NCBI RefSeq assembly: GCF_000384815.1
Contig: NZ_ARQF01000018.1
Coordinates: 1 to 64,000 of the forward strand
Origin: Halodesulfovibrio aestuarii DSM 17919 = ATCC 29578
Lineage (GTDB): Bacteria > Desulfobacterota > Desulfovibrionia > Desulfovibrionales > Desulfovibrionaceae
DNA: 64,000 nt
Reading direction: 5' to 3'
The stretch's first letter is position 1; every line of letters starts with the position of its first letter. Of the stretch, positions 1 through 64,000 are shown piece by piece. The position numbers were made by a program, and so were the translations under genes. The notes below the pieces were generated by a model. It was not told where the DNA came from. It saw only the letters and a list, made by a program, of their open reading frames with translations, and did not search any database.

Positions 1-3000
1 GTGAGCGAAGGTCAGATTGTGACCACAGACGCTGACACAGGCGAAGCTGCGAACCATACCTTCAGCTTTGCGGACGGTGAAGACGGCTCCGGTACCTACG
101 GCAGCCTGACCCTTGATGCAGACGGTCACTGGAAATACGTAGCGGATAACGCCGCAGTGCAGGGGCTTGGCAGCGATGATACGTATGTGGAACATTTCTC
201 CGTTGAGGTCTCAGACGGTCACGGCGGCACCGACGTACAGACAATCGATGTGACGATCCACGGCACGAACGACGGTCCTGAGGTTGCGAGTGCAACTAAC
301 TTGGAAACGGGGCAAACGTTCGGTGATGGTGAAAATATTAGCGGTTCTGTAACAGAAGCCGGACATGGGGACACTGGTGATAGCTCTGCATCCGGTACTC
401 TTACTTTTAGTGATGCTGATAGTAATGATATTGGCAATAGCAGTGACGAAACAAGCGGTGGGCTTCATACTAACCTTGTCTATCAATTGACATCCGAGAA
501 TGAATCGTCAGATTCCTATGACCCTAAGGTCGATTCGTCTAGTGAGTCTGCTCTTAAGGTTGTAGGTGTCTATGGTGATCTGACGTATAACACTCAGAAT
601 GGTACTTGGGAGTACCACCTTGATAACGACAGAGAAGCAACTAAAGAATTAACCTTTGGTGATCCTGCGAAAGAGTCATTTACTGTAACAGCAACTGATG
701 CATCTGGTGCAACTGTTGATAAAGTTATTGATGTAACTGTTAATGGCCAGCCTGACTTGATTGAGTACAAACTTACTTTTGAAAGTCAAAATGGTGATTG
801 GCATAACGCTCTTGTGGTAGCTGTTACTGACGCCAATGGTGTTACTACAATGTATACTGATTGGAGTGACTCTCATAATATTGACGTTGGTTCTACACTC
901 CAGTTCTCTGCCTCGGAAAATGCAACTGTTGAGTACTTTTTGATTCCACAGGCTACAGAAGATAAACTTGATTCTGTGAGTTATAACGGTACAACCGTTC
1001 AGTATCAGAATTCGAACGGGGACATTGTTGATGCTATCTCAGACATGAAATCGCCAGGGCAGGCGCACCCTGGTACTGATTCGGATACCTACCGCTTTGA
1101 AGATGGTGGCGGCTCTGATTATAATGATTTTGTCTTTAAAGTTGAAACAGAGCATGCCGACTTGAAGCTCGAAGGTACTTCGGGTGGTGATGTTTTCCAT
1201 GGCACTGAAGGCAATGACATTATTGTTGATGGAGATGGCGGAAGCTCGAATATAGTTGATGGTTCATTTACAGAGACTGGCGAAAGTTATTCCTCAGGTG
1301 ATAACGGCGCTGAAACTAATCTTTCTGGTAAAGATTGGCATACTGATAATTCTGTAGAATTGGTGCACCGGGATGTCTCTGGAGAAACTAATTATTTTGT
1401 GGAGCTTGATACAAATCCTAACCGTCCTTATCAGTCGAATGAACATCCCACAAATATATACCAGGATATTGATACTGTTGTTGGCCAGACGTACACCCTG
1501 ACATTTAAGGCTGGTGCTGTTGAGTCAGGAGATGAACTTTATGCAAAAATTCTCGGTACAATTGTTAGTTCAGATGGTGGGACAGTCTATTCTGACAATG
1601 TCCTTATTTTTGCTCCTGACGATTCAGACGGAACTTCATGGAATACGTATACCATCACTTTTGTTGCAACATCAGACTCGACTAGAATTGAATTTGGGCA
1701 GGATGGAAGTACAGAGTCCGGCTCCTATGATTGGAAGGGCGTCTATCTTGATGATGTTTCCATCCAGTCTGCTGGTAATGACGTTTTGTATGGTCATGGC
1801 GGAAATGATACGTTAGACGCAGGCTCTGGGAACGACTTCTTAAATGGTGGCACCGGTGATGATATCTTGATTGGTGGTGACGGTAATGATGTCCTTGTCG
1901 GTGGCGCTGGTGCAGACCATCTGATTGGCGGGAATGCCACAGTTGTCAATGGTGAAGTAACCATTACTGCTGGTGGAGATAGTGGTATTGATACTGTAAG
2001 CTATGAACACTCTGCTCACGCCGTAAATGTCGATTTGAACTTATCAGGCGCTCAGGTTGATTTTGCAAGTGCCACACACGGCGATGCAGTGGGTGATATT
2101 TTGGATGGCATTGAGAACCTTGTCGGCAGTGCGCATGCTGATACCCTGATAGGTGATTCTAATGTGAATGTTATCCATGGTGGTGCAGGTGACGACACGC
2201 TGTATGGTGGTGATGAAATTACGGGGCAGCCTGTAGCAAGTGATGATTTTTCATCAAATCCTTGGGATAATACTGAATGGCCATTTCATGGAGACGTTGA
2301 GTGGAAGTGGGAGTGGGTTCCAAACCCTGATTATGATTGGCTGCACAATCCTGATCCCGGACATAATGATGTTTATTTAAATCTGGGAGATGCCCGAAAT
2401 AATGGTGGTAATGGTGAGTTGTCACACACCATTCTTGGTACAGAGGGTGAATACATCATGACATTCGATGTCCGAAACAGCGGTGGCGGCAGCGATGGGC
2501 TTAAAGTTGATGTTGATGGTACAACGCATGTGATTCCTAAGGGGAGCGTCTCTGATTCATGGGAAAGCCATGTGGTAACTTTTGAGGGTGATGGCAAGAC
2601 GGATATTAAATTTTATCATGATGAAGAAGTGCGAGCGGGGAATAAAGATCATGGCATTGATCTTGACAACATTTCTGTTGTTAAAGTTGATGATCACCTT
2701 TACGGAGGCGATGGCAATGATACCTTGAATGGGGGCGCGGGCAATGACATATTGAATGGCGGTGCCGGTGATGATACCTTCCTGTTCACATCCCATGACT
2801 TTCAGAAATCTGGTGAAATAACCGTTATTGAAGATTACGAAAAAGGGCATGATAGCCTTGCCTTTAGCGATGTACTGGATTCCTCATCATTAACGGAACA
2901 TGCAACGGTAACTGCTGTCGATAACGGAGGATCGGGTGTTGTGACGATTGTAGATGCAACGACACATTTTACCCATACTATTGTTTTCGAAGGTTATCAC

Positions 3001-3054
3001 GATGAGTTAGACCAACTTGCACAACAAATTCAGCATTTGATAACCCACAGCTAG
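1..3054 (+). CDS. RTX/VCBS giant adhesin, C-terminal part (5' end outside window)
   Basis: The reading frame is open from the first base, so this is the 3' end of a much longer gene; the GTG at base 1 is probably internal. Visible order: VCBS-type repeats to about residue 250, a domain with a DUF4114-like acidic motif (FEDGGGSDYNDFVF, about 370), a lectin/galactose-binding-like beta domain (about 420-590), RTX calcium-binding nonapeptides of GGxGxD type (about 595-640), a second beta domain (about 740-895), more RTX repeats (about 900-930) and a C-terminal type I secretion target region. Such proteins are exported by an ABC-MFP-TolC system and hold cells to surfaces in biofilm; Ca2+ folds the RTX part outside the cell. 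No transporter genes follow. The first 290 bases are clearly GC-richer than the rest. The family call is firm; ligand and full length cannot be seen. Confidence 0.85.
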   Translation: MSEGQIVTTDADTGEAANHTFSFADGEDGSGTYGSLTLDADGHWKYVADNAAVQGLGSDDTYVEHFSVEVSDGHGGTDVQTIDVTIHGTNDGPEVASATNLETGQTFGDGENISGSVTEAGHGDTGDSSASGTLTFSDADSNDIGNSSDETSGGLHTNLVYQLTSENESSDSYDPKVDSSSESALKVVGVYGDLTYNTQNGTWEYHLDNDREATKELTFGDPAKESFTVTATDASGATVDKVIDVTVNGQPDLIEYKLTFESQNGDWHNALVVAVTDANGVTTMYTDWSDSHNIDVGSTLQFSASENATVEYFLIPQATEDKLDSVSYNGTTVQYQNSNGDIVDAISDMKSPGQAHPGTDSDTYRFEDGGGSDYNDFVFKVETEHADLKLEGTSGGDVFHGTEGNDIIVDGDGGSSNIVDGSFTETGESYSSGDNGAETNLSGKDWHTDNSVELVHRDVSGETNYFVELDTNPNRPYQSNEHPTNIYQDIDTVVGQTYTLTFKAGAVESGDELYAKILGTIVSSDGGTVYSDNVLIFAPDDSDGTSWNTYTITFVATSDSTRIEFGQDGSTESGSYDWKGVYLDDVSIQSAGNDVLYGHGGNDTLDAGSGNDFLNGGTGDDILIGGDGNDVLVGGAGADHLIGGNATVVNGEVTITAGGDSGIDTVSYEHSAHAVNVDLNLSGAQVDFASATHGDAVGDILDGIENLVGSAHADTLIGDSNVNVIHGGAGDDTLYGGDEITGQPVASDDFSSNPWDNTEWPFHGDVEWKWEWVPNPDYDWLHNPDPGHNDVYLNLGDARNNGGNGELSHTILGTEGEYIMTFDVRNSGGGSDGLKVDVDGTTHVIPKGSVSDSWESHVVTFEGDGKTDIKFYHDEEVRAGNKDHGIDLDNISVVKVDDHLYGGDGNDTLNGGAGNDILNGGAGDDTFLFTSHDFQKSGEITVIEDYEKGHDSLAFSDVLDSSSLTEHATVTAVDNGGSGVVTIVDATTHFTHTIVFEGYHDELDQLAQQIQHLITHS

Positions 3055-3066
3055 TTTTATTCAATC

Positions 3067-3099
3067 AAAAGCCCCGTTCTTTCGAACGGGGCTTTTTTT
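3067..3099. terminator. Bidirectional terminator between adhesin and oppD-like gene
   Basis: The stem GCCCCGTTC/GAACGGGGC (3071-3079 with 3084-3092) is followed by seven T on the plus strand and preceded by an A-run, so it can end both converging genes. Confidence 0.85.
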
Positions 3100-3143
3100 G
3101 TCTTTTATGGAAGACGGGTAGCGCTGCGGAGTGGACGTTGGGG

Positions 3144-4127
3144 CTATTCATATAACCAGCAACGCACTGCCCTGTGATTACTTGGTGTTAGCAACGGCGG
3201 TTCCAGTTCTCTACATTTGTCGAAAGTGTGCTTGCAGCGTTCATGAAAACGACAGCCTGTTGGCTGGGCGTAAAGCGGGGCTACTACTCCAGGTATTGTT
3301 TCCAACATTCCTCTGTGAAGCGGGGTGCCTTTTTCAGGAATGGTCGGAATAGAGCGCATGAGCCCTTGTGTATATGGATGGAGGGGATTTTTAAACAGGT
3401 TGATGGTACTTGCTTGTTCAACAACGCGACCACTATACATTACGACAACGTCATCAGTGTTTTCTGCGACTACACCGAGATCATGAGTAATAAGGAGTAG
3501 AGCCGTTCCCGTATCGTCTGCAAGTTTATGCATAAGATCTAAAATTTGTCCTTGAATGGTGACATCGAGTGCTGTTGTAGGTTCGTCTGCAATGATTAGA
3601 CGTGGTGAGCACGCTAGCGCCATAGCTATGACGACACGTTGCCGCATCCCGCCACTCAGCTGATGTGGGAATTCTTTAGCTCGCTGTGCAGGAGAAGGGA
3701 TGCCAACTTGATGAAGGAGTTCAATTGCTCGATTTAATGCAGGTTTTTTCCCAAGACCTTCGTGCAGGCGGACTACTTCGGCAATCTGGTCACCAATTTT
3801 AAATACAGGATTAAGCGAGGTCATTGGTTCCTGAAAGATCATCGAAATAGAATTGCCACGAATTCGTTGCATCTCTTTTTCGGGCAGAGTGAGCAGATCT
3901 TGGCCATCAAAAATTACTTTACCGCTTACGATTTTACCGGGAGGTGTCGGAATGAGCCGCATGATGGAAAGTGAGGTAACACTTTTTCCACATCCGGATT
4001 CGCCAACAATGCCCAAAGATTGGCCTGCGTTAATGGTAAAGCTTACGTTGTCAACAGCCGTAAGTGTACCGTGAGTCGTGGTATGAAAAACAGTTGTTAA
4101 ATCCTGAACAGAAAGCAGCGGGGGCAT
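3144..4127 (-). CDS. Oligopeptide/dipeptide ABC transporter ATP-binding protein (OppD/DppD family)
   Basis: ATPase subunit that would power peptide or nickel-type uptake through a membrane permease. Seen: Walker A GESGCGKS, signature LSGGMRQR, Walker B LIIADEP followed by TTALDVT, and the C-terminal oligopeptide-family Cys motif CRFHERCKHTFDKC. I start it at the ATG at 4127 (327 residues, the usual length) with a weak AGGAC upstream; a TTG at 4217 would add 30 non-homologous residues. It stands alone: no permease, binding protein or second ATPase is adjacent, although this family is normally in a five-gene operon. It converges on the adhesin gene and is divergent from feo. It may serve a transporter encoded elsewhere or be a remnant. 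The family assignment is secure; the substrate is unknown. Confidence 0.88.
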   Translation of the reverse strand: MPPLLSVQDLTTVFHTTTHGTLTAVDNVSFTINAGQSLGIVGESGCGKSVTSLSIMRLIPTPPGKIVSGKVIFDGQDLLTLPEKEMQRIRGNSISMIFQEPMTSLNPVFKIGDQIAEVVRLHEGLGKKPALNRAIELLHQVGIPSPAQRAKEFPHQLSGGMRQRVVIAMALACSPRLIIADEPTTALDVTIQGQILDLMHKLADDTGTALLLITHDLGVVAENTDDVVVMYSGRVVEQASTINLFKNPLHPYTQGLMRSIPTIPEKGTPLHRGMLETIPGVVAPLYAQPTGCRFHERCKHTFDKCRELEPPLLTPSNHRAVRCWLYE

Positions 4128-4387
4128 AGTGAGTCCTGTTGGTAAAGTTTCGTAAAAAGCGGAAGGTGCATTGACTCGATGATTTCGAGTATTATTTATA
4201 TCATCTAACCACTGCAATTTTTGTACAGGCTGTGAGTTACCTTATAGTCTGTTAAAAAAGCAATGGGTATGCTGCATTCAAAGATACGGCTTGAAAGAGG
4301 CTGGTGCAAGGAATCTTTATCTATAGGGTATCACTAACCTTAATGCTTTAGAAATTAACGTTACGTCGGAAAGGCTGTAGAATGTAG

Positions 4388-4404
4388 TTGAAAATAATTT
4401 TCAA
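4388..4404. promoter_or_regulatory. Fur box 1 upstream of feo
   Basis: TTGAAAATAATTTTCAA is a perfect inverted repeat around a TAA centre and matches the Desulfovibrio-type Fur motif (TGAAAAT-N-ATTTTCA). It lies about 75 bases upstream of the first feoA. Confidence 0.8.
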
Positions 4405-4421
4405 TTACATTTCCATTGTTC

Positions 4422-4450
4422 TTGACAATCATTTTCAATTTGCATAGTTA
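4422..4450 (+). promoter_or_regulatory. feo promoter with overlapping Fur box 2
   Basis: A -35 TTGACA (4422-4427), a 17-base spacer and a -10 TAGTTA (4445-4450) are visible. The second Fur box TTGACAATCATTTTCAA (4422-4438, one mismatch from a perfect palindrome) covers the -35 and most of the spacer, so Fur-Fe2+ would block polymerase directly. Iron-repressed expression of the feo genes is inferred. Confidence 0.7.
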
Positions 4451-4477
4451 CTAGTCATACGTTTTGGAGGGGCACAT

Positions 4478-4750
4478 ATGCCATGTTGTAAACGCAAGCA
4501 TAAATTGAATTCCTTACCTGCTGGTTGCAAAGCTCGAATCAGAGGGTTTTGTTCGGAACCGAAGCTGAGAGGTCGACTCTGCGCGCTGGGGCTTACTCCG
4601 GGTACCGTTGTTGAGGTGTGTTCCCCGTGCAGCTTTAGAGTAAAGGATTGCCTGCTCACTTTGGGTGACGACATTGCACGTAAGTTAGAATGTGAACCAT
4701 TAGAAAACGAACAAAACTTGAAAAGTACAGAGACTGCGGGCACATTATAG
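4478..4750 (+). CDS. feoA: FeoA-domain protein, cysteine-rich variant
   Basis: Small cytoplasmic SH3-like protein that in this family assists FeoB in ferrous iron import. The FeoA signature LRGRLCALGLTPGTVVEV is visible near residues 30-48. The ATG at 4478 has a GGAGG about 9 bases upstream. Unusual: nine cysteines in 90 residues, including CC at 3-4 and CSPC at 48-51, unlike the second FeoA at 5167, which has none. This suggests a metal- or redox-sensing role. It is first in the feo cluster behind two Fur boxes. FeoA identity is secure; the role of the cysteines is inference. Confidence 0.85.
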   Translation: MPCCKRKHKLNSLPAGCKARIRGFCSEPKLRGRLCALGLTPGTVVEVCSPCSFRVKDCLLTLGDDIARKLECEPLENEQNLKSTETAGTL

Positions 4751-4881
4751 CAGTTTTGGTTACTGATAATTATATGACTCTAAACAAGAGGTGTTTTATG
4801 CTGTTGCAAGGTGGAACCCGCTAGAGGTGTCCACTGAAGGTGACAAACGCTTTTTAATTGATGAGTAATCGGAGGTGTCCA

Positions 4882-5070
4882 ATGACGGATGCTATTATTG
4901 TTGCAGCTATTATCGCTGTAGCAGCTGGTTATCTTGTTCGTCGCTTTATAAAAAAGGGTGCATCTGGAGGCTGTGGTTGCGGAAGCGACTGCGGTGGATG
5001 TAGTTCAGCCGGCGGTAAAAGTTCACAAGATGTAAAATCAGGCTGCAGTTGCTCTTCGCACAAAGAGTAG
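4882..5070 (+). CDS. FeoB-associated Cys-rich membrane protein
   Basis: A 62-residue protein: one N-terminal membrane helix (about residues 3-20, AIIVAAIIAVAAGYLV), a short basic stretch RRFIKK, then a Gly/Cys-rich tail with CGCGSDCGGCSS and CSCSS. This is the architecture of the small FeoB-associated Cys-rich proteins that accompany feo operons, with the tail probably in the cytoplasm. I start it at 4882 because GGAGGT lies 5 bases upstream; the upstream ATG at 4861 has no such site. It sits between the two feoA genes, whereas it more often follows feoB. Its biochemical role is not established. Confidence 0.8.
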   Translation: MTDAIIVAAIIAVAAGYLVRRFIKKGASGGCGCGSDCGGCSSAGGKSSQDVKSGCSCSSHKE

Positions 5071-5092
5071 CAAAGGTTTTGTACGATCCGAC

Positions 5093-5119
5093 AGTGTGCG
5101 AAAGTAGCACACTTTTTTT
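5093..5119 (+). terminator. Internal terminator/attenuator in feo cluster
   Basis: The stem AGTGTGC/GCACACT with a 7-base loop is followed by seven T. It separates feoA1 and the Cys-rich gene from feoA2-feoB, so the two halves may be expressed at different levels. Confidence 0.65.
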
Positions 5120-5130
5120 ACCGGATCTAA

Positions 5131-5147
5131 TTGATAGAGATTTTCAA
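5131..5147. promoter_or_regulatory. Probable third Fur box, upstream of feoA2-feoB
   Basis: TTGATAGAGATTTTCAA matches 14 of 17 positions of the two upstream boxes and keeps the ATTTTCAA half intact. It follows the internal terminator and precedes feoA2 by 19 bases, suggesting a second iron-controlled promoter. Confidence 0.5.
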
Positions 5148-5166
5148 TTTCATAGAGGGTGGTTAA

Positions 5167-5403
5167 ATGTCTAATGCTATTCCGATGCGAGAATTAAAAG
5201 TAGGTGAAAAGGCCAAAGTAGTTGCTATTACAGCAATTGGCGAGCTCGGCCGTCGAATTCGTGATATGGGACTTGTTCCCGGGGCTGCACTTGAAGTTGT
5301 CGGGCGCGCGCCATTAAAGGATCCTGTTGCGTTGCGTCTTACTGGTTTTACTCTTTCCCTGCGTAATAATGAAGCAGACTACATCGCTGTTGAACGCGTT
5401 TAA
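5167..5403 (+). CDS. feoA: FeoA ferrous iron transport accessory protein
   Basis: 78-residue FeoA of canonical length. It has the family core (GELGRRIRDMGLVPGAALEVVGRAPLKDP broken over residues 20-50) and no cysteines. The RBS GAGGGTGG precedes the ATG at 5167. It lies 43 bases upstream of feoB, the normal feoA-feoB arrangement. It binds the FeoB cytoplasmic side and is thought to modulate the G-domain. Confidence 0.92.
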   Translation: MSNAIPMRELKVGEKAKVVAITAIGELGRRIRDMGLVPGAALEVVGRAPLKDPVALRLTGFTLSLRNNEADYIAVERV

Positions 5404-5446
5404 GAAATAATCTGCCACAAAAATTTCTGTATACGAGGAATATTTC

Positions 5447-7633
5447 ATGTCTAAAGAGATCAAAGTTGCTCTTGCCGGTAACCCTAACTCCGGTAAAACA
5501 ACTGCGTTTAACGCAATCACCGGTGCGCGTCAGCATGTAGGCAACTATCCGGGGATTACTGTTGATAAGAAAGAAGGGTTTACTAGTGTTGGTGAGAACA
5601 AAATTCATCTTATCGACCTTCCGGGAACCTATTCTCTTACTGCGTACACCATGGAAGAAATTGTTGCGCGTAACGTTGTTGCTGATCAGCGCCCGGATGT
5701 AGTCATTGATGTTCTCAATGCCGGTGCTCTCGAGCGTAACCTTTACCTTGCAATCCAGTTGATGGAAATGGGCGCTCCACTTGTTCTTGCTCTGAATATG
5801 ATGGATGAAGCGAACAAGCAGGGAATGAAGATTGATCTTGCTAAGCTTTCTGAATTGCTGAACGTGCCTGTTGTAGAAACCGTTGCACGCACAGGGGACG
5901 GTATTCCGAGTCTGATGGAAGCTACCGTAAAATGCGCTGCGGAGAATCAGGGCAAAAAGTGGGAACCCCTTTCTATCTCATACGGGCCGGATCTTGACCC
6001 TGCCTTAGACAAACTGATTGCCCTTATTGAGGAAAACAACGTTCTCACTGACCGTTATCCGGCTCGTTGGACCGCAATAAAATACCTCGAAAGTGATGAT
6101 GAAATTATACAGCTTGGTCGTGAAATGCATCCTGTTTCCGCCGAACTGGAAGAAATCGTTAAGGATGTTTCCAAGCATCTTGAAAGCACTCTTGCAACGT
6201 ATCCTGAAGCTGTTATTGCGGATTACCGTTATGGTTTTATTACCTCTATTATTCGTCAAGGTGTTGTAACTCGTCTCGATGCAACCGCAGATCGTGTAGC
6301 GCTTTCGGACAAAATTGACAGGGTTGTAACGCATCGCTTTCTTGGCCCGCTCATCATGTTCGGCATCATGTATTTGATTTATCAGATCACGTTTACATTT
6401 AGTGAAATTCCGGTTGGCTGGTTTGAAAATTTCTTCGGCTGGCTAGGAGGAATTGCAGACGCCAATATGTCTGAGGGGTTGCTCAAATCTTTGATTGTAT
6501 CCGGTGTGATTGATGGTGTGGGCGGCGTAATGGGCTTTGTTCCGCTTATTATGTTTATGTTCTTGCAAATTGCCCTTCTTGAAGACTCCGGTTACATGGC
6601 TCGCGTTGCATATATGCTTGACCGCGTATTCCGTTTCTTCGGCTTACATGGTTGTTCAGTAATGCCGTTTATTGTGTCAGGCGGTATTGCAGGCGGTTGT
6701 GCTGTGCCGGGTGTAATGGCTGCACGTACTTTGCGTAGTCCTAAGGAAAAATTGGCGACACTTATTACAGCGCCGTTTATGGCGTGTGGTGCTAAGCTTC
6801 CAGTATTTCTTCTCTTTGTAGGTATTTTCTTTAAAGAACATCAGGCTATGGTAATGTTTCTGCTTACTATGGTTGCATGGGCATGTGCTCTTATCGTTTC
6901 AAAAATTCTTCGTAATACCGTTATTAAGGGTGAATCTACTCCATTCGTAATGGAACTTCCTCCGTACCGCTTCCCGACTATGCGTGGTCTCTTTATCCAC
7001 ACCTGGGAGCGCACATGGCAGTACATTAAGAAAGCTGGTACCGTGATTCTTGCTATCTCTATTCTTATCTGGGCAGCAATGACCTTCCCGAACCTTCCTG
7101 CAGATCAGGTTGCAGCATTTGATGCACAGAAGACTGTTGTTCAAGAGCAGATTGATTCTGCGAATGCTTCCGGTGCACCTGCGGCAGAGCTTGAAGAAAA
7201 ACTGGCCATGATTGAAAACGATGAAGCAGAAGCGACTCTTAAAAATTCTTATGCGGGTAGTATTGGCGTCGCTCTTGAGCCAGTTATGCGTCCTGCCGGC
7301 TTTGACTGGCGCACAAACATTGCTCTTGTGGGTGGTTTTGCTGCAAAAGAGGTTATCGTTTCAACTCTTGGTACAGCATACTCTCTTGGTGACGTTGATC
7401 CGGAAGATGCTGCACCGCTTGCGGAGCGTATCGCGCAGGATCCGAACTGGACTCCTAGCACCGCAATCGCATTCCTCCTCTTTGTACTTCTCTACGCACC
7501 GTGTTTTGTAACTGTTGTTGCTATCAAACAGGAAGCAGGTTCATGGAAATGGGCACTCTTCTCAGTTGTATTCAATACAGGTCTTGCATACATAGTAGCG
7601 GTAGCTGTGGTTCAGATTGGCAAATTGCTGTAA
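5447..7633 (+). CDS. feoB: Ferrous iron transporter FeoB
   Basis: 728-residue inner-membrane Fe2+ transporter. The N-terminal G domain shows G1 GNPNSGKTT (about residues 10-18), G3 DLPGTYSL and G4 NMMD. It is followed by a helical GDI-like region and then two Gate domains in the membrane part, with the conserved Cys-containing segments GCSVMPF, GCAVPG and MACGAKLPVF. A charged loop (about residues 555-600) lies before the last helices. The length and all motifs are intact. It ends in a strong terminator and is the last gene of the feo cluster. Confidence 0.96.
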   Translation: MSKEIKVALAGNPNSGKTTAFNAITGARQHVGNYPGITVDKKEGFTSVGENKIHLIDLPGTYSLTAYTMEEIVARNVVADQRPDVVIDVLNAGALERNLYLAIQLMEMGAPLVLALNMMDEANKQGMKIDLAKLSELLNVPVVETVARTGDGIPSLMEATVKCAAENQGKKWEPLSISYGPDLDPALDKLIALIEENNVLTDRYPARWTAIKYLESDDEIIQLGREMHPVSAELEEIVKDVSKHLESTLATYPEAVIADYRYGFITSIIRQGVVTRLDATADRVALSDKIDRVVTHRFLGPLIMFGIMYLIYQITFTFSEIPVGWFENFFGWLGGIADANMSEGLLKSLIVSGVIDGVGGVMGFVPLIMFMFLQIALLEDSGYMARVAYMLDRVFRFFGLHGCSVMPFIVSGGIAGGCAVPGVMAARTLRSPKEKLATLITAPFMACGAKLPVFLLFVGIFFKEHQAMVMFLLTMVAWACALIVSKILRNTVIKGESTPFVMELPPYRFPTMRGLFIHTWERTWQYIKKAGTVILAISILIWAAMTFPNLPADQVAAFDAQKTVVQEQIDSANASGAPAAELEEKLAMIENDEAEATLKNSYAGSIGVALEPVMRPAGFDWRTNIALVGGFAAKEVIVSTLGTAYSLGDVDPEDAAPLAERIAQDPNWTPSTAIAFLLFVLLYAPCFVTVVAIKQEAGSWKWALFSVVFNTGLAYIVAVAVVQIGKLL

Positions 7634-7653
7634 AAAGTGAATAGTGAATAAAC

Positions 7654-7692
7654 AAAAAGTCCCGTTCAATTTCGATTGAGCGGGACTTTTTG
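7654..7692 (+). terminator. feoB terminator
   Basis: A-rich/T-rich stem AAAAAGTCCCGTTCAAT pairing with ATTGAGCGGGACTTTTT, with one G-T position. Confidence 0.85.
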
Positions 7693-7781
7693 TTTATATC
7701 CTGTGGAGGATAAGCTGTCATTTACACAGTCGGCTATGACTTGGGGCATACATTTCTCCATTAAGCTGGCTGGTTCAAAAT

Positions 7782-7819
7782 AAAAAAAGCCCGCGCTAGA
7801 AATAGCGCGGGCTTTTTTT
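7782..7819. terminator. Terminator of the FKBP gene (bidirectional)
   Basis: AAAAAAAGCCCGCGCTA pairs with TAGCGCGGGCTTTTTTT around a 4-base loop. It lies 17 bases beyond the stop of the minus-strand FKBP gene. Confidence 0.85.
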
Positions 7820-7836
7820 ATTCGAATGAAATCAGA

Positions 7837-8262
7837 CTAGGCGATTTCAACGAGCTCAATTTCGAAGGTAAGGTCTTTACCTGCGAGTGGGTGGTTGGCA
7901 TCAAGGGTAATGCCATCTTCTTTTACGGCAGTAATAACTACTTCCATAACACCACCTTCGGATTCAAGCTGCAAGAGCATGCCGATTTCTGGGGTGATGT
8001 GTTCAGGCACTTGATCATTGGCAACATCAATAATCATTTCGTCATTGCGCTGACCGTATGCTTCGTCTGCTGGGATAGTAACTTTAGTAGCGTCACCAAC
8101 GCTCATACCCTCAACAGCTTTTTCGAAACCAGGAATAAGCATGCCGGAACCAAGAGTAAACTCAAGAGGTTCGCGCTCGCGTGAGGAATCGAAAACAGTA
8201 CCGTCATCGAGAGTACCAGTATAGTGAACTTTTACAGAATCGCCGTCTTTGACCTGTGCCAT
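7837..8262 (-). CDS. FKBP-type peptidyl-prolyl cis-trans isomerase (SlyD-like)
   Basis: 141-residue two-domain FKBP. It has the FKBP core VKVHYTGTLDDGTVFDSS (about residues 10-27) and GSGMLIPGFEKAV (about 38-50), then an insert-in-flap domain (about 65-120) as in SlyD. It catalyses prolyl isomerisation and acts as a folding chaperone in the cytoplasm. There is no signal peptide and no His-rich metal tail of the E. coli SlyD kind. The start has a GGAGAC site just upstream. It is a single-gene unit. Confidence 0.92.
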   Translation of the reverse strand: MAQVKDGDSVKVHYTGTLDDGTVFDSSREREPLEFTLGSGMLIPGFEKAVEGMSVGDATKVTIPADEAYGQRNDEMIIDVANDQVPEHITPEIGMLLQLESEGGVMEVVITAVKEDGITLDANHPLAGKDLTFEIELVEIA

Positions 8263-8618
8263 GAAGGTCTCCTTGTTAAAAATATGGTATGATAGGATGA
8301 CTGTTCACACTTTGAAAGTCAATTCTTATTTAAAGGACGGTATGATTGCACGGTGTGTTATATTTTGAGCATGGACATCTCCTTGTGTATGGAATACGGA
8401 GCCAGAAAACATGTTGATGGTATCCTCGTACCTTACTGATTTTTTGTAGGTATACCTGTTTTTTCGGAGCCTGAATTTATTGTCAGTAATTAGGTGCTGC
8501 AAACTGTGAAAGAGTGGTGCTGTCAGCATGTCAGAAAAGTTAAAAAAGTAGTCCCGAATACTTGACCAGTCGCGAAATCTGAAATAGTAGTACTTATAAG
8601 AACTACGCAGGAGAAGAG
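8263..8618. other. Intergenic region between FKBP and the TrmB-like regulator
   Basis: 356 bases holding divergent promoters presumably. I see no convincing small gene: a 67-codon frame on the minus strand lacks a ribosome site and family resemblance. GGAGAAGAG just before 8619 is the RBS of the next gene. Confidence 0.5.
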
Positions 8619-9308
8619 ATGGAACTCATTCAAGCATTGAAGAAATTTGGCTTCACCCAGCAAGAGTCTCTGATGTATGTAACTCTTTGTAAAATGGGCG
8701 CCATGACAGGGTATGAAGCCGCAAAGGTTTCTGGCATTTCCCGTTCCAATGCATACGCTGCGTTGTCCAGCCTTGTTGAAAAAGGCGGGGCCATTGTTTC
8801 TTCCGAGGATTCCAGCAAATATACTGCAACACCGCGTGAAGAACTTATTTTAAACTTACGTCGTTCCTGTGAATCGACATTAGAGTTTCTTGAAGAAAAT
8901 TTACCGGAACAGGAAGAGGAAGAAGCACCATATCTTACCATTTCCGGATATGGAAACACCCTTGATAAAATGCGGAATATGATTCTGCTGGCAAAAGGAT
9001 GGGTGTATCTTTCTGTTTCGTCTTCCACAGTAAAATTGCTTACGCCCGACTTGGATAACTGTATCAAGCGCGGGTTAAAAGTTGTGATTTTATCTGATGA
9101 AGACCCGCATCTTTCCGGCGTTGTTTTCATGCATAACGAAGCACCTGCGGAGAATGTACGTATTATCGCTGATACCAGCGAAGTTATAGTGGGCACGCTT
9201 GCAGTAAATAAAGGGCAGTGTCTCTATTCAAAAAACAAGCACCTCGTATCATTAATGCGCGAATCGCTTTTAAATGAGATTGAGCTTATTAAAATACGTG
9301 GAATTTAA
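8619..9308 (+). CDS. TrmB-family-like transcriptional regulator
   Basis: 229 residues. The N-terminal winged helix (about 1-70) has the TrmB pattern: LKKFGFTQQESLMYVTLCK, then GYEAAKVSGISRSNAYAALS as the recognition helix. A short helical linker with an acidic run (EEEEE, about 103-107) follows. The C-terminal half (about 110-229) looks like the phospholipase-D-like sensor domain of TrmB proteins. TrmB proteins usually sense sugars, but this gene is only 15 bases ahead of lysA in the same direction, so a link to lysine or diaminopimelate supply is possible. Family call good; ligand unknown. Confidence 0.75.
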   Translation: MELIQALKKFGFTQQESLMYVTLCKMGAMTGYEAAKVSGISRSNAYAALSSLVEKGGAIVSSEDSSKYTATPREELILNLRRSCESTLEFLEENLPEQEEEEAPYLTISGYGNTLDKMRNMILLAKGWVYLSVSSSTVKLLTPDLDNCIKRGLKVVILSDEDPHLSGVVFMHNEAPAENVRIIADTSEVIVGTLAVNKGQCLYSKNKHLVSLMRESLLNEIELIKIRGI

Positions 9309-9323
9309 TTAGGAGATTTCGGC

Positions 9324-10625
9324 ATGAGCAATGTTCGCTCCAGCTACACTGATAGTGTAAATTTCTACGGTAACACCGACCCGATGGAACTTGTTAAAAC
9401 ATTCGGCAGCCCGCTGTATGTCTACAACGAGAACGTATTGCGTACGCGTTGCCGTGAAGTTCAGGCGCTTTCTGACAATCCAGCCTTTACACCAAACTAT
9501 TCCGCGAAAGCGAATACGAATATCCACCTCCTCAAGATTGTACAAGAGGAAGGTATGGTTGTGGACGCTATGTCCCCGGGTGAGATTGTCATGAACCTTG
9601 CCGCCGGATTCAAGCCGGAGCAGATTCTGTTCATTTCTAATAACGTCTCTGCTGAAGAACTCCAGTTCGCCATCGATCATGGCGTGTACGTGAGTGTGGA
9701 TTCCCTCTCCCAACTGGATCTGTTCGGGCAACTGAATCCGGGTGGCAAGGTTGTTATCCGCTTTAACCCGGGCATTGGTGCAGGGCACCACGCTAAGGTT
9801 GTTACCGGTGGTAAACAAACCAAGTTCGGTGTTGATCCTGAAGAAGCAGATACTGTTCGTGCTACCTTGGCTCGTCACAACCTCACCTTGTGCGGTGTGA
9901 ACATGCACATCGGTTCCCTCTTCATGGAGCCGGATGGATACCTTGAGGCAATGGGGGTATTACTCTCCATTGCGAAAGAATGGGTTACTGAAGATAACAA
10001 GCTTGAGATCATCGATTTCGGTGGCGGCTTTGGTATCCCGTATCACAAGTATGATGGTGAAGAACGCCTCGATCTTGCAAAGCTTGGCGAAGCCTTCCAC
10101 GCTACAATCACAAAATTTGTTGAAGACACAGGCTACACAGGACGCTTTATGTGTGAGCCGGGTCGTTACATTGCAGCAGAATGCGGTGTCTTGCTTGGTA
10201 GTTGCTACAGCGTAAAGAACAACGGTGAAAAACGCTTCGCCGGTACCGATCTTGGCTTTAACCAGCTTATGCGTCCTGCCATGTACGATTCATTCCACGA
10301 TGTGGAAATTTACCGCGAAGGTGGCAGTGAAGTTACTGAAACAATGGAACAGACCATTGTTGGTAACATTTGCGAATCCGGTGATATCATGGCTAAAGAT
10401 CGTCAGCTTCCTGAAATTGCAGAGGGCGATGTTATAGCAATGCTCGACGCAGGTGCATACGGCTATGTAATGGCATCTCCGTATAACCAGCGTCCGCGCC
10501 CTGCAGAAGTTCTTATTCAGGAAAACGGTGAAGCACGTCTTATCCGTCGTCGTGAAACGTTGAACGATTTGCTGAACATGTATCCGGAAGCGGATGAACT
10601 GCTCAGTAAGTTCGGCGAGAAATAG
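9324..10625 (+). CDS. lysA: Diaminopimelate decarboxylase
   Basis: 433 residues. Converts meso-diaminopimelate to lysine with PLP. It is a fold-type III alanine-racemase-like barrel: the PLP lysine is in NYSAKANTN (about residue 60), NMHIGS and IDFGGGFGIPY bind the cofactor phosphate region, and the substrate motif CESGD is near residue 350. The start is placed at ATG 9324 with AGGAGA upstream. It is cotranscribed with the TrmB-like regulator. It faces the 3' end of the biotin operon. Confidence 0.92.
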   Translation: MSNVRSSYTDSVNFYGNTDPMELVKTFGSPLYVYNENVLRTRCREVQALSDNPAFTPNYSAKANTNIHLLKIVQEEGMVVDAMSPGEIVMNLAAGFKPEQILFISNNVSAEELQFAIDHGVYVSVDSLSQLDLFGQLNPGGKVVIRFNPGIGAGHHAKVVTGGKQTKFGVDPEEADTVRATLARHNLTLCGVNMHIGSLFMEPDGYLEAMGVLLSIAKEWVTEDNKLEIIDFGGGFGIPYHKYDGEERLDLAKLGEAFHATITKFVEDTGYTGRFMCEPGRYIAAECGVLLGSCYSVKNNGEKRFAGTDLGFNQLMRPAMYDSFHDVEIYREGGSEVTETMEQTIVGNICESGDIMAKDRQLPEIAEGDVIAMLDAGAYGYVMASPYNQRPRPAEVLIQENGEARLIRRRETLNDLLNMYPEADELLSKFGEK

Positions 10626-10753
10626 ATCTTGCTTAAGATGTTACTCCGCCAGTGTGCTGCGCATATTTTTTATGAACAGCGTTAGGTAATATACTTACGG
10701 AGTAACGAAGGTACGACATTGTTGGCAGGTTTGCTGTGCTCCATCCGACAAAC

Positions 10754-11458
10754 CTAGCCAGCTATTCTTTCGAAGAGGTTGATTGCCTCTTCGGGAGGGT
10801 TTGAAAAGTCTTCAATATGCGGAATACAGCCGCATACAGAATAGTTTGAAAATGTGGAGATAGCCTCCATGTTTTCCTGCAGCATCACCTGTGGTGTACG
10901 GTGTTCCTTGTTATTCACAAACACTATCCCTGCCGGTTGAACGCCCCGGTGATGCAACGCCTCAATGGAAAGAAGCGTGTGGTTGATTGTACCAAGTCCG
11001 GCTCGTGCAACGAGTATGGGCTTGATCCCGAACCGCTCGACGGCCAGCTGCACCATGTCCGCCAACATGTGTGTACGGCTGAAAGGCACTAACAGTCCTC
11101 CTGCAGCTTCTACCACCAAGGTATTATTTTTACGCAAATATGCCAGTTTGTGTAAAAGGTCTTCCACTTCTACGCTGCTTTGTTCATCACGGGCAGCGTA
11201 GAATGGAGCCTTGGGATTGCGAAAGCAGGCTCCGGTTGCATCAGCAGCAGTTTGATGCACTTCGGGACAATATTTAAGAACGAAGCTGGCGTCCGCGCCG
11301 GCATCGTTCGGGCTAAGGCAGCCTGTTTGCACTGGTTTCCAATAGTAAGGCGCGTGCCCCGCCCTTATTAGAAACCGCATAAGCATCAGGGAAGCAACTG
11401 TCTTACCCACATCGGTATCTGTACCGACAACGAAAAATGACGGATTAGGTTCTGTCAT
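10754..11458 (-). CDS. bioD: Dethiobiotin synthetase
   Basis: 234 residues. ATP-dependent carboxylation of 7,8-diaminopelargonate to dethiobiotin. P-loop GTDTDVGKT is at about residues 12-20; KPVQTG and the downstream VEAAGGLLVP are family signatures. It is the last gene of the biotin operon and overlaps the bioF stop by 14 bases, which implies translational coupling. Confidence 0.93.
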   Translation of the reverse strand: MTEPNPSFFVVGTDTDVGKTVASLMLMRFLIRAGHAPYYWKPVQTGCLSPNDAGADASFVLKYCPEVHQTAADATGACFRNPKAPFYAARDEQSSVEVEDLLHKLAYLRKNNTLVVEAAGGLLVPFSRTHMLADMVQLAVERFGIKPILVARAGLGTINHTLLSIEALHHRGVQPAGIVFVNNKEHRTPQVMLQENMEAISTFSNYSVCGCIPHIEDFSNPPEEAINLFERIAG

Positions 11459-12587
11459 ACCACCCCCTAATACTGTTGACGAATGTGTGTACGTCCGCAG
11501 TACTGTGCAAGGCTGTCATACTTACTCGTATGACAGCTTTGTTCGTTGGTACGGTCGGATAACGTGATGCAAAAGCAAGCACACCATCTTTCCGCATTTT
11601 TTCCGCAAGTTCTGCGGCTTTCGTTTCATTACCAATCTCAATAGAAACAATATGCGCATCACCCTGAATGGTGAATCCGGCCTCCTGTATATCAGCACGC
11701 AAGAGTGCGCTGATATGTGCCAGATGTTCGCGTTCCGATTCCATTGTCGGCAGTTTTTTGAGTAACGCAGCAGCCGCTGCTGCGTGTGCTTCCGGCATCG
11801 CTGTTGAATAGATTACAGGCGATGAGAAGTTATGGAAAAATTCTTTAAATCCTCTCGGCATGAGTACGAAAGCACCGAACATCCCAAGTGCCTTGCCGAA
11901 GGTTCCCACGGCTATGTCTGTGCAGCCGTGACTGATACCTGTGCCGTTTGCACCCAGCGCCCCGAATGAGTGTGCTTCGTCCACTATCCCAAAAAAGTTA
12001 TGCTTCTTGCGTAATGCCTTGAACATTTCTGTATTCAATACATCACCATCCATGCTGAAAAGCGACTCTGTGAGTACCACAGGGTTTTCTGCATCGGCAG
12101 CGGTTAATTTTCTATCCAGCTGGGCAAGGTCACTATGGGCAAATCCTTTTAGTGTGCTGCCCGTCTGGACGAGGCCCTGCGCCATGCTGGCATGAATTCG
12201 TTTATCGTAGAACAAGGTTTCAGCAGGGCTGCATAGTCCCCATATTACCGCAAGGTTTGCCTGATAGCCGCTAGGGAGGAATAAAGCCTCATCGTATCCG
12301 AAGTATTCTGCAAATTGTTGCTCAACATCTTCGGTGTATTGGCTATGGCCTGTAACAAGCCGTGACGAAGTGCCGGACGGTGAATGAGAAGCAAAGCATT
12401 CACTGACAGTTTTTTGCCAATCGGAATCTTGTGACAGACCAAGGTAGTCGTTGGATGCAAAATTGATGAGCTTCTTTCCATCAACAAGGACATGACTGCC
12501 GATTTGTTTTTCCACAGTAATGGGATTCCGGTATAGCCCTGAATTTTTTTGTACGGCAATGGAGCGTTTTAGGCGTTCTGTAACCAT
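11445..12587 (-). CDS. bioF: 8-amino-7-oxononanoate synthase
   Basis: 380 residues. Condenses pimeloyl-thioester with alanine using PLP. Signatures: FASNDYLGLS (about 43-52), GYQAN, DEAHSFG (about 200), and the PLP lysine in GTFGKALG (about 230). The start codon overlaps the 3' end of the upstream hotdog gene by 19 bases. Placement directly after the FAS-like genes indicates its acyl donor is made by their products, probably as an ACP thioester; this is inference. Confidence 0.94.
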   Translation of the reverse strand: MVTERLKRSIAVQKNSGLYRNPITVEKQIGSHVLVDGKKLINFASNDYLGLSQDSDWQKTVSECFASHSPSGTSSRLVTGHSQYTEDVEQQFAEYFGYDEALFLPSGYQANLAVIWGLCSPAETLFYDKRIHASMAQGLVQTGSTLKGFAHSDLAQLDRKLTAADAENPVVLTESLFSMDGDVLNTEMFKALRKKHNFFGIVDEAHSFGALGANGTGISHGCTDIAVGTFGKALGMFGAFVLMPRGFKEFFHNFSSPVIYSTAMPEAHAAAAAALLKKLPTMESEREHLAHISALLRADIQEAGFTIQGDAHIVSIEIGNETKAAELAEKMRKDGVLAFASRYPTVPTNKAVIRVSMTALHSTADVHTFVNSIRGWYDRT

Positions 12588-13006
12588 TGAAATAACTCTC
12601 TGTAATGGGTTGTGAGGGAGTCTTTCGAGAACTGTGCACCAAACTCGGTACTTCCGAAGAGAAAGGAGCCTTCTAGGGCTATCTCTTCGCAGGTAAAGGA
12701 AATATCATAGGCTGCTGTGGAATCCGTCAGAGCTGTCTGTACAACTGTAGTTGTGGCACAGCCTGAGAAGGCAGCTGCACGTAGTAGAGGTGATTGTTGA
12801 ATAGAAAGCAGGAACGCATGTCGAGAGAAATTCATGCATTTTCTAAAATGCAGGCCGCCAGTCTGCGCCATTGCTTCCAGAGCAAGATAGGCAGGAGCGT
12901 TTATAAACTTTTTTTCAGCCGTAAGCGTCTTGTCATCATACTGTACGATTCTGTCCAGCATGATGAAGTTGTCTACGCCAAAGCGGATGGTTTTATCGTA
13001 TTGCAT
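12569..13006 (-). CDS. Hotdog-fold dehydratase-like protein keeping only the Glu helix
   Basis: 145 residues. The N-terminal strand-loop pattern IMLDRIVQYDDKTLTAEKKF and the helix LEAMAQTGG (Glu44) match FabZ/FabA dehydratases. The catalytic loop that should precede the helix (His-Phe-Pro-x-x-P-x-x-PG) is missing: the sequence goes straight from FINAPAY to LALEAMAQ. It therefore has the acidic catalytic residue but no His. It abuts the ketosynthase stop with no gap and overlaps bioF. It complements the small hotdog protein at 15369-15677, which has the His but no Glu. Function as half of a heterodimer is inference. Confidence 0.7.
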   Translation of the reverse strand: MQYDKTIRFGVDNFIMLDRIVQYDDKTLTAEKKFINAPAYLALEAMAQTGGLHFRKCMNFSRHAFLLSIQQSPLLRAAAFSGCATTTVVQTALTDSTAAYDISFTCEEIALEGSFLFGSTEFGAQFSKDSLTTHYRELFQWLQNA

Positions 13007-14239
13007 TTATGACCAGAGGCGCACAACGAGCGCGCTGTTTTGACCACCGAACCCGAAGTTTTCCAGAAGGATGTTGGTTGGCATATATGTACCGGAAAAC
13101 TCAGTACGTTCGGTAACAAAGTTGATTTTGTCGGAACAAGGTGTGGTGAGGTTACGTACAGGCGGTACAACACCTTTGCTGAGTGATGCGAGAAGAATAC
13201 TTAGTTCAACGGCTCCGGATGCAGCGGTGCAGTGTCCGATCCAAGATTTAACAGCTGTGACGTAAGGCCGCTTGTTGTTGGTGTCTGCATAGAACACGCG
13301 TTCAATCATGTTTGCTTCCATGCGGTCATTAAGTGGTGTGGAGGTACCATGGGCAGAGATGAGGTCAATATCATCAGGTGTCAAATTTGCTTCTGTGAGA
13401 GCCGAACGGACAGCTTTTTCTGCATGGACTGCGTCAGGGTGCGGTGCAGTCATGCTATGGGCATCCATTGTTGCGCCATATCCGCAAATTTCAGCTAGAA
13501 TATGTGCGCCGCGTTTCTGCGCGTGCTCCAGTGATTCCAGAACAAACATAGCACCGCCTTCACCAGCGATGAATCCGCAGCGGTCTGCATCAAACGGTCG
13601 GCATGCCTCGTTCGGTTTGCCACCTTTATTCCATATGGCCTGTGCTTTTTTATACGCAAGTAATCCGCCGTGGGAGATTCGAGAATCACCTCCACCTGCA
13701 AATGCAACAGTACGGTATCCATCTTTGATTTTACGAAAGGCCTCTCCAATCGCTTGAGTGGAAGCGGAGCACGCGGTGCCTATAGTGGAGTTGTCACCTT
13801 GAATATGTAAAAACTGGCTGATGGCGCTTGCGGCAGTGTTGGGTAGGTAGCGAAGCATCCATAGGGCTGCAAGCTCGACACTATCCAGGTTGCCGTTTTT
13901 AATATTCGGGAAATCTGAACTGATATCAAAATTAGGGCCGGCACCAGTAAAGAGTCCGGCTTCTGCAAATTCCTCAATAGGTAGGCTGCAATTTTCAGCG
14001 GCACGTATGGCAGCAGCGAGTGCAAATTGGGCTCCCCGGGCGAGATATTTTTTATTCTTCCACCGTCCGGTAGATGCTGTGAGAGAAAAGTCTGGAACAG
14101 GGCAGACAAAGCACCCTTCAAAGTCGTGAAAAGGAATAAAGTTTGGTGTATTATGACGAACAGTATTCGTGATTTCTTCAGGAGTGCTGCCAAGCGGCGT
14201 TACATACCCTGCACCTGTTATGACGACTCGATTACGCAT
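13007..14239 (-). CDS. Beta-ketoacyl-ACP synthase of the biotin cluster (FabF-like)
   Basis: 410 residues with thiolase fold. Catalytic triad present: Cys157 in TACSAST, His297 in SAHGTST, His336 in WIGHCTAASG, the KAS I/II Cys-His-His type. It would condense malonyl-ACP onto an acyl chain. It lies 9 bases after the ACP gene and is followed immediately by a hotdog gene, all in the biotin operon, so it is probably dedicated to the pimeloyl chain rather than bulk lipids. Comparative work on Desulfovibrio biotin loci has noted FAS-like genes in this place; substrate details are inference. Confidence 0.88.
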   Translation of the reverse strand: MRNRVVITGAGYVTPLGSTPEEITNTVRHNTPNFIPFHDFEGCFVCPVPDFSLTASTGRWKNKKYLARGAQFALAAAIRAAENCSLPIEEFAEAGLFTGAGPNFDISSDFPNIKNGNLDSVELAALWMLRYLPNTAASAISQFLHIQGDNSTIGTACSASTQAIGEAFRKIKDGYRTVAFAGGGDSRISHGGLLAYKKAQAIWNKGGKPNEACRPFDADRCGFIAGEGGAMFVLESLEHAQKRGAHILAEICGYGATMDAHSMTAPHPDAVHAEKAVRSALTEANLTPDDIDLISAHGTSTPLNDRMEANMIERVFYADTNNKRPYVTAVKSWIGHCTAASGAVELSILLASLSKGVVPPVRNLTTPCSDKINFVTERTEFSGTYMPTNILLENFGFGGQNSALVVRLWS

Positions 14240-14248
14240 CTCAGCTTC

Positions 14249-14617
14249 TTACGCACGCTTAGCATATTCAACGTACGCAACAATATCACGTACCTGAAGA
14301 ACAGGGCCTTTGTTAATAGTGCTCAACATCTCTTTTATACGGTCAGAAGAAAGGTGCGGATATACGCTCACAAGGTGAGTTACAGGTTCCAGTCCCTTAT
14401 CGTTTGCTTCTGCAATGTGTGTGCGGAATGATTTTAAGAACACCGTCTCATCGTGGACAGAGACACCACATTCTTTTGTAAGCCCCACGCCATACTCCAT
14501 CAGGTCGATAGACTCCGTTGGGAGGTCACGCATAACGTAAGTTTCTGGGGTGACTTCTTCCGGCTCTACTTCGAGAACCTCTGTAATAACAGCCTGTACT
14601 TGATTAAAAATAGACAT
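14249..14617 (-). CDS. Atypical acyl carrier protein with an insertion
   Basis: 122 residues, versus about 78 for a standard ACP. The N-terminal helix and the attachment segment LPTESIDLMEYG (Ser about residue 36) align with the DSLD motif, here ESID. After helix 2 there is an extra stretch of roughly 40 residues (about 65-105) before the final helix LQVRDIVAYVEYA, which ends like a normal ACP. It sits between the reductase and ketosynthase genes with 9-base gaps. Likely carries the pimeloyl precursor; the insertion may restrict it to cognate partners (inference). Confidence 0.78.
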   Translation of the reverse strand: MSIFNQVQAVITEVLEVEPEEVTPETYVMRDLPTESIDLMEYGVGLTKECGVSVHDETVFLKSFRTHIAEANDKGLEPVTHLVSVYPHLSSDRIKEMLSTINKGPVLQVRDIVAYVEYAKRA

Positions 14618-14626
14618 GTGATTTCC

Positions 14627-15376
14627 TTATTTGCACGCGGTTAACCCGCCATCCATGGTAATAGCTGTGCCGTTTATCATCGTTGCGTTATCACTGAGTA
14701 AAAATGCCACGGTGCTGGCAACTTCATCCGGTGTAACCGCGCGCTTCGCCGGGCAGCGTTTAACCGCTTGCGGGTTACTTTCAATAAAAGTGTTTCCTCT
14801 GCCGCTCTGCACATATCCCAGCCGTAGCGAGCATGTTGTAACGCCGCGTCCACCAAGTTCAACTCCAAGATTTTGATACAGAGCTTCGCCAGCCAGCTTT
14901 GATGCAGCATAAAAGCCTTGTCCCGCATTCGGGAGTGCCGCAGCCGTTGAAGAAATAAAAACACAACGTCCAAAGCGGGTTGCCAGCATCATTCTTGAAA
15001 TATAGCGTAAGCAAATGGCTCTGCCGGAAATGTTTGTTTCCATATAGTTGGCCACATCAACAGGTTCAGCTCCTGCGACAAATTCCTCGAAATTACTCTG
15101 CATGCAGTCAACAAGGTATTCTGGAGAATCTATGCTTTCTAGTGTGGCATCTGGTTGCATAGTAGCGTTGTGAGCAACCGCTGCTAAATTGAGTTTTAGT
15201 ATCGTTGCAGTGGGAAAGGCCGATGAAATGCGTGCAATACCTTTTTCCGAACATGCAGAAAGGGTAAGCCGAAGCCCTGCATCGGATAATACTTTTGCAA
15301 CCGCCATCCCCAAGTCAGAAGATGCTCCAAGTACACATGCGTGCTCACCGGAAAAGCGCATGGGAATATTATGCAT
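14627..15376 (-). CDS. Short-chain dehydrogenase, FabG-like ketoreductase of the biotin cluster
   Basis: SDR fold of about 249 residues: cofactor motif GASSDLGMAVA near the N-terminus, catalytic Ser in FISSTAAALP, YAASK for Tyr and Lys, and the C-terminal NGTAITMDGG typical of FabG. It would reduce 3-oxoacyl-ACP with NAD(P)H. I start it at ATG 15376 because GGGAGAC precedes it; this makes it overlap the upstream hotdog gene by 8 bases. A GTG/ATG further upstream is less likely. Confidence 0.86.
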   Translation of the reverse strand: MHNIPMRFSGEHACVLGASSDLGMAVAKVLSDAGLRLTLSACSEKGIARISSAFPTATILKLNLAAVAHNATMQPDATLESIDSPEYLVDCMQSNFEEFVAGAEPVDVANYMETNISGRAICLRYISRMMLATRFGRCVFISSTAAALPNAGQGFYAASKLAGEALYQNLGVELGGRGVTTCSLRLGYVQSGRGNTFIESNPQAVKRCPAKRAVTPDEVASTVAFLLSDNATMINGTAITMDGGLTACK

Positions 15377-15677
15377 CCCCGTCTCCCTCAGTATGAACAA
15401 GTATACGACCCGTTACAGTTTTAGCATTGTTTTTAAACAAGGTGCACGCATAGCCGAACGGCTTTGCTTCAATAGAATACGAATACACAGCAGGCGTAAT
15501 AAACGACTTGAAGCGAAATTTGCTTACGCTCAAAGTTGCCTCGGGTATCAGTTCGCGCAGCACGCTTACAAAGCTATGGATGATAACCGTTCCCGGAATT
15601 ACAGGGCTGTCAGGGAAATGATCTGCCAGCGCCGGTTCATCAGCGGGAAATGTGAATGTGCCTGTAATGTTGTTCAT
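15369..15677 (-). CDS. Short hotdog dehydratase-like protein keeping only the His loop
   Basis: 102 residues. The active-site loop ADHFPDSPVIPGT (His20) is a very good match to FabZ/FabA. The following helix, which in FabZ carries Glu (EAxAQ) and in FabA Asp, reads VIIHSFVSVL with no acidic residue. It is thus the mirror image of the protein at 12569-13006. FabZ/FabA active sites are built from His of one subunit and the acid of the other, so pairing of the two proteins is plausible. It is the first gene of the FAS-like block. Confidence 0.75.
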   Translation of the reverse strand: MNNITGTFTFPADEPALADHFPDSPVIPGTVIIHSFVSVLRELIPEATLSVSKFRFKSFITPAVYSYSIEAKPFGYACTLFKNNAKTVTGRILVHTEGDGDA

Positions 15678-15692
15678 AGTATTTTTGCCTAT

Positions 15693-15765
15693 GGCATGCC
15701 TTCGGCGAGTCTCCGACGGGCAAGGGCTCTGCCCTGCACCCGCAAGGGGGACTCCCCCTTGACCG
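15693..15765 (+). repeat. Interspersed palindromic repeat, copy 1
   Basis: GCCTTCGGCGAG followed by TCTCCGACGGG, then hairpins GGGCA/TGCCC and CAAGGGGG/CCCCCTTG. The CYTCCGGCGG-type core plus G/C hairpins resembles intergenic repeats common in Desulfovibrio genomes (from memory). Copy 2 lies inverted about 165 bases away. Confidence 0.5.
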
Positions 15766-15927
15766 TGATTATGGATAAGGGGATTGTTCGCGCATTGCCT
15801 TAATCTCAGAATGAAGTGTGATTTCGGCAGAGGTTACGCAAGTCGTTTCAGGTTGTAGCAGTACGTCGCTTTACGAACTGAGGCATAAGCCGCAAATGTA
15901 ACTCTGTGACGGACTGAACTCGCTACT

Positions 15928-16015
15928 AAAAGTTTTTGGAGAGTCCAGATAGCGACAGTGCAACAGGTTCTCTGGCCGTCGGAAGCATTAAACATACCGC
16001 CGGAGGCCTACAAAA
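15928..16015 (-). repeat. Interspersed palindromic repeat, copy 2 (inverted)
   Basis: Read on the minus strand: GCCTCCGGCGG (16007-15997), GCTTCCGACGGCCAGAG, then TCTGGACTCTCCAAAAACTTTT. It shares the GCCTYCGGCG and TYCGACGG blocks with copy 1 in the opposite orientation. The pair fills the only long gap (344 bases) in the biotin operon and may act as a terminator, mRNA-stability element or insertion. Confidence 0.5.
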
Positions 16016-16021
16016 ATATCC

Positions 16022-17377
16022 CTATTCAGTCACAGTCTTGATTGCTTCAGTCGTAGCGTTGCACAGCAGGTCAATTTCGCTGAGTGTTATGCTGAGCGGT
16101 GGCATGAGCACGATGACGTCTCCGAGGTTTCGTATGATGACTCCGTGCTTTCGTGCTTCCATGCAGACTTTGTGGCCAATTTTTTCTGCGGTTGCGAATG
16201 GAGCTTTGGTGGCTTTGTCTTGCACCAGTTCGATGCCGGTCATGACCCCGCGGTTGCGGATTTCTCCGATGTGTTTAAGCTCCAGCATTGCTGTGAGCCT
16301 GTTTTGCAAATGGGCAATTTTAGGCTGAAGCTTTTCCATAACGTTGTTGTTTTCAAAATAATCAAGGTTAGCTATGGCTGCTGCACAGGCTAGCGGGTTG
16401 CCTGTGTAGGTGTGGCCATGAAAGAACGTTTTGAATTCTTCGTGGTTGCCGAGAAACCCGTTGTAAATCTCTTCTGACGTGACAGTTGCTGCGAGTGGCA
16501 GGTAACCTGCGCTGATGCCTTTGGCGAGGCAGATAATGTCCGGCGTAATATTTTCCTGCTCACAGGCGAACATAGTTCCGGTTTTACCGAAGCCTACTGC
16601 GACCTCGTCTGCAATGAGAATAATGTTGTGGCGGGTACACAGGTTGCGCACATGCGTGAGGTAGCCTTCCGGATGCATAAGCTGCCCTGCTGCACCTTGC
16701 ACCAGTGGTTCAATAACGAACGCAGCCGCGGTGCTTCCGTGTGCTTCGAGTACGCCTTCTACGTGCTGGAAACATTCGTGGTCGCAATTTGATTTGTCTT
16801 TACCGAATGGGCAGCGGTAGCAGTAGGGAGTGATGACTTTTTCACCCTGAAAGAGCATGTGCTTGTAGGTTGCGTGGAATAAATCCATACCTCCAACGGA
16901 AACGGAACCGATGGTGTCGCCGTGATATGCGTTTTGCATTGAGATAAATTTGATGCGGTCAGAGTCACCTTTCTCTGCCTGCTGCTGGAACTGGAAAGCG
17001 ATTTTAAGCGCAACTTCGACTGCGGTGGAGCCACTGTCGGAGTAGAAGACACGGGTGAGTCCTGCCGGAAGAATATCAACAAGGCGTTTTGCGAGTTCTG
17101 TTGCCGGAACGCTGGCAAGGCCGAGCATAGTAGTGTGAGCAATTTTTGCTAACTGTTCCTGTACTGCTTTGTCTATTTCCGGCACACAGTGACCGTGTAC
17201 GTTCGTCCATAAGGATGAGACACCGTCTAGATATTGGTTGCCTTCAGTGTCCATGAGCCAGTTGCCTTTACCGCTTTCAATGATGAGCTGGTCTTGCTGA
17301 GTCCATTCTGCCATCTGGGTGAATGGATGCCATACGTTGGTGCGGTCGATATGCTGTAATTCTTGTGTTGTGCTCAT
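16022..17377 (-). CDS. bioA: Adenosylmethionine-8-amino-7-oxononanoate aminotransferase
   Basis: 451 residues, class III PLP aminotransferase. Transfers an amino group to KAPA to make 7,8-diaminopelargonate. Motifs: WHPFTQM at the N-terminus (BioA signature), GKGNWLMDTEGNQYLDG, YHGDTIGS, LIADEVAVGFGKTG and the PLP lysine in LAKGISAGYLP. It is 9 bases downstream of bioB. A 344-base gap with repeats separates it from the FAS-like block. Confidence 0.95.
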   Translation of the reverse strand: MSTTQELQHIDRTNVWHPFTQMAEWTQQDQLIIESGKGNWLMDTEGNQYLDGVSSLWTNVHGHCVPEIDKAVQEQLAKIAHTTMLGLASVPATELAKRLVDILPAGLTRVFYSDSGSTAVEVALKIAFQFQQQAEKGDSDRIKFISMQNAYHGDTIGSVSVGGMDLFHATYKHMLFQGEKVITPYCYRCPFGKDKSNCDHECFQHVEGVLEAHGSTAAAFVIEPLVQGAAGQLMHPEGYLTHVRNLCTRHNIILIADEVAVGFGKTGTMFACEQENITPDIICLAKGISAGYLPLAATVTSEEIYNGFLGNHEEFKTFFHGHTYTGNPLACAAAIANLDYFENNNVMEKLQPKIAHLQNRLTAMLELKHIGEIRNRGVMTGIELVQDKATKAPFATAEKIGHKVCMEARKHGVIIRNLGDVIVLMPPLSITLSEIDLLCNATTEAIKTVTE

Positions 17378-17386
17378 GTGTGCTCC

Positions 17387-18367
17387 TTATAACACGCCCA
17401 TACAGGAAAGCATGCTGATGTCGTCTGTTATGTTGCGTCCGCTTGTGGTCAGGTAGTTGCCGATCATAAGACCGTTGGCACCTGCCATAGGGATAAGAGA
17501 TTGAAATTCGCCAAGGGTGTTTTCGCGACCGCCTGCAATCAGAATGTCCTGCGTTGGAAGAATAAATCTATAGACTGCAATGGCGCGCAGCGCTTCGGAA
17601 GGAGCAAGGAGTGGCTGGTTTTCAAGGCGTGTACCTTTGACCGGAGTCAGAAAATTCATAGGAATAGATGGAACTTCGAGATCCCGCAGGGTGCAGGCCA
17701 GTTCAACCCGTTGGTTGCGGTTTTCACCGAGACCTAATATGCCGCCTGAACAGACTCGGAAGCCGGCTTGAAGTGCGTTCTGCACGGATATGATATCGTC
17801 GTCATATTCGTGCGTACTGCAAATGGCGGAGAAGTGGGAGCGGGCTGTTTCGAGGTTGTGATGATAACTTGAGAAGCCGGCCTGTCGTAACCTTTGTGCC
17901 ATGTCGGGTGAAAGTTGGCCGAGGGAACCACAGACTTTAATGCTTGTCTGTGTGGTGATGGCAAGTGCTGCTTCGCAAACAGTGTCGAGTTCTTTATCAG
18001 AGAGAGCCATGCCGCTGGTCACAATGCCGTATCTCTGTGCGCCGCCTGCTTCCAGCTCCTGTGCTCGGGTTAGCAAAGCTTTGGGATCGATTAATGGATA
18101 AATTGGCGCACCCGTGTCATGGTATTTTGACTGTGCACAGAAGGAACAGTTTTCACTGCATTTACCTGATTTGGCGTTTATAATACCACAGGTAAATGTT
18201 GTATTTGTTGTAATCGTGGAGCGAATACGTTGTGCACCGGCAAGAAGATCAAGTGTTGCGCTCTCCGGCAGGTTTATCAGTATTTCAGCATCATCGCGGC
18301 TGATACCTTTTCCTGACTGGACAACCTCTTCGCACAACGCGTACACAGTTGAAGTTATGGTGGTCAT
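17387..18367 (-). CDS. bioB: Biotin synthase
   Basis: 326 residues, radical SAM enzyme that inserts sulfur into dethiobiotin. The [4Fe-4S] motif CSENCSFCAQSKYH (Cys-x3-Cys-x2-Cys) is near residue 70, and the family segment GGRENTLGEFQ is near the C-terminus. It is first in the minus-strand biotin operon, divergent from birA. The intervening 215 bases hold a BirA operator, so repression by biotinyl-AMP-loaded BirA is likely. Confidence 0.95.
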   Translation of the reverse strand: MTTITSTVYALCEEVVQSGKGISRDDAEILINLPESATLDLLAGAQRIRSTITTNTTFTCGIINAKSGKCSENCSFCAQSKYHDTGAPIYPLIDPKALLTRAQELEAGGAQRYGIVTSGMALSDKELDTVCEAALAITTQTSIKVCGSLGQLSPDMAQRLRQAGFSSYHHNLETARSHFSAICSTHEYDDDIISVQNALQAGFRVCSGGILGLGENRNQRVELACTLRDLEVPSIPMNFLTPVKGTRLENQPLLAPSEALRAIAVYRFILPTQDILIAGGRENTLGEFQSLIPMAGANGLMIGNYLTTSGRNITDDISMLSCMGVL

Positions 18368-18536
18368 ATGGTTTCTCTGGAAAAGATGAAGTAAGTTCTC
18401 TGTCTAATATTTATGGGGCATTTTATCAGTATGTTAATTCCACTGGTAAAGTTGTCCCCGCTCATTATGCGGTCGTTTGAACCGCTGGTCGGATAATTTG
18501 ATGTCGTTAAGGATGAACTAGCTGAGAGTGTTACTA

Positions 18537-18570
18537 TTGTCAACTTTGATTCATCGTATAAGGTTTACAA
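18537..18570. promoter_or_regulatory. BirA operator between bioB and birA
   Basis: Left half TTGTCAACT (18537-18545), 16-base spacer, right half GGTTTACAA (18562-18570). The known bacterial BirA site is TTGTAAACC-N14-16-GGTTTACAA: the right half is perfect and the left half has two mismatches. It ends 12 bases before birA and is about 170 bases from bioB, so it could repress both directions. Confidence 0.75.
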
Positions 18571-18582
18571 TCAGAGGTATAA

Positions 18583-19569
18583 ATGGCTTCAAAGGGAACT
18601 GCAGTTCGTGAAAAGATCTTGGAATTACTGCAAAAAAATACAGATGGATATACGTCCGGAGAGGATTTAAGCCAGCTGTTTTCCATTTCGCGTGCGGCTG
18701 TGTCTAAGCATGTCAGTGTGCTGCGTGGACAGGGACACGAGATTGAAGCTGTTACCCGTAGGGGATACCGTTTGCTGCGCAAAGCAGAGTTACTTACGGA
18801 AGATGTTGTGCGGCAGGGATTGAAGACACAGCTTTTTGGCCAGTGCGGGGTGCATTATCTGCCAAGTGTCGGGTCGACCAATCTGGAAGCCATGCAACTT
18901 GCATTTTCAGGTGCACCGGAAGGAACCGTTGTTGTGGCAGATGAGCAGACAGGTGGCCGTGGCAGACAGGGACGCATTTGGCATTCACCAGCCGGCTGTG
19001 GTCTATATGTCTCTGTCGTTTTGCGACCGGATATTGCCCCGAATGAAGCACCTATTATTACGTTATTAACCAATGTTGCGGCGGCAGAAGCTGTGCACGA
19101 GATGACGGGTATTCTTCCTGTTTGTAAATGGCCTAATGATGTTCTCATAGATGGTTGCAAGGTTGCCGGAAATCTTACTGAGATATTTCTTTCCGGTGAC
19201 GTTGTGAGTCATATTATCTCAGGTGCTGGGATTAACGTGCGCCCGTTGCCGAAAAGGCTGGTGGCTGATTTGCGTACAGCACCGTGCTCCCTTGAAGAAA
19301 CCGCAGGGAAAAGTATTTCCCGCGTTGAGCTGTTACAGGCATATCTGGTTCGGTATGAGTATTGGTACCTGCTTGTAAAAGAGCAAGGGTTTGCTCTTTT
19401 ACTTACCCGTTGGAAAGAACTCACTGATGTCGTTGGTAAAGAACTGACTGTAGAGGTTCGCGGGGAGACTTTTCAAGGCACGGTGACAGACGTATCCACG
19501 GACGGTATGTTGCTTCTGCAAAGCAGCGATGGAGTTGAACATCGTCTGTTCTCTGGTGATATCTTGTAA
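18583..19569 (+). CDS. birA: Biotin-protein ligase and biotin operon repressor BirA
   Basis: 328 residues. The N-terminal winged helix (about 1-65; DLSQLFSISRAAVSKHVSVLR is the HTH) is followed by the ligase domain with GGRGRQGRIWHSP (biotinyl-AMP loop, about 125-137) and KWPNDVLIDGCKVAG (about 182-196), then the small C-terminal SH3-like domain. It attaches biotin to carboxylases and represses bio genes. The group II form with a DNA-binding domain agrees with the operator just upstream, which would also give autoregulation. Confidence 0.95.
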   Translation: MASKGTAVREKILELLQKNTDGYTSGEDLSQLFSISRAAVSKHVSVLRGQGHEIEAVTRRGYRLLRKAELLTEDVVRQGLKTQLFGQCGVHYLPSVGSTNLEAMQLAFSGAPEGTVVVADEQTGGRGRQGRIWHSPAGCGLYVSVVLRPDIAPNEAPIITLLTNVAAAEAVHEMTGILPVCKWPNDVLIDGCKVAGNLTEIFLSGDVVSHIISGAGINVRPLPKRLVADLRTAPCSLEETAGKSISRVELLQAYLVRYEYWYLLVKEQGFALLLTRWKELTDVVGKELTVEVRGETFQGTVTDVSTDGMLLLQSSDGVEHRLFSGDIL

Positions 19570-19954
19570 TTGCGTGGTAACCTTCCCTCCATGAGGTTCT
19601 TTTACCTGTTTCGTTATTTCTGACTGTTACAAACTGTGATCGTTTGGACGTTGTAACAGGTGAGCCGGAGCTGTTTGTCCGGTTATTTATTGCGGGCAAC
19701 TATTATTCCCATCTTGTAATCTTTTGGACGGAGCCGCTGTTCATATTGATCTCGTATTTAACGTAACAAAAGTATGATATGATGGACTGTTACGTCCTTT
19801 TTTTGTGGCGTTTGGCCATTGTATAGAAATCTTGAAGGCTCCTGCCTGAAAATGCAGTTCTACGTATAAAGTAGTATTTGCTGGTTCCGGGCTGTACTTT
19901 TTCCCCATCCGTATTACTCTTTGCACTTCAACACTTTCACTTGGTAACAAATTG
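19570..19954. other. Intergenic region with a long inverted repeat
   Basis: 385 bases without a gene. It contains CTGTTACAA (19624-19632) and its exact complement TTGTAACAG (19651-19659), separated by 18 bases, which could be a hairpin or a two-site operator for the MATE gene. No supported small ORF. Confidence 0.5.
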
Positions 19955-21346
19955 ATGAGCAACTCAAAGCAGATAACTGACCCTACATCATATAAGGCTA
20001 TATGGAATCTTGCATGGCCGCAGATTCTTATGATGATGTTTCATTTTTTAATTGGCTTTGTTGATGTGTGGGTAGCAGGACAAATAAATTCCAATGTTCA
20101 GGCGGCGCTCGGGATGATTTCCCAGACCTTCCTGTTCTTTCTGGTTATTGCTATTGCTATCGGTAACGGCTGCGTGGCAGGCATTAGTCAGTCTATTGGT
20201 GCAGGGCTGCATAAAAGGGCAGCACGGTATATAGGGCTTGTGGTTCTGCTTGGACTCACGTGCGGACTTATAATATCCGGACTGGGGCTGTGTGGGCGGC
20301 ATATATTTTTGGGGATATTACAGACGCCGGAAGATATCTATTCTATCGCACTGTATTTTTTAAAAATATATCTCTTGATACTGCCCGTGTACTACCTGTT
20401 TGTTATTTCTAACGCCGTGTTTCGTGCAAAGATGATGGTGTTTGTCCCTATGCGCTCAATCGCCATTGTCGCCTTGGTGAACGCTATTGCAGACCTCGGC
20501 TTCGGGCTTGGCTGGTTCGGTTTCCCTGAGTTCGGTTATAAAGGGGTAGCATGGGCAACCCTGATTTCCGTGTCCGGTGGCACAATTTATAACTTTTGGG
20601 TGCTGGTAGGAAAAGGGATACTAGTTAAAAATTCCTTTGCTCCTTGGCGTTGGATGCGCTCTGCCTTGCCTTATTTAATCAAAGTTGCCGCTCCGGCGGG
20701 TGGTACTCAGGTCTTATGGCACACAGGGTATATCGTCCTTTTCGCAATTGTTGCTTCATTACCGTACAATGCCGTTGAAGCTCTGGCGGGGCTTGCTGCG
20801 GGCATGCGTATTGAGTCTCTTTTGTTTCTGCCTGCATTCGCATTTAATATGACTGCAAGCATCCTTATCGGCCATTTCCTTGGTGCTGGGAATAAGGGTG
20901 AGGCAAAGCGGGTAGGATTGCGTATCCTGGGGACAGCGTGCGGGCTTATGTCTATTGTTGCTATTGGCTTTTGGCCGTTTATTGAGCCTATGGCGAAGTT
21001 TCTTGCACCGGAAGCCGGGGTAACAATACAGGCTGCCGTCTACTTGAAGTATAACATTATTTCTATTCCATTCACTGTCGCCAGTATGACCCTTGGTGGT
21101 ATTATGACTGGCGCTGGTGCGACTATATACAACTTTTGGATTTACAGCAGTGCTTCGTGGTTTGTGCGATTACCTGTGGCGTATATTCTTGGGCATCTAG
21201 TTTTTAAAGATGCAGAGGGTGTCTACATAGCCATGCTTGTTTCACAGGTGTTCCAGTCCACGACAATGTTTTATATATTCATGCATCGCGACTGGTACCG
21301 CTTTAGCATGATTAAACGCAAAAATGCGACCGCTCCGGCTGCGTAG
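19955..21346 (+). CDS. MATE family multidrug/metabolite exporter
   Basis: 464 residues with about 12 hydrophobic segments in two pseudo-symmetric halves. Early WPQILMMMFHFLIGFVDVWVAG fits the first MATE helices. It exports cationic compounds using an ion gradient. The start is taken at ATG 19955; a TTG one codon earlier is unlikely, and the RBS is weak. The DUF2156 gene follows after 9 bases, probably in one transcript. Substrate not predictable. Confidence 0.85.
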   Translation: MSNSKQITDPTSYKAIWNLAWPQILMMMFHFLIGFVDVWVAGQINSNVQAALGMISQTFLFFLVIAIAIGNGCVAGISQSIGAGLHKRAARYIGLVVLLGLTCGLIISGLGLCGRHIFLGILQTPEDIYSIALYFLKIYLLILPVYYLFVISNAVFRAKMMVFVPMRSIAIVALVNAIADLGFGLGWFGFPEFGYKGVAWATLISVSGGTIYNFWVLVGKGILVKNSFAPWRWMRSALPYLIKVAAPAGGTQVLWHTGYIVLFAIVASLPYNAVEALAGLAAGMRIESLLFLPAFAFNMTASILIGHFLGAGNKGEAKRVGLRILGTACGLMSIVAIGFWPFIEPMAKFLAPEAGVTIQAAVYLKYNIISIPFTVASMTLGGIMTGAGATIYNFWIYSSASWFVRLPVAYILGHLVFKDAEGVYIAMLVSQVFQSTTMFYIFMHRDWYRFSMIKRKNATAPAA

Positions 21347-21355
21347 GAGTTTTTG

Positions 21356-22261
21356 ATGAAGGAACTTGTTTTTGAACCGATTTCTTTTGACCGTAAAGAT
21401 GAATACATGGAACGTTTGGCTCAAAGTAAAACTAAGTCATCCGATTTCAGTTTTACGAATATATGGGGCTGGGCAGACGAGTACGCTCTTGAATGGGCAT
21501 GGACTCCTAATTTAGTCTGGATCCGCCAGTCATCTTCCGGAGCTTCCGAAATTCCAGTTGTTCGTTATTGGGCACCAGTTGGAAACTGGGATAATGTGGA
21601 CTGGGCAGATTGTCCGTACATGAAGCAGGCACGTACCTATCATCGCGTGCCGGAACGGTTGCTTGAAATATGGAATGAAAAGCTCGGAGACCGCATTACA
21701 GCCCATGAAGACAGAGGGCAATGGGATTACATTTATGATGTTCAGGAACTTGGTGAATTGCGTGGAAAGAAATTTCATAAAAAGAAGAACCTCGTAAACC
21801 AGTTCAAGAAAAATTATACCTATACGTATGAACCCATGACCGCTGACTGTGTTGAAGCAGTGCTTGAAATGCAGGAGGAGTGGTGCATGTGGCGGGAGTG
21901 CGAAGAATCGCAGTCTCTTCTCGCAGAAAATGATGCAATTCGCCGCGTACTTGAGCAGTGGGACGTAATTCCTACACTTATTGGTGGTTCAATTCAGGTA
22001 GACGGAAAAGTAGTTGCGTATACTGTCGCAGAAGCGATTAACGACGAAACGGTTGTTATTCACTTCGAAAAAGGAAAAACTGACTACAAAGGCATTTATC
22101 AGGCCATTAACAACTTTTTCCTGACTGACGGAGGTTCCCGTTTTACCTATGTAAACCGTGAGCAGGATTTAGACGACGAAGGACTGCGTAAAGCTAAGAT
22201 GAGTTATAACCCAAGTGATTTTGTGAAAAAATTTGTCGTTGAAGTAGCAGAAGAAAAGTAA
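21356..22261 (+). CDS. DUF2156 domain protein (GNAT-like acyl/aminoacyl transferase fold)
   Basis: About 301 residues. N-terminal SDFSFTNIWGWADEYALEW and the central KKNLVNQFKKNYTYTYEPM followed by an aromatic-rich C-terminal half match the DUF2156/LPG-synthase C-terminal family, a tandem GNAT fold seen in phosphatidylglycerol aminoacyltransferases. No membrane segments, so a soluble enzyme. Start at ATG 21356 with TAGGAG upstream. Coupled to the MATE gene. Exact substrate unknown. Confidence 0.75.
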   Translation: MKELVFEPISFDRKDEYMERLAQSKTKSSDFSFTNIWGWADEYALEWAWTPNLVWIRQSSSGASEIPVVRYWAPVGNWDNVDWADCPYMKQARTYHRVPERLLEIWNEKLGDRITAHEDRGQWDYIYDVQELGELRGKKFHKKKNLVNQFKKNYTYTYEPMTADCVEAVLEMQEEWCMWRECEESQSLLAENDAIRRVLEQWDVIPTLIGGSIQVDGKVVAYTVAEAINDETVVIHFEKGKTDYKGIYQAINNFFLTDGGSRFTYVNREQDLDDEGLRKAKMSYNPSDFVKKFVVEVAEEK

Positions 22262-22314
22262 AAAATAGTAGCCGCTTGTGGTTTGACGATTATTTTATAA
22301 TTATTGAACAGAGG

Positions 22315-22372
22315 AAAACGTCAGGTTCGGAGCATACAGTTGGCTGTATATACGGATTTGACGTTTTTTCGT
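22315..22372 (+). terminator. Terminator after the DUF2156 gene
   Basis: Outer stem AAAACGTCA/TGACGTTTTTT with an inner stem ATACAG/CTGTAT and a terminal T-run. Confidence 0.65.
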
Positions 22373-22407
22373 AACAGCGCAAAGTGCAAGGTTACTTCTG
22401 TCTATGT

Positions 22408-22436
22408 TTGACACCATTTTTTAACGGCGATAGAAG
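22408..22436 (+). promoter_or_regulatory. Candidate promoter of the NifU-like gene
   Basis: TTGACA (22408-22413), 17-base spacer, TAGAAG (22431-22436). Placed 37 bases before the start codon. Confidence 0.4.
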
Positions 22437-22472
22437 TGCCACACATATATTTACAGACCTGTGAGGAATAAA

Positions 22473-22706
22473 ATGTCTCTTAAAGAAAAAGTTGAAGCAG
22501 CGTTGGATAAAGTTCGCCCTTATCTTCAAAATGATGGCGGAAACGTTGAGTTAGTTGATATTACTGACCGCGGCATTGTAACTGTGCGTCTTACTGGTGC
22601 TTGCAAAGGCTGTCCGATGTCTCAGATGACTCTGCGCAATACTGTAGAGCGTTTTATTCTGAAAGCAGTGCCTGAAGTTAAAGCTGTTGAAGCAGCAGAA
22701 GACTAG
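22473..22706 (+). CDS. NifU C-terminal-domain iron-sulfur scaffold protein
   Basis: 77 residues, a stand-alone NifU C-terminal (Nfu-like) domain. VRPYLQNDGGNVELVDI and the CxxC in ACKGCPMSQMTL are visible; the two cysteines hold a transient [4Fe-4S] cluster in a dimer. It would deliver clusters to the many Fe-S enzymes of this organism. Start at ATG 22473 preceded by GTGAGGA; the GTG at 22461 is part of the ribosome site. Single-gene unit ending in a terminator. Confidence 0.9.
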   Translation: MSLKEKVEAALDKVRPYLQNDGGNVELVDITDRGIVTVRLTGACKGCPMSQMTLRNTVERFILKAVPEVKAVEAAED

Positions 22707-22715
22707 CAGATTGAT

Positions 22716-22741
22716 GAAAACGCACCTTGTGGCGTTTTTCA
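22716..22741 (+). terminator. Terminator after the NifU-like gene
   Basis: GAAAACGC/GCGTTTTTC hairpin with an 8-base loop. Confidence 0.7.
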
Positions 22742-23000
22742 AAAAATAAAAACTCTTGCATCTTTCTGGCAGGCTTCAATCTTAATTTTTCTTCGAGCCT
22801 TGCACTGCACAGATTTGCTGTAATCTGTACCGCAGGGACATTGTTAACAATTAGTATTACTCTAGATGCATAAGCCCCTAGCCTGCGGGCGGGAAGAGAT
22901 ATCTAGTCTTCCTGTACGTCTGTTAGGTGAAGACTGTTTATCTGTTATAGATATTCATGGGTACAGTGCGTCAGTTTTTTTATATTTAGGAGATAGTTAC

Positions 23001-24392
23001 ATGGCTAAAGTAGTCACTCGTTTTGCTCCGTCCCCGACCGGACATTTACACATTGGTGGTGCGCGTACCGCTATTTTCAGTTGGTTACTTGCTCGTCACA
23101 ATGGTGGCGAATTTGTTCTGCGTATTGAGGATACTGACAGAGAACGTTCTGAGCAGCAGTACACAGACGCCATCCTTGCTTCTATGGAATGGCTTGGTCT
23201 TAACTGGGATGCAGAACCTGTATACCAGAGCCAGCGTGATGATCTGTACAACAAGTACATTGATCAATTGTTAGCAGAAGGAAAAGCGTACTACTGTGAC
23301 TGTACTGCCGAAGAAGTAGAAGCAATGCGTGAAGAAGCGCGTGCTAATGGCAAAAAACCTAAGTACAACGGCAAATGTCGTGAGCTTGGTCTGGAAAAAG
23401 CAGAAGGCCGTGTCGTACGTTTTAAAGCACCTCTTACTGGTCGTACTGTATGGAAAGACCTTGTAAAAGGCAGCATTGCTTTTGATAATGAAGAACTTGA
23501 TGACATGATTATCCGCCGTAGTGATGGTTCTCCAACCTACAACCTTGCAGTAGTTGTGGATGACCATTCTCAGGAAATCTCCCACGTGCTTCGTGGTGAT
23601 GACCACGTAAACAACACTCCTAAGCAGATTATGATTTATGAAGCATTGGGTTGGGACGTCCCTGAATTCGGTCATGTTCCGATGATCCTCGGTTCTGACC
23701 GTAAAAAGCTTTCCAAACGCCATGGCGCAAAATCCGTTATGGAATACGAAAAAATGGGTCTGCTTCCGCAGGCGTTGGTGAACTACCTCGTACGTCTTGG
23801 CTGGTCCCACGGCGATCAGGAAATCTTTGCTCTCGACGAACTGATTGAGAAATTCTCTACCGACAATCTTTCTTCTTCTGCTGCTGGTTTTGATCCCGAT
23901 AAACTTCTTTGGCTCAACGCGCAGTACATGAAAGAATCCTCCGATGCAGATCTTGCAGCTCTTGTAGCACCGTTTGTAAAAGATGCTGGTTTCGACAAGT
24001 CTGTCGAGGAACTGACAGCGATGGTGCCTCTTTTCAAAGATCGCGCGAAGGATCTTATTGGTCTCGTAGAAGCGATGCGCTTCATGCTTCTTCCTGATTC
24101 TGAATACGAATTTGACGAAAAAGCAGTGACGAAAGCGCTGACAGAAGAAGGTAAACAGCATCTTGCTAATATGCGTGAGCAGTTTGCAGCGTTAGAAGCA
24201 TTCACGAAAGATACCACCCATGACGTTATGGCTAACTACGTATCTGACAACGGCCTCAAGTTTAAAGCTGTCGGCCCTCCATTACGCGTAGCACTTGTTG
24301 GTGCTATGGGTGGACCTAACCTTCCTGATGTTATGGAAATCATCGGTAAAGAGCGCACACTGGCTCGTGTTGATCGTGCTCTTGAACAATAG
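23001..24392 (+). CDS. gltX: Glutamyl-tRNA synthetase
   Basis: 463 residues, class I aminoacyl-tRNA synthetase. RFAPSPTGHLHIGGART gives the HIGH motif near residue 17 and KKLSKRHG the KMSKS loop. The start is at ATG 23001 with AGGAGA upstream; an in-frame 45-residue extension from 22866 has no RBS and lacks family similarity. It charges tRNA-Glu; whether it also serves tRNA-Gln cannot be seen here. Ends in a strong terminator. Confidence 0.96.
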   Translation: MAKVVTRFAPSPTGHLHIGGARTAIFSWLLARHNGGEFVLRIEDTDRERSEQQYTDAILASMEWLGLNWDAEPVYQSQRDDLYNKYIDQLLAEGKAYYCDCTAEEVEAMREEARANGKKPKYNGKCRELGLEKAEGRVVRFKAPLTGRTVWKDLVKGSIAFDNEELDDMIIRRSDGSPTYNLAVVVDDHSQEISHVLRGDDHVNNTPKQIMIYEALGWDVPEFGHVPMILGSDRKKLSKRHGAKSVMEYEKMGLLPQALVNYLVRLGWSHGDQEIFALDELIEKFSTDNLSSSAAGFDPDKLLWLNAQYMKESSDADLAALVAPFVKDAGFDKSVEELTAMVPLFKDRAKDLIGLVEAMRFMLLPDSEYEFDEKAVTKALTEEGKQHLANMREQFAALEAFTKDTTHDVMANYVSDNGLKFKAVGPPLRVALVGAMGGPNLPDVMEIIGKERTLARVDRALEQ

Positions 24393-24436
24393 TTTTTTTG
24401 ATAAATCAGCATATTGCATGTGGTTTATGAAAATAG

Positions 24437-24466
24437 AAGCCGCTACATTAGTAGCGGCTTTTTTTA
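24437..24466 (+). terminator. gltX terminator
   Basis: GCCGCTAC/GTAGCGGC stem followed by seven T. Confidence 0.85.
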
Positions 24467-24536
24467 TTGTGCGTGAGTCATTCAAACCAGTGGATCGGCT
24501 TGTAACTAGTGTTTCTTGAGTTTTTTAGTGTTGGCG

Positions 24537-24572
24537 TGAAAAAAGGTGAGTCTACGTATTAGTAGACTCACC
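24537..24572 (-). terminator. Terminator of the minus-strand 84-residue protein gene
   Basis: GGTGAGTCTAC (24545-24555) and GTAGACTCACC (24562-24572) form a perfect 11-base stem. On the minus strand it is followed by TTTTTT. Confidence 0.75.
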
Positions 24573-24673
24573 CTGTATTTGTTATACGAGTACCATGTTA
24601 GTTAACACATGTTGCGTGGCCGGAGGGCTATGAAGCCATGGCCAGCTACAGGATAACATCTGTTACGGCTGTA

Positions 24674-24928
24674 TTACTGACTTGGTAAATCGTCCTTGGT
24701 GAACATACGCCATTGTGTAGTTCCATTTTCGGAAGATTCAGGCTCAACACGCAGAATAGGTTCACCTTTCCAGTAATATATCATGGATTCGTCAGAGAAA
24801 ATATCACACTTCATATTCTCAACGATAACATGTGGTTCTAATTGTGTTATTTCAATGCCAATTTCGCTTAATTGTTCGCGAAGCAGTTCTTCAACTCGTG
24901 CTGCAACGCTTTGGGACATCTTACTCAT
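24674..24928 (-). CDS. Conserved-looking hypothetical protein, 84 residues
   Basis: I do not recognise the family. The ATG at 24928 follows GAGGAGGACTCT, a strong ribosome site, and a perfect terminator lies downstream, so it is a real gene. The protein starts with an amphipathic helix (SVAARVEELLREQLSEIG) followed by strand-like segments and is acidic and soluble, with no signal peptide and one cysteine. It is divergent from the Crp/Fnr gene, leaving about 220 bases between the two starts for control. Confidence 0.7.
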   Translation of the reverse strand: MSKMSQSVAARVEELLREQLSEIGIEITQLEPHVIVENMKCDIFSDESMIYYWKGEPILRVEPESSENGTTQWRMFTKDDLPSQ

Positions 24929-25151
24929 AGAGTCCTCCTCATTATGATGCACGGACTATAACCTTGATTGCAACAGTTCGCAATTGCGTTGCGGTGTTGG
25001 AGTGCGTTTAGTGGCAATTGGACTTGAAGATGACGATTTGTCCACAAGTTGCTATAAGCTTGTTACGCTTAGAATGCAGCAACGTGTCCATTGTGTGCAG
25101 GCTTCTTTCTATTGGCGCAACATATTCTATAGATTAATAAAAAGGATAGTC

Positions 25152-25835
25152 ATGCAACTTACTGCAGTGCTTTCTCAAATGCCTTTTTTTAGTGGACTCT
25201 CAGAAGAACAGCTTTCAACGTTGGCAGCTATTGCCGCAAAAAAAGATGTAGAGCGTGGACAAATTATTTTTTATGAGTCCGCTCCGGCAGAAGGGTTTTA
25301 TATTGTTTTGTCCGGTAGAGTTAAAATTTACAAGACAGGCCCGGATGGAAGGGAAGCTATTATCCACTTGTATGGCTCCGGTGAAACATTCGGCGAAGTG
25401 GCAGTGTTCCAGAATAGTTCATTCCCAGCACATTCTGAAGCAGTAGAAAAATCTACATTAGCGTTTTTTCCGCGAAAAGGCCTGCTTGATTGCATTGCTA
25501 AAGACCCAGCACTGGCGCTTGCAATGCTCGGTTCCATGTCTAAGAAGTTACGTATGTTCACCAAGCAGGTTGAAGCACTGACTCTGCATGAAGCACCACA
25601 ACGTCTTGCATCCTATTTGCTGTACACCAGTGAGGAAAAAGACGGTGCTGTAACATTTAAGCTTGATGTGTCTAAAGGGCTGCTTGCCGGCATGCTTGGC
25701 ACTGCGCGTGAAACGTTATCCCGTACGCTTTCAAAAATGGCAGACAGAGGACTTGTTTCTGTTGAAGGACGTCAGATCACCATTGAGGATATGGCGGCAC
25801 TGGAAGACTTGGCAGAAGGAGAGATAGTTCTTTAG
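25152..25835 (+). CDS. Crp/Fnr-family transcription regulator, HcpR candidate
   Basis: 227 residues. N-terminal cyclic-nucleotide-binding-like beta barrel (about 10-120; GRVKIYKTGPDGREAIIHLYG and GETFGEVAVF), dimerisation helix (about 130-150), and winged helix with GMLGTARETLSRTLSKMADRGLV as the recognition helix. There is no Fnr Fe-S cysteine set. The layout resembles HcpR, the nitrosative-stress regulator of Desulfovibrio hcp. Two matching sites in this window, upstream of hcp and of the ferredoxin-like gene, support this, but ligand and targets are inference. Start at ATG 25152 after AAAGGA. Confidence 0.75.
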   Translation: MQLTAVLSQMPFFSGLSEEQLSTLAAIAAKKDVERGQIIFYESAPAEGFYIVLSGRVKIYKTGPDGREAIIHLYGSGETFGEVAVFQNSSFPAHSEAVEKSTLAFFPRKGLLDCIAKDPALALAMLGSMSKKLRMFTKQVEALTLHEAPQRLASYLLYTSEEKDGAVTFKLDVSKGLLAGMLGTARETLSRTLSKMADRGLVSVEGRQITIEDMAALEDLAEGEIVL

Positions 25836-25863
25836 GGCGAGTTGCCTCGTTATCTCTTTTTTA
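25820..25863 (+). terminator. Terminator overlapping the Crp/Fnr stop codon
   Basis: AGAGATA (25820-25826) pairs with TATCTCT (25851-25857), enclosing the small stem CGAG/CTCG, followed by a T-run. Confidence 0.55.
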
Positions 25864-25877
25864 GTCTTGTCAGCAAT

Positions 25878-26021
25878 TCACCCTCCTGCATACTGAGAAC
25901 CGCACAGCGCTATTGTTTGTGTATCTAGTGTATGTGCTTCTACACATGCTGTGCAGTCTTCTAATATACCGGCAATAATAGTGTTAAAACATGTTTTGGG
26001 GAATTTTTTGCTCATACGCAT
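25878..26021 (-). CDS. Possible 47-residue protein, unrecognised
   Basis: Candidate only. The ATG at 26021 follows AAAGGG with about a 9-base gap. The product is basic at the N-terminus, has a short hydrophobic stretch (FNTIIAGIL) and three cysteines (TCF, CTAC). No family is recognised and no terminator follows. Confidence 0.3.
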   Translation of the reverse strand: MRMSKKFPKTCFNTIIAGILEDCTACVEAHTLDTQTIALCGSQYAGG

Positions 26022-26158
26022 AAAATTACCCTTTCTTAATTTTATGCATGATTTCTTATTGTTGCGTTGATCTCGTTTTTCATGACTACACATGGTTGTG
26101 TATGTTTTGTACTGCAACATATTGTTAGTATTACTAGATTGAACTCAATAGTGACTTG

Positions 26159-26195
26159 TAAACCGTCTTTGAAGTAATTCAAGGACGGTTTTTTA
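26159..26195 (+). terminator. Orphan terminator
   Basis: AACCGTC-TTGAA / TTCAA-GACGGTT stem around GTAA with a six-T tail; no plus-strand gene ends here. Confidence 0.6.
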
Positions 26196-26420
26196 CTGTA
26201 ATAAAAGAGTGATGCAGTAAATTTTTTACGTAGTGAAGGGCGTGTATTGCAATTTATCAACAATATTACAATGTAGTAATGTTTGTTTTGTGTTCTTTCT
26301 GCTAGCGTGTTTGTAATCGCTTAAGGTTGTTGCGATCGGTGTTGCAGCATGCTGCATTTCTAAATGTTGAACGTAACGAGTACCTTATTGAATAAAAATC
26401 TTATAGATAGGAGGCACACT

Positions 26421-26807
26421 ATGGTGAGGACGAAGCTGATTGCTTGTAATATCGCAGCATTAGTGGTGTTGGTTGCGTTGGTGCTGCCAACAGTTGTTAA
26501 GGCAGAGACAGTAGTCATGACGGAAGAAGTGGTTATGGTTGAAACGACACAGCCGTTGGATATTGTAAGGTCTCCGACCTTTACCTCTCCCAAAGAGGTT
26601 ACTTTGTATGTTCCAATGAATCAGGTTGCTATCAACAAATCACTGGCAACAGCAGATGAACGTAAAGTTCGTGCTTTGTCTACCCGTCGCGCTGTTGGTC
26701 GCGCAGTGCGCAGAGGAACCTTTGTGTATCCTCGTAGCGAATGGCCGGTCTATGCACCGGAAAAATATCGCGTTAACCCTGTAATCGTGCGTACTGAAAA
26801 ACCGTAG
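26421..26807 (+). CDS. Secreted/periplasmic hypothetical protein
   Basis: 128 residues. The ATG at 26421 follows AGGAGG. There is a signal peptide: basic MVRTK, hydrophobic core ending at VVKA with cleavage about residue 28. The mature part is short and Val/Thr-rich, then strongly basic (STRRAVGRAVRRGTFVYPRSEWPVYAPEKYRV). No family recognised. A rho-independent terminator follows directly, so it is monocistronic. It converges on the ferredoxin-like gene. Confidence 0.7.
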   Translation: MVRTKLIACNIAALVVLVALVLPTVVKAETVVMTEEVVMVETTQPLDIVRSPTFTSPKEVTLYVPMNQVAINKSLATADERKVRALSTRRAVGRAVRRGTFVYPRSEWPVYAPEKYRVNPVIVRTEKP

Positions 26808-26829
26808 CGTATGCACGGAATATAAATAG

Positions 26830-26866
26830 AAAAGGCCTCGGTACATGGTACTGAGGCCTTTTTTTA
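26830..26866. terminator. Bidirectional terminator
   Basis: AAAGGCCTCGGTAC pairs with GTACTGAGGCCTTT (one G-T position) with a T-run on the plus strand and A-rich flank for the minus-strand gene that ends at 26911. Confidence 0.75.
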
Positions 26867-26910
26867 TCTAGTCAGGCAAGCATTGTTTTATGAGAGAATA
26901 CTTCATGGAG

Positions 26911-27639
26911 TTAGCCGAACATAGTTTTTTGTGCTCTGGCTCCACCGCATGTCATAATGGTTTCAGTAGCGGCAATATCAACACCCGAAAGCTTGATTGC
27001 GTCAGCCAGTGCACGGGAAAGGCCGGTACAGCAAGGCACTTCCATACGAAGAACGCTGATGGAGCGTATGCCGCTATTGCGGATAATATCTGCAAGTTTT
27101 TGCACGTATTCATTAGTGTCGTCGAATTTAGGACAACCGATAAGAACAACTTTATTTTGAGCAAATTCACTGTGGAAAATTGGTGATGCAGCTGCTGCAC
27201 AGTCTGCCGCTACAAGTACGTCTGCATCTTTAAGATACGGAGCTGTCGGTGGTACAAGGCGGATTTTAAGTGGCCAATGGCCCGGACCGGATACTTTGTT
27301 ACCCGGTACTTCAATCTCAACAGTTTTCATGCTTTTTACATGTGAGCCCATGCAGCCGCATGGGCTGGATTTAGGTGTTTCTTTCGCGTCACGTTCTTTA
27401 ACCCATTCCATCGCAGCTTCTTCGTCGAACTCAGGAGCTTCGCGTTCAATGATATGTAATGCGTCCTGAGGACATGCACCAAGGCATGCGCCTAAACCGT
27501 CACAGTATTCATCTTTAACGATTTTAGCTTTGCCGTTGATAATCTGGATAGCACCTTCGGCACAGTCAAGAACGCATAACCCGCAGCCGTCACAACGTTC
27601 TTCATCAATCTCAATAATTTTACGCACTACTTTATTCAT
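26911..27639 (-). CDS. Ferredoxin-domain iron-sulfur protein (FrdX-like, hcp-associated type)
   Basis: 242 residues. The N-terminal ferredoxin part has CDGCGLCVLDC (full CxxCxxCxxxC) and CDGLGACLGACP, where the second cysteine of the usual motif is Leu. Then CGCMGSH (about 96) and a C-terminal domain (about 115-242) with CAAAASP, GCPKFDD, PCCTGL and CGGARAQ. This is the layout of the ferredoxin-like protein next to hcp in Desulfovibrio. Start at ATG 27639 with AGGAG upstream. It is divergent from cooA, with a site like the one upstream of hcp about 75-90 bases ahead. An electron donor role for Hcp is inference. Confidence 0.8.
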   Translation of the reverse strand: MNKVVRKIIEIDEERCDGCGLCVLDCAEGAIQIINGKAKIVKDEYCDGLGACLGACPQDALHIIEREAPEFDEEAAMEWVKERDAKETPKSSPCGCMGSHVKSMKTVEIEVPGNKVSGPGHWPLKIRLVPPTAPYLKDADVLVAADCAAAASPIFHSEFAQNKVVLIGCPKFDDTNEYVQKLADIIRNSGIRSISVLRMEVPCCTGLSRALADAIKLSGVDIAATETIMTCGGARAQKTMFG

Positions 27640-27713
27640 AAAAAACTCCTTTAAGCGAAGTCGCTTTAATTCCTTATTTGTTGAGTTCAGTATATACAGT
27701 TCTTTTTTTAGTG

Positions 27714-27731
27714 TTGTGACATACGGCAAAA
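27714..27731. promoter_or_regulatory. Crp/Fnr-type (HcpR-like) site upstream of the ferredoxin-like gene
   Basis: TTGTGACATACGGCAAAA shares TGTGAC-N4-G-K-CAAA with the site upstream of hcp at 35919-35936. It is about 75 bases upstream of the ferredoxin-like start. Confidence 0.5.
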
Positions 27732-27910
27732 ATATGGACTTTTTTATGGTAATTACTGTTAAGAGTACAATCTAACCAACTTCTCATTGTCTCCGCGTCA
27801 CCACGTTCGGTGCCTGTTAACTTACAGAGTTGGGTTGCAAGTTTTGCTTCCCTTGGGCACTCTTCAGTGCGTTGAGAAATGCAAAAAGAGCTCTTACTAA
27901 GGAAATTTCT

Positions 27911-28582
27911 ATGAAATTCGCTGAAATAAACTTGCTTTCAGAATTAGCCAAGCCTGAATTTAAAGATTTGCGTGCTGCGATGAACGAGCGCAAATTTGTT
28001 GCTACTGAGATGATAGCAGATCCTTTGTCTATTGCGGGTGATGGTATGACAAAACCGGACGAATCTGCTGCTGGTAGTGTGTTTATCGTTAAGGAAGGGC
28101 GCTTGAGGGTCTTTCTGGCAGCAGAAGGCAAAGAGTTTACTCTGTCTACTCTAGAAGCGGGCGATATTTACACCAGCCATACCGGAACATTTGTTCAAGC
28201 ACTTACTCCTGGTGTTCTGCTTACAACCAGTATTCCGGTATTCCATACTTACATGCGTGATATTCCGCAGGTAAGTAAGGTTATGGTTCGTATCCTCGGT
28301 AACATGTTGAAAAGTACATTCGGCATTATTGATGATCTTGTTTTTGGTGATGCATCGACACGACTTGCGGCTTTTCTGCTTTCTGTTGCAAAGGAGGAGT
28401 CCGGAAGATCTATAGCGCGGCTTGGTATGACTGGCGAACAACTTGCACAACACGTCGGCTCCACACGCCAAACCGTTTCAACGTTACTTAACGATATGGT
28501 CCGATCGGGTATTCTGTTTCGTGTAAAGCGAGGCGTGTTTGAAGTTATAGACCCGGCACGGTTGGAAGAACTTACTAAATAG
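27911..28582 (+). CDS. cooA: CO-sensing Crp/Fnr regulator CooA
   Basis: 223 residues. The Crp-like sensor has GRLRVFLAAEGKEFTLSTLEAGDIY, and a C-terminal HTH has LAQHVGSTRQTVSTLLNDMVRSG. The position of the Rhodospirillum CooA heme ligands (C-x-H after GDMF) reads T-S-His90 here: the distal-switch His is kept and the Cys is lost, a known variation among CooA proteins. It lies directly ahead of cooS and a CooA-type palindrome stands between them. Start at ATG 27911 with AAGGA upstream; the 27-residue upstream extension lacks an RBS. Confidence 0.87.
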   Translation: MKFAEINLLSELAKPEFKDLRAAMNERKFVATEMIADPLSIAGDGMTKPDESAAGSVFIVKEGRLRVFLAAEGKEFTLSTLEAGDIYTSHTGTFVQALTPGVLLTTSIPVFHTYMRDIPQVSKVMVRILGNMLKSTFGIIDDLVFGDASTRLAAFLLSVAKEESGRSIARLGMTGEQLAQHVGSTRQTVSTLLNDMVRSGILFRVKRGVFEVIDPARLEELTK

Positions 28583-28615
28583 AGTTATTGTATGCTATGT
28601 TGATTTCTGGATAAT

Positions 28616-28631
28616 TGTCGGCTTGCTGACA
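28616..28631. promoter_or_regulatory. CooA binding site upstream of cooS
   Basis: TGTCGGCTTGCTGACA has the TGTCR-N6-YGACA form of CooA sites described in R. rubrum. It lies 62 bases before the cooS start, a class-II-like activator position. Confidence 0.7.
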
Positions 28632-28693
28632 GAGTATAAGTTATAAGTGCGTAATAAAGGAGACAGAATAAAAAATTCAGGAGGAGAGCATTG

Positions 28694-30583
28694 ATGGCAA
28701 AAGAACCAAAAAGACCTGAAGATCTTTCTATATGGGAAGACGCGCATGCAATGATCCGCAAAGCGAAAGCAGAAGGCATTGAAACTGCGTGGGATAGATT
28801 GGAACGTCAAACACCGCATTGTAAATTTTGTGAGTTGGGTACCACCTGCCGCAACTGTATAATGGGGCCTTGCCGGATCAGTACTAAACCGGACTCCAAA
28901 ATGAACCTTGGCGTTTGCGGTGCCGACGCAGACGTTGTGGTTGCACGTAACTTTGGTCGCTTTATCGCTGGTGGGAGCGCTGGTCATTCAGATCATGGAC
29001 GTGATCTGATTGAAGTGCTGGACGCGATTGTTCAAGGTGACACTGAGCATTATCATATTTCTGAGCCGGAAAAGCTTACGCGCATCGCTGCTGAGGTTGG
29101 CATTGCCACCGAAGGCCGTGAGCTTAATGAAATCGCATCAGATCTTGTTGATGAATGTTATAAGGATTTTGGTTCCCGTCGCTCTTCTTTGGCCTTTTTA
29201 TCCCGCGTTCCTGAGCAACGTCGTGTTTTGTGGGATCGTGTAGGCATTACTCCACGCGGTGTTGACCGTGAAATTGCAGAAATGATGCATCGAACACACA
29301 TGGGCTGTGACAATGATGCACCGAATACGTTGTTGCACTCTGCACGTTGTGCGCTGTCCGACGGTTGGGGTGGTTCCATGATTGGCACAGAACTTTCTGA
29401 TGTTATTTTCGGAACTCCGACCCCTTCACGCTCCGTCAGCAACCTTGGTGTGATAAAAGAAGACAAGGTGAACATTCTGGTGCACGGGCATAACCCTGTT
29501 GTCTCCGAAATGATTCTCGCAGCTGCACGTATTCCTGAACTGGTTGAAAAAGCAAAAGCAGCAGGCGCAGCAGGCATCAACGTAGCCGGACTTTGCTGTA
29601 CCGGTAACGAGCTGCTGATGCGTCAGGGTATTCCTATGGCCGGGAACCATCTTATGACAGAACTTGCTATCGTCACAGGCGCTGTTGAATCTGTTGTTGT
29701 TGATTACCAGTGTATTATGCCTTCCATGGTAACTGTTGCACAGTGTTACCATACTCGTTTTATTACCACTGCGGAAAAAGCTAAATTTACCGGTGCAATG
29801 CACTTTGAAGTGCATCCGCACAACGCACTTGAACAGGCCACCGCTATTGTTGAAGAGTCTATTAAAGCCTACACAGAACGTGATAAAGGCCGTGTTGAGA
29901 TTCCGGCAGAACCTGTTGAAATTATGACAGGATTTTCAAACGAAGCAATTCTATCTGCACTCGGCGGAACTCTTACCCCGCTGATTGATGCTATCAAAGC
30001 TGGTAAAATTCGCGGCATTGTCGGCATCGTGGGTTGTAACAACCCAAAAGTTAAGCAGGACTCTGCAAACGTTGGTCTCGCAAAAGAGCTTCTCAAACGT
30101 GATATTCTTGTTCTTGTTACCGGTTGTGTTACCACCGCTGCCGGTAAAGCAGGTCTTCTTGTTCCGGAAGGTATCGAGATGGCAGGCGAGGGACTTAAAG
30201 AAGTGTGTGGCGCGTTAGGCATCCCGCCAGTACTCCATCTTGGTAGCTGTGTAGATAACTCCCGCATAATGCATCTTTGCGGTCTTGTCGCAAAAGAGCT
30301 TGGTGTAGATATCTCCGATTTGCCTGTGGGGGCTTCTTCTCCTGAGTGGTATTCAGAAAAAGCTGCTGCAATTGGTATGTACGCTGTGGCCAGTGGTGTT
30401 ATGACGCACCTTGGTTTGCCTCCGAACATTCTGGGTTCCGAAACTGTAACCAATATTGCTCTGGAAGGACTGGAAGACATTGTAGGTGCCCACTTTGTTG
30501 TAGAAGGTGACTACGTGAAAGCTGCAGAGCTTCTGGATGCACGCATCCGTATGAAGCGTGTCGGGCTTGGTCTTTCTGAATAA
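28694..30583 (+). CDS. cooS: Anaerobic carbon monoxide dehydrogenase catalytic subunit
   Basis: 629 residues. Ni-Fe-S enzyme oxidising CO to CO2 (or the reverse). N-terminal cluster motif HCKFCELGTTCRNCIMGPC (B- and D-cluster cysteines) and internal GLCCTGNE, GCNNPK, TGCVTTAAGK and LGSCVDNSRIM for the Ni-containing C-cluster are all present. ATG 28694 follows AGGAGGAGAGC. No CO-linked hydrogenase genes are adjacent, so electrons probably go to ferredoxin. Regulated by CooA through the upstream palindrome. It ends before a strong hairpin preceding cooC. Confidence 0.96.
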   Translation: MAKEPKRPEDLSIWEDAHAMIRKAKAEGIETAWDRLERQTPHCKFCELGTTCRNCIMGPCRISTKPDSKMNLGVCGADADVVVARNFGRFIAGGSAGHSDHGRDLIEVLDAIVQGDTEHYHISEPEKLTRIAAEVGIATEGRELNEIASDLVDECYKDFGSRRSSLAFLSRVPEQRRVLWDRVGITPRGVDREIAEMMHRTHMGCDNDAPNTLLHSARCALSDGWGGSMIGTELSDVIFGTPTPSRSVSNLGVIKEDKVNILVHGHNPVVSEMILAAARIPELVEKAKAAGAAGINVAGLCCTGNELLMRQGIPMAGNHLMTELAIVTGAVESVVVDYQCIMPSMVTVAQCYHTRFITTAEKAKFTGAMHFEVHPHNALEQATAIVEESIKAYTERDKGRVEIPAEPVEIMTGFSNEAILSALGGTLTPLIDAIKAGKIRGIVGIVGCNNPKVKQDSANVGLAKELLKRDILVLVTGCVTTAAGKAGLLVPEGIEMAGEGLKEVCGALGIPPVLHLGSCVDNSRIMHLCGLVAKELGVDISDLPVGASSPEWYSEKAAAIGMYAVASGVMTHLGLPPNILGSETVTNIALEGLEDIVGAHFVVEGDYVKAAELLDARIRMKRVGLGLSE

Positions 30584-30598
30584 TGCATAGATAACAGA

Positions 30599-30643
30599 CT
30601 ACGGCAGTGCGGCCTTGCATCCTTCCGCACTGCCGTAGCTTTT
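30599..30643 (+). terminator. Strong hairpin between cooS and cooC
   Basis: CTACGGCAGTGCGG (30599-30612) pairs perfectly with CCGCACTGCCGTAG (30624-30637), followed by CTTTTT. It would end most cooS transcripts, leaving less mRNA for the maturation factor cooC. Confidence 0.75.
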
Positions 30644-30670
30644 TCGGTACAGCATGGGAGAGAATGTAGA

Positions 30671-31462
30671 ATGAAGTTAGCATTTGCAGGCAAAGGCGGT
30701 GTGGGAAAAACGACTCTCACTGCATGGATGGCAGAGTATCTTGCCCGGAAAGGGCAGAATGTGTGGCTGGTGGACGCTGATACCGCATTATCCCTAGGTG
30801 AAGCTTGCGGGGTAGACCGTAGCAGTCTGCCGGAAGCTCTCATCCACCGTGAAGATTTGATCCGCGAGCGAATTCGGCAGGAAAATACCAGCATGTTCAC
30901 CCTGAATCCTGAGGTAGGCGATTTGCCGGAAGCGCTCTCAGTTGAGCTTCCGGTCTTAGGAGAGAATGCACAAGGAAAACCTGCCGGCTCAAAACGCCTG
31001 CTTGTGATGGGGACTGTCACTGGAGCCGGAGGGGGGTGTGCCTGTGCTGCCAATACACTTCTAAAAGCTATTCTTGCGCATCTGGTTCTTGAAAGAAATG
31101 ACTGGGTGTTAGTAGACTTGGAAGCCGGAGTGGAGCATTTAGGGCGCGGAACGGTTGCACACGTTGACGGTCTTGTTGTTGTCTCCGAACCAAGTATGCG
31201 TGGTCTGCAAACTGCGGCAGATGTGGGCACGATGGCGGAGGAGCTAGGGCTGCATAAGCAAGTGCTTGTTCTTAACCGTTCTGATATGGAAGACCCAGCA
31301 CTTCCTCAGCTTGAAGGACTTCCTAATCAAGTTGTTTCCATGCCGTACCTCTCCTCACTTGCAGCACGACAGCTGGAAACCGGCAACGTACTTGGCTTGC
31401 CCGACAATGAGGTTGATTTTGTTATTGAGCGGGTGTTGAAAAAATTTGGGGCTGAAGTTTAG
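30671..31462 (+). CDS. cooC: CO dehydrogenase nickel-insertion ATPase CooC
   Basis: 263 residues, MinD/SIMIBI-type P-loop ATPase. Deviant Walker A GKGGVGKTT at residues 7-15, CxC motif GGGCACAAN (about 118-126) that binds nickel in the dimer, and VDLEAGVEHLGRG as switch II. It matures the C-cluster of CooS. The start has GGGAGA upstream. It is downstream of cooS past a strong hairpin. Confidence 0.93.
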   Translation: MKLAFAGKGGVGKTTLTAWMAEYLARKGQNVWLVDADTALSLGEACGVDRSSLPEALIHREDLIRERIRQENTSMFTLNPEVGDLPEALSVELPVLGENAQGKPAGSKRLLVMGTVTGAGGGCACAANTLLKAILAHLVLERNDWVLVDLEAGVEHLGRGTVAHVDGLVVVSEPSMRGLQTAADVGTMAEELGLHKQVLVLNRSDMEDPALPQLEGLPNQVVSMPYLSSLAARQLETGNVLGLPDNEVDFVIERVLKKFGAEV

Positions 31463-31841
31463 TTTTTTATAGTTGTAAAGGGACGGTGACATTCTGTGGT
31501 TAGCGTTTAGTAAGCGGGGGATCGCTGGCTGCTGGAGATTGTTTTGCACAACTGCCCCTATACTTTCTAGAAAATGTTATCGGCGAGGCGACGCCTCTTT
31601 TGTAGTCCTGCGATTTATGCCGGCATTACGTTATGTACAATAAAAGGCTGTCCTCCATATTGGGGGGCAGCCTTTTGGGTGATTTCAGATTTAGTATGCA
31701 CAAGTTGCTCAAAGAGTCTGGTTCATAGCTATAGAGATAGAATGACGCAGTTTCAATGAAGCCACTATTGCCTTATTGTATCGCTAACGAATACTAAGAA
31801 GAGACTGCCTGTTCTGGAAAATTATGAACAGGTGTCATTAA
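31463..31841. other. Intergenic region downstream of cooC
   Basis: 379 bases between converging genes. It holds two hairpins: GAGGC/GCCTC with TTTT (31585-31601) and AAAGGCTG/CAGCCTTT (31643-31676), either of which may end cooC. No small gene supported. Confidence 0.5.
31643..31676 (+). terminator. Probable cooC terminator
   Basis: AAAGGCTG-TCCTCC...GGGGGG-CAGCCTTTT hairpin. Confidence 0.5.
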
Positions 31842-32663
31842 TTAAATGACAGCCCGGTGGATGTCTTGGTCGGAATGCTGCACGGCGCGATGGTATTTTA
31901 CAGCAGGTTTACCAAAGGCCATAACGCAGACGACCGTGTGGTCTTCAGGAATTCCTATCAATTCAAGCAGTTCTGGGGCGATCATTGTTAAAACGGCTTT
32001 AGCGATACCATCCCAGACTGTGCCGAGACCGTGGCTGTTTGCCAGCAATTCGAAATAGCTCATGGCAATATGACAATCAGCCATAGGCGCGAGCGCATCT
32101 TTCGGTGCCGAAGCCACTAGTAAATGCGGTGCATTGCGAAAAATTATGTCTTTGCCGTCTTCGCATCCTTTGAGGAAATCAGCTATCCGCTCCAGACCTT
32201 TCGGGAGGTTACCTTCGCGAATTACTTTGAGAGCAGCTGCGGTTGCCTGCTCGCGGAGCTTGTCCATGGATTCGGGGTTATCTATTACGGTAAGCCGGTT
32301 TTGTCGCTGATTGACAGCGGTAGGGGCATGGTCCACCACGTGTAGCATATGATGAATGAGTTCTGGGTCAACACCCTCTTTTTTGTATCTTCGGATAGAA
32401 CGACGGCTTAAGATCAGGGTTTCCATCTGGTTGGGGGCGGGCAATCCACCCTTGATTGAGGCACTGTTGGCCGGATCTTTTCCAAGGATACTCAAAGCAC
32501 CTGTTTTGCATACGGCGAGACAGTGCTGGCATCCAATACACTTTTCTTCCTTTTCTTCATGGATAAAAGGATAGTCGTCCATTCCTATGATGCCGTATAG
32601 GCAGTCCTGAGCGCATTCTCCGCACTTAATACATTTATCTGTATCTACCTTAAAATTTAACAT
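31842..32663 (-). CDS. Ferredoxin-nitroreductase fusion protein
   Basis: 273 residues. N-terminal two-[4Fe-4S] ferredoxin (CIKCGECAQDC at 11-21 and CIGCQHCLAVC at 42-52) followed by an FMN nitroreductase domain (about 85-260; RRSIRRY, NRLTVI, HGLGTVWDG). The ferredoxin part would feed electrons directly to FMN; the substrate is unknown and might be a quinone, nitro compound or cofactor. Common in anaerobes. The ATG at 32663 is preceded by AAGGGT. No operon partner. Confidence 0.88.
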   Translation of the reverse strand: MLNFKVDTDKCIKCGECAQDCLYGIIGMDDYPFIHEEKEEKCIGCQHCLAVCKTGALSILGKDPANSASIKGGLPAPNQMETLILSRRSIRRYKKEGVDPELIHHMLHVVDHAPTAVNQRQNRLTVIDNPESMDKLREQATAAALKVIREGNLPKGLERIADFLKGCEDGKDIIFRNAPHLLVASAPKDALAPMADCHIAMSYFELLANSHGLGTVWDGIAKAVLTMIAPELLELIGIPEDHTVVCVMAFGKPAVKYHRAVQHSDQDIHRAVI

Positions 32664-32813
32664 GTGTTACCCTTATACCTGTGTAGAGTTTGTTTTCTGT
32701 AAGCTTAATCACAGTAGCACAGAGGAAATGTAGCAAGAATACGTACTTTGCTGTAATTTTACGCGGTAATAGGTCGCACGGTGATGTAGAGAAGAAGTGA
32801 AGACATAGCAGGC

Positions 32814-32852
32814 AGAAAAAGAGCACCCTCAATGAGGGTGCTCTTTTTCTGC
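32814..32852. terminator. Terminator of the methyltransferase gene
   Basis: CAGAAAAAGAGCACCCTC pairs with GAGGGTGCTCTTTTTCTG around AAT; it is effective on both strands. Confidence 0.85.
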
Positions 32853-32856
32853 AATA

Positions 32857-33519
32857 TTATCTTTCGCCCTTGCGGGCGCTGAACATGGCAATACAGCCTT
32901 TTACTTCAATTTTAACATTGGAGAATCGGGACTCCAGTTCTTCACGTAAACCGTTACGGTAGTCTCGCGTGTTAGAGAATATTCTTTTTTTGTTATAGAA
33001 GGCCATGAACTTTTGTGCAGCGAAGTTTTGTCGTACGCCGTGGCTCAGGATTGTTGATCCGAAAATCTTTCCACCGTCGTACAGGTATTCTGAAAGGGTA
33101 TCCAAAATGACTGCTTTTTCTTTTATTGCTCCGGGGAGGCAGTGAAAAAGAGCGTTGATGCTTATTGAATCAAATTTGTTACATGGCAAATTCAGCGGTG
33201 CAAGAATATCTGCCTGATATACTTCCGGCTTGAAACGCTTAACACGCGCTGCGGCGGTATCTAAGCATGTGCTGTTTGCATCCAACAGGGCTAGGCGGCG
33301 TTTTTGTTCTAACAGGCATTTGTCGAGAAAGTAACCTGTGCCCACGCCGACATCCAGATGGTTAAGCGAAACGTGTTTGCGAAAATGGTAGCGCAGGTGC
33401 TTGGTTGGGCAGCGCCAGATAAATGAGTTTGAAATGCCGAGTACCCATATATCGTATAGAGATAGGACAGGTTTTGTATAGAATCCCTGCCCCGCGTGTA
33501 TTACTTGTGACTGTTTCAT
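32857..33519 (-). CDS. Class I SAM-dependent methyltransferase
   Basis: 220 residues. SAM motif I LDVGVGTGYFLDK (about 56-68), motif II acidic ALLDANSTCLD, and NLPCNKFDSISINALFHCLPG as motif III/IV. Resembles small-molecule methyltransferases. Basic C-terminus. RBS GAGGAG is 11 bases from the ATG at 33519. It stands alone between its terminator and a 590-base intergenic stretch. It is not convincing as BioC: it is far from bio genes and lacks clear BioC features. Substrate unknown. Confidence 0.8.
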   Translation of the reverse strand: MKQSQVIHAGQGFYTKPVLSLYDIWVLGISNSFIWRCPTKHLRYHFRKHVSLNHLDVGVGTGYFLDKCLLEQKRRLALLDANSTCLDTAAARVKRFKPEVYQADILAPLNLPCNKFDSISINALFHCLPGAIKEKAVILDTLSEYLYDGGKIFGSTILSHGVRQNFAAQKFMAFYNKKRIFSNTRDYRNGLREELESRFSNVKIEVKGCIAMFSARKGER

Positions 33520-33728
33520 TATATAAAATTTCTCCTCATCAGGTCACTTGATGATGAACTGTTGCGGGCTGTATGCTTTTGTGCTTCACGAGAACATTGA
33601 ATGTAGCCCGAGCTGGTATCCATATTGTATGAACCATGTTCAGGAGAAGGTAAAAAAGCAATAAATTCCACACGAATTGTGGTTGCGATGTGATTTTTAA
33701 TAATATTGTCGTTAAGCGCACAGAAAAA

Positions 33729-33756
33729 GCGCCCTGTATCGTGTCACAGGGCGCTC
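33729..33756 (-). terminator. Orphan minus-strand terminator
   Basis: AGCGCCCTGT/ACAGGGCGCT stem, with TTTTT following on the minus strand; no minus-strand gene ends just before it. Confidence 0.55.
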
Positions 33757-34063
33757 TTCACTGATAGCCAAGATGTGAGTACAGCATCATTAATCATAAT
33801 GAAAGTTGAAATCACATCGCAAGGAGGTAACGGCTTTTAAAATGAAACTTATCATATTGTTGTGCGATAAGAAGTCATTCAAGTGACAGTTTGTTTTTAC
33901 GCTCCAGCGCAAGTGGACCGACTGGCCACAATAACTGCGTTAGAAGTTGGAACAGGTTTTTATTTGCTCCCAAAATGCGAGAAAGGAAAGCTGAAAATTG
34001 TTACGCTTGTTTTTAAACAAGTAAGCTGTCAGGTCGCGTAGGTTGTTTGGCCTATTTGATAGT

Positions 34064-34101
34064 AAAAGTCCCTCCCGCAGGTACTGCGGAAGGGACTTTC
34101 G
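34064..34101 (-). terminator. hcp terminator
   Basis: Minus strand GAAAGTCCCTTCCGCAG pairs with CTGCGGGAGGGACTTTTAC (one mispair), immediately after the hcp stop. Confidence 0.75.
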
Positions 34102-34111
34102 TGCTTAGGCG

Positions 34112-35707
34112 CTATCCGAGGATAGCTTTGAGATCTTCTTCTGGGGTGGATATAGGTTTGATACCGTAGTTATCTACCAGAATGTTCAGGATGTTCGGGC
34201 TGATGAATGCAGGAAGGGAAGGCCCGAGGCGAATGTCGGTAATACCGAGAGAGAGAAGGGTGAGAAGAATAACAACAGCCTTCTGCTCGTACCAGCTGAG
34301 TATCAGTGATAATGGGAGTTCGTTTACGCCGCACTCGAATGCGCCAGCAAGGGCTATCGCAATCTGGATTGCGGAGTATGCATCGTTACACTGACCAATG
34401 TCGAGGAGACGAGGAATACCACCGATGTCGCCTAGCTTTTTATCAAAGAAACGGAATTTACCACAAGCAAGTGTAAGGATGACCGTATCTTCAGGAGCCT
34501 GTTCTACAAACTCAGTGTAGTAGTTACGGCCAGGTTTGGCGCCATCACAACCACCGACAAGGAAGAAGTGGCGGATTGAACCGGCCTTAACACCTTCGAT
34601 TACTTTGTCTGCAACACTCATTACGGTGTTGTGGCCAAAGCCGCAAAGAACGCTGCCTTTGTCCGCGGTGTCAGTGAAGCCGGGCTGTGCAAGTGCGCGT
34701 TCGATAACCGGAGTAAAATCTTTAGCGGGGCCGATGTGGGTAAGACCAGGCCAGCCAACAAGACCGGTTGTGAACACGTTGTCTTTGTAAACTTCCTGAG
34801 GTTTCTGGATACAGTTAGTGGTAAAGAGAATTGCACCGGGAAATTCAGGAAATTCTTTATGCTGATTCTGCCATGCTGTACCGAAGTGGCCGTAGAAATG
34901 CTCAAATTTTTTGAGTTCGGGATAAGCGTGACATGGGAGCATTTCACCGTGTGTGTAAATATTGATACCTGTTCCTTCAGTTTGTTTAAGAAGGAGGTAT
35001 AGGTCTTGAAGGTCATGGCCGGAAACAAGGATTGCTTTACCCGGGACGTGACCGAGAGGCACTTCAGTAGGTACTGGATGGCCGAATGTACCGGTGTTTG
35101 CTGTATCAAGCAGTTCCATAGCACGGAGGTTGACTTCGCCACATTTGAGACAGAGGCCGAGCCATGCTTGAAGGTCTCGGTCCTGTTCGTCGTAACCAGC
35201 TGCAAGACCGGTGTATATAAAGTGGTATACAGAGGAATCCTGCTGACCGAGTACTGCCGCATGGTCAGCGTAAGCACAAAGGCCTTTCATACCGTAAAGA
35301 AGAAGTTGTTTTGCGGAGCGGATATCATCGTCAGTATCAAAGTTTTTAATGGAATGTGCTTCGCCCTGAGCAATTAAACCCTCAAGAGTTTCAGCCGGCT
35401 CAAAATTTCCTGGCCCGCTTGCGAAATGAACATCAAGTGCTTTGCGGTGCGCTACGATTTCATTGATAAATTTCTGAAAATCTTCAGGTGTGAAATTAAC
35501 ATTGGTAAGAGTGGTGAAGAGCATTTTGGCAGTAAAATGGCCAAGGTTGTTGCTGCTGTCACCTTTTTTTAGCGCAGTAAGAGCAAGGCCGCGCAGTGCA
35601 TAGACTGTGAGATCCTGAAGTGCTGCAACGTCTGCTTTTTTGCCGCATACGCCAATTTTGTCACAACCGATACCTTTTGCGGTTTGCTCACACTGGTTAC
35701 AGAACAT
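34112..35707 (-). CDS. hcp: Hybrid cluster protein (hydroxylamine / NO reductase)
   Basis: 531 residues. N-terminal [4Fe-4S] Cys motif MFCNQCEQTAKGIGCDKIGVCG (Cys3, 6, then 15 and 21), then hybrid-cluster ligands in SGHDLQD, HGEMLPCH, FTTNCIQKP, LVGGCDGAKPGR, LACGKFRF and GQCNDAYSA. It reduces hydroxylamine in vitro and NO in vivo, protecting against nitrosative stress. The ATG at 35707 has AGGAG upstream. An in-frame ATG at 35782 with its own GAGGTG would add 25 residues, so the start is not settled. An HcpR-like site lies upstream. Confidence 0.94.
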   Translation of the reverse strand: MFCNQCEQTAKGIGCDKIGVCGKKADVAALQDLTVYALRGLALTALKKGDSSNNLGHFTAKMLFTTLTNVNFTPEDFQKFINEIVAHRKALDVHFASGPGNFEPAETLEGLIAQGEAHSIKNFDTDDDIRSAKQLLLYGMKGLCAYADHAAVLGQQDSSVYHFIYTGLAAGYDEQDRDLQAWLGLCLKCGEVNLRAMELLDTANTGTFGHPVPTEVPLGHVPGKAILVSGHDLQDLYLLLKQTEGTGINIYTHGEMLPCHAYPELKKFEHFYGHFGTAWQNQHKEFPEFPGAILFTTNCIQKPQEVYKDNVFTTGLVGWPGLTHIGPAKDFTPVIERALAQPGFTDTADKGSVLCGFGHNTVMSVADKVIEGVKAGSIRHFFLVGGCDGAKPGRNYYTEFVEQAPEDTVILTLACGKFRFFDKKLGDIGGIPRLLDIGQCNDAYSAIQIAIALAGAFECGVNELPLSLILSWYEQKAVVILLTLLSLGITDIRLGPSLPAFISPNILNILVDNYGIKPISTPEEDLKAILG

Positions 35708-35918
35708 AGGTAACTCCTTTTTTTGAGTATTAACTTGAGTTGCTTCGTCTGCCGTAAAAATTTTTTTCAAGAAATCCAACATACTGGTACACCTCATATG
35801 GGCTAAAAAATTTTGTGTGTCTCATCGAACAGCAACTTGACAGCAATTAGAAGTTATTTGATGCGCGAAAGAAGTTCGTTGCCATTGAATGCAACCTAGC
35901 TATCCTATGAATTTTATT

Positions 35919-35936
35919 CTGTGACACGGGTCAAAA
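35919..35936. promoter_or_regulatory. HcpR-like site upstream of hcp
   Basis: CTGTGACACGGGTCAAAA contains TGTGAC-N4-GTCAAA, close to the TGTGAC-N4-GTCACA palindrome expected for Crp/Fnr-type HcpR. It is about 210 bases from the 35707 start and 140 from the 35782 start. Confidence 0.55.
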
Positions 35937-36102
35937 AACAGAAGTCGTGTCAAAAAAAAGTTGGTTCAGGCATTTTATTTTACCATAGTGAATTTCTCAT
36001 GTTACTCCTGTGAGGAATATTATATAGGGGGGCATCTTGATATCATCAGGGTGTGCTTACTGTTTGCTTGCAAGAAAAAAGAGGAAAGTGTACCTTTTCC
36101 AC

Positions 36103-36131
36103 TTGACGATTGGGTGGGGAATGCGTAAATA
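36103..36131 (+). promoter_or_regulatory. Promoter of tRNA-Val
   Basis: TTGACG (36103-36108), 17-base spacer, TAAATA (36126-36131), 21 bases before the mature tRNA. Confidence 0.55.
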
Positions 36132-36152
36132 CCATCTTCGCCGTAACGGTGT

Positions 36153-36227
36153 AGGCGCGTAGCTCAGTGGTAGAGCACTACCTTGACATGGTAGGGGTCA
36201 GCAGTTCGATACTGCTCGTGCCTACCA
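36153..36227 (+). tRNA. tRNA-Val (anticodon GAC)
   Basis: 75 bases. Acceptor AGGCGCG pairs with CGTGCCT (one G-T), D arm GCTC-AGTGGTA-GAGC, anticodon arm CTACC-TTGACAT-GGTAG with GAC at the centre, T arm AGCAG-TTCGATA-CTGCT, discriminator A and encoded CCA. It reads GUC/GUU valine codons. Confidence 0.95.
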
Positions 36228-36243
36228 ACACTGACGGATTGTA

Positions 36244-36269
36244 GGGAGGCGATAGCCTCCCTTTTTTTT
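36244..36269 (+). terminator. Terminator after tRNA-Val
   Basis: GGGAGGC-GATA-GCCTCCC with eight T; it lies between the tRNA and thrS, so thrS may need its own promoter or read-through. Confidence 0.85.
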
Positions 36270-36300
36270 ATATATTCGAAAATTTTCAGGAGATACCATC

Positions 36301-38235
36301 GTGAACGTGTCTATTGAAGGACAAGTTGTAGAGGTAGCAGCAGAAGCAAGCTGCCGTGATGCCCTGAGAGAAGTACTCAGCGGTAAAAAATTCAAGACTG
36401 TGTTGGCTGCAAAGTGCGGCACGACAACGCTTGATCTCACTGCAACTATTCCGACAGGTTGTGATGAAATCACGCCTGTATACGCGGACACGCCGGAAGG
36501 TCTTGCCTTACTCAGACACTCAACTGCGCACATTATGGCTGATGCAGTTAAGCGTTTGTTCCCTTCTGCTAAAGTTACCATTGGTCCTTCCATTGAAAAC
36601 GGTTTTTACTACGACTTCGACGTAGAGCGCCCGTTTACTACTGAAGACCTTGAAGCGATTGAAGCGGAGATGACCAAGATTATCCGTGAGGCTGCTCCAT
36701 TTACTTGCGAAGTTGTTTCCAAAGACGAAGCGAAAAAATTGTTTGCTGATATGGGAGAAAGCTACAAGCTTGAACTTATTGATGCTGTCGATGACGATGT
36801 GGTTTCCATTTATCGTCACGGCGATTTTGCAGACCTTTGTCGTGGCCCGCATCTTCCAACAACCGGATACGTTAAGTCGTTTAAACTCATGTCTGTTGCT
36901 GGTGCTTACTGGCGCGGAGATGAAAAGAACCCAATGCTTTCACGTATCTACGGTACTGCGTTCTCTGATCCTAAGGAACTCAAAAAATACCTCAACCGTC
37001 TTGAAGAGGCGAAAAAACGTGATCACCGCAAGCTTGGTGCAGCACTTGACCTTTTCAGCTTTCAGGAAGAGGGCGGAGTTGGTATGGCCTACTGGCATCC
37101 AAAAGGTGCCCTTATCCGTACTATCCTTGAAGACTTTGAACGAAAAGAGCATTTAAAACGCGGATACGATATCGTACAGGCACCGCAGATTCTCAAGCGA
37201 GAGCTTTGGGAACGCTCCGGTCATTACGACAACTACCGTGAAAATATGTACTTCACCGAAATCGACGAAGTGCCATACGGCGTAAAGCCAATGAACTGTG
37301 TTGCGCACATGCTTATTTATAAGTCTCACATGCGTAGCTATCGTGACCTTCCAATGCGCTATTTTGAGCTTGGAGTGGTTCACCGTCACGAGAAGTCCGG
37401 TGTGTTGCATGGTCTTATGCGTGTTCGTCAGTTCACTCAGGATGATGCTCATATTATTTGCCGCCCTGATCAGCTTCAGGAAGAGATTGTTGGTGTTCTT
37501 AACTTTGTTAAAGACATTATGAATGTTTTTGGTTTTGAATACTCTCTTGAGCTTTCCACCCGTCCTGAAAAATCCATTGGCGATGACGCTGATTGGGATC
37601 TGGCAACGGAATCCCTGATTGAAGCGCTTAAGGCCATTGATCTTCCTTACGAGATTAACGAAGGTGACGGCGCTTTTTACGGACCAAAGATTGATATTAA
37701 ACTCCGTGATTGTCTTGACAGAGAATGGCAATGTGCTACCGTTCAGTGTGATTTTACCTTGCCAGAACGCTTTGATTTAGGGTACGTGGGCGAAGATGGT
37801 GAACGTCACCGCCCTGTAATGGTTCATCGCGTTATTCTTGGTTCAGTTGAACGTTTTATTGGTATTCTTACTGAACACTATGCTGGTGCATTCCCAACTT
37901 GGCTTGCTCCGGTACAGGCCCGTGTGCTAACTGTCACCGATGCACACAACGAATTTGCAGAAGAAATCAAAGCGGAGCTTCGTAAAGAAGGAATCCGCGT
38001 TGAAGCAGATACTCGTAATGAAAAGCTGGGTTACAAAGTTCGTGAAGCCCAGGTTTCTAAGATCCCGTATATGCTAGTTATCGGGGATAAAGAGGTTGAA
38101 GAACAAGGTGTGAACGTACGCATGCGTAAGGGCGAAAACCTTGGTCTGAAATCTGTTTCGGAAGTGGTAGAGCTTATTAAAGCTGATTGTGAAGAACCGT
38201 TTAAAAGCGGAGGGTTAAGCTATCGCTTTTCCTAA
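36301..38235 (+). CDS. thrS: Threonyl-tRNA synthetase
   Basis: 644 residues, class II synthetase. N-terminal TGS domain (about 1-60), editing domain with [11 protein letters not shown] (about 79) and DLCRGPHLP, then the catalytic core with the zinc site MNCVAHM (Cys about 337) and motifs 2-3 ([29 protein letters not shown]), and the C-terminal anticodon-binding domain. It starts with GTG at 36301 after AGGAGA. Its 3' end overlaps the proposed infC start by 14 bases. Confidence 0.96.
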
Positions 38236-38767
38236 ATATCGTCGGCAAGAGCCGCAAGATATGACTAAGCGTAACGAACAAATTCGTGCGCGTGAGGTTC
38301 GTGTTATTAGTGAAACTGGTGAGCAGCTTGGAATTCTTGGAAGAAACCAGGCCATCGACATCGCTAAAGAAAAAGGACTCGACCTCGTTGAGGTGGCTGC
38401 TAATGCTGAACCACCTGTCTGCAAGATCATGGACTATGGTAAGTACAAGTTCGAGCAGAAAAAGAAGAAACAGGAAGCAAAGAAAAATGCTGCTGTAGTT
38501 CAGGTTAAAGAAATCAAAGTTCGTCCAAAAACTGACGAGCACGATTACCAGACTAAACTTAAGCACATTCGTCGCTTCCTTGAAGCCGGTGACCGTTGTA
38601 AGGTTACTGTGTTCTTCCGTGGACGTGAAATCGTTCATAAAGATCGCGGTCTTACAATTTTGGAACGGGCTATGGAGGATACTAAGGATATCGCAAAAGT
38701 GGACCAGATGCCACGTTCCGAAGGACGTACCCTGCACATGTTGCTGGTGCCGACTGCGAAAAAATAA
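38222..38767 (+). CDS. infC: Translation initiation factor IF-3 (non-canonical ATC start)
   Basis: 181 residues if begun at ATC 38222, which has a strong GGAGGG (38209-38214) at ideal distance; the frame is closed by TAA just before. The first ATG, at 38261, has no good RBS and would remove 13 residues (reading [12 protein letters not shown]). IF-3 genes classically use rare AUU/AUC starts so that IF-3, which rejects such codons, limits its own synthesis. N domain [16 protein letters not shown], lysine-rich linker (KKKKQEAKK), C domain [15 protein letters not shown] are intact. The start is inference; identity is certain. Confidence 0.9.
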
Positions 38768-38861
38768 GCATTCTGGCTTGATTTTGTGATTGAATTAGAG
38801 CAATATCCCCGCTTCGCGTAGTTATACTTGTTGTTCTGCGCTTTGCTCAGAGGAATTTTCT

Positions 38862-38890
38862 GAAAACTCCTTGTACTGCAAGGGGTTTTC
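38862..38890 (+). promoter_or_regulatory. Hairpin in the infC-rpmI leader
   Basis: GAAAACTCCTTG pairs with CAAGGGGTTTTC (one G-T) in the 184-base infC-rpmI spacer; a partial terminator or a ribosomal-protein feedback site is possible. Confidence 0.4.
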
Positions 38891-38951
38891 TCTCGCGTGC
38901 TGTCGTTACGCTGTAGAATGACAGTACAGCAATAACGGTAAGGAGATTAAC

Positions 38952-39149
38952 ATGCCAAAGATTAAAACCAGACGTGGCGCTGCAAAGCGTTTTTCTTTGA
39001 CTGGTACCGGCAAGATCAAACGTCGCAAGCAGAACCTTCGTCATATCCTGACTAAGAAAAGTGCAAAGCGTAAAATGAATCTCGGTCAGTCTGCTATTGT
39101 TGATAGAAGCAATGAAAAAGCTGTTCGTCGCATGCTTCCTAACGCATAA
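38952..39149 (+). CDS. rpmI: 50S ribosomal protein L35
   Basis: 65 residues, full length: [15 protein letters not shown] and the basic [15 protein letters not shown] core. RBS AAGGAG precedes the ATG. Normal place between infC and rplT; expression probably coupled to L20. Confidence 0.97.
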
Positions 39150-39237
39150 GACGTATCACTTTAGTATATAACATTTTTTCGCGCTCCGTTGGCACATCTC
39201 TCGCCTCACGGAGTGACAAAGACCCTGGAGGGTATCC

Positions 39238-39591
39238 ATGCGAGTCAAGAGAGGCTTGGCGGCTCATCGTCGTCATAAGAAATATTTGAAAATGGCTAAA
39301 GGCTTCCGTGGCGGTCGTTCTAAACTGTACCGCACAGCACGTGAAGCAGTAGAAAATGCATTAGTTTATTCTTACCGTGACCGTAAGACCAAGAAACGTG
39401 AGTTTCGTCGTCTTTGGATCCTGCGTATCAACGCTGGCGCCCGTTTGAACGGTCTTTCCTACAGCAAGTTCATGCACGGCCTGACCCTGGCTGGTGTTGA
39501 ACTGAACCGTAAGGTCCTTGCTGACCTTGCAGTTCGCGAAAAAGAGCACTTTGCCCAGCTTTGCGAAATCGCAAAAGCTAAGCTGAGCTAA
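39238..39591 (+). CDS. rplT: 50S ribosomal protein L20
   Basis: 117 residues, full length. [23 protein letters not shown] and [23 protein letters not shown] are family signatures. It binds 23S rRNA early in 50S assembly and in many bacteria represses its own operon. The ATG follows GGAGGG. pheS starts 15 bases later. Confidence 0.97.
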
Positions 39592-39606
39592 GTAGCACTT
39601 TCAGGT

Positions 39607-40644
39607 ATGAGCCTGATTCACGAATTAGAAAGCCTGGTTCAGGAGCTTAACAGCGGCCTGGATCAGGCTTTTTCATTAAGCGTAGTGGAAGATTTGCGTG
39701 TAGCCTTCTTGGGTCGAAAGGGTAAACTCGCGCAGATCATGCAACGTCTTCCAGAACTGTCTCCAGAAGAACGTCCGGAAGTTGGTAAAACTGCAAACAT
39801 CGTAAAGGGTAAGCTTACTGGCTTGCTTGATGAGTGCAAAACTAAACTTGAAAACGCAGCAGAAGCGGACAAACTTGCCAAGTTTGACCCTTCAATGCCG
39901 GGACGTATGCCTTGGCAGGGTTCATTGCACCCTATCACCAAGGTGATGACAGAAATCTGTGATATCTTCAAAGGGCTTGGATACGACATCGTAACCGGTC
40001 CTGAAGTAGAGAACGATTTTTATAACTTCGAAGCGCTCAATCTGCCTCCAGAGCATCCAGCGCGTGACATGCAGGATACCCTGTACGTAACAGATAATAT
40101 TCTTCTGCGTACGCACACATCTCCAATGCAGGCACGTACTATGCTCAAGCGGAAACCACCGCTTGCTATTATCGCACCTGGTAAAGTGTACCGTCGTGAT
40201 TCTGACCTTACACACACACCTATGTTCCATCAGATCGAAGGTCTGCTGGTTGGCGAAAAAGTAAGCCTTGCAGAGCTCCGCGGTACCCTTACCGCCTTTC
40301 TTCAGGAAGTGTTCGGGCCGGAAACCAAAGTTCGTTTCCGTCCTAGTTTCTTCCCGTTCACCGAGCCTAGCGTAGAAGTAGATATTTCTTGCTGCATGTG
40401 CGGTGGCGACGGCGTAGTGGACTGCAAGCCTTGTCGTGTCTGCAAGCAGACTGGTTGGGTTGAAATCCTTGGTTGTGGCATGGTTGATCCTGAAGTGTTC
40501 AAGAAAGTTGGCTATGATCCGGAAAAATACACCGGCTTTGCTTTCGGTCTTGGTGTGGAGCGTGTTGCAATGCTTAAATACGGCATTGGTGACCTCCGCA
40601 TGTTCTTCGAGAACGATGTGCGTTTCCTTAACCAGTTTATCTAG
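39607..40644 (+). CDS. pheS: Phenylalanyl-tRNA synthetase alpha subunit
   Basis: 345 residues. N-terminal coiled coil (about 1-85) that contacts tRNA, then class II core with [44 protein letters not shown] (motif 2) and [18 protein letters not shown] (motif 3). [22 protein letters not shown] segment (about 260-285) has zinc-like cysteines found in some alpha subunits. No strong RBS; probably coupled to rplT, 15 bases upstream. Confidence 0.96.
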
Positions 40645-40661
40645 CAGGGGAGAATAGTACC

Positions 40662-43070
40662 ATGCTTTTAAGTATCAACTGGTTGAAAGAGTTTGTTCCG
40701 TTTACCGGAACAATTCAGGAACTTGATGACGCGCTGACCATGCTTGGTCTTGAAGTGGAAGAAGTAATTCATCCGTTTGAAGGCATTAAGCCAATGGTTA
40801 TCGGTCACGTTGTTGAGTGTGAAAAACATCCTGAAGCAGAAAAACTTTCTGTATGTAAGGTCGATGTTGGCGAAGCAGAGCTGTTAAACATTGTCTGCGG
40901 TGCACCGAATGTTCGTAAAGGACTGAAAGTTGCTGTAGTCAAAGTTGGCTCTGAAATGCCTGACGGCACCAAGATTAAAAAGACAAAACTTCGTGGTATT
41001 CCATCCATGGGTATGATTTGTTCAGAGCGTGAGCTTGGACTTTCAGACGCACATGATGGCATCATGGAGCTTCCGGAAGAACTCGTGCCGGGTGCAAGCC
41101 TTGTCGAGTCCTTGAATCTGGATGAAGTAGTGCTGGATATTTCCATCACTCCTAACCGTGCGGACTCCTTGAGTGTTCTCGGTGTTGCCCGTGAGGTTGC
41201 ACTTGCTTTTGATCTGCCGCTCACCGTACCTGAGTATACTCTTGTTGAGTCCGGTGATGATTGCTCTGATGAAGTGGCAATCGAAATTACCGATGCAGAT
41301 AAATGTTATTGCTACTACGGTCGTATTCTTGAAGGTGCTGCCATTGGTCAGTCTCCTGCATGGATGCGGTACCGTCTTGTAGCTGTCGGCTTGCGTCCTA
41401 TTTCGAATATCGTAGACGTGACCAACTACATCATGATGGGTTTTGGTCAGCCGCTTCACGCATTTGACCTTGATCGTCTTGATGGTGCCAAGGTTATTAT
41501 AGATACGGCTGCTGAAGGTGAAAAGTTCATTACTCTTGATGAGCAGGAACGGACACTGAAGGCAACGGATCTTATGATCAAAGACGGTAGCAAAAGTGTT
41601 GCCCTTGCCGGTGTTATGGGTGGCGCTAACAGCGAAATTCATGATGGATCTACACGTATTTTCCTTGAATCAGCTGTGTTCCAACCTGCATCTGTACGCC
41701 GCACTGCACGTCGCCTTGGTCTCTCCTCTGATGCTTCTTTCCGCTTTGAACGCGGTGTTGATCAGTTACATTGTCCAGAAGCAATGGATCGCGCAGCAGC
41801 TATGCTTGCTGAGCTTACTGGTGCAACCGTCCGTAAAGGCATATGTAAAGCTGAACCAAAGCCTTGGGTTGCTCCTGAGCTTCAGTTCCGCCCGCAGCGT
41901 TGTCGTGATCTTCTTGGCGTAGATGTGGATGATTCTTTCTGCAAAGCTACCCTTGAAAAGCTTGGCTGTACTATCTCCGGCGCAGATACTGCGGACTGGA
42001 CAGTGGTACCGCCTAGCAACCGTCTCGACTATGAGCGCGAAGTAGATTTTATTGAAGAGGTTGCACGCGTATACGGCATGGATCGTATTGAGCCTGTTCT
42101 TCCTCAAGTGAAACGTACTCTAGAAGCACGTAATGATGATTGCAACGAGTACGAGTTCTGGTCTCTCATTAAACGCTGGGGCTGCGGTCTCGGACTGAAT
42201 GAAGCGATCAACTACTCTTTCGTTGGTCATGCAGATCTTGATCTGTTTAATTTGCCTACAGACAACCGCATCACTATCATGAATCCGCTCTCTTCTGAGC
42301 AGGATGCGATGCGCACAGAACTTGCTCCGGGGCTTTTGCAGAACCTTCGCTATAACTTGGGACACGGCAACACCGGTCTGCGTTTGTTTGAACTTGCGCA
42401 TATCTTTGAAGCTGATGAATCAAGTGATACAACTGTTCGCGAATCCGGCCGCCTTAACATTTTGTTCTACGGTGACCGTTTTGATTCTGCATACCCTCGT
42501 ATGACTTCTGAAGCAGAGTATGCTGATATTAAAGGTTGCGTAGAACATCTTCTTGCACATCTTCATGTAGGAGAGCCTAGCTTTACTCTTGCAGAAGATC
42601 ATGTATGGCTGTCTCCGGCTGTAGATGTTGTCGTTGGCAACCAGAAAGTTGGCACTATCGGAAGAATCAATCCTGTGATTGCTGATGCCTACAATGCTAA
42701 AAAAGATGTCTGGTTTGCAGATCTTGATACAGACGAACTGAGTAGATTGTATGTAGCAAGCTGTGTTAAATTTTCCAGCTTGCCTGTGCATCAGTCTGCA
42801 TGGAACGACCTCACTGTAATCGCTCCGATTACACTTAATGTTCAGGCTATCTTTGATCAGGTTGCAGCAACAAAATTGCCGCTTCTTGAGAAGATGGAAC
42901 TGATCGACGTGTTCGTACCTGAAGTGTCAGAAGATGCTGAAGAAACTCGCAATTTGACTTTCCGCCTTACTTTCCGTCATGGTTCAAAGACATTGAAAGA
43001 TAAGGATGTAGACAAAGAGCGTAAAAAGGTGGTTAAATCTCTCGAAAGCGCATTGCCTGTTCGCATTTAG
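40662..43070 (+). CDS. pheT: Phenylalanyl-tRNA synthetase beta subunit
   Basis: 802 residues. N-terminal tRNA-binding domain (about 40-150), B3/4 editing domain (about 210-390), B5 domain, catalytic-like core, and C-terminal ferredoxin-fold anticodon-binding domain (about 705-802; HQSAWNDLTVIAP). Forms the alpha2-beta2 enzyme with PheS. 17 bases after pheS. Confidence 0.96.
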   Translation: MLLSINWLKEFVPFTGTIQELDDALTMLGLEVEEVIHPFEGIKPMVIGHVVECEKHPEAEKLSVCKVDVGEAELLNIVCGAPNVRKGLKVAVVKVGSEMPDGTKIKKTKLRGIPSMGMICSERELGLSDAHDGIMELPEELVPGASLVESLNLDEVVLDISITPNRADSLSVLGVAREVALAFDLPLTVPEYTLVESGDDCSDEVAIEITDADKCYCYYGRILEGAAIGQSPAWMRYRLVAVGLRPISNIVDVTNYIMMGFGQPLHAFDLDRLDGAKVIIDTAAEGEKFITLDEQERTLKATDLMIKDGSKSVALAGVMGGANSEIHDGSTRIFLESAVFQPASVRRTARRLGLSSDASFRFERGVDQLHCPEAMDRAAAMLAELTGATVRKGICKAEPKPWVAPELQFRPQRCRDLLGVDVDDSFCKATLEKLGCTISGADTADWTVVPPSNRLDYEREVDFIEEVARVYGMDRIEPVLPQVKRTLEARNDDCNEYEFWSLIKRWGCGLGLNEAINYSFVGHADLDLFNLPTDNRITIMNPLSSEQDAMRTELAPGLLQNLRYNLGHGNTGLRLFELAHIFEADESSDTTVRESGRLNILFYGDRFDSAYPRMTSEAEYADIKGCVEHLLAHLHVGEPSFTLAEDHVWLSPAVDVVVGNQKVGTIGRINPVIADAYNAKKDVWFADLDTDELSRLYVASCVKFSSLPVHQSAWNDLTVIAPITLNVQAIFDQVAATKLPLLEKMELIDVFVPEVSEDAEETRNLTFRLTFRHGSKTLKDKDVDKERKKVVKSLESALPVRI

Positions 43071-43097
43071 TCAGGAAACAGCTCTGCAGGGAGACGT

Positions 43098-43508
43098 ATG
43101 AAAGCAAAGACCTATCGTATCGGTGAGGCTGCTACCCTGTTGAACTTAAAACCGTATGTCTTGCGGTTTTGGGAAACAGAATTCAAACAGCTTATCCCTA
43201 TACGCACCCAAAAGGGGCAGCGTATGTATTCCGAACAGAATATACTTCTGTTGCGGGCGATACGGCATTTGCTTTACGAACGCGGTTTGACCATTGAAGG
43301 CGCCCGTAAGGTGCTTGGTCAATATGAAGAAATACATGGCTCTATCACCGGTCCGGAATTTCCCGGGCCGGAGATAGAGGCTTTTTGTGCAGGGAGCGGC
43401 ACAGAGAAGCCTCTGTATGGAACAGAAGCTTCCGGTGCAATTGATGTCGAGGAGATCATTACAGAACTCGCATCGCTCCGTGATTTGCTTATAACGGGTC
43501 GTCATTGA
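43098..43508 (+). CDS. MerR-family transcription regulator
   Basis: 136 residues. N-terminal MerR HTH and wing (about 1-70): YRIGEAATLLNLKPYVLRFWETEFKQL, then RMYSEQNILLLRAIRHLLYERGLTIEGARKVL. Short C-terminal part lacks obvious metal-binding cysteines (one Cys). This pheT-linked MerR gene is typical of the order; in many bacteria IHF-alpha follows pheT instead. GGGAGA precedes the ATG. Target unknown, possibly the rpe-tkt genes downstream. Confidence 0.85.
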   Translation: MKAKTYRIGEAATLLNLKPYVLRFWETEFKQLIPIRTQKGQRMYSEQNILLLRAIRHLLYERGLTIEGARKVLGQYEEIHGSITGPEFPGPEIEAFCAGSGTEKPLYGTEASGAIDVEEIITELASLRDLLITGRH

Positions 43509-43595
43509 TGTACCCGTATTTTTGTGTGTGATGTCCGTTGGGGGCGAGCACACCCGCACAGTACCATAACCGGCGAAAGCCACAGAGAAGATACT

Positions 43596-44252
43596 ATGAT
43601 CCTTTCACCTTCGTTATTGTCTTCTGACTTCGGCAGACTTGCTGAGGAATTACAGGCACTCGAACAGGCAGGACTGAAGTGGGTACACTGGGATGTCATG
43701 GACGGCATGTTTGTACCTAATATTACTCTTGGAGCACCTATTATTAAACGTCTCCGTAAAGAGAGTAACCTCTTTTTTGACGTTCATATGATGGTTCAGC
43801 AGCCGGAGCGCTACGTTGAAGACTTTGTGGATGCCGGTGCAGATATGGTTGTTATTCATGCAGAAGCAACCAATCACCTTGAACGCACAATTGCTGAAAT
43901 TAAGCGAAAAGGTGCGCAGGCGGGCGTGGCTCTTAACCCGCATACTCCTCTCTCTGTTCTTGATTATGTTCTCGATGAACTGGACATGGTGCTCATTATG
44001 AGTGTTAACCCGGGATTCGGTGGACAAAAATTTATTCCGTTCAGCATGCGTAAAATTGCAGAGCTTTCGGATATGATTAAGAAGCGCGGCCTTTCAACCC
44101 TTATTCAGGTTGATGGCGGGGTGGATCCTGATAACACTTCTGAATTGATACGTAATGGCGCAGACGTGCTTGTATCCGGTTCTGCATTTTTTGGTTTTCC
44201 GCCGTACGCAGATCGCTTGAAGATGTTTGAAGAGATAGCTCGTAACGCATAA
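43596..44252 (+). CDS. rpe: Ribulose-phosphate 3-epimerase
   Basis: 218 residues, TIM barrel. SPSLLSSDFGRL, HWDVMDGMFVPNITLG and DVHMMV carry metal-binding His/Asp; NPGFGGQKFIP and DGGV bind phosphate. Interconverts ribulose-5-P and xylulose-5-P. ATG 43596 with AGAGAAG upstream; a 24-residue upstream frame is not homologous. Followed by tkt in the same pathway. Confidence 0.95.
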   Translation: MILSPSLLSSDFGRLAEELQALEQAGLKWVHWDVMDGMFVPNITLGAPIIKRLRKESNLFFDVHMMVQQPERYVEDFVDAGADMVVIHAEATNHLERTIAEIKRKGAQAGVALNPHTPLSVLDYVLDELDMVLIMSVNPGFGGQKFIPFSMRKIAELSDMIKKRGLSTLIQVDGGVDPDNTSELIRNGADVLVSGSAFFGFPPYADRLKMFEEIARNA

Positions 44253-44366
44253 CGGTCTTTTTGAGAGACGTTATCAACGGTTGTCATGGCGGCGATTAAT
44301 GTCTATCGACAGCCACAGCAACCAGCTGGAAAAAATTTTATCGCATCATTCTTTTAGGAGGAAACG

Positions 44367-46364
44367 ATGCCTTCTCGTAAAGACCTCGCCAATGCAGTCC
44401 GCGCTCTGAGCATGGACGCTGTGCAGCAAGCAAACTCAGGCCACCCAGGCGCGCCAATGGGTATGGCTGATATTGCTGAAGTTCTCTGGAACGATTTTCT
44501 TAAGCATAACCCAAGCAACCCTGCATGGGCTAACCGTGACCGTTTTGTACTGTCTAACGGTCATGCTTCCATGCTTATTTACTCTTTACTGCATCTCTCC
44601 GGTTACGACCTGAGCCTCGAAGAGATCAAAAATTTCCGTCAGATGGGTTCAAAAACTCCGGGTCATCCAGAATATGGCATGACTCCGGGTGTTGAACTTA
44701 CTACTGGCCCTCTTGGTCAGGGTATCGCTACCGCAGTGGGTATGGCAGTTGCTGAAAAAGCACTCGCTAAGCACTTCAACCGTGACGGCTTTGACGTTGT
44801 AGATCACTACACCTACGTTTTCATGGGTGATGGTTGTTTAATGGAAGGTGTCTCTCACGAAGCATGTTCTTTTGCCGGTACTCTTGGTCTCGGTAAATTG
44901 ATCGCATTCTGGGATGATAACGGTATCTCCATTGACGGTAAAGTTGACCACTGGTTCGACGAAGACACCGCTGCACGCTACGAAGCATACGGCTGGCATG
45001 TCGTTCGCAACGTAGATGGGCATAACCCTGAAGCAATCAAAAAAGCTGTTGAAGAAGCAAAAGCAGAAACTGCTAAACCTTCTCTCATCTGCTGTCGCAC
45101 AATCATTGGTTTCGGTGCTCCGCACAAGCAGGGTACTGCTGCAACCCACGGTGCTCCTCTTGGCGATGATGAGATCGCAGCTACCCGTAAAGAAATCGGT
45201 TGGGCTCATCCTGCTTTTGAAATCCCAACTGAGGTTGCTGATGCATGGAACGCTCGTGAGCGTGGTGCAGAAGCTGAAAAAGAATGGGACGGCATGTTTG
45301 CAAGCTACCAGGTTGCACATCCTGAACTTTCTAAAGAATTTATCCGCCGCATGGCTGGTGATCTCCCAGAATCTTTCGAAGATCTTGCACAGAAAGCAAT
45401 TGATGCAGCAAACGCTGCCGCTAAATCTGCTGCAACCCGTAAAGATTCTCCGGTTGCGCTTAACGCTTTCGGCCCTGCCATGCCTGAACTCCTTGGTGGA
45501 TCTGCAGACCTCACCGGTTCTGTAGGTACTAAGTGGGATCAGTATGAGCTTCTCTGCAAAGAGAACTGGGATGGAAACTACATGTCTTACGGCGTTCGTG
45601 AGTTCGGCATGGGTGCTATGATGAACGGTATGGCACTGCATGGCGGTATCATTCCTTACGCTGGTACCTTCCTCGTATTCTCCGACTACGCTAAGAACGC
45701 AATTCGCCTTTCCGCTCTCATGGGCATCCGTACTCTCTGGGTACTTACCCACGACTCCATCGGTCTTGGCGAAGACGGCCCTACCCATCAGCCTGTTGAA
45801 CATCTTGCTGGTCTGCGTTTGATCCCTAACTGTCATGTATGGCGTCCTTGCGATACTGTTGAATCCATCGAAGCGTGGAAGTCCGGTATCGAAACCAAGA
45901 ATGCTCCTTCCTGCTTCTCCATGTCCCGTCAGACTCTGCCGTTTATGGAACGCACTGAAGAAGCTCTCGCTAATGTTAAACGTGGTGGTTACGTACTTCG
46001 TGACTGTGAAGGTACTCCTGAGTGTATCCTTATCGCTTCCGGTTCTGAAGTTGGTCTCGCTGTAGAAGCATATGATCGCCTTACTACTGTAGGTCGTAAG
46101 GTTCGTGTTGTTTCTATGCCTTGTACTAATATCTTTGATGCTCAGGATGCAGAATACAAAGAAAGCGTATTGCCTTCTTCCGTTACTGCCCGCGTTGCAG
46201 TCGAAGCAGCGGCAGCTGATTTCTGGTATAAATATGTAGGTCTTGCAGGTCGTGTAATCGGCATGACTACCTTCGGTGAATCTGCACCGGCTGGTGAACT
46301 CTTCAAGCACTTCGGTTTTACCGTTGAGCATGTTGTAGAAGCTGCTGAAGAAACTATGCGTTAA
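44367..46364 (+). CDS. tkt: Transketolase
   Basis: 665 residues, ThDP-dependent. [31 protein letters not shown] (ThDP-binding GDG motif), HGAPLG, and the pyrimidine-domain [30 protein letters not shown]. Transfers two-carbon units in the non-oxidative pentose phosphate pathway. AGGAGG precedes the ATG. Ends before three terminators in a row. A long frame on the opposite strand is only a codon shadow. Confidence 0.96.
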
Positions 46365-46480
46365 GATTAGGCTCTAATCTGCTTTATTAGGCTGACAATT
46401 TTGTATTGCAGTATAAAAAAGTTACGGCTTAATGATGATGGAGTGTAATGCTTCATAACTAAAGCCCTCTTATAGAATTA

Positions 46481-46518
46481 AACCCCAAGCACATGTTACG
46501 TGTTTGGGGTTTTTTTTT
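46481..46518 (+). terminator. tkt terminator 1
   Basis: AACCCCAAGCACA pairs with TGTGTTTGGGGTT-type arm (AACCCCAA/TTGGGGTT core), followed by nine T. Confidence 0.8.
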
Positions 46519-46564
46519 GATATGGCAATTTAGAGTTATTGGAGATGGTGAAGATAACAAAGAG

Positions 46565-46598
46565 GCCCCCTGTACGGTTGTACAGGGGGCTTTTATTT
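46565..46598 (+). terminator. tkt terminator 2
   Basis: GCCCCCTGTAC/GTACAGGGGGC perfect stem, loop GGTT, then TTTTATTTT. Confidence 0.85.
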
Positions 46599-46789
46599 TG
46601 TGAAAAGTTTTTAGCTCTATCCCCCAAAAATGTTTCAGGTATGAAGGTTAAATAAAAGCAGCTATATAGAAGCTTTTATATTTTTATGTGGCTTCATAAG
46701 CCGCATGAAGAGAGGACACAACATAGTTAAATTTGGCGGTTATATTAGTCAGTAATGCGGTGTAAATTCTATTTCAACGGAGAAATGTA

Positions 46790-47143
46790 ATGGATGAGCA
46801 AAAAAAAATTGTTGAAAGAATTGCAAGCATTGTTTTGGCAGCATCAAACAATGAACTTTCAGTAATGCAGACAGCATCTATATTGCAGAAGATGAATATT
46901 AGTCGAAGTTACAGTTCTAATTTGCTCAAAAAATATACAGAGTTCTCTATTTTTAAATTTATTGAACAAGAAAAAATGTACAGATTACGTTTGAAAATAT
47001 CTCAAGATCGGAAATATACAATTGAAAATGCATGTATAGAATTTGGGATATGCAAACAAGATCATGTAATAGAGAAATTTAAAAAAAAATATATCGTTAC
47101 ACCAGGTAGCTATAAGAAAATACATCATAAAGAAGTAACCTAA
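46790..47143 (+). CDS. Stand-alone AraC-type double-HTH protein
   Basis: 117 residues, essentially just the AraC/XylS DNA-binding domain: first HTH SVMQTASILQKMNISRSYSSNLLKKY, linking helix with FKFIEQEKMYRLRLKI, second HTH YTIENACIEFGICKQDHVIEKFKKKY, then the family ending VTPGSYKK. No ligand domain. The gene is very AT-rich and uses AAA/ATA codons freely, unlike flanking genes, suggesting recent transfer. It lies 40 bases before the RhiA-like gene. It probably regulates its neighbours; inference. Confidence 0.72.
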   Translation: MDEQKKIVERIASIVLAASNNELSVMQTASILQKMNISRSYSSNLLKKYTEFSIFKFIEQEKMYRLRLKISQDRKYTIENACIEFGICKQDHVIEKFKKKYIVTPGSYKKIHHKEVT

Positions 47144-47183
47144 TAATAGGTTTTTCATAACACTATAACCGTAGGAGATTGTT

Positions 47184-47807
47184 ATGCAGTACAATGTAGT
47201 TTTCAAGAACAATTCAAAAAACAACATGAATTTTTGTTTGTTTCAAAAAAACCCGGACTTAGAAAAGTATGAAGCCCTTTCGCTTGCATGGCTGGTAAAA
47301 AGCTGCGCTCCTGATGCAAATCTCGAAATGAAATGGGAAGTTGACTACGGATGCTCATGGAGCCGTGATGGCGCTCTTGGTGATGTAGCAAAATACCGCA
47401 CATGGCAGACTAAAACTATCGATCCTTCAAACAGTAATGTCGTGACTCTTTCATACAACCATAAAGTGAATGACTTCTATTTTGGTCCTCTGCGACCTTC
47501 CTCTGAAAGTGGAAAAGGTACGCTTCACATTGTTCAGGATGGTAGTGTGCCTGCTGGACTGGCAACTGTTGGGGTAAGTATGGCAGGGATTCCTGCAATT
47601 GCTTTAAAAGCACAGCCTAACTTTACCTACAAGTTCACTCCACATCCAAAATACTGGGCTGTCTTCGGTGATTTTACTCCGGGTGATGTCATTGATCTGG
47701 AAGAACTGACGAATGTGTGTGAAATCGAATTCAAAGCAGGCGAAAGCAGCATGTATGTCGAATTAAACAGCGATAATACTTGGAGCGAACCAAAACCGCT
47801 TGGCTAA
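47184..47807 (+). CDS. RhiA-like protein
   Basis: 207 residues. VVFKNNSKNNMNFCLFQ at the N-terminus, LSLAWLVKSCAPDANLEMKWEVDYGCSWS, then GVSMAGIPAIALKAQPN, FTPHPKYWAVFGDFTPGDVID and a final NSDNTWSEP resemble the RhiA family (quorum-sensing-controlled rhizosphere protein of Rhizobium) as I remember it. Beta-rich, no signal peptide. The function of RhiA is not known. RBS AGGAGA. It lies between the AraC-like and the caspase-like genes; a hairpin follows. Confidence 0.6.
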   Translation: MQYNVVFKNNSKNNMNFCLFQKNPDLEKYEALSLAWLVKSCAPDANLEMKWEVDYGCSWSRDGALGDVAKYRTWQTKTIDPSNSNVVTLSYNHKVNDFYFGPLRPSSESGKGTLHIVQDGSVPAGLATVGVSMAGIPAIALKAQPNFTYKFTPHPKYWAVFGDFTPGDVIDLEELTNVCEIEFKAGESSMYVELNSDNTWSEPKPLG

Positions 47808-47825
47808 TATTCCCCACCCCATAAT

Positions 47826-47866
47826 AGAAGCTCAGAGTGACTTTATTGTTGCTCTGGGCTTCTTCA
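47826..47866 (+). terminator. Hairpin after the RhiA-like gene
   Basis: GAAGCTCAGAG pairs with CTCTGGGCTTC (one G-T), then TTC; a weak terminator before the caspase-like gene. Confidence 0.45.
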
Positions 47867-47893
47867 TACAACGTATAGAATTATGGAGCGAAC

Positions 47894-48523
47894 ATGTATA
47901 ATTACTTTGTGTATGTTGTTGACTCGCAGTCACCGATGGATTTGTGCAATGGTCGTAGTATTGCAACTGGGTTGCGCGATGCACTAACCTCAATTCGTAT
48001 TCCATGTGAATATTTTTTGGCATTAAATAAGGAAATGTTCACGTATGCGCTAGGTCAGGCATTGGAAGAACTGGTGCTGAGAAAGAAATTGCAGGGAGGT
48101 GTAAATCCATACCCGATAATTCATTTGAGTATGCATGGAAACAAAACAGGTATCGGGTTAACAAGTGGTGAATATGTCTCCTGGAGTGAATTGCAAAAGC
48201 TTCTTGAGCCATTTAAGAAACTTCTTGGGGAAGCCCCCGTTCTTTGTATGGGCTCTTGCGAAGGGATGCACGCAGCAGATTGGGGTGGATTGTCTGCCAA
48301 TTCTTACAAGTGCATTATTGGCAATGCTGAGAAAGTGCTTCAGTCTGATCTAACGACAGGGTATTTGGCCTTTTATAACGGTGTCTTTTATCATACGACG
48401 GATGCTGAAAAGCTTATAAGTGTGATGCGGCAAGCATCGTTTGATCAGAATTTCTATTACCAGAAAGGTGCTGGCACTAATGTGGTGCAGTTCAAGAGTG
48501 CCATGGCCACTGACCGCCAATAA
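47894..48523 (+). CDS. Short caspase-fold (clan CD / CHAT-like) protein, putative peptidase
   Basis: 209 residues, a stand-alone domain. PIIHLSMHGNKTGIGL puts a candidate catalytic His at residue 81 after a hydrophobic strand, and APVLCMGSCEGMHA puts Cys122 after the next strand. This strand-His-Gly ... strand-x-Cys pattern defines caspase/CHAT folds. The N-terminus (YFVYVVDSQSP) fits the first strand, with an (S/T)GLRDAL helix after it. No pro-domain, signal or repeats. GGAG precedes the ATG. Enzymatic activity and role (stress, defence or signalling) are inference. Confidence 0.62.
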   Translation: MYNYFVYVVDSQSPMDLCNGRSIATGLRDALTSIRIPCEYFLALNKEMFTYALGQALEELVLRKKLQGGVNPYPIIHLSMHGNKTGIGLTSGEYVSWSELQKLLEPFKKLLGEAPVLCMGSCEGMHAADWGGLSANSYKCIIGNAEKVLQSDLTTGYLAFYNGVFYHTTDAEKLISVMRQASFDQNFYYQKGAGTNVVQFKSAMATDRQ

Positions 48524-48554
48524 ATCTTGTCTGGTTAGAAAAAAATATTCATGA

Positions 48555-48596
48555 ACGGTGCGGTGCTCTTGTTTAGAGTGCCGTACCTTTTTCTGT
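48555..48596 (+). terminator. Terminator after the caspase-like gene
   Basis: GGTGCGGTGCTCTT pairs imperfectly with AGAGTGCCGTACC, followed by TTTTTC. Confidence 0.65.
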
Positions 48597-48747
48597 GAAA
48601 TGAACTCTCTCTAGTGACATTCAAATATCAAACAGGTATGTTTACAATTGGTACTGCACGTGACTTTGTGATCAGGTGTATGTTATTTCAGTACCAGTCC
48701 ATAATTATCTAAATTTCAAATCAGTTACCGATCATAACTGGAGCATC

Positions 48748-51177
48748 ATGAGCAAGATCCGGCCTCTTCCTGCCAAAAAACTACGCGCTAAACTTGCGCT
48801 TTCTCATATTCCATACAAAAGCAGCAACGATATTAAGCTAGATGTGAGCTTTGTTCATGCACCACAACCTCGTGCGATGCAGGCACTTGAACTTGCTTTG
48901 CATATTAAAGATAACGGCTACAACATCTTTTTGGCAGGTTGTGCCAACCTTGGCCGTAACTACATGTTACAAGAATTCTTGCGTGAAAAGGCGCAGGCGT
49001 TGCCTGTTCCGCCAGATATGCTGTACGTGAATAATTTTGACGATCCCGATGCACCGATTCTGCTTACTGTACCAGCGGGTAAAGGGCGTGCTCTTAAGCA
49101 GGATTTTTCTCAGGCCATCGCAAATGTGCGAAAGGAACTTCCTAAGCGTTTTGAAAGTGACAGCTATCTGAAAAAACGTACCATCATCATGGAGCAGTTT
49201 GCAGACGAGCGGGATGCTTTGTTTAAAGAGATGGATTCTATTGCTGGAAAAGAAGGATTCCATATGGATCTGGATGAGCAGGGCAGCATCACACTGTACC
49301 CGCTTATCGATGGAAAGCGTCTTTCAGAAGAAGAGTTCGAACGTATTGACGAAGCATTGAAAAAAAGCCTTAAAAATAAGGGTGATAAGCTGTTGCAGGC
49401 TTTGAACACCTTGCTGCGCAATATGAATAATGCAGAGCAGGCGCTTCGTACTAAAGAGCAAAATTTAGATAAAGAACTGACCACTGAAGTTCTTGAAGAG
49501 TTGCTGCAGCCGGTAATTAAAGAATATGAAGAGTGTTGTCATAGTGAGACTCTTACTGGGTTTTTCAATGCTGCCAAGGAAGATATTTTAGAGCATGTGG
49601 AGGCGTTGCTGCCGAAAGAACCTTCCAATGCTCCTCTTTCTTTGCCGGAGGCTCTGCAGCAACAGCATCCGGAAGATGCTACTGCCCCATATGAGATTAA
49701 CGTCTTTGTCGACCATTCAGAAACAAAGGGTGCACCGATTATTCTTGATGATCACCCTACAGTGACAAACCTTCTTGGTTGTATTGAGCGTGAAGCTGAA
49801 ATGGGTGCGTTGATTACAGACTTTTCTCTTATTAAATCCGGTTCATTGCATCAGGCAAATGGCGGGTTCCTGCTGTTGCATATAGAAGATATTCTTTCTC
49901 AGAGTGGTTCATGGGAAGGACTTATGCGCGCGTTGCGTTCCGGCATGGTTCGTATTGAAGATACAGAAGAAGGGCAGGAAGCAACCAAAACAAAAGGTAT
50001 AGAACCTGAACCGCTTTTGCTTGATCTTAAAGTTATCTTGATAGGCGCTGAAGAAATTTATGAACAGTTGCTGGAATCTGATGATCGTTTCCCAAAACTG
50101 TTTAAGATCAAAGCCCATCTCAATGATGCAATGCTGCGAGACAAAGAAGGCTATGCAGTTTACCTGCATCGTATGGCAGGCATTATTGATGATGGTGACT
50201 TATTGCCGTTCACTAAAGAGGCCATGGCAGAAGTTATCGACTACGGTTCACGCATTGTTGAAGATCAGACCCGTCTTTCTCTTAAGTTTCCCTTGATTAG
50301 GGAGATTATGATTGAAGCATCTGCGCTGGCATCCATGGATAAGAAAAAAGCCGTGGATGGGGCTGTTGTTCACAAGACACTCGTTACACGTCATTACCGG
50401 AATAATCTGTACGAAGAATTATTCTTTGAAGAATATGATCGTGACTTGATTAAAGTTACCACTCATGGCGAAAAGATTGGCCGTGTTAACGGACTTTCCG
50501 TGTCCATGTATGGTGATTTTGAGTTTGGTTTACCGCATCAGATAGCGTCTACAGTTGGCGTAGGACACGGCGGGGTTATTGACCTCGAACGCGAAGCAGA
50601 GCTGAGTGGGCCTATTCATACTAAAGCGATGATGATCTTGAAGAGTTACCTCATTGGTATGTTTGCACACAATAAGCCGCTGGTGTTGACCGGCTCGTTA
50701 TATTTTGAGCAGGGATATGCCGGTGTTGAAGGTGACTCTGCCTCCGGTGCCGAACTTGCTGCGTTGCTTTCCGCACTTGCAGAGGTCCCATTGTCCCAAT
50801 CGCTTGCTTTCACCGGTGCCGTTTCTCAAAGTGGTGAGATCCTCGCTGTGGGCGGTGTTACCCGCAAGATTGAGGGGTACTTCGATATTTGTTCACGTCG
50901 TGGCCTTACGGGGCTACAGGGCGTTATTATGCCTAAAGACAATGTGGATCAGCTCATGCTGAAACGCGAGATTGCTGACAAGGTGGAAGAGGGACTCTTC
51001 AGCATTTATCCAGTGACGTACATTGAAGAGGCTCTGGAACTGCTTACTGGTATGAAATGTGGTTCCAGACGCAAAGACGGTTCTTTCACCAAGGATTCTC
51101 TCTTTGATCGTGTCGACAGACGTCTTAAGGAGCTTGGCCGTCTGGCTACCCATGCCTACAAACAGAATAAAAAGTAG
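48748..51177 (+). CDS. Lon-like protease with degenerate Walker A (AAA_32/S16 family)
   Basis: 809 residues from ATG 48748 (GGAG upstream; a further upstream frame lacks homology). N-terminal region with YVNNFDDPDAPILLTVPAGKGRALKQD typical of the AAA_32 Lon-related family, a long coiled-coil insert (about 150-330), the AAA core (ANGGFLLLHIEDIL as Walker-B-like), and C-terminal Lon protease domain with the Ser664-Lys707 dyad (GDSASGA, TRKIEG), 43 apart as in E. coli Lon. The P-loop position reads GCANLGRNYM, lacking the GK[S/T], so ATP use is doubtful. Cytoplasmic protein quality control is likely. Confidence 0.88.
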   Translation: MSKIRPLPAKKLRAKLALSHIPYKSSNDIKLDVSFVHAPQPRAMQALELALHIKDNGYNIFLAGCANLGRNYMLQEFLREKAQALPVPPDMLYVNNFDDPDAPILLTVPAGKGRALKQDFSQAIANVRKELPKRFESDSYLKKRTIIMEQFADERDALFKEMDSIAGKEGFHMDLDEQGSITLYPLIDGKRLSEEEFERIDEALKKSLKNKGDKLLQALNTLLRNMNNAEQALRTKEQNLDKELTTEVLEELLQPVIKEYEECCHSETLTGFFNAAKEDILEHVEALLPKEPSNAPLSLPEALQQQHPEDATAPYEINVFVDHSETKGAPIILDDHPTVTNLLGCIEREAEMGALITDFSLIKSGSLHQANGGFLLLHIEDILSQSGSWEGLMRALRSGMVRIEDTEEGQEATKTKGIEPEPLLLDLKVILIGAEEIYEQLLESDDRFPKLFKIKAHLNDAMLRDKEGYAVYLHRMAGIIDDGDLLPFTKEAMAEVIDYGSRIVEDQTRLSLKFPLIREIMIEASALASMDKKKAVDGAVVHKTLVTRHYRNNLYEELFFEEYDRDLIKVTTHGEKIGRVNGLSVSMYGDFEFGLPHQIASTVGVGHGGVIDLEREAELSGPIHTKAMMILKSYLIGMFAHNKPLVLTGSLYFEQGYAGVEGDSASGAELAALLSALAEVPLSQSLAFTGAVSQSGEILAVGGVTRKIEGYFDICSRRGLTGLQGVIMPKDNVDQLMLKREIADKVEEGLFSIYPVTYIEEALELLTGMKCGSRRKDGSFTKDSLFDRVDRRLKELGRLATHAYKQNKK

Positions 51178-51258
51178 TCTGTGCTATTGTAAGGCACGGC
51201 TTGCGGGCGTTGTGCCGTGTATGTACTATAGCTATACATGTATTGTTTCTGAGGATGT

Positions 51259-51987
51259 ATGGATTCATTTTCTGTAAGTGTAGTTATACCAGTGTGGCAT
51301 GAAGCCGCCGGTATTAATGAACGCATCGCGCATGTATTTCAGCGCGCGGCAGAAGCAGACGTTCCTCCTGCTGTGGAAGTTATCGTTGCGGATGGAGATC
51401 CGGAAGCAACAACGCTTGCAGCTATTAAGCATGTTGGAGTCATTTCTGTGAAATCTCCTCAGGGGCGTGCTGTGCAGATGAACGCCGGTGCAGCACGGGC
51501 TACAGGTGATGTTTTGTTGTTTTTGCATGCAGATACGGTACTTCCTGTCCGTGCTTTTGATTTGATCCGTAACGTATTTGAAAAGAGCACTCCTGCAAAA
51601 TCTAGTGCAAAGGCGGGGGCTTTTACCCTCTCTATTGCCAGCGATAGCAGGTTCTTATATCTTGTAAGTATGCTGGCCAATTGGCGTAACAGGCTAACCC
51701 GTACTCCGTACGGGGATCAGGCACAGTTTTTTGTTCGAACATATTTTGAAGAGCTTTCAGGATATGCTCCCATTCCACTTATGGAAGATGTGGATATAAT
51801 GCGCAGGATTCGTGGACGTAACGAACCTGTCGTAATTATCAATTCCCCGGTTTCTACGTCTGCCCGCAGATGGGAAACGGAAGGCATATATAAATGTACG
51901 TTACGCAACGTGCTGTTGCGTTTATTATACGGGGCAGGCGTTTCTGCTCAAACACTTTCGAATTGGTATCGCGCCATGAAGGGGTAG
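51259..51987 (+). CDS. Family 2 glycosyltransferase (TIGR04283-like)
   Basis: 242 residues, GT-A fold. SVVIPVWHEAAGI start, EVIVADGDPEA, GRAVQMNAGAARATGDVLLFLHADTVLP (DxD-like HAD) and YGDQAQFFVR, PLMEDVDIMRR are characteristic of the TIGR04283 group. It is followed after 5 bases by a DUF2064/TIGR04282 gene, the usual partner. These pairs often accompany radical-SAM or arsenosugar genes, which are not present here. The sugar and acceptor are unknown. ATG after GAGG. Confidence 0.85.
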   Translation: MDSFSVSVVIPVWHEAAGINERIAHVFQRAAEADVPPAVEVIVADGDPEATTLAAIKHVGVISVKSPQGRAVQMNAGAARATGDVLLFLHADTVLPVRAFDLIRNVFEKSTPAKSSAKAGAFTLSIASDSRFLYLVSMLANWRNRLTRTPYGDQAQFFVRTYFEELSGYAPIPLMEDVDIMRRIRGRNEPVVIINSPVSTSARRWETEGIYKCTLRNVLLRLLYGAGVSAQTLSNWYRAMKG

Positions 51988-51992
51988 CTTTA

Positions 51993-52721
51993 ATGACCGA
52001 CACATGTATTCTTTTTTTCATTAAATATCCGGAGCACGGCAATGTTAAAACACGACTTGCCAAAGTTGTTGGCGAAGATGTTGCTACCTCATTGTACCGT
52101 AACTTTGTACAGGACATGCTCAAAGGATTTGAGACGGTAGATTCGCAACTTCGTATTTGCTACGCTCCATACGGAACAAACGGCTCGGGAAAGAACTTTA
52201 AAAGCTGGCTTGGATCTCAGTACGAATATCGCGAACAGAAAGGGGATGACATTGGTGCGCGTATGAAGCATGCCATGCAGTCCGCTTTTGACGAAGGGTT
52301 CCGGCGTGTGATTATCATCGGTAGTGATATACCTGATTTCCCACCGGAACTGATCACGAAAGCGTTTTTAGATCTTGATATGCAAGATGCAGCTGTAGGT
52401 CCTTCATACGACGGTGGGTACTACCTGATCGGTTTCAGAAAGGACACTTTTATTCCTGAAGTGTTCGACGAAATACCTTGGTCAACACGCGATGTGTATC
52501 GTGCAACCCTTTCCAAAATGCAGAATGCCGGTCTTGAACTTATTCGTCTGCCGGACTGGAATGATGTTGATACAATCTGGGATTTGAACTTGTTGTTCAG
52601 AACCAACCGTAACAGTTCCTTCCGTAAGTCCTCCACATTCGCAATTTTACGTGAGCATTCAGACCTGATCCGTCAATTTGACGTTGACTTGCCAACACAC
52701 TGTCGGTTTGACGAAGAGTAG
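51993..52721 (+). CDS. DUF2064 / TIGR04282-type nucleotidyltransferase-like protein
   Basis: 242 residues. CILFFIKYPEHGNVKTRLAKVVGEDVA, DIGARMKHAMQSAFDEG, VIIIGSDIPDFPPELI and VGPSYDGGYYLIGFR are the family blocks, a GT-A/CofC-like fold. It probably activates or transfers the sugar used with the preceding glycosyltransferase. ATG 51993 lies 5 bases past the previous stop with AAGGGG upstream; an overlapping 33-residue extension is not homologous. A strong terminator follows. Confidence 0.85.
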   Translation: MTDTCILFFIKYPEHGNVKTRLAKVVGEDVATSLYRNFVQDMLKGFETVDSQLRICYAPYGTNGSGKNFKSWLGSQYEYREQKGDDIGARMKHAMQSAFDEGFRRVIIIGSDIPDFPPELITKAFLDLDMQDAAVGPSYDGGYYLIGFRKDTFIPEVFDEIPWSTRDVYRATLSKMQNAGLELIRLPDWNDVDTIWDLNLLFRTNRNSSFRKSSTFAILREHSDLIRQFDVDLPTHCRFDEE

Positions 52722-52742
52722 AGTGTTTTAGACTAAAAATGG

Positions 52743-52780
52743 AAATAGCCTATGTCAGTTATGACATAGGCTATTTTTTT
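52743..52780. terminator. Terminator after the DUF2064 gene
   Basis: AAATAGCCTATGTCA/TGACATAGGCTATTT perfect 15-base stem, loop GTTA, seven T. Confidence 0.88.
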
Positions 52781-52854
52781 GCCGTTAGGCGTCTTGCGGT
52801 GCAGACAAAGTGGGGAAGGAACTTTGGCAGGACACTCACGATAAGGCAAAGAGA

Positions 52855-53028
52855 TTATTCTGTAGGAGCGTAGTAGCAACGCTTGGGAGAGTGAATCTTA
52901 CCAGCTTCCTTCAGTTTTTTTATTGCTTTGGATACTTCCTTACTATCAACACCCAATACTTCTGCTACTTCACCTGGGCGGACAGGTTTACCTGCGTTTT
53001 TCATTGCTTCAAGAACGTTAGCTTCCAT
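52855..53028 (-). CDS. 57-residue winged-helix DNA-binding-like protein
   Basis: Minus-strand ORF from ATG 53028, preceded by CAGGAGTTTCCC, to TAA at 52855. The protein starts MEANVLEAMKNAGKPVRPG, then EVAEVLGVDSKEVSKAIKKLK as an HTH, and ends with a wing-like AGKIHSPKRCYYAPTE. It is compact, basic and reads as a minimal winged helix. Such mini-HTH proteins are, to my memory, conserved in Desulfovibrio. It is shorter than many annotation cut-offs and easily missed; a plus-strand 80-codon frame here is its shadow. No partner gene. Confidence 0.82.
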   Translation of the reverse strand: MEANVLEAMKNAGKPVRPGEVAEVLGVDSKEVSKAIKKLKEAGKIHSPKRCYYAPTE

Positions 53029-53281
53029 GGGAAACTCCTGATGTTTATTTAGTATAGATTCCTATTATCGATAAGGTGGTGTGCTGTCAATAAATATAGT
53101 CAAAAAAAACTAACTTGTTCTGATAGGTACAGATCGAGTATTTTTTGTATAACTATGCATATAGTAAAGAATAACAACTTATTTTGGTTGCCCGAAAGAC
53201 GAACAGGGAGGTACTATAGTTCTATTACCCAGTAATTGAGCCAAAGCCCTGCATGTTCGGCAGGAAAGAAGGGAGCGGAAT

Positions 53282-53548
53282 ATGTTAGCACAGAGATGGC
53301 GTACTATATGCGCACTGCTTTTCGCGTTACTTTGCATTATTTTTAACTGGCAGTGGGGCGTCGGGGTTATGTTCTTGCTGTGGGCAATACGCGATATCGC
53401 TGATGGTGAATCCCGTTTTATTGAAAAAATTAAGCGCTCTGAAGAACTCGTTCTGTATGTTCTTGTTATTATTATGCAGCTTTTCTTTGCGTTATTCTTC
53501 TTAGTTGCAGATTTTTCAAAGAATGATTTTTTACTTTGGTTTTTATAA
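53282..53548 (+). CDS. Small membrane protein, unrecognised
   Basis: 88 residues. GGGAGCGG is 7 bases before the ATG. Hydrophobic segments at about 8-35 (interrupted by a WQWG turn) and 56-76, with a charged middle (DIADGESRFIEKIKRSEE). Likely two or three membrane helices. No family recognised. A terminator follows at 53571-53610. It may be involved in envelope or respiratory assembly, but nothing in the sequence shows this. Confidence 0.65.
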   Translation: MLAQRWRTICALLFALLCIIFNWQWGVGVMFLLWAIRDIADGESRFIEKIKRSEELVLYVLVIIMQLFFALFFLVADFSKNDFLLWFL

Positions 53549-53570
53549 GAAAAACTGTTTTTAACAGTAG

Positions 53571-53610
53571 CAAAAAAAAGACTGACTTGCCGTGTGAGTC
53601 GGTCTTTTCC
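53571..53610. terminator. Terminator after the small membrane protein gene
   Basis: AAAAAGACTGACT pairs with AGTCGGTCTTTT (one G-T) across an 8-base loop. Confidence 0.7.
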
Positions 53611-53793
53611 TCGTTTAGCATTCTGTTTTGCTTTGCTATCTCTTTCTATTTTATATGTGGTAAAAACACGATGATAGTTACGTCTGCAAGAGTCATTTTT
53701 GTAATCACTAGTTACGTTGCTATATCAATCGGTACCTGCGTAACGTATTCTTATGGTGTACGTAGCGTTGGTTAGACATTTTTGTGGGGATAT

Positions 53794-55416
53794 ATGAGTG
53801 GGCTATTAACAACTCGTTCGTTAAAACTGTTTTTTCCTATACTTGCAATTTTTTGTTATGCGATTTTTTTTGTGATCTCTGCAGTATATCACGATAAGGT
53901 TGAGAACAAAGAAGAGCTTTTACGGGTAGATCAGAACAGATCTGTAAGTATACGAAAAGCGAGCTTGATGAGGTCCTTCAATGTTCCTTTTGCAGATGTA
54001 CGTGTTCTCGCAGGTATTATTTCATATCAAAGGAACAAGGCAAGTCTGTATAAAGACGTTGCGTTGCGCATACTGTACACTTTTGCTGAAAACAAGCCTG
54101 AGTATGGTCAGGTTCGTCTGTTGAATGTACAGGGGGATGAGATTATTCGTATCAATCGCGAACAGGGAAGGCTGCGTGTGGTTCCTGAAAAAGGATTACA
54201 GTCAAAGGCTCATCGTGGATATTTTAAAAAATCTCAGCGTCTAGGGTTTGGTGAAGTGTATGTTTCCCCGCTTGATCTCAATATAGAAAATAAAAAAATT
54301 GAAGTACCCTATGTTCCCGTTATCCGTTTTGTGACTCCGGTTTTTAATGACAGCGGAGAGCGAAGCGGATTTGTTGTTCTTAATTTTTATGCAGCGAAGA
54401 TGCTGGCACATTTTCTTGAGATAACCTCGGATGTTATGAGCAACGCGATGCTACTTAATAATAAAGGCTTCTGGCTTGTTTCTGATGATAAGAATGTTTG
54501 CTGGGCATTTATGTTTGAAAAGGATGAGAAGAAACTCCGTGGAAAAATGTTTGGAGCACAGTATCCTGTTATCTGGAAGTTAGTGCAGCAGGATCTTTCC
54601 GGTCAGGTTCAAAATAGGGATGGGTTGTTTACATGGGCAACTGTAAATCCGGTTTTCTCTGTTTCTCCTAAAATTGACAAAGGTGGGCAGGCATCTCCGC
54701 CCGTTGTTGTCAGCCCGTATCACTGGGTTGTCATGCAGCATGTAACTATTGAAAAACTAGCTGCTATGAAAAAGACTCTTTTTACTATTTGTGCGTGGGG
54801 GTGGGGCATTCTCTCCACATTAACAGGTGTTACCTTATGGTCTGGGTTACTTTTTATTCAACGGAACAGAATGCATCGGGAGGAATTGGAAGTTCAGGCA
54901 CGTCAGGATTGGTTGACTGGACTTGCAAACCTGCCAAATATATTTGCTAAGCTTGAAAAAGCCTGTGAGAGTTCCAAAATTAGTAATATTCCGTTTTATA
55001 TTCTGTATCTTGATTTGGACGATTTTAAATTTGTGAATGATCGTTACGGGCATGAATCAGGTAATATTGTGTTGCGGCATGTTGCGTCAGTGCTTCGCAA
55101 AAAGGTGCGGTTTACAGATACGGTTGCCCGAATAGGAGGAGATGAATACGTTATCCTTCTGGAGAATATGCGAACTAGCGATAAGGCGAAAGAGATTGCT
55201 GCTGACATTCTTACAGCGTTTGATGAGTCTCCTGTCGTTTTGGAGTGCGGCAGCAACGTGTATGTGAAAGCCAGCATTGGAATTGCAGGCTGGAGCAGGG
55301 ATGTCACAGGGCCAGATGATTTGATGAAACGTGCAGATGTAGCTATGTATGATGCAAAGAAGGAAAGAAAAAAACACAATATCATGCAGGCTGAGACCAG
55401 CGATATTACTGTGTAA
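53794..55416 (+). CDS. Membrane-bound sensor diguanylate cyclase
   Basis: 540 residues. N-terminal membrane helix (about 10-32), a large periplasmic sensor domain (about 35-320, Cache-like: YGQVRLLNVQGDEIIRIN), second helix (about 325-350), then GGDEF domain (about 370-535). The signature reads GGDEY, a tolerated variant, with RFTD five residues before it, the RxxD inhibitory site. It makes c-di-GMP in response to an outside signal, promoting biofilm; the adhesin at the start of the window would be a logical target. Start at ATG 53794 after TGGGGA; a TTG four codons earlier is unlikely. Confidence 0.9.
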   Translation: MSGLLTTRSLKLFFPILAIFCYAIFFVISAVYHDKVENKEELLRVDQNRSVSIRKASLMRSFNVPFADVRVLAGIISYQRNKASLYKDVALRILYTFAENKPEYGQVRLLNVQGDEIIRINREQGRLRVVPEKGLQSKAHRGYFKKSQRLGFGEVYVSPLDLNIENKKIEVPYVPVIRFVTPVFNDSGERSGFVVLNFYAAKMLAHFLEITSDVMSNAMLLNNKGFWLVSDDKNVCWAFMFEKDEKKLRGKMFGAQYPVIWKLVQQDLSGQVQNRDGLFTWATVNPVFSVSPKIDKGGQASPPVVVSPYHWVVMQHVTIEKLAAMKKTLFTICAWGWGILSTLTGVTLWSGLLFIQRNRMHREELEVQARQDWLTGLANLPNIFAKLEKACESSKISNIPFYILYLDLDDFKFVNDRYGHESGNIVLRHVASVLRKKVRFTDTVARIGGDEYVILLENMRTSDKAKEIAADILTAFDESPVVLECGSNVYVKASIGIAGWSRDVTGPDDLMKRADVAMYDAKKERKKHNIMQAETSDITV

Positions 55417-55639
55417 GTTTTAATAAAAAATAGTACTAGATAGAGGCTGATGATCAGTTTTTCATTATTCTCTTTTTTTATATGCTGTCTGTGGAGGTAA
55501 GGGCTGTGAGAAGTAATGAGACAACTTCAGACACTCCCTTGCAACAGGTAAAAAAGTATGACAAACCCCCGCAGAAAAGGTGCATTGTGTACCCGTAAAT
55601 ATAGTCATAGTGATTCCCAAATTTGACAGGAGCAGCGAC

Positions 55640-56821
55640 ATGGCATCTATTGGAACCCCCTTAACTCATTCTGCAACCAAAATTTTGTTACTCGGCTCGG
55701 GCGAGCTGGGCAAGGAAGTAGCCATTGAGGCAATGCGCCTTGGTGCGGAAGTTGTTGCGGTTGACCGTTATGAGAATGCTCCCGCCATGCAGATTGCTCA
55801 TCGTTCTTATGCTATCAACATGCTTGATAGTAAAGCGTTGCGGGATGTAGTGGAAAAGGAACAGCCTGATTTAATCGTTCCTGAAATTGAAGCGATTGCA
55901 ACTGATACCCTTCTTGATCTTGAAAAAGAAGGTGTAACAATAGTTCCAACTGCTAAGGCGACTTGGCTCACCATGAACCGGGAAGGTATTCGTCGTTTAG
56001 CCGCAGAAGATCTTGGTGTGCCGACGTCCCCTTACCGTTTTGCAGATACCGAAGAAGAGTACCGCACTGCTGTTGCAGAAGTAGGTATGCCTTGCGTTGT
56101 TAAGCCCGTTATGAGTTCTTCCGGCAAAGGGCAGAGCACCGTCAAAACTGAAGCAGATATTACTTCCGCGTGGAAATACTCGCAGGAAGGTGGGCGTACC
56201 GGTGGCGGGCGAATTATTATAGAAGGCTTTGTAACGTTTGACTACGAAATTACGCTGCTGACTGTGCGTCATGCTGGAGGCACCAGTTTCTGCAACCCGA
56301 TAGGCCACTATCAGGAAGATGGAGACTACCGGATGTCATGGCAGCCACAACCTATGTCCGCCATTGCGTTAGATCGTGCACGGGAAATCGCTCGCACAGT
56401 GACAGATGCATTGGGCGGGTTTGGTATTTTCGGGGTGGAACTTTTTGTGAAGGGCGATGAGGTTATTTTTAGTGAGGTTTCACCGCGTCCTCACGATACA
56501 GGTCTTGTGACTGTGATCTCGCAGAATCTCAGTGAATTTGCTCTGCATGCTCGTGCAATTCTCGGGCTTCCGATTCCGGAAATCGTTCAACGTGGTGCTG
56601 CGGCGTCCAGTGTTGTTCTGGTAGAAGGAAATGGCACAGGCGCAACTTTCTCAGGATTGGATAAAGCGTTGAGTGAGCCGGAAACGCAGCTTCTTCTTTT
56701 TGGTAAAGCTGAAGTGCACGGACGTCGTCGTCTCGGTGTGGCTCTTGCCCTTGATGAGGATATTGAAAAGGCAAAAGTAAAAGCAAAACGCGCTTCTTCA
56801 GCCGTTACTGTGACTTTTTAA
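55640..56821 (+). CDS. purT: Formate-dependent phosphoribosylglycinamide formyltransferase
   Basis: 393 residues, ATP-grasp. [20 protein letters not shown] (about 15-34), [12 protein letters not shown] (P-loop-like), [31 protein letters not shown] match PurT. Uses formate and ATP to make formyl-GAR in purine synthesis, sensible for an organism with abundant formate. Start ATG 55640 with AGGAG upstream; the upstream 20-residue frame is not homologous. Confidence 0.94.
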
Positions 56822-56831
56822 GTGAATATGC

Positions 56832-56882
56832 CTAGGGTGTGTTTCTACGTTCTCAACGCGGGAACCGAGGAACACACCCTAG
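56832..56882. terminator. Hairpin between purT and usp
   Basis: CTAGGGTGTGTT (56832-56843) pairs with AACACACCCTAG (56871-56882); no T-run, a mirror-symmetric stem between converging genes. Confidence 0.5.
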
Positions 56883-56930
56883 TATGTCTGCATACTGTAA
56901 CGGTGTCAGGCGCAGGTGGCATGAGTTTTA

Positions 56931-57431
56931 TTAGTCACAGTTAGAGCTGACCACCCATAGAGCGCATTTTGTGAACTTGCGGAGGAGTTCTGCTGAAACA
57001 CTTCCAAAGAGAAATTCTTCTTCTTTGCTGATTCCGCGACGGCCAATAACTACGGTTCCATGGTTTCCTTCTTCCTGGATAGCAAGAATATCCTGAGCTA
57101 TCGATTCTCCGGTTGTACATACTTTTGCGTCTTCAAAAGGTGAACTGCAACTGATGATATATTCTTCATTAATTGCTTTTTTATGAATGTTATTGCTGAG
57201 AAGCAATCCGCGAGCTTTGGCAAGTTTCCTTTTATACTCGACGACCAGTTCAGCGCATTCTGCACGCCAGAGAGCTTCAGATTCAAATAGATCCTTGTCC
57301 GGTAGCCGTTCGATAAAGAGCAGCGTTACAAGAACGTCCGGAATTGATCGAATCATTCTGGCGGTGTATTCCACAGCTTCAAAAGAAGGTTTGGAAGAAT
57401 CAAATGCCACAAGAATATTGTAGATGTTCAT
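56931..57431 (-). CDS. Universal stress protein (UspA family, ATP-binding type)
   Basis: 166 residues. ILVAFDSSKPSFEAVEYTARM at the N-terminus and GRRGISKEEEFLFGSVS at the C-terminus, which is an exact G-2x-G-9x-G-S ATP-binding motif. Cytoplasmic. Its ATG overlaps the stop of the kinase-like gene (ATGA, 4 bases), so translation is coupled; the two proteins may act together. Last gene of a three-gene operon. Confidence 0.9.
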   Translation of the reverse strand: MNIYNILVAFDSSKPSFEAVEYTARMIRSIPDVLVTLLFIERLPDKDLFESEALWRAECAELVVEYKRKLAKARGLLLSNNIHKKAINEEYIISCSSPFEDAKVCTTGESIAQDILAIQEEGNHGTVVIGRRGISKEEEFLFGSVSAELLRKFTKCALWVVSSNCD

Positions 57432-58417
57432 ACTTCAGGATACCTCCTACGGGCTGACTTAAATACGGGGAGTTCGTGAAAACATGTAAGTAACGCGCTT
57501 ACAAACTCGGTAACTGATGAATAAAAAACACTATTTTTTGCTGAAAAATGCATGCAAATGTTGTTCAGTGTGTCGGGAATGTATGGGTATCGTTTTTGAA
57601 TGTTTGCAAGACGATACGGCATTGCGAGTGCCATATCCTCAGCTGTTACGGCTTCTGTCTGTGATTGTTCCAATGTTCCAATCTGTTGGGCTGTTATTTC
57701 CCGTTGCCCCACTAGGAGTAATAGAATGCTCCCCAGCCCGAATAAATCCAGAGCGAAAGGGTTTTCGCGCAGTCCGAATGCGTAGTCAAAGTCAATCCAC
57801 CGCCAGTTTTTTGTGTCGGACTCTATGAGTAGGTGATCACGCCGGATATCACCATGTTGTTCATGATTTAGATGCAGGTGCGCAATCGCTTTTACGGCAC
57901 CAATAAATTTTGCGAAGTAGTCAGGAAAGATGGTGTTGAAGTATTCTTCATGTGATACCGGAAGATGATCAAGAGCCACATCCAGTTCTGATCCGTAAAT
58001 GATGTCTAATATTCTGACACAATTTCCTTTTTCATCCAGAACGGTTTTGCCTTGCATAAACCGCATATCTCCATCAACTAACTTGAGAATTCGTGATTCC
58101 TTGCGCGGACTTCGGTAGCAGCTGGACCGGATGGTTCCTATTGAAATGTCAAACTTCTCATAAAATTCCAATTTGATTATCTGGTGTTTTCCTGTTTCAA
58201 GCTCTTTACATCGTTTTACCCAATACTTTGGATCCTCTAATCCGAAACGACGTTCTGACAGGTTTTTGTTCACAAGATAATGCTTACCATCAAGATACAT
58301 TACATCACCATAATCAATGGACATGAATTCTGTAGTATTGGTAATAATCTTACCTGCATGCTTGCGTGGAAATGTAGGCATGTAGTGCTTGAGAATGTCG
58401 TAGGCACTTTTTTCCAT
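57428..58417 (-). CDS. Protein-kinase-fold protein coupled to Usp
   Basis: 329 residues. HGDIRRDHLLIE (about 192-203) matches the catalytic loop with Asp, with His in place of the Asn, and WRWIDFDYAFG is the DFG-like metal loop. HQIIKLEFYEKF could hold the ATP lysine. The fold is between Ser/Thr and aminoglycoside-phosphotransferase types. No membrane segments. It lies 36 bases downstream of the DUF1499 gene and overlaps usp. A stress-signalling kinase acting on Usp is possible but not shown by sequence. Confidence 0.68.
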   Translation of the reverse strand: MEKSAYDILKHYMPTFPRKHAGKIITNTTEFMSIDYGDVMYLDGKHYLVNKNLSERRFGLEDPKYWVKRCKELETGKHQIIKLEFYEKFDISIGTIRSSCYRSPRKESRILKLVDGDMRFMQGKTVLDEKGNCVRILDIIYGSELDVALDHLPVSHEEYFNTIFPDYFAKFIGAVKAIAHLHLNHEQHGDIRRDHLLIESDTKNWRWIDFDYAFGLRENPFALDLFGLGSILLLLVGQREITAQQIGTLEQSQTEAVTAEDMALAMPYRLANIQKRYPYIPDTLNNICMHFSAKNSVFYSSVTEFVSALLTCFHELPVFKSARRRYPEV

Positions 58418-58453
58418 ACAGTTGTCCAGTGTAAATAGAGTGATAAAACGAAT

Positions 58454-58903
58454 TTAACCTTCAAGTTTATTTTCCATGTAACGCCGGATAGCCTCGACCC
58501 GCCTGCGGTTTACTCCGAAATCATACCAACCGCTTCGAGACGCAGATCGAACATGGATTTTGTCTCCAGCAAAAAATAGCTCCAGATCATCTGTAAATCC
58601 AAAAAACATGGAACGGATGCTAACGTGGACATAGTGGCTTGCTTTTTCTTCCAACTCAGCTTTGGGGAGTTGTTGAACATAGTCTACAAGCATTGGAAAT
58701 ATTGAAAGAGTACTTGCCGTGGGAACAAGTGGTTCTATGTAGTGACTGTCGCTTTGTGGCAGTTTACTGCAAACGCAATTGGGAGAAATCGGACAAGGGG
58801 AAAGAACTTCATCGGACGTGTCCATTGCTACAGTCTTGTCTAGAGTGGTGGCGGTGTAGTTACTGTCTTTGGTTGAACTGCTGAAAATAGAACGAAATCG
58901 CAT
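58454..58903 (-). CDS. DUF1499 family protein
   Basis: 149 residues from ATG 58903, which has GGCAGGAGAGCC upstream; upstream ATGs lack ribosome sites. SPCPISPNCVCSKLP near residue 37 and DDLELFFAGDKIHVRSASRSGWYDFGVNRRRVE near the end are the DUF1499 signature (Cys pair and RS-SR-GxYDxGVNR-R). Function of the family is not known to me. First gene of the minus-strand operon with the kinase-like and usp genes. Confidence 0.85.
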   Translation of the reverse strand: MRFRSIFSSSTKDSNYTATTLDKTVAMDTSDEVLSPCPISPNCVCSKLPQSDSHYIEPLVPTASTLSIFPMLVDYVQQLPKAELEEKASHYVHVSIRSMFFGFTDDLELFFAGDKIHVRSASRSGWYDFGVNRRRVEAIRRYMENKLEG

Positions 58904-59071
58904 GGCTCTCCTGCCTGTAAAAACTATCAGTTGTCTGAGTGCGTATTGTGCCATGTCCGTGGAGCAGGGCAAATGAAAGAAGGCAAAAAGGTGCATAATT
59001 CATAAAGTAATCAACAGAAGAACGCGACTAACGTTAGTTAAGACTTTTTCTCTCTCTTTTCATTTGAAAAT

Positions 59072-59106
59072 AAAAAAGCGCCTCACAACGACTATTGTGA
59101 GGCGCT
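59072..59106 (-). terminator. Terminator of the amino-acid ABC operon
   Basis: AGCGCCTCACAA/TTGTGAGGCGCT perfect stem; on the minus strand followed by TTTTTTATTT. Confidence 0.88.
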
Positions 59107-59129
59107 CAGCGTACTACAGCAAATGAAGA

Positions 59130-60914
59130 TTACATTTTCAAATTGACCTGCTCTGGAGAGAGCTTCAGTTCAAGATGCTTTGCGTACTTGGACATGAGCA
59201 AACATGGTACAAAGTACAGAACCGCTGCTGTTGTCCATAGTTCCATCGATGCGATCATCAGACGGTTGTCGAGTGCCTTGGTTACCGAGGTCAGTTCCAT
59301 TACCCCTAGAACAGTAACAAGCGAGGTATCTTTAAATATAGCAATGAACAGTCCGACAATTGGCGGAATCATTTGTTTCAGAGCTTGTGGAAGAATAATT
59401 TTCCGCATTGTCTGCCAGTAGGAAAGACCGGATGAGAATGCCGCTTCAACTTGTCCCGGAGGAATGTTTTGGATGCCGCCTCGTACAATTTCTGCGAGGT
59501 ATGCTGCTGTAAAGAGTGTAAGCGCAATGGATGCAGACCAAACTGTGTTGATGAAGCTGTCAAAAAGAACTGGAATGAGGAAGTATACCCAATAAATTAC
59601 GATAATCAGCGGGTTGCCTCGGATAAGCTCAATATAGAGCAGACTTGGAATTCGGAAGATACGGTTTGTAGAGCTTCTGCCAAGTCCAACAACAAGCCCG
59701 ATAAAAAAGCTTGCGAAGATGGCAACAATGGCAATGATGAAGGACAGAGAGAAGCCGCCCAGCCCCATAAAGAGGTCATCACCTGTTGCGTTCGGGAACT
59801 GCCATACCAGCATTGTTGGAAGTTCTTTGAAGATTACTGACCAGTCAAAACTGTAGAAACCTTTTGCAAGAGAGAATAGCAGACCGGCGAGTATGGCGAG
59901 AAATGCTCCCTTACTGATAAGTACAAGCATCACATATAGTTTTTTGAGAATTAACTGGCTTGTATTGACCGTAACTCCCGCGTGCATTTTTTGTCTGCGT
60001 CGTTGCCGCAGGAACCGTCCGGCGGGATGAAATAAAATTTTGTTCAGGCAGGAAACAGGAATGAGAAGCATGTTGATAAACATTACAGGAAGACTGTTCT
60101 TGCCTTTACTGGAAGCGCGAATACGTCCGTCCACTCCATTGATCACAAAAGCGATAATGAGTGAGAAGGAAAGATACAATACTGATGCAGCTGTAGTTGC
60201 TTCAAAGCCTTTAAAGGTTAGAGCCTCTACCTGCTGGGCCTGCCATGTAAGGTCAGCAACCCCAACCACCATAGCAAGGGAGGTGTTCTTCATGTTGTTA
60301 AGAAATTCGCTGCCAAGTGGTGGAATGATTTCACGGAATGCAAGAGGAAGGATGACTTTGCGCAGCACTTGTACGTAGGTGAGGCCGGAGGAATAGGCAG
60401 CTTCCAGCAATCCTTTGGGGATGGACTGGAGACCTGCGCGGATGACTTCCGCCATGAACGCACTGGTGTATAAGCCGACAGCAAAAGTGGCAGTCCAGAA
60501 TTCAAATTGTGTTTCAAAAAGAAGTTCCCTTCCTGCTTCAGGAAGCGCCTGTGGAAACGCAAAGTAGAAAAAGAACAGAATTACAAGCAGCGGTGTGTTG
60601 CGGAAAAATTCCACAATACATGTGGCTGTCCAGTTCAGAGGCTTAAAGTCCGAGAGGCGTGCAAGGCCGAGGGCTGTACCAAGCGAAATACCGATGAGAG
60701 AACTGATAAGGGTAATTTTAGCGGTAAGCCAAAGACCTTTTAAAATCTCAACACCAAAATTTATTTGATAGGTCTTGTTGACGGTGAAGAGAATCGGCCA
60801 CTGAAAATCGTACCCGAAATCGAAGACCCAGCCCCAGTAATAGAGGCTGATAATGCCGACCACAGCAAGAACTGTGTTTTGAACCCAAACTTTTTCCAAC
60901 CAATAGCGTAGCAT
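59130..60914 (-). CDS. Polar amino-acid ABC transporter permease, two permease domains fused
   Basis: 594 residues holding two HisM/GlnP-type permease domains in one chain: about 45-265 and 360-585. Each has its own EAA loop (EAAYSSGLTYVQVLRKVILP and EAAFSSGLSYWQTMRKIILP). A basic linker (RFLRQRRRQK) and an extra hydrophobic segment join them. In most bacteria these are two separate genes forming a heterodimer. It belongs with the binding protein and ATPase just upstream. Last gene of the operon; a strong hairpin precedes it. Confidence 0.92.
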   Translation of the reverse strand: MLRYWLEKVWVQNTVLAVVGIISLYYWGWVFDFGYDFQWPILFTVNKTYQINFGVEILKGLWLTAKITLISSLIGISLGTALGLARLSDFKPLNWTATCIVEFFRNTPLLVILFFFYFAFPQALPEAGRELLFETQFEFWTATFAVGLYTSAFMAEVIRAGLQSIPKGLLEAAYSSGLTYVQVLRKVILPLAFREIIPPLGSEFLNNMKNTSLAMVVGVADLTWQAQQVEALTFKGFEATTAASVLYLSFSLIIAFVINGVDGRIRASSKGKNSLPVMFINMLLIPVSCLNKILFHPAGRFLRQRRRQKMHAGVTVNTSQLILKKLYVMLVLISKGAFLAILAGLLFSLAKGFYSFDWSVIFKELPTMLVWQFPNATGDDLFMGLGGFSLSFIIAIVAIFASFFIGLVVGLGRSSTNRIFRIPSLLYIELIRGNPLIIVIYWVYFLIPVLFDSFINTVWSASIALTLFTAAYLAEIVRGGIQNIPPGQVEAAFSSGLSYWQTMRKIILPQALKQMIPPIVGLFIAIFKDTSLVTVLGVMELTSVTKALDNRLMIASMELWTTAAVLYFVPCLLMSKYAKHLELKLSPEQVNLKM

Positions 60915-60983
60915 GAAATAACAAACCTTTTATCAAGTAAATACAGCGTCTAAGTATTTTACTGCTGTAGGACAGCGATAAAA

Positions 60984-61011
60984 CGTACGTCCGGCGTAAA
61001 CCGGACGTACG
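60984..61011 (-). promoter_or_regulatory. Intercistronic hairpin between binding protein and permease
   Basis: CGTACGTCCGG/CCGGACGTACG perfect 11-base stem; on the minus strand followed by TTTT. It probably attenuates permease expression and protects the 3' end of the binding-protein mRNA. Confidence 0.65.
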
Positions 61012-61035
61012 AATAATGATCAATAGATCAGACGG

Positions 61036-61860
61036 CTATGGCCAGAGCTCGATGGAACCTGACATTGGCATAGCAAAAGGAGTGTCTGCACCGTACCATT
61101 TATTGTAAATGGTCATGTAGGTGCCGTCACGCCACATATCCTGAAGCGCAGCGTTTACAGAGTTACGCAACTGGGAATCGTTTTGTGGAAGACCGATGCC
61201 GTATGGCTCGTCGGAAAGGAAATCACCAACGAGTTCAAATTGGCCAGGAGTCTTGGATGCGTAACCAAGAAGAATGGTTGCGTCAGTGGACCAGCCTGCT
61301 ACGCGACCCATCTGGAGGGCCTGGAAGCACTCAGATTCTTTCTGGAAAGAAATAACGTGTGCAGCAGGGTCGGCAACGCCCAGAGCCTTAAGAGCACGTT
61401 TTACGTTGATTTCAGAAGTAGTGCCCTGCATGGTGGCAATTTTTTTGTCTTTCATGTCAGCAAGAGTTTTATATTTGCCTGACTTAGCAAGAACTTTCTG
61501 ACCATCAAAGAAGTAAGTAATGGAAAAATCAATAGATTTTTCACGTTCGCGGGTGTGAGTCATGTTTGCTACAGATGCATCTATGCGACCCTGCTGAATA
61601 AAAGCGATACGAGTTTTGTTATTCACTTTTACGCGTTCGATCTCAACGCCAAGGCGTTTTGCAAGCTCGGTAGCCACATCGTAGTCAAATCCTCCCCATT
61701 CACCTTTGTCATTAAAGAATGCGCCAGGGATGGAGTCGGTCATGACTCCGATACGGATTTTCTTATCTTTCATGATACGATCATACGAAGGGCCGGCAAA
61801 TGCAATGGATGCAATCATTACAAGAGCTAAAGTTAAAGCAAGAACTCTACTAATACGCAT
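61036..61860 (-). CDS. Periplasmic amino-acid-binding protein
   Basis: 274 residues. Signal peptide (MRISRVLALT..., cleavage about residue 24 after AFA). The mature protein is an SBP family 3 fold: IRIGVMTDSIPGAFFNDKGEWGGFDYDVA, RVKVNNKTRIAFIQQGRIDASVANMTHTREREKSIDFS. Probably binds glutamate/aspartate or another polar amino acid. ATG 61860 with GGGAG upstream; two codons earlier there is an unlikely alternative start. Middle gene of the ABC operon. Confidence 0.93.
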   Translation of the reverse strand: MRISRVLALTLALVMIASIAFAGPSYDRIMKDKKIRIGVMTDSIPGAFFNDKGEWGGFDYDVATELAKRLGVEIERVKVNNKTRIAFIQQGRIDASVANMTHTREREKSIDFSITYFFDGQKVLAKSGKYKTLADMKDKKIATMQGTTSEINVKRALKALGVADPAAHVISFQKESECFQALQMGRVAGWSTDATILLGYASKTPGQFELVGDFLSDEPYGIGLPQNDSQLRNSVNAALQDMWRDGTYMTIYNKWYGADTPFAMPMSGSIELWP

Positions 61861-61953
61861 GTACAACTCCCAGTTTCGGTGTACTAATTTTTACCGCGAA
61901 AAGCGGTAGGCCTCCAGAATGACAAAAAAGCAAAATTGCAAGCAGGGTTTCTG

Positions 61954-62685
61954 CTAGTGAGATAGAATTTTGCTTAAAAACTCTTTACTACGGTCGTTTT
62001 GTGGATTGTTGAAGAACTCATGTGGCGTGTTCTCTTCAACTAACAACCCATCATCCATGAAGATAACGCGATCGGCAACTTCACGGGCAAATCCCATTTC
62101 GTGCGTCACGCACGCCATGGTCATCCCTTCGCGGGCAAGTGCTTTCATTACGTCAAGAACCTCATTGATCATTTCAGGATCAAGGGCGGACGTAGGTTCA
62201 TCAAAAAGCATGATTTTCGGTTTCATAGCAAGCCCGCGGGCAATTGCAACACGCTGTTGCTGTCCACCGGAAAGCTGACTAGGAAATGCTCCGGCTTTGT
62301 CTGGAATATTAACTTTTTCGAGTAGTTCCATGCCAAGTCGGTCTGCCTCAGCGCGAGGCATGTTGCGTACCATTGTCGGCGCAAGTGTAATGTTTTCCAA
62401 AACTGTCATATGAGGGTACAGGTTGAACTGTTGGAATACAAAACCGATTTCAGCGCGCAGCGTTGTCAGGTCAAGACGTGGGTTGTGCAGATCCATGCCA
62501 TCGACAATAATTTTACCTTGCTGAATGGGTTCAAGCCTGTTTATGCAGCGAATAAGAGTTGATTTCCCAGACCCGGAAGGTCCACATATTACAACTACTT
62601 CGCCCTGTTTTATTTCAAGGTTAATATCTTTAAGCACATGGTGGTCACTACCGTACCACTTATTCACTTGTTCGAAACGAATCAC
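61954..62685 (-). CDS. Polar amino-acid ABC transporter ATPase (GlnQ/GltL family)
   Basis: 244 residues. Walker [11 protein letters not shown]-loop [13 protein letters not shown], signature [16 protein letters not shown], Walker [16 protein letters not shown]-loop VTHEMGFA. I start it at GTG 62685 (TTGGAG upstream), giving [11 protein letters not shown] as the typical N-terminus; the ORF upstream has no homology. First gene of the operon, 93 bases ahead of the binding-protein gene. Confidence 0.93.
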
Positions 62686-63086
62686 AGAGTACTCCAAAGT
62701 AATAGCACAAAAAATATTCAAGTCTGTCTTCGCTGCTATCAGAAAAAGCTGACCAAATGCAAACAAAAAGTATCGTTTAACAAATTTGTTAATCTGTTTC
62801 GATTATCTGGTCAATCACTCAAAGTCTTATAAAACAGTGTATTATGTTATTTGACTTGATGTGATGAGTTGAAAGTAAGTTTTTTTTTGAAAGAATACTC
62901 AATATATGTTGATTATTTTTATGAGATATTAGTTTTTTAACACTCTTGTAAAACATGTGTATGTCATAAGGTGCTGCGGTTATTTCTGATGAGGAATACA
63001 GGGATCAAAAAAAAGAGGTGGTAGCAGGTAGGTAGGATATATGGTAGTCCCGAATTCAATATGGGAAAGGAAAGAGGTGGTAACGA
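62686..63086. other. AT-rich divergent intergenic region
   Basis: 401 bases between the ABC operon and the membrane-protein gene. It holds the palindrome TTAACAAATTTGTTAA and AT-rich stretches suited to promoters. No small gene supported. Confidence 0.5.
62777..62792. promoter_or_regulatory. Perfect palindrome upstream of the amino-acid ABC operon
   Basis: TTAACAAATTTGTTAA, 16 bases, perfectly self-complementary, about 90 bases upstream of the GTG start: a candidate operator for an unknown regulator. Confidence 0.45.
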
Positions 63087-63839
63087 ATGAAGCAGTCAAT
63101 GCGAACAAAGTGGAACGAACTGCGTGGTGTTCTTGCCGTACAGTGTCGGTCATTCTGGATGATGTGGGGTGTATGTCTATTGCTGCTCGCGAGTGCATTC
63201 TATGCTGCCGGTAGTGTGTTTGCGGCTATTGCGTTTGGAGGCATCCTGGGATGTGTTGGAGCCATGTTGCTAGGTGAACTGGGTGCATTTGTCCAAGATG
63301 GTGAGTTTGATACTGTAAGTGCAGGGATCGCTATTCTGGCAGCAGTAATGGCTAGTGCCGGTTTTTTTGTGCCTGTTAAATGGACAGTCGTGGCAGGGTG
63401 TCTGCTCAGTTCCGGATTACTGTTGTGCTTTCTGCTCAAGCGCCTTGATCACGAGACTGGTATGAATATTCAGTCTGGAATGTGGCTTGGGTCTGTATTG
63501 ACGGCGATGCTTTGTGTGTTTTTGTATGCGGGGCCATATTCACAGTTTGTTCATCTGTCCGCATATTTGCTTTCTGTAGGGCTTTATGGCCTGTTTTTGC
63601 TTAATCTGGCAAATGGGGCAGAACAGGGCTTACAAGCTGCATGGTACGTTGCTTTGATTATCGGCATTGCATGCCTTGGTGGAACAGCATTTAACCTGCT
63701 TAAGATTGATCCTGATCCAGAAATTATCTTCAGTGGTCTTGCAACAGGGCTTGGGTGTACAATGCTTTATTCCCCGATTAAGCAGCTGCTGGCAACCATG
63801 GCGAAAAGACACGAGGAAGATTGGAAAGATTTTTTATGA
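63087..63839 (+). CDS. Polytopic membrane protein, unrecognised
   Basis: 250 residues with about seven to eight hydrophobic segments (about 25-65, 80-115, 130-150, 157-172, 183-205, 215-230) and a charged C-terminus AKRHEEDWKDFL in the cytoplasm. GAAAGAGGTGG is upstream of the ATG. No family or active-site motif recognised. Followed by a terminator; no operon partner. Confidence 0.65.
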   Translation: MKQSMRTKWNELRGVLAVQCRSFWMMWGVCLLLLASAFYAAGSVFAAIAFGGILGCVGAMLLGELGAFVQDGEFDTVSAGIAILAAVMASAGFFVPVKWTVVAGCLLSSGLLLCFLLKRLDHETGMNIQSGMWLGSVLTAMLCVFLYAGPYSQFVHLSAYLLSVGLYGLFLLNLANGAEQGLQAAWYVALIIGIACLGGTAFNLLKIDPDPEIIFSGLATGLGCTMLYSPIKQLLATMAKRHEEDWKDFL

Positions 63840-63865
63840 CCAAATGTTATTTGCCAAAAAGGAAA

Positions 63866-63893
63866 CCCGCTAGAGCTAGCGGGTTTTTTTTAT
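63866..63893. terminator. Terminator after the membrane-protein gene
   Basis: AACCCGCTA/TAGCGGGTT perfect stem, GAGC loop, T-run on plus. Confidence 0.85.
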
Positions 63894-63895
63894 TG

Positions 63896-64000
63896 CTAAC
63901 AGACTGGTGTTGTTGTGAGCATGTGGACTGCTGCGATGATAGTAGCTACTGCTCGCTCTGACGTGGTTGCGCGATTTCCTTTAGGTTGCATGCTGACCAT
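63896..64000 (-). CDS. Possible 3' end of a gene running out of the window
   Basis: An open minus-strand frame enters at 64000 and stops with TAG at 63896 just beyond the terminator hairpin, as the last 34 codons of a gene would. The segment (KGNRATTSERAVATIIAAVHML) is too short for any family call, and it could be chance. Confidence 0.3.
   Translation of the reverse strand: MVSMQPKGNRATTSERAVATIIAAVHMLTTTPVC

What the first reader, a model, noticed from the sequence alone, without database searches (positions are those of the whole stretch)
12569..15677. Two complementary half-active-site hotdog proteins in the biotin cluster: a possible heterodimeric dehydratase
Seen: the 102-residue protein (15369-15677) has the catalytic His loop ADHFPDSPVIPG but no acidic residue in the following helix (IIHSFVSV). 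The 145-residue protein (12569-13006) has the acidic helix LEAMAQTGG (Glu44) but lacks the His loop entirely. Known: in FabZ/FabA dimers each active site uses His of one subunit and Glu/Asp of the other, and mycobacterial HadAB is a heterodimeric precedent. Inference: the two proteins form one composite dehydratase acting on the pimeloyl precursor.
Basis: partly seen in the sequence, partly recalled or inferred. Interest (0 to 1): 0.78.

Follow-up and report, generated by a model that had tools for sequence, protein, structure and literature searches.

The report
Likely two-protein dehydratase for biotin
Two small neighbouring genes in a bacterial biotin operon each encode one half of the usual fatty-acid dehydratase active site, and very probably pair up into one enzyme that helps build the vitamin's seven-carbon chain.

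Summary
The operon is bioB-bioA-hd102-SDR-ACP-KAS-hd145-bioF-bioD with a BirA-type operator: the known Desulfovibrio pimeloyl cluster (Rodionov 2004; Trotter 2023), all of which was reported necessary for growth without biotin. Across 69 distinct loci the FabZ signature is split between the two proteins: His20 with its Pro-Gly loop in 57 of 57 hd102; Glu44, Ala47, Gln48 and Arg55 in 67 of 67 hd145, none with a His loop. On a KAS tree these columns change 0 times; the Glu-equivalent position of hd102 changes at least 15 times. AlphaFold monomers are confident hotdogs. In the structural second look hd102's top match is ApeI, and hd145 matches ApeP (below FabZ): the two chains of PDB 6QSR, 'Dehydratase Heterocomplex ApeI:P', described elsewhere as a heterodimer with a single active site. 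That is a better precedent than HadAB, where both catalytic residues sit on HadB. Most likely an ApeI:P-like composite dehydratase acting on 3-hydroxyglutaryl-ACP and 3-hydroxypimeloyl-ACP.

The parts
15369..15677 (-). hd102: 102-aa hotdog protein, ApeI/FabZ-like, carries the catalytic His loop
15618..15620 (-). codon of His20, proposed catalytic His
   Evidence: H in 57 of 57 hd102; 0 changes on the KAS tree
15576..15578 (-). codon of His34, at the place of FabZ's catalytic Glu; not conserved
   Evidence: E14 H13 G9 Q8 A6 D4 R2 N1 of 57; at least 15 changes on the tree
12569..13006 (-). hd145: 145-aa hotdog protein, ApeP-like, carries the catalytic Glu helix and no His loop
12875..12877 (-). 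codon of Glu44, proposed catalytic Glu
   Evidence: E in 67 of 67 hd145; 0 changes
12842..12844 (-). codon of Arg55, invariant, role unknown
   Evidence: R in 67 of 67 hd145; aligned with Gly in E. coli ApeP
14627..15376 (-). SDR, 3-oxoacyl-ACP reductase-like; the ATG at 15376 overlaps the hd102 stop by 8 bases (the listed ORF runs from a TTG at 15400)
   Evidence: PF13561 96.9 bits
14249..14617 (-). dedicated acyl carrier protein, 122 aa
   Evidence: PP-binding 20.5 bits against a cut-off of 20.8; homologues between SDR and KAS in the relatives
13007..14239 (-). KAS, FabF-like condensing enzyme of the biotin cluster
   Evidence: PF00109 and PF02801 above cut-off; TIGR03150 303.4 bits, below its equivalog cut-off of 493.75
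11445..12587 (-). bioF, overlaps the hd145 end by 19 bases
   Evidence: ORF and PF00155; gene name by position in the published cluster
10754..11458 (-). bioD
   Evidence: ORF and PF13500; name as above
16022..17377 (-). bioA
   Evidence: ORF and PF00202; name as above
17387..18367 (-). bioB
   Evidence: ORF, BATS and radical SAM domains
18537..18570 (-). BirA-type operator TTGTAAACC-N16-AGTTGACAA between bioB and the divergent birA
   Evidence: 1 match, 0 in 100 shuffles; a first pattern with spacer 14-15 found none; consensus from PMC545781 passages, spacer 14/15
18583..19569 (+). birA-like, divergent
   Evidence: ORF; homologues in 14 of 55 fetched stretches; not scanned against a family library here, name by position and recall

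Best explanation
hd102 and hd145 form a heterodimeric hotdog 3-hydroxyacyl-ACP dehydratase with one active site, built like ApeI:ApeP. His20 of hd102, on the HFP..P..PG loop, takes the C2 proton, and Glu44 of hd145, near the start of its hotdog helix, assists loss of the C3 hydroxyl. The second, symmetry-related site is dead because hd145 has no His loop. With the neighbouring KAS, SDR and dedicated ACP it would run two elongation rounds from malonyl-ACP, through 3-hydroxyglutaryl- and 3-hydroxypimeloyl-ACP, to pimeloyl-ACP for BioF, without methyl esters. Shown: gene order, split conservation, monomer folds, fold kinship to the two ApeI:P chains. Inferred: physical pairing, catalytic roles (by analogy with FabZ, recalled), substrates.
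Against: 18 of 57 hd102 carry Glu or Asp at position 34, so in those one chain holds both residues; that column is only of average variability (38% of hd102 columns change less). Mirror-tree partial correlation of hd102 and hd145 given KAS is -0.04 over 55 pairs: no co-evolution signal beyond shared history. By sequence hd102 is nearer FabZ (4e-11) than ApeI (2.8e-5); Foldseek ranks ApeI only 42nd for hd102 by E-value, behind FabZ chains, and the VIA-align lead of ApeI over FabZ is about 1 Z unit. For hd145 FabZ chains score above ApeP (14.4 against 12.6). Neither window protein reaches the Pfam ApeI or ApeP model. The crystallised ApeP has an HLPG eight residues before its Glu, unlike E. coli ApeP and hd145. 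In three draft genomes no clear hd102 was found. No complex was modelled and no distance measured. Transposon phenotypes in an operon can be polar.
Confidence: 0.82

Rival explanations
1. Two independent homodimers: hd102 alone is a dehydratase that uses His20 with another acid or water, and hd145 alone does something else in the pathway.
For: Many hotdog enzymes are homodimers (recalled); 18 of 57 hd102 have an acid at position 34; no mirror-tree signal for pairing.
Against: 39 of 57 hd102 have no acid there, and hd145 keeps exactly the missing E..AQ half in 67 of 67; the pair matches the two chains of a solved heterocomplex.
Confidence: 0.1
2. HadAB-like arrangement: one subunit (hd102) holds all catalytic residues and the partner only binds the chain.
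Against: Window hd102 has His at that place, and the zero-change columns of hd145 are the FabZ E..AQ half plus Arg55.
Confidence: 0.05
3. hd145 is a hotdog thioesterase or editing enzyme, not part of a dehydratase.
Against: ExxAQ is the FabZ/ApeP motif and hhalign joins hd145 to ApeP at 8e-8; a thioesterase would destroy the pimeloyl-ACP that BioF uses (pathway as in PMC10102598 passages).
Confidence: 0.03

Closest known systems
ApeI:ApeP dehydratase heterocomplex of aryl polyene clusters (PDB 6QSR; PF22818 and PF22817)
   Same: A small hotdog with the His loop plus a larger hotdog with ExxAQ, encoded in one FAS-like cluster; described as heterodimeric with a single active site (passage); fold matches to both chains.
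   Different: The window proteins do not reach the ApeI or ApeP Pfam models; biotin operon with a single KAS; E. coli ApeP has Gly where hd145 has the invariant Arg55.
FabZ / FabA homodimers
   Same: Same fold and the same catalytic motif halves.
   Different: FabZ holds both halves in one chain; the genome has a separate intact FabZ.
Mycobacterial HadAB
   Same: A two-protein hotdog dehydratase with one active site (abstract and passages).
   Different: Both catalytic residues are on HadB, in a hydratase-2 motif.
PKS/FAS double-hotdog dehydratase domains
   Same: His in one hotdog and acid in the other, one site (recalled); PF21089 PKS_DH_N weakly hits 10 of 31 hd102 at E up to 1.
   Different: Fused domains of a megasynthase; here two genes.
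Desulfovibrio pimeloyl/biotin cluster (DVU2558-DVU2565)
   Same: Same set of genes and a BirA operator; DVU2560 and DORF42491 are called FabZ-like.
   Different: The passages read propose no split active site, and the word heterodimer is absent from the main text of PMC10102598.

Membership tests
ApeI:ApeP heterodimeric dehydratase | His loop on the small subunit | tested here: met
   57 of 57 hd102; 6qsr_A has GHFPVQPLLPG
ApeI:ApeP heterodimeric dehydratase | Glu of ExxAQ on the large subunit, without the FabZ-type His loop | tested here: met
   67 of 67 hd145; E. coli ApeP alike; 6qsr_B has ExxAQ and an HLPG closer to its Glu
ApeI:ApeP heterodimeric dehydratase | Above the Pfam cut-off of PF22818 or PF22817 | tested here: not met
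   No ApeI or ApeP hit for either window protein at E up to 10; PF22818 at E up to 1 in 9 of 31 hd102 members; no PF22817 in 33 hd145 members
ApeI:ApeP heterodimeric dehydratase | Physical heterodimer with one active site | not testable with these tools
   Only monomer prediction was available
ApeI:ApeP heterodimeric dehydratase | Lies in an aryl polyene cluster with a KS:CLF pair | tested here: not met
   Biotin operon with one KAS
FabZ (TIGR01750) | Catalytic His and Glu in one chain; equivalog cut-off 155.15 bits | tested here: not met
   hd102 21.0 bits, hd145 12.0 bits; each window protein has one half
HadAB | His-Asp dyad on a single subunit within a hydratase-2 motif | tested here: not met
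   His on hd102, Glu on hd145; no MaoC-type Pfam hit on either window protein; definition
Desulfovibrio-type pimeloyl/biotin cluster | bioB/A, hotdog, SDR, ACP, KAS, hotdog, bioF, bioD with a BirA site | tested here: met
   against passages

The most novel reading that the evidence does not exclude
A separate lineage of split-active-site dehydratase, parallel to ApeI:P and outside its Pfam families, serves vitamin synthesis and has been adapted to chains ending in a free carboxylate: the invariant Arg55 and near-invariant His53 of hd145 hold the omega-carboxylate, which is why these anaerobes need neither BioC methylation nor BioH.
Probability: 0.3. Interest if true: 0.68.

Novelty: new variant of a known kind. 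Interest (0 to 1): 0.52.

Why it matters
[quoted passage not shown] Recognising the two FabZ-like genes as the halves of one enzyme fills the dehydratase step, explains why both are needed beside an intact FabZ, and tells biochemists to co-express them. It would also show that the ApeI:P solution is not confined to pigment clusters.

Tried and rejected
HadAB as precedent: rejected as to the split dyad. Mirror-tree test: no signal, partial correlation -0.04 over 55 pairs; the raw correlation of 0.57 is below those with KAS, 0.73 and 0.81. Profile comparison of hd145 with hd102: no useful alignment (hhalign E 0.13). Arg55 as a carboxylate binder: kept only as an idea, since Arg at the same helix place also occurs in Kuenenia FabZ (alignment, organism named) and in the planctomycete-type protein of L116. 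Literature searches for a split or heterodimeric dehydratase in biotin synthesis showed none in the titles, abstract starts and passages seen; most subscription papers are not in that library, and the aryl polyene paper behind 6QSR (recalled as Grammbitter 2019) was not read: it is known here from the PDB title and citing papers.

Partner missing in a locus: 14 of 69 distinct loci show only one hotdog gene. Genome searches: hd145 found in 2 of 2; hd102 in 5 of 7 and in 4 of 5. Reading the hits (10 of these 11, the G686 hit with one TAA inside was left unread) shows real hd102 or hd145 with their motif. Not clear: G264 (FabZ only), G279 (FabZ and a 24-bit fragment at a contig edge), G682 (FabZ-like hits and a 73-residue fragment of 39.5 bits). 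Rows dropped before the counts: exact duplicates, and one 35-bit FabZ-like hit on the other strand of L094. Split contigs of one genome were merged: L066 with L076, L185 with L186, L187 with L188. The ten sequences are not in the counts of 57 and 67.

Full report
What is there. The window's minus strand carries bioB (18367-17387), bioA (17377-16022), a 102-aa hotdog protein here called hd102 (15677-15369), an SDR (ATG at 15376), an ACP (14617-14249), a KAS (14239-13007), a 145-aa hotdog protein here called hd145 (13006-12569), bioF (12587-11445) and bioD (11458-10754), with a birA-like gene divergent. Genes overlap or touch: the SDR start overlaps the hd102 stop by 8 bases, hd145 follows KAS directly, and bioF overlaps hd145 by 19 bases. 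A BirA-type operator lies at 18537-18570, one match with none in 100 shuffles; its spacer is 16, against 15 in the two Desulfovibrio sites listed in PMC545781 (passages), and a pattern with 14-15 found nothing. This is the cluster that Rodionov 2004 predicted and Trotter 2023 tested. In D. vulgaris ten genes were specifically important without biotin, nine of them clustered in DVU2558-DVU2565 with the FabZ-like DVU2560 and DORF42491; the authors write that the entire cluster is required and that the biochemistry up to pimeloyl-ACP is open (PMC10102598 passages). The word heterodimer does not occur in that paper's main text.

The observation. His20 in HFPDSPVIPG of hd102 and Glu44 in LEAMAQ of hd145 are as described, on the minus strand; hd102 has His34 where FabZ has Glu, and hd145 has no His loop. 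The one FabA/FabZ-family match found in the genome at E up to 0.001 is an intact FabZ with both residues.

Comparative test. A KAS search of 297 genomes of the class gave 56 genomes with matches; 54 stretches from 53 of these genomes were fetched. A phylum sweep of 395 genomes with each hotdog profile added more: the hd145 profile matched 9 of 395 at E up to 1e-5, the hd102 profile 352 of 395, most of them at FabZ-like scores; all seven genomes with an hd102 hit of 65.9 bits or more also have hd145 (in G678 it scores only 12.5 bits but lies in its place in the cluster with an ELAAQ motif). After merging and removing duplicates there are 69 distinct loci: 67 with hd145, 57 with hd102, 55 with both. 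The motif E..AQ......R is in 67 of 67 hd145 and a His-x-Pro before it in none. The His loop is in 57 of 57 hd102. Position 34 of hd102 is E14, H13, G9, Q8, A6, D4, R2, N1. Eight further hd102 and two further hd145, read later, keep their halves; three of those eight hd102 have Glu at the position. On a KAS tree of 69 rows position 34 needs at least 15 changes, or 8 between acid and non-acid (quick tree, several long branches). The zero-change columns are His20, Pro22, Pro28, Gly29, Pro62 in hd102 and Glu44, Ala47, Gln48, Arg55 in hd145, against medians of 18 and 21 changes. So the two halves of one FabZ motif are each fully conserved in one protein, while the other half is at about average variability in hd102 and deleted in hd145.

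ApeI:P comparison. E. coli ApeP has FALELMAQ and no HFP loop; the crystallised ApeP has FAIEMMAQ, with an HLPG eight residues before the Glu. ApeI has the His loop (GHFAVQPLLPG in E. coli, GHFPVQPLLPG in 6qsr_A) and, at His+14, an Asp, just as some hd102 keep an acid there. By hhalign hd145 aligns to ApeP at 8e-8 over 103 columns, to the genome's FabZ at 4e-6 over 66, and to an ApeP-like protein beside KS genes in L184 at 2e-9 over 112; hd102 aligns to FabZ at 4e-11 over 54 columns and to ApeI at 2.8e-5 over 93. [quoted passage not shown] This is a closer precedent than HadAB, whose dyad is wholly on HadB (PMC4491049 abstract and passages).

Reading. The best account is a one-site heterodimer, His from hd102 and Glu from hd145, serving two rounds of malonyl-ACP elongation on a dedicated ACP. 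The acid in 18 of 57 hd102 would sit in the site whose His is missing, so it can be kept or lost; that explains both its presence in some and its repeated change. Pairing, catalytic roles and substrate are inference. Arg55, eleven residues and so about three helical turns along from Glu44, is invariant and unexplained; it could hold the omega-carboxylate, but Arg occurs at that place in other FabZ-like proteins too.

Against. The mirror-tree test shows nothing beyond shared history. Neither protein passes a curated ApeI, ApeP or FabZ cut-off. Three draft genomes (G279, G264, G682) show no clear hd102. No complex could be modelled. The published phenotypes come from transposon insertions in an operon and may be polar. 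My confidence went from 0.83 to 0.82 on re-reading, for the Foldseek ranking and the HLPG of crystallised ApeP.

Noticed in passing
window 15678-16021: The 344-base gap between bioA and hd102 holds pieces of dispersed repeats: 12 further partial matches elsewhere in the genome, 10 of them within its positions 254-326.
   Followed up: partly
window 13007-14239: The biotin-cluster KAS has invariant Asp185-Ser186-Arg187 and FGFGGQN in 20 aligned sequences, the window's included; the Arg could touch the omega-carboxylate. Not compared with the genome's own FabF.
   Followed up: no
L103:4046-4546; also L045, L046, L049, L054, L068: hd102 in this group carries a long, variable insertion between the hotdog helix and the next strand.
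   Followed up: no
L114, L121, L122, L125, L141, L156, L158, L169: These planctomycete-type loci have two FabZ-like genes near an SDR and ACP beside a KAS; each chain keeps both the HFP loop and an acid, unlike the biotin pair.
   Followed up: no
L190-L194: Five of 21 searched genomes, all of the window's genus and the window's own among them, hold ApeP-like (PF22817) matches outside the biotin operon, three over the family cut-off.
   Followed up: no
L184:5347-5844: An ApeP-like protein beside KS genes in another genome of the phylum aligns to the hd145 profile better than E. coli ApeP does (hhalign 2e-9).
   Followed up: partly
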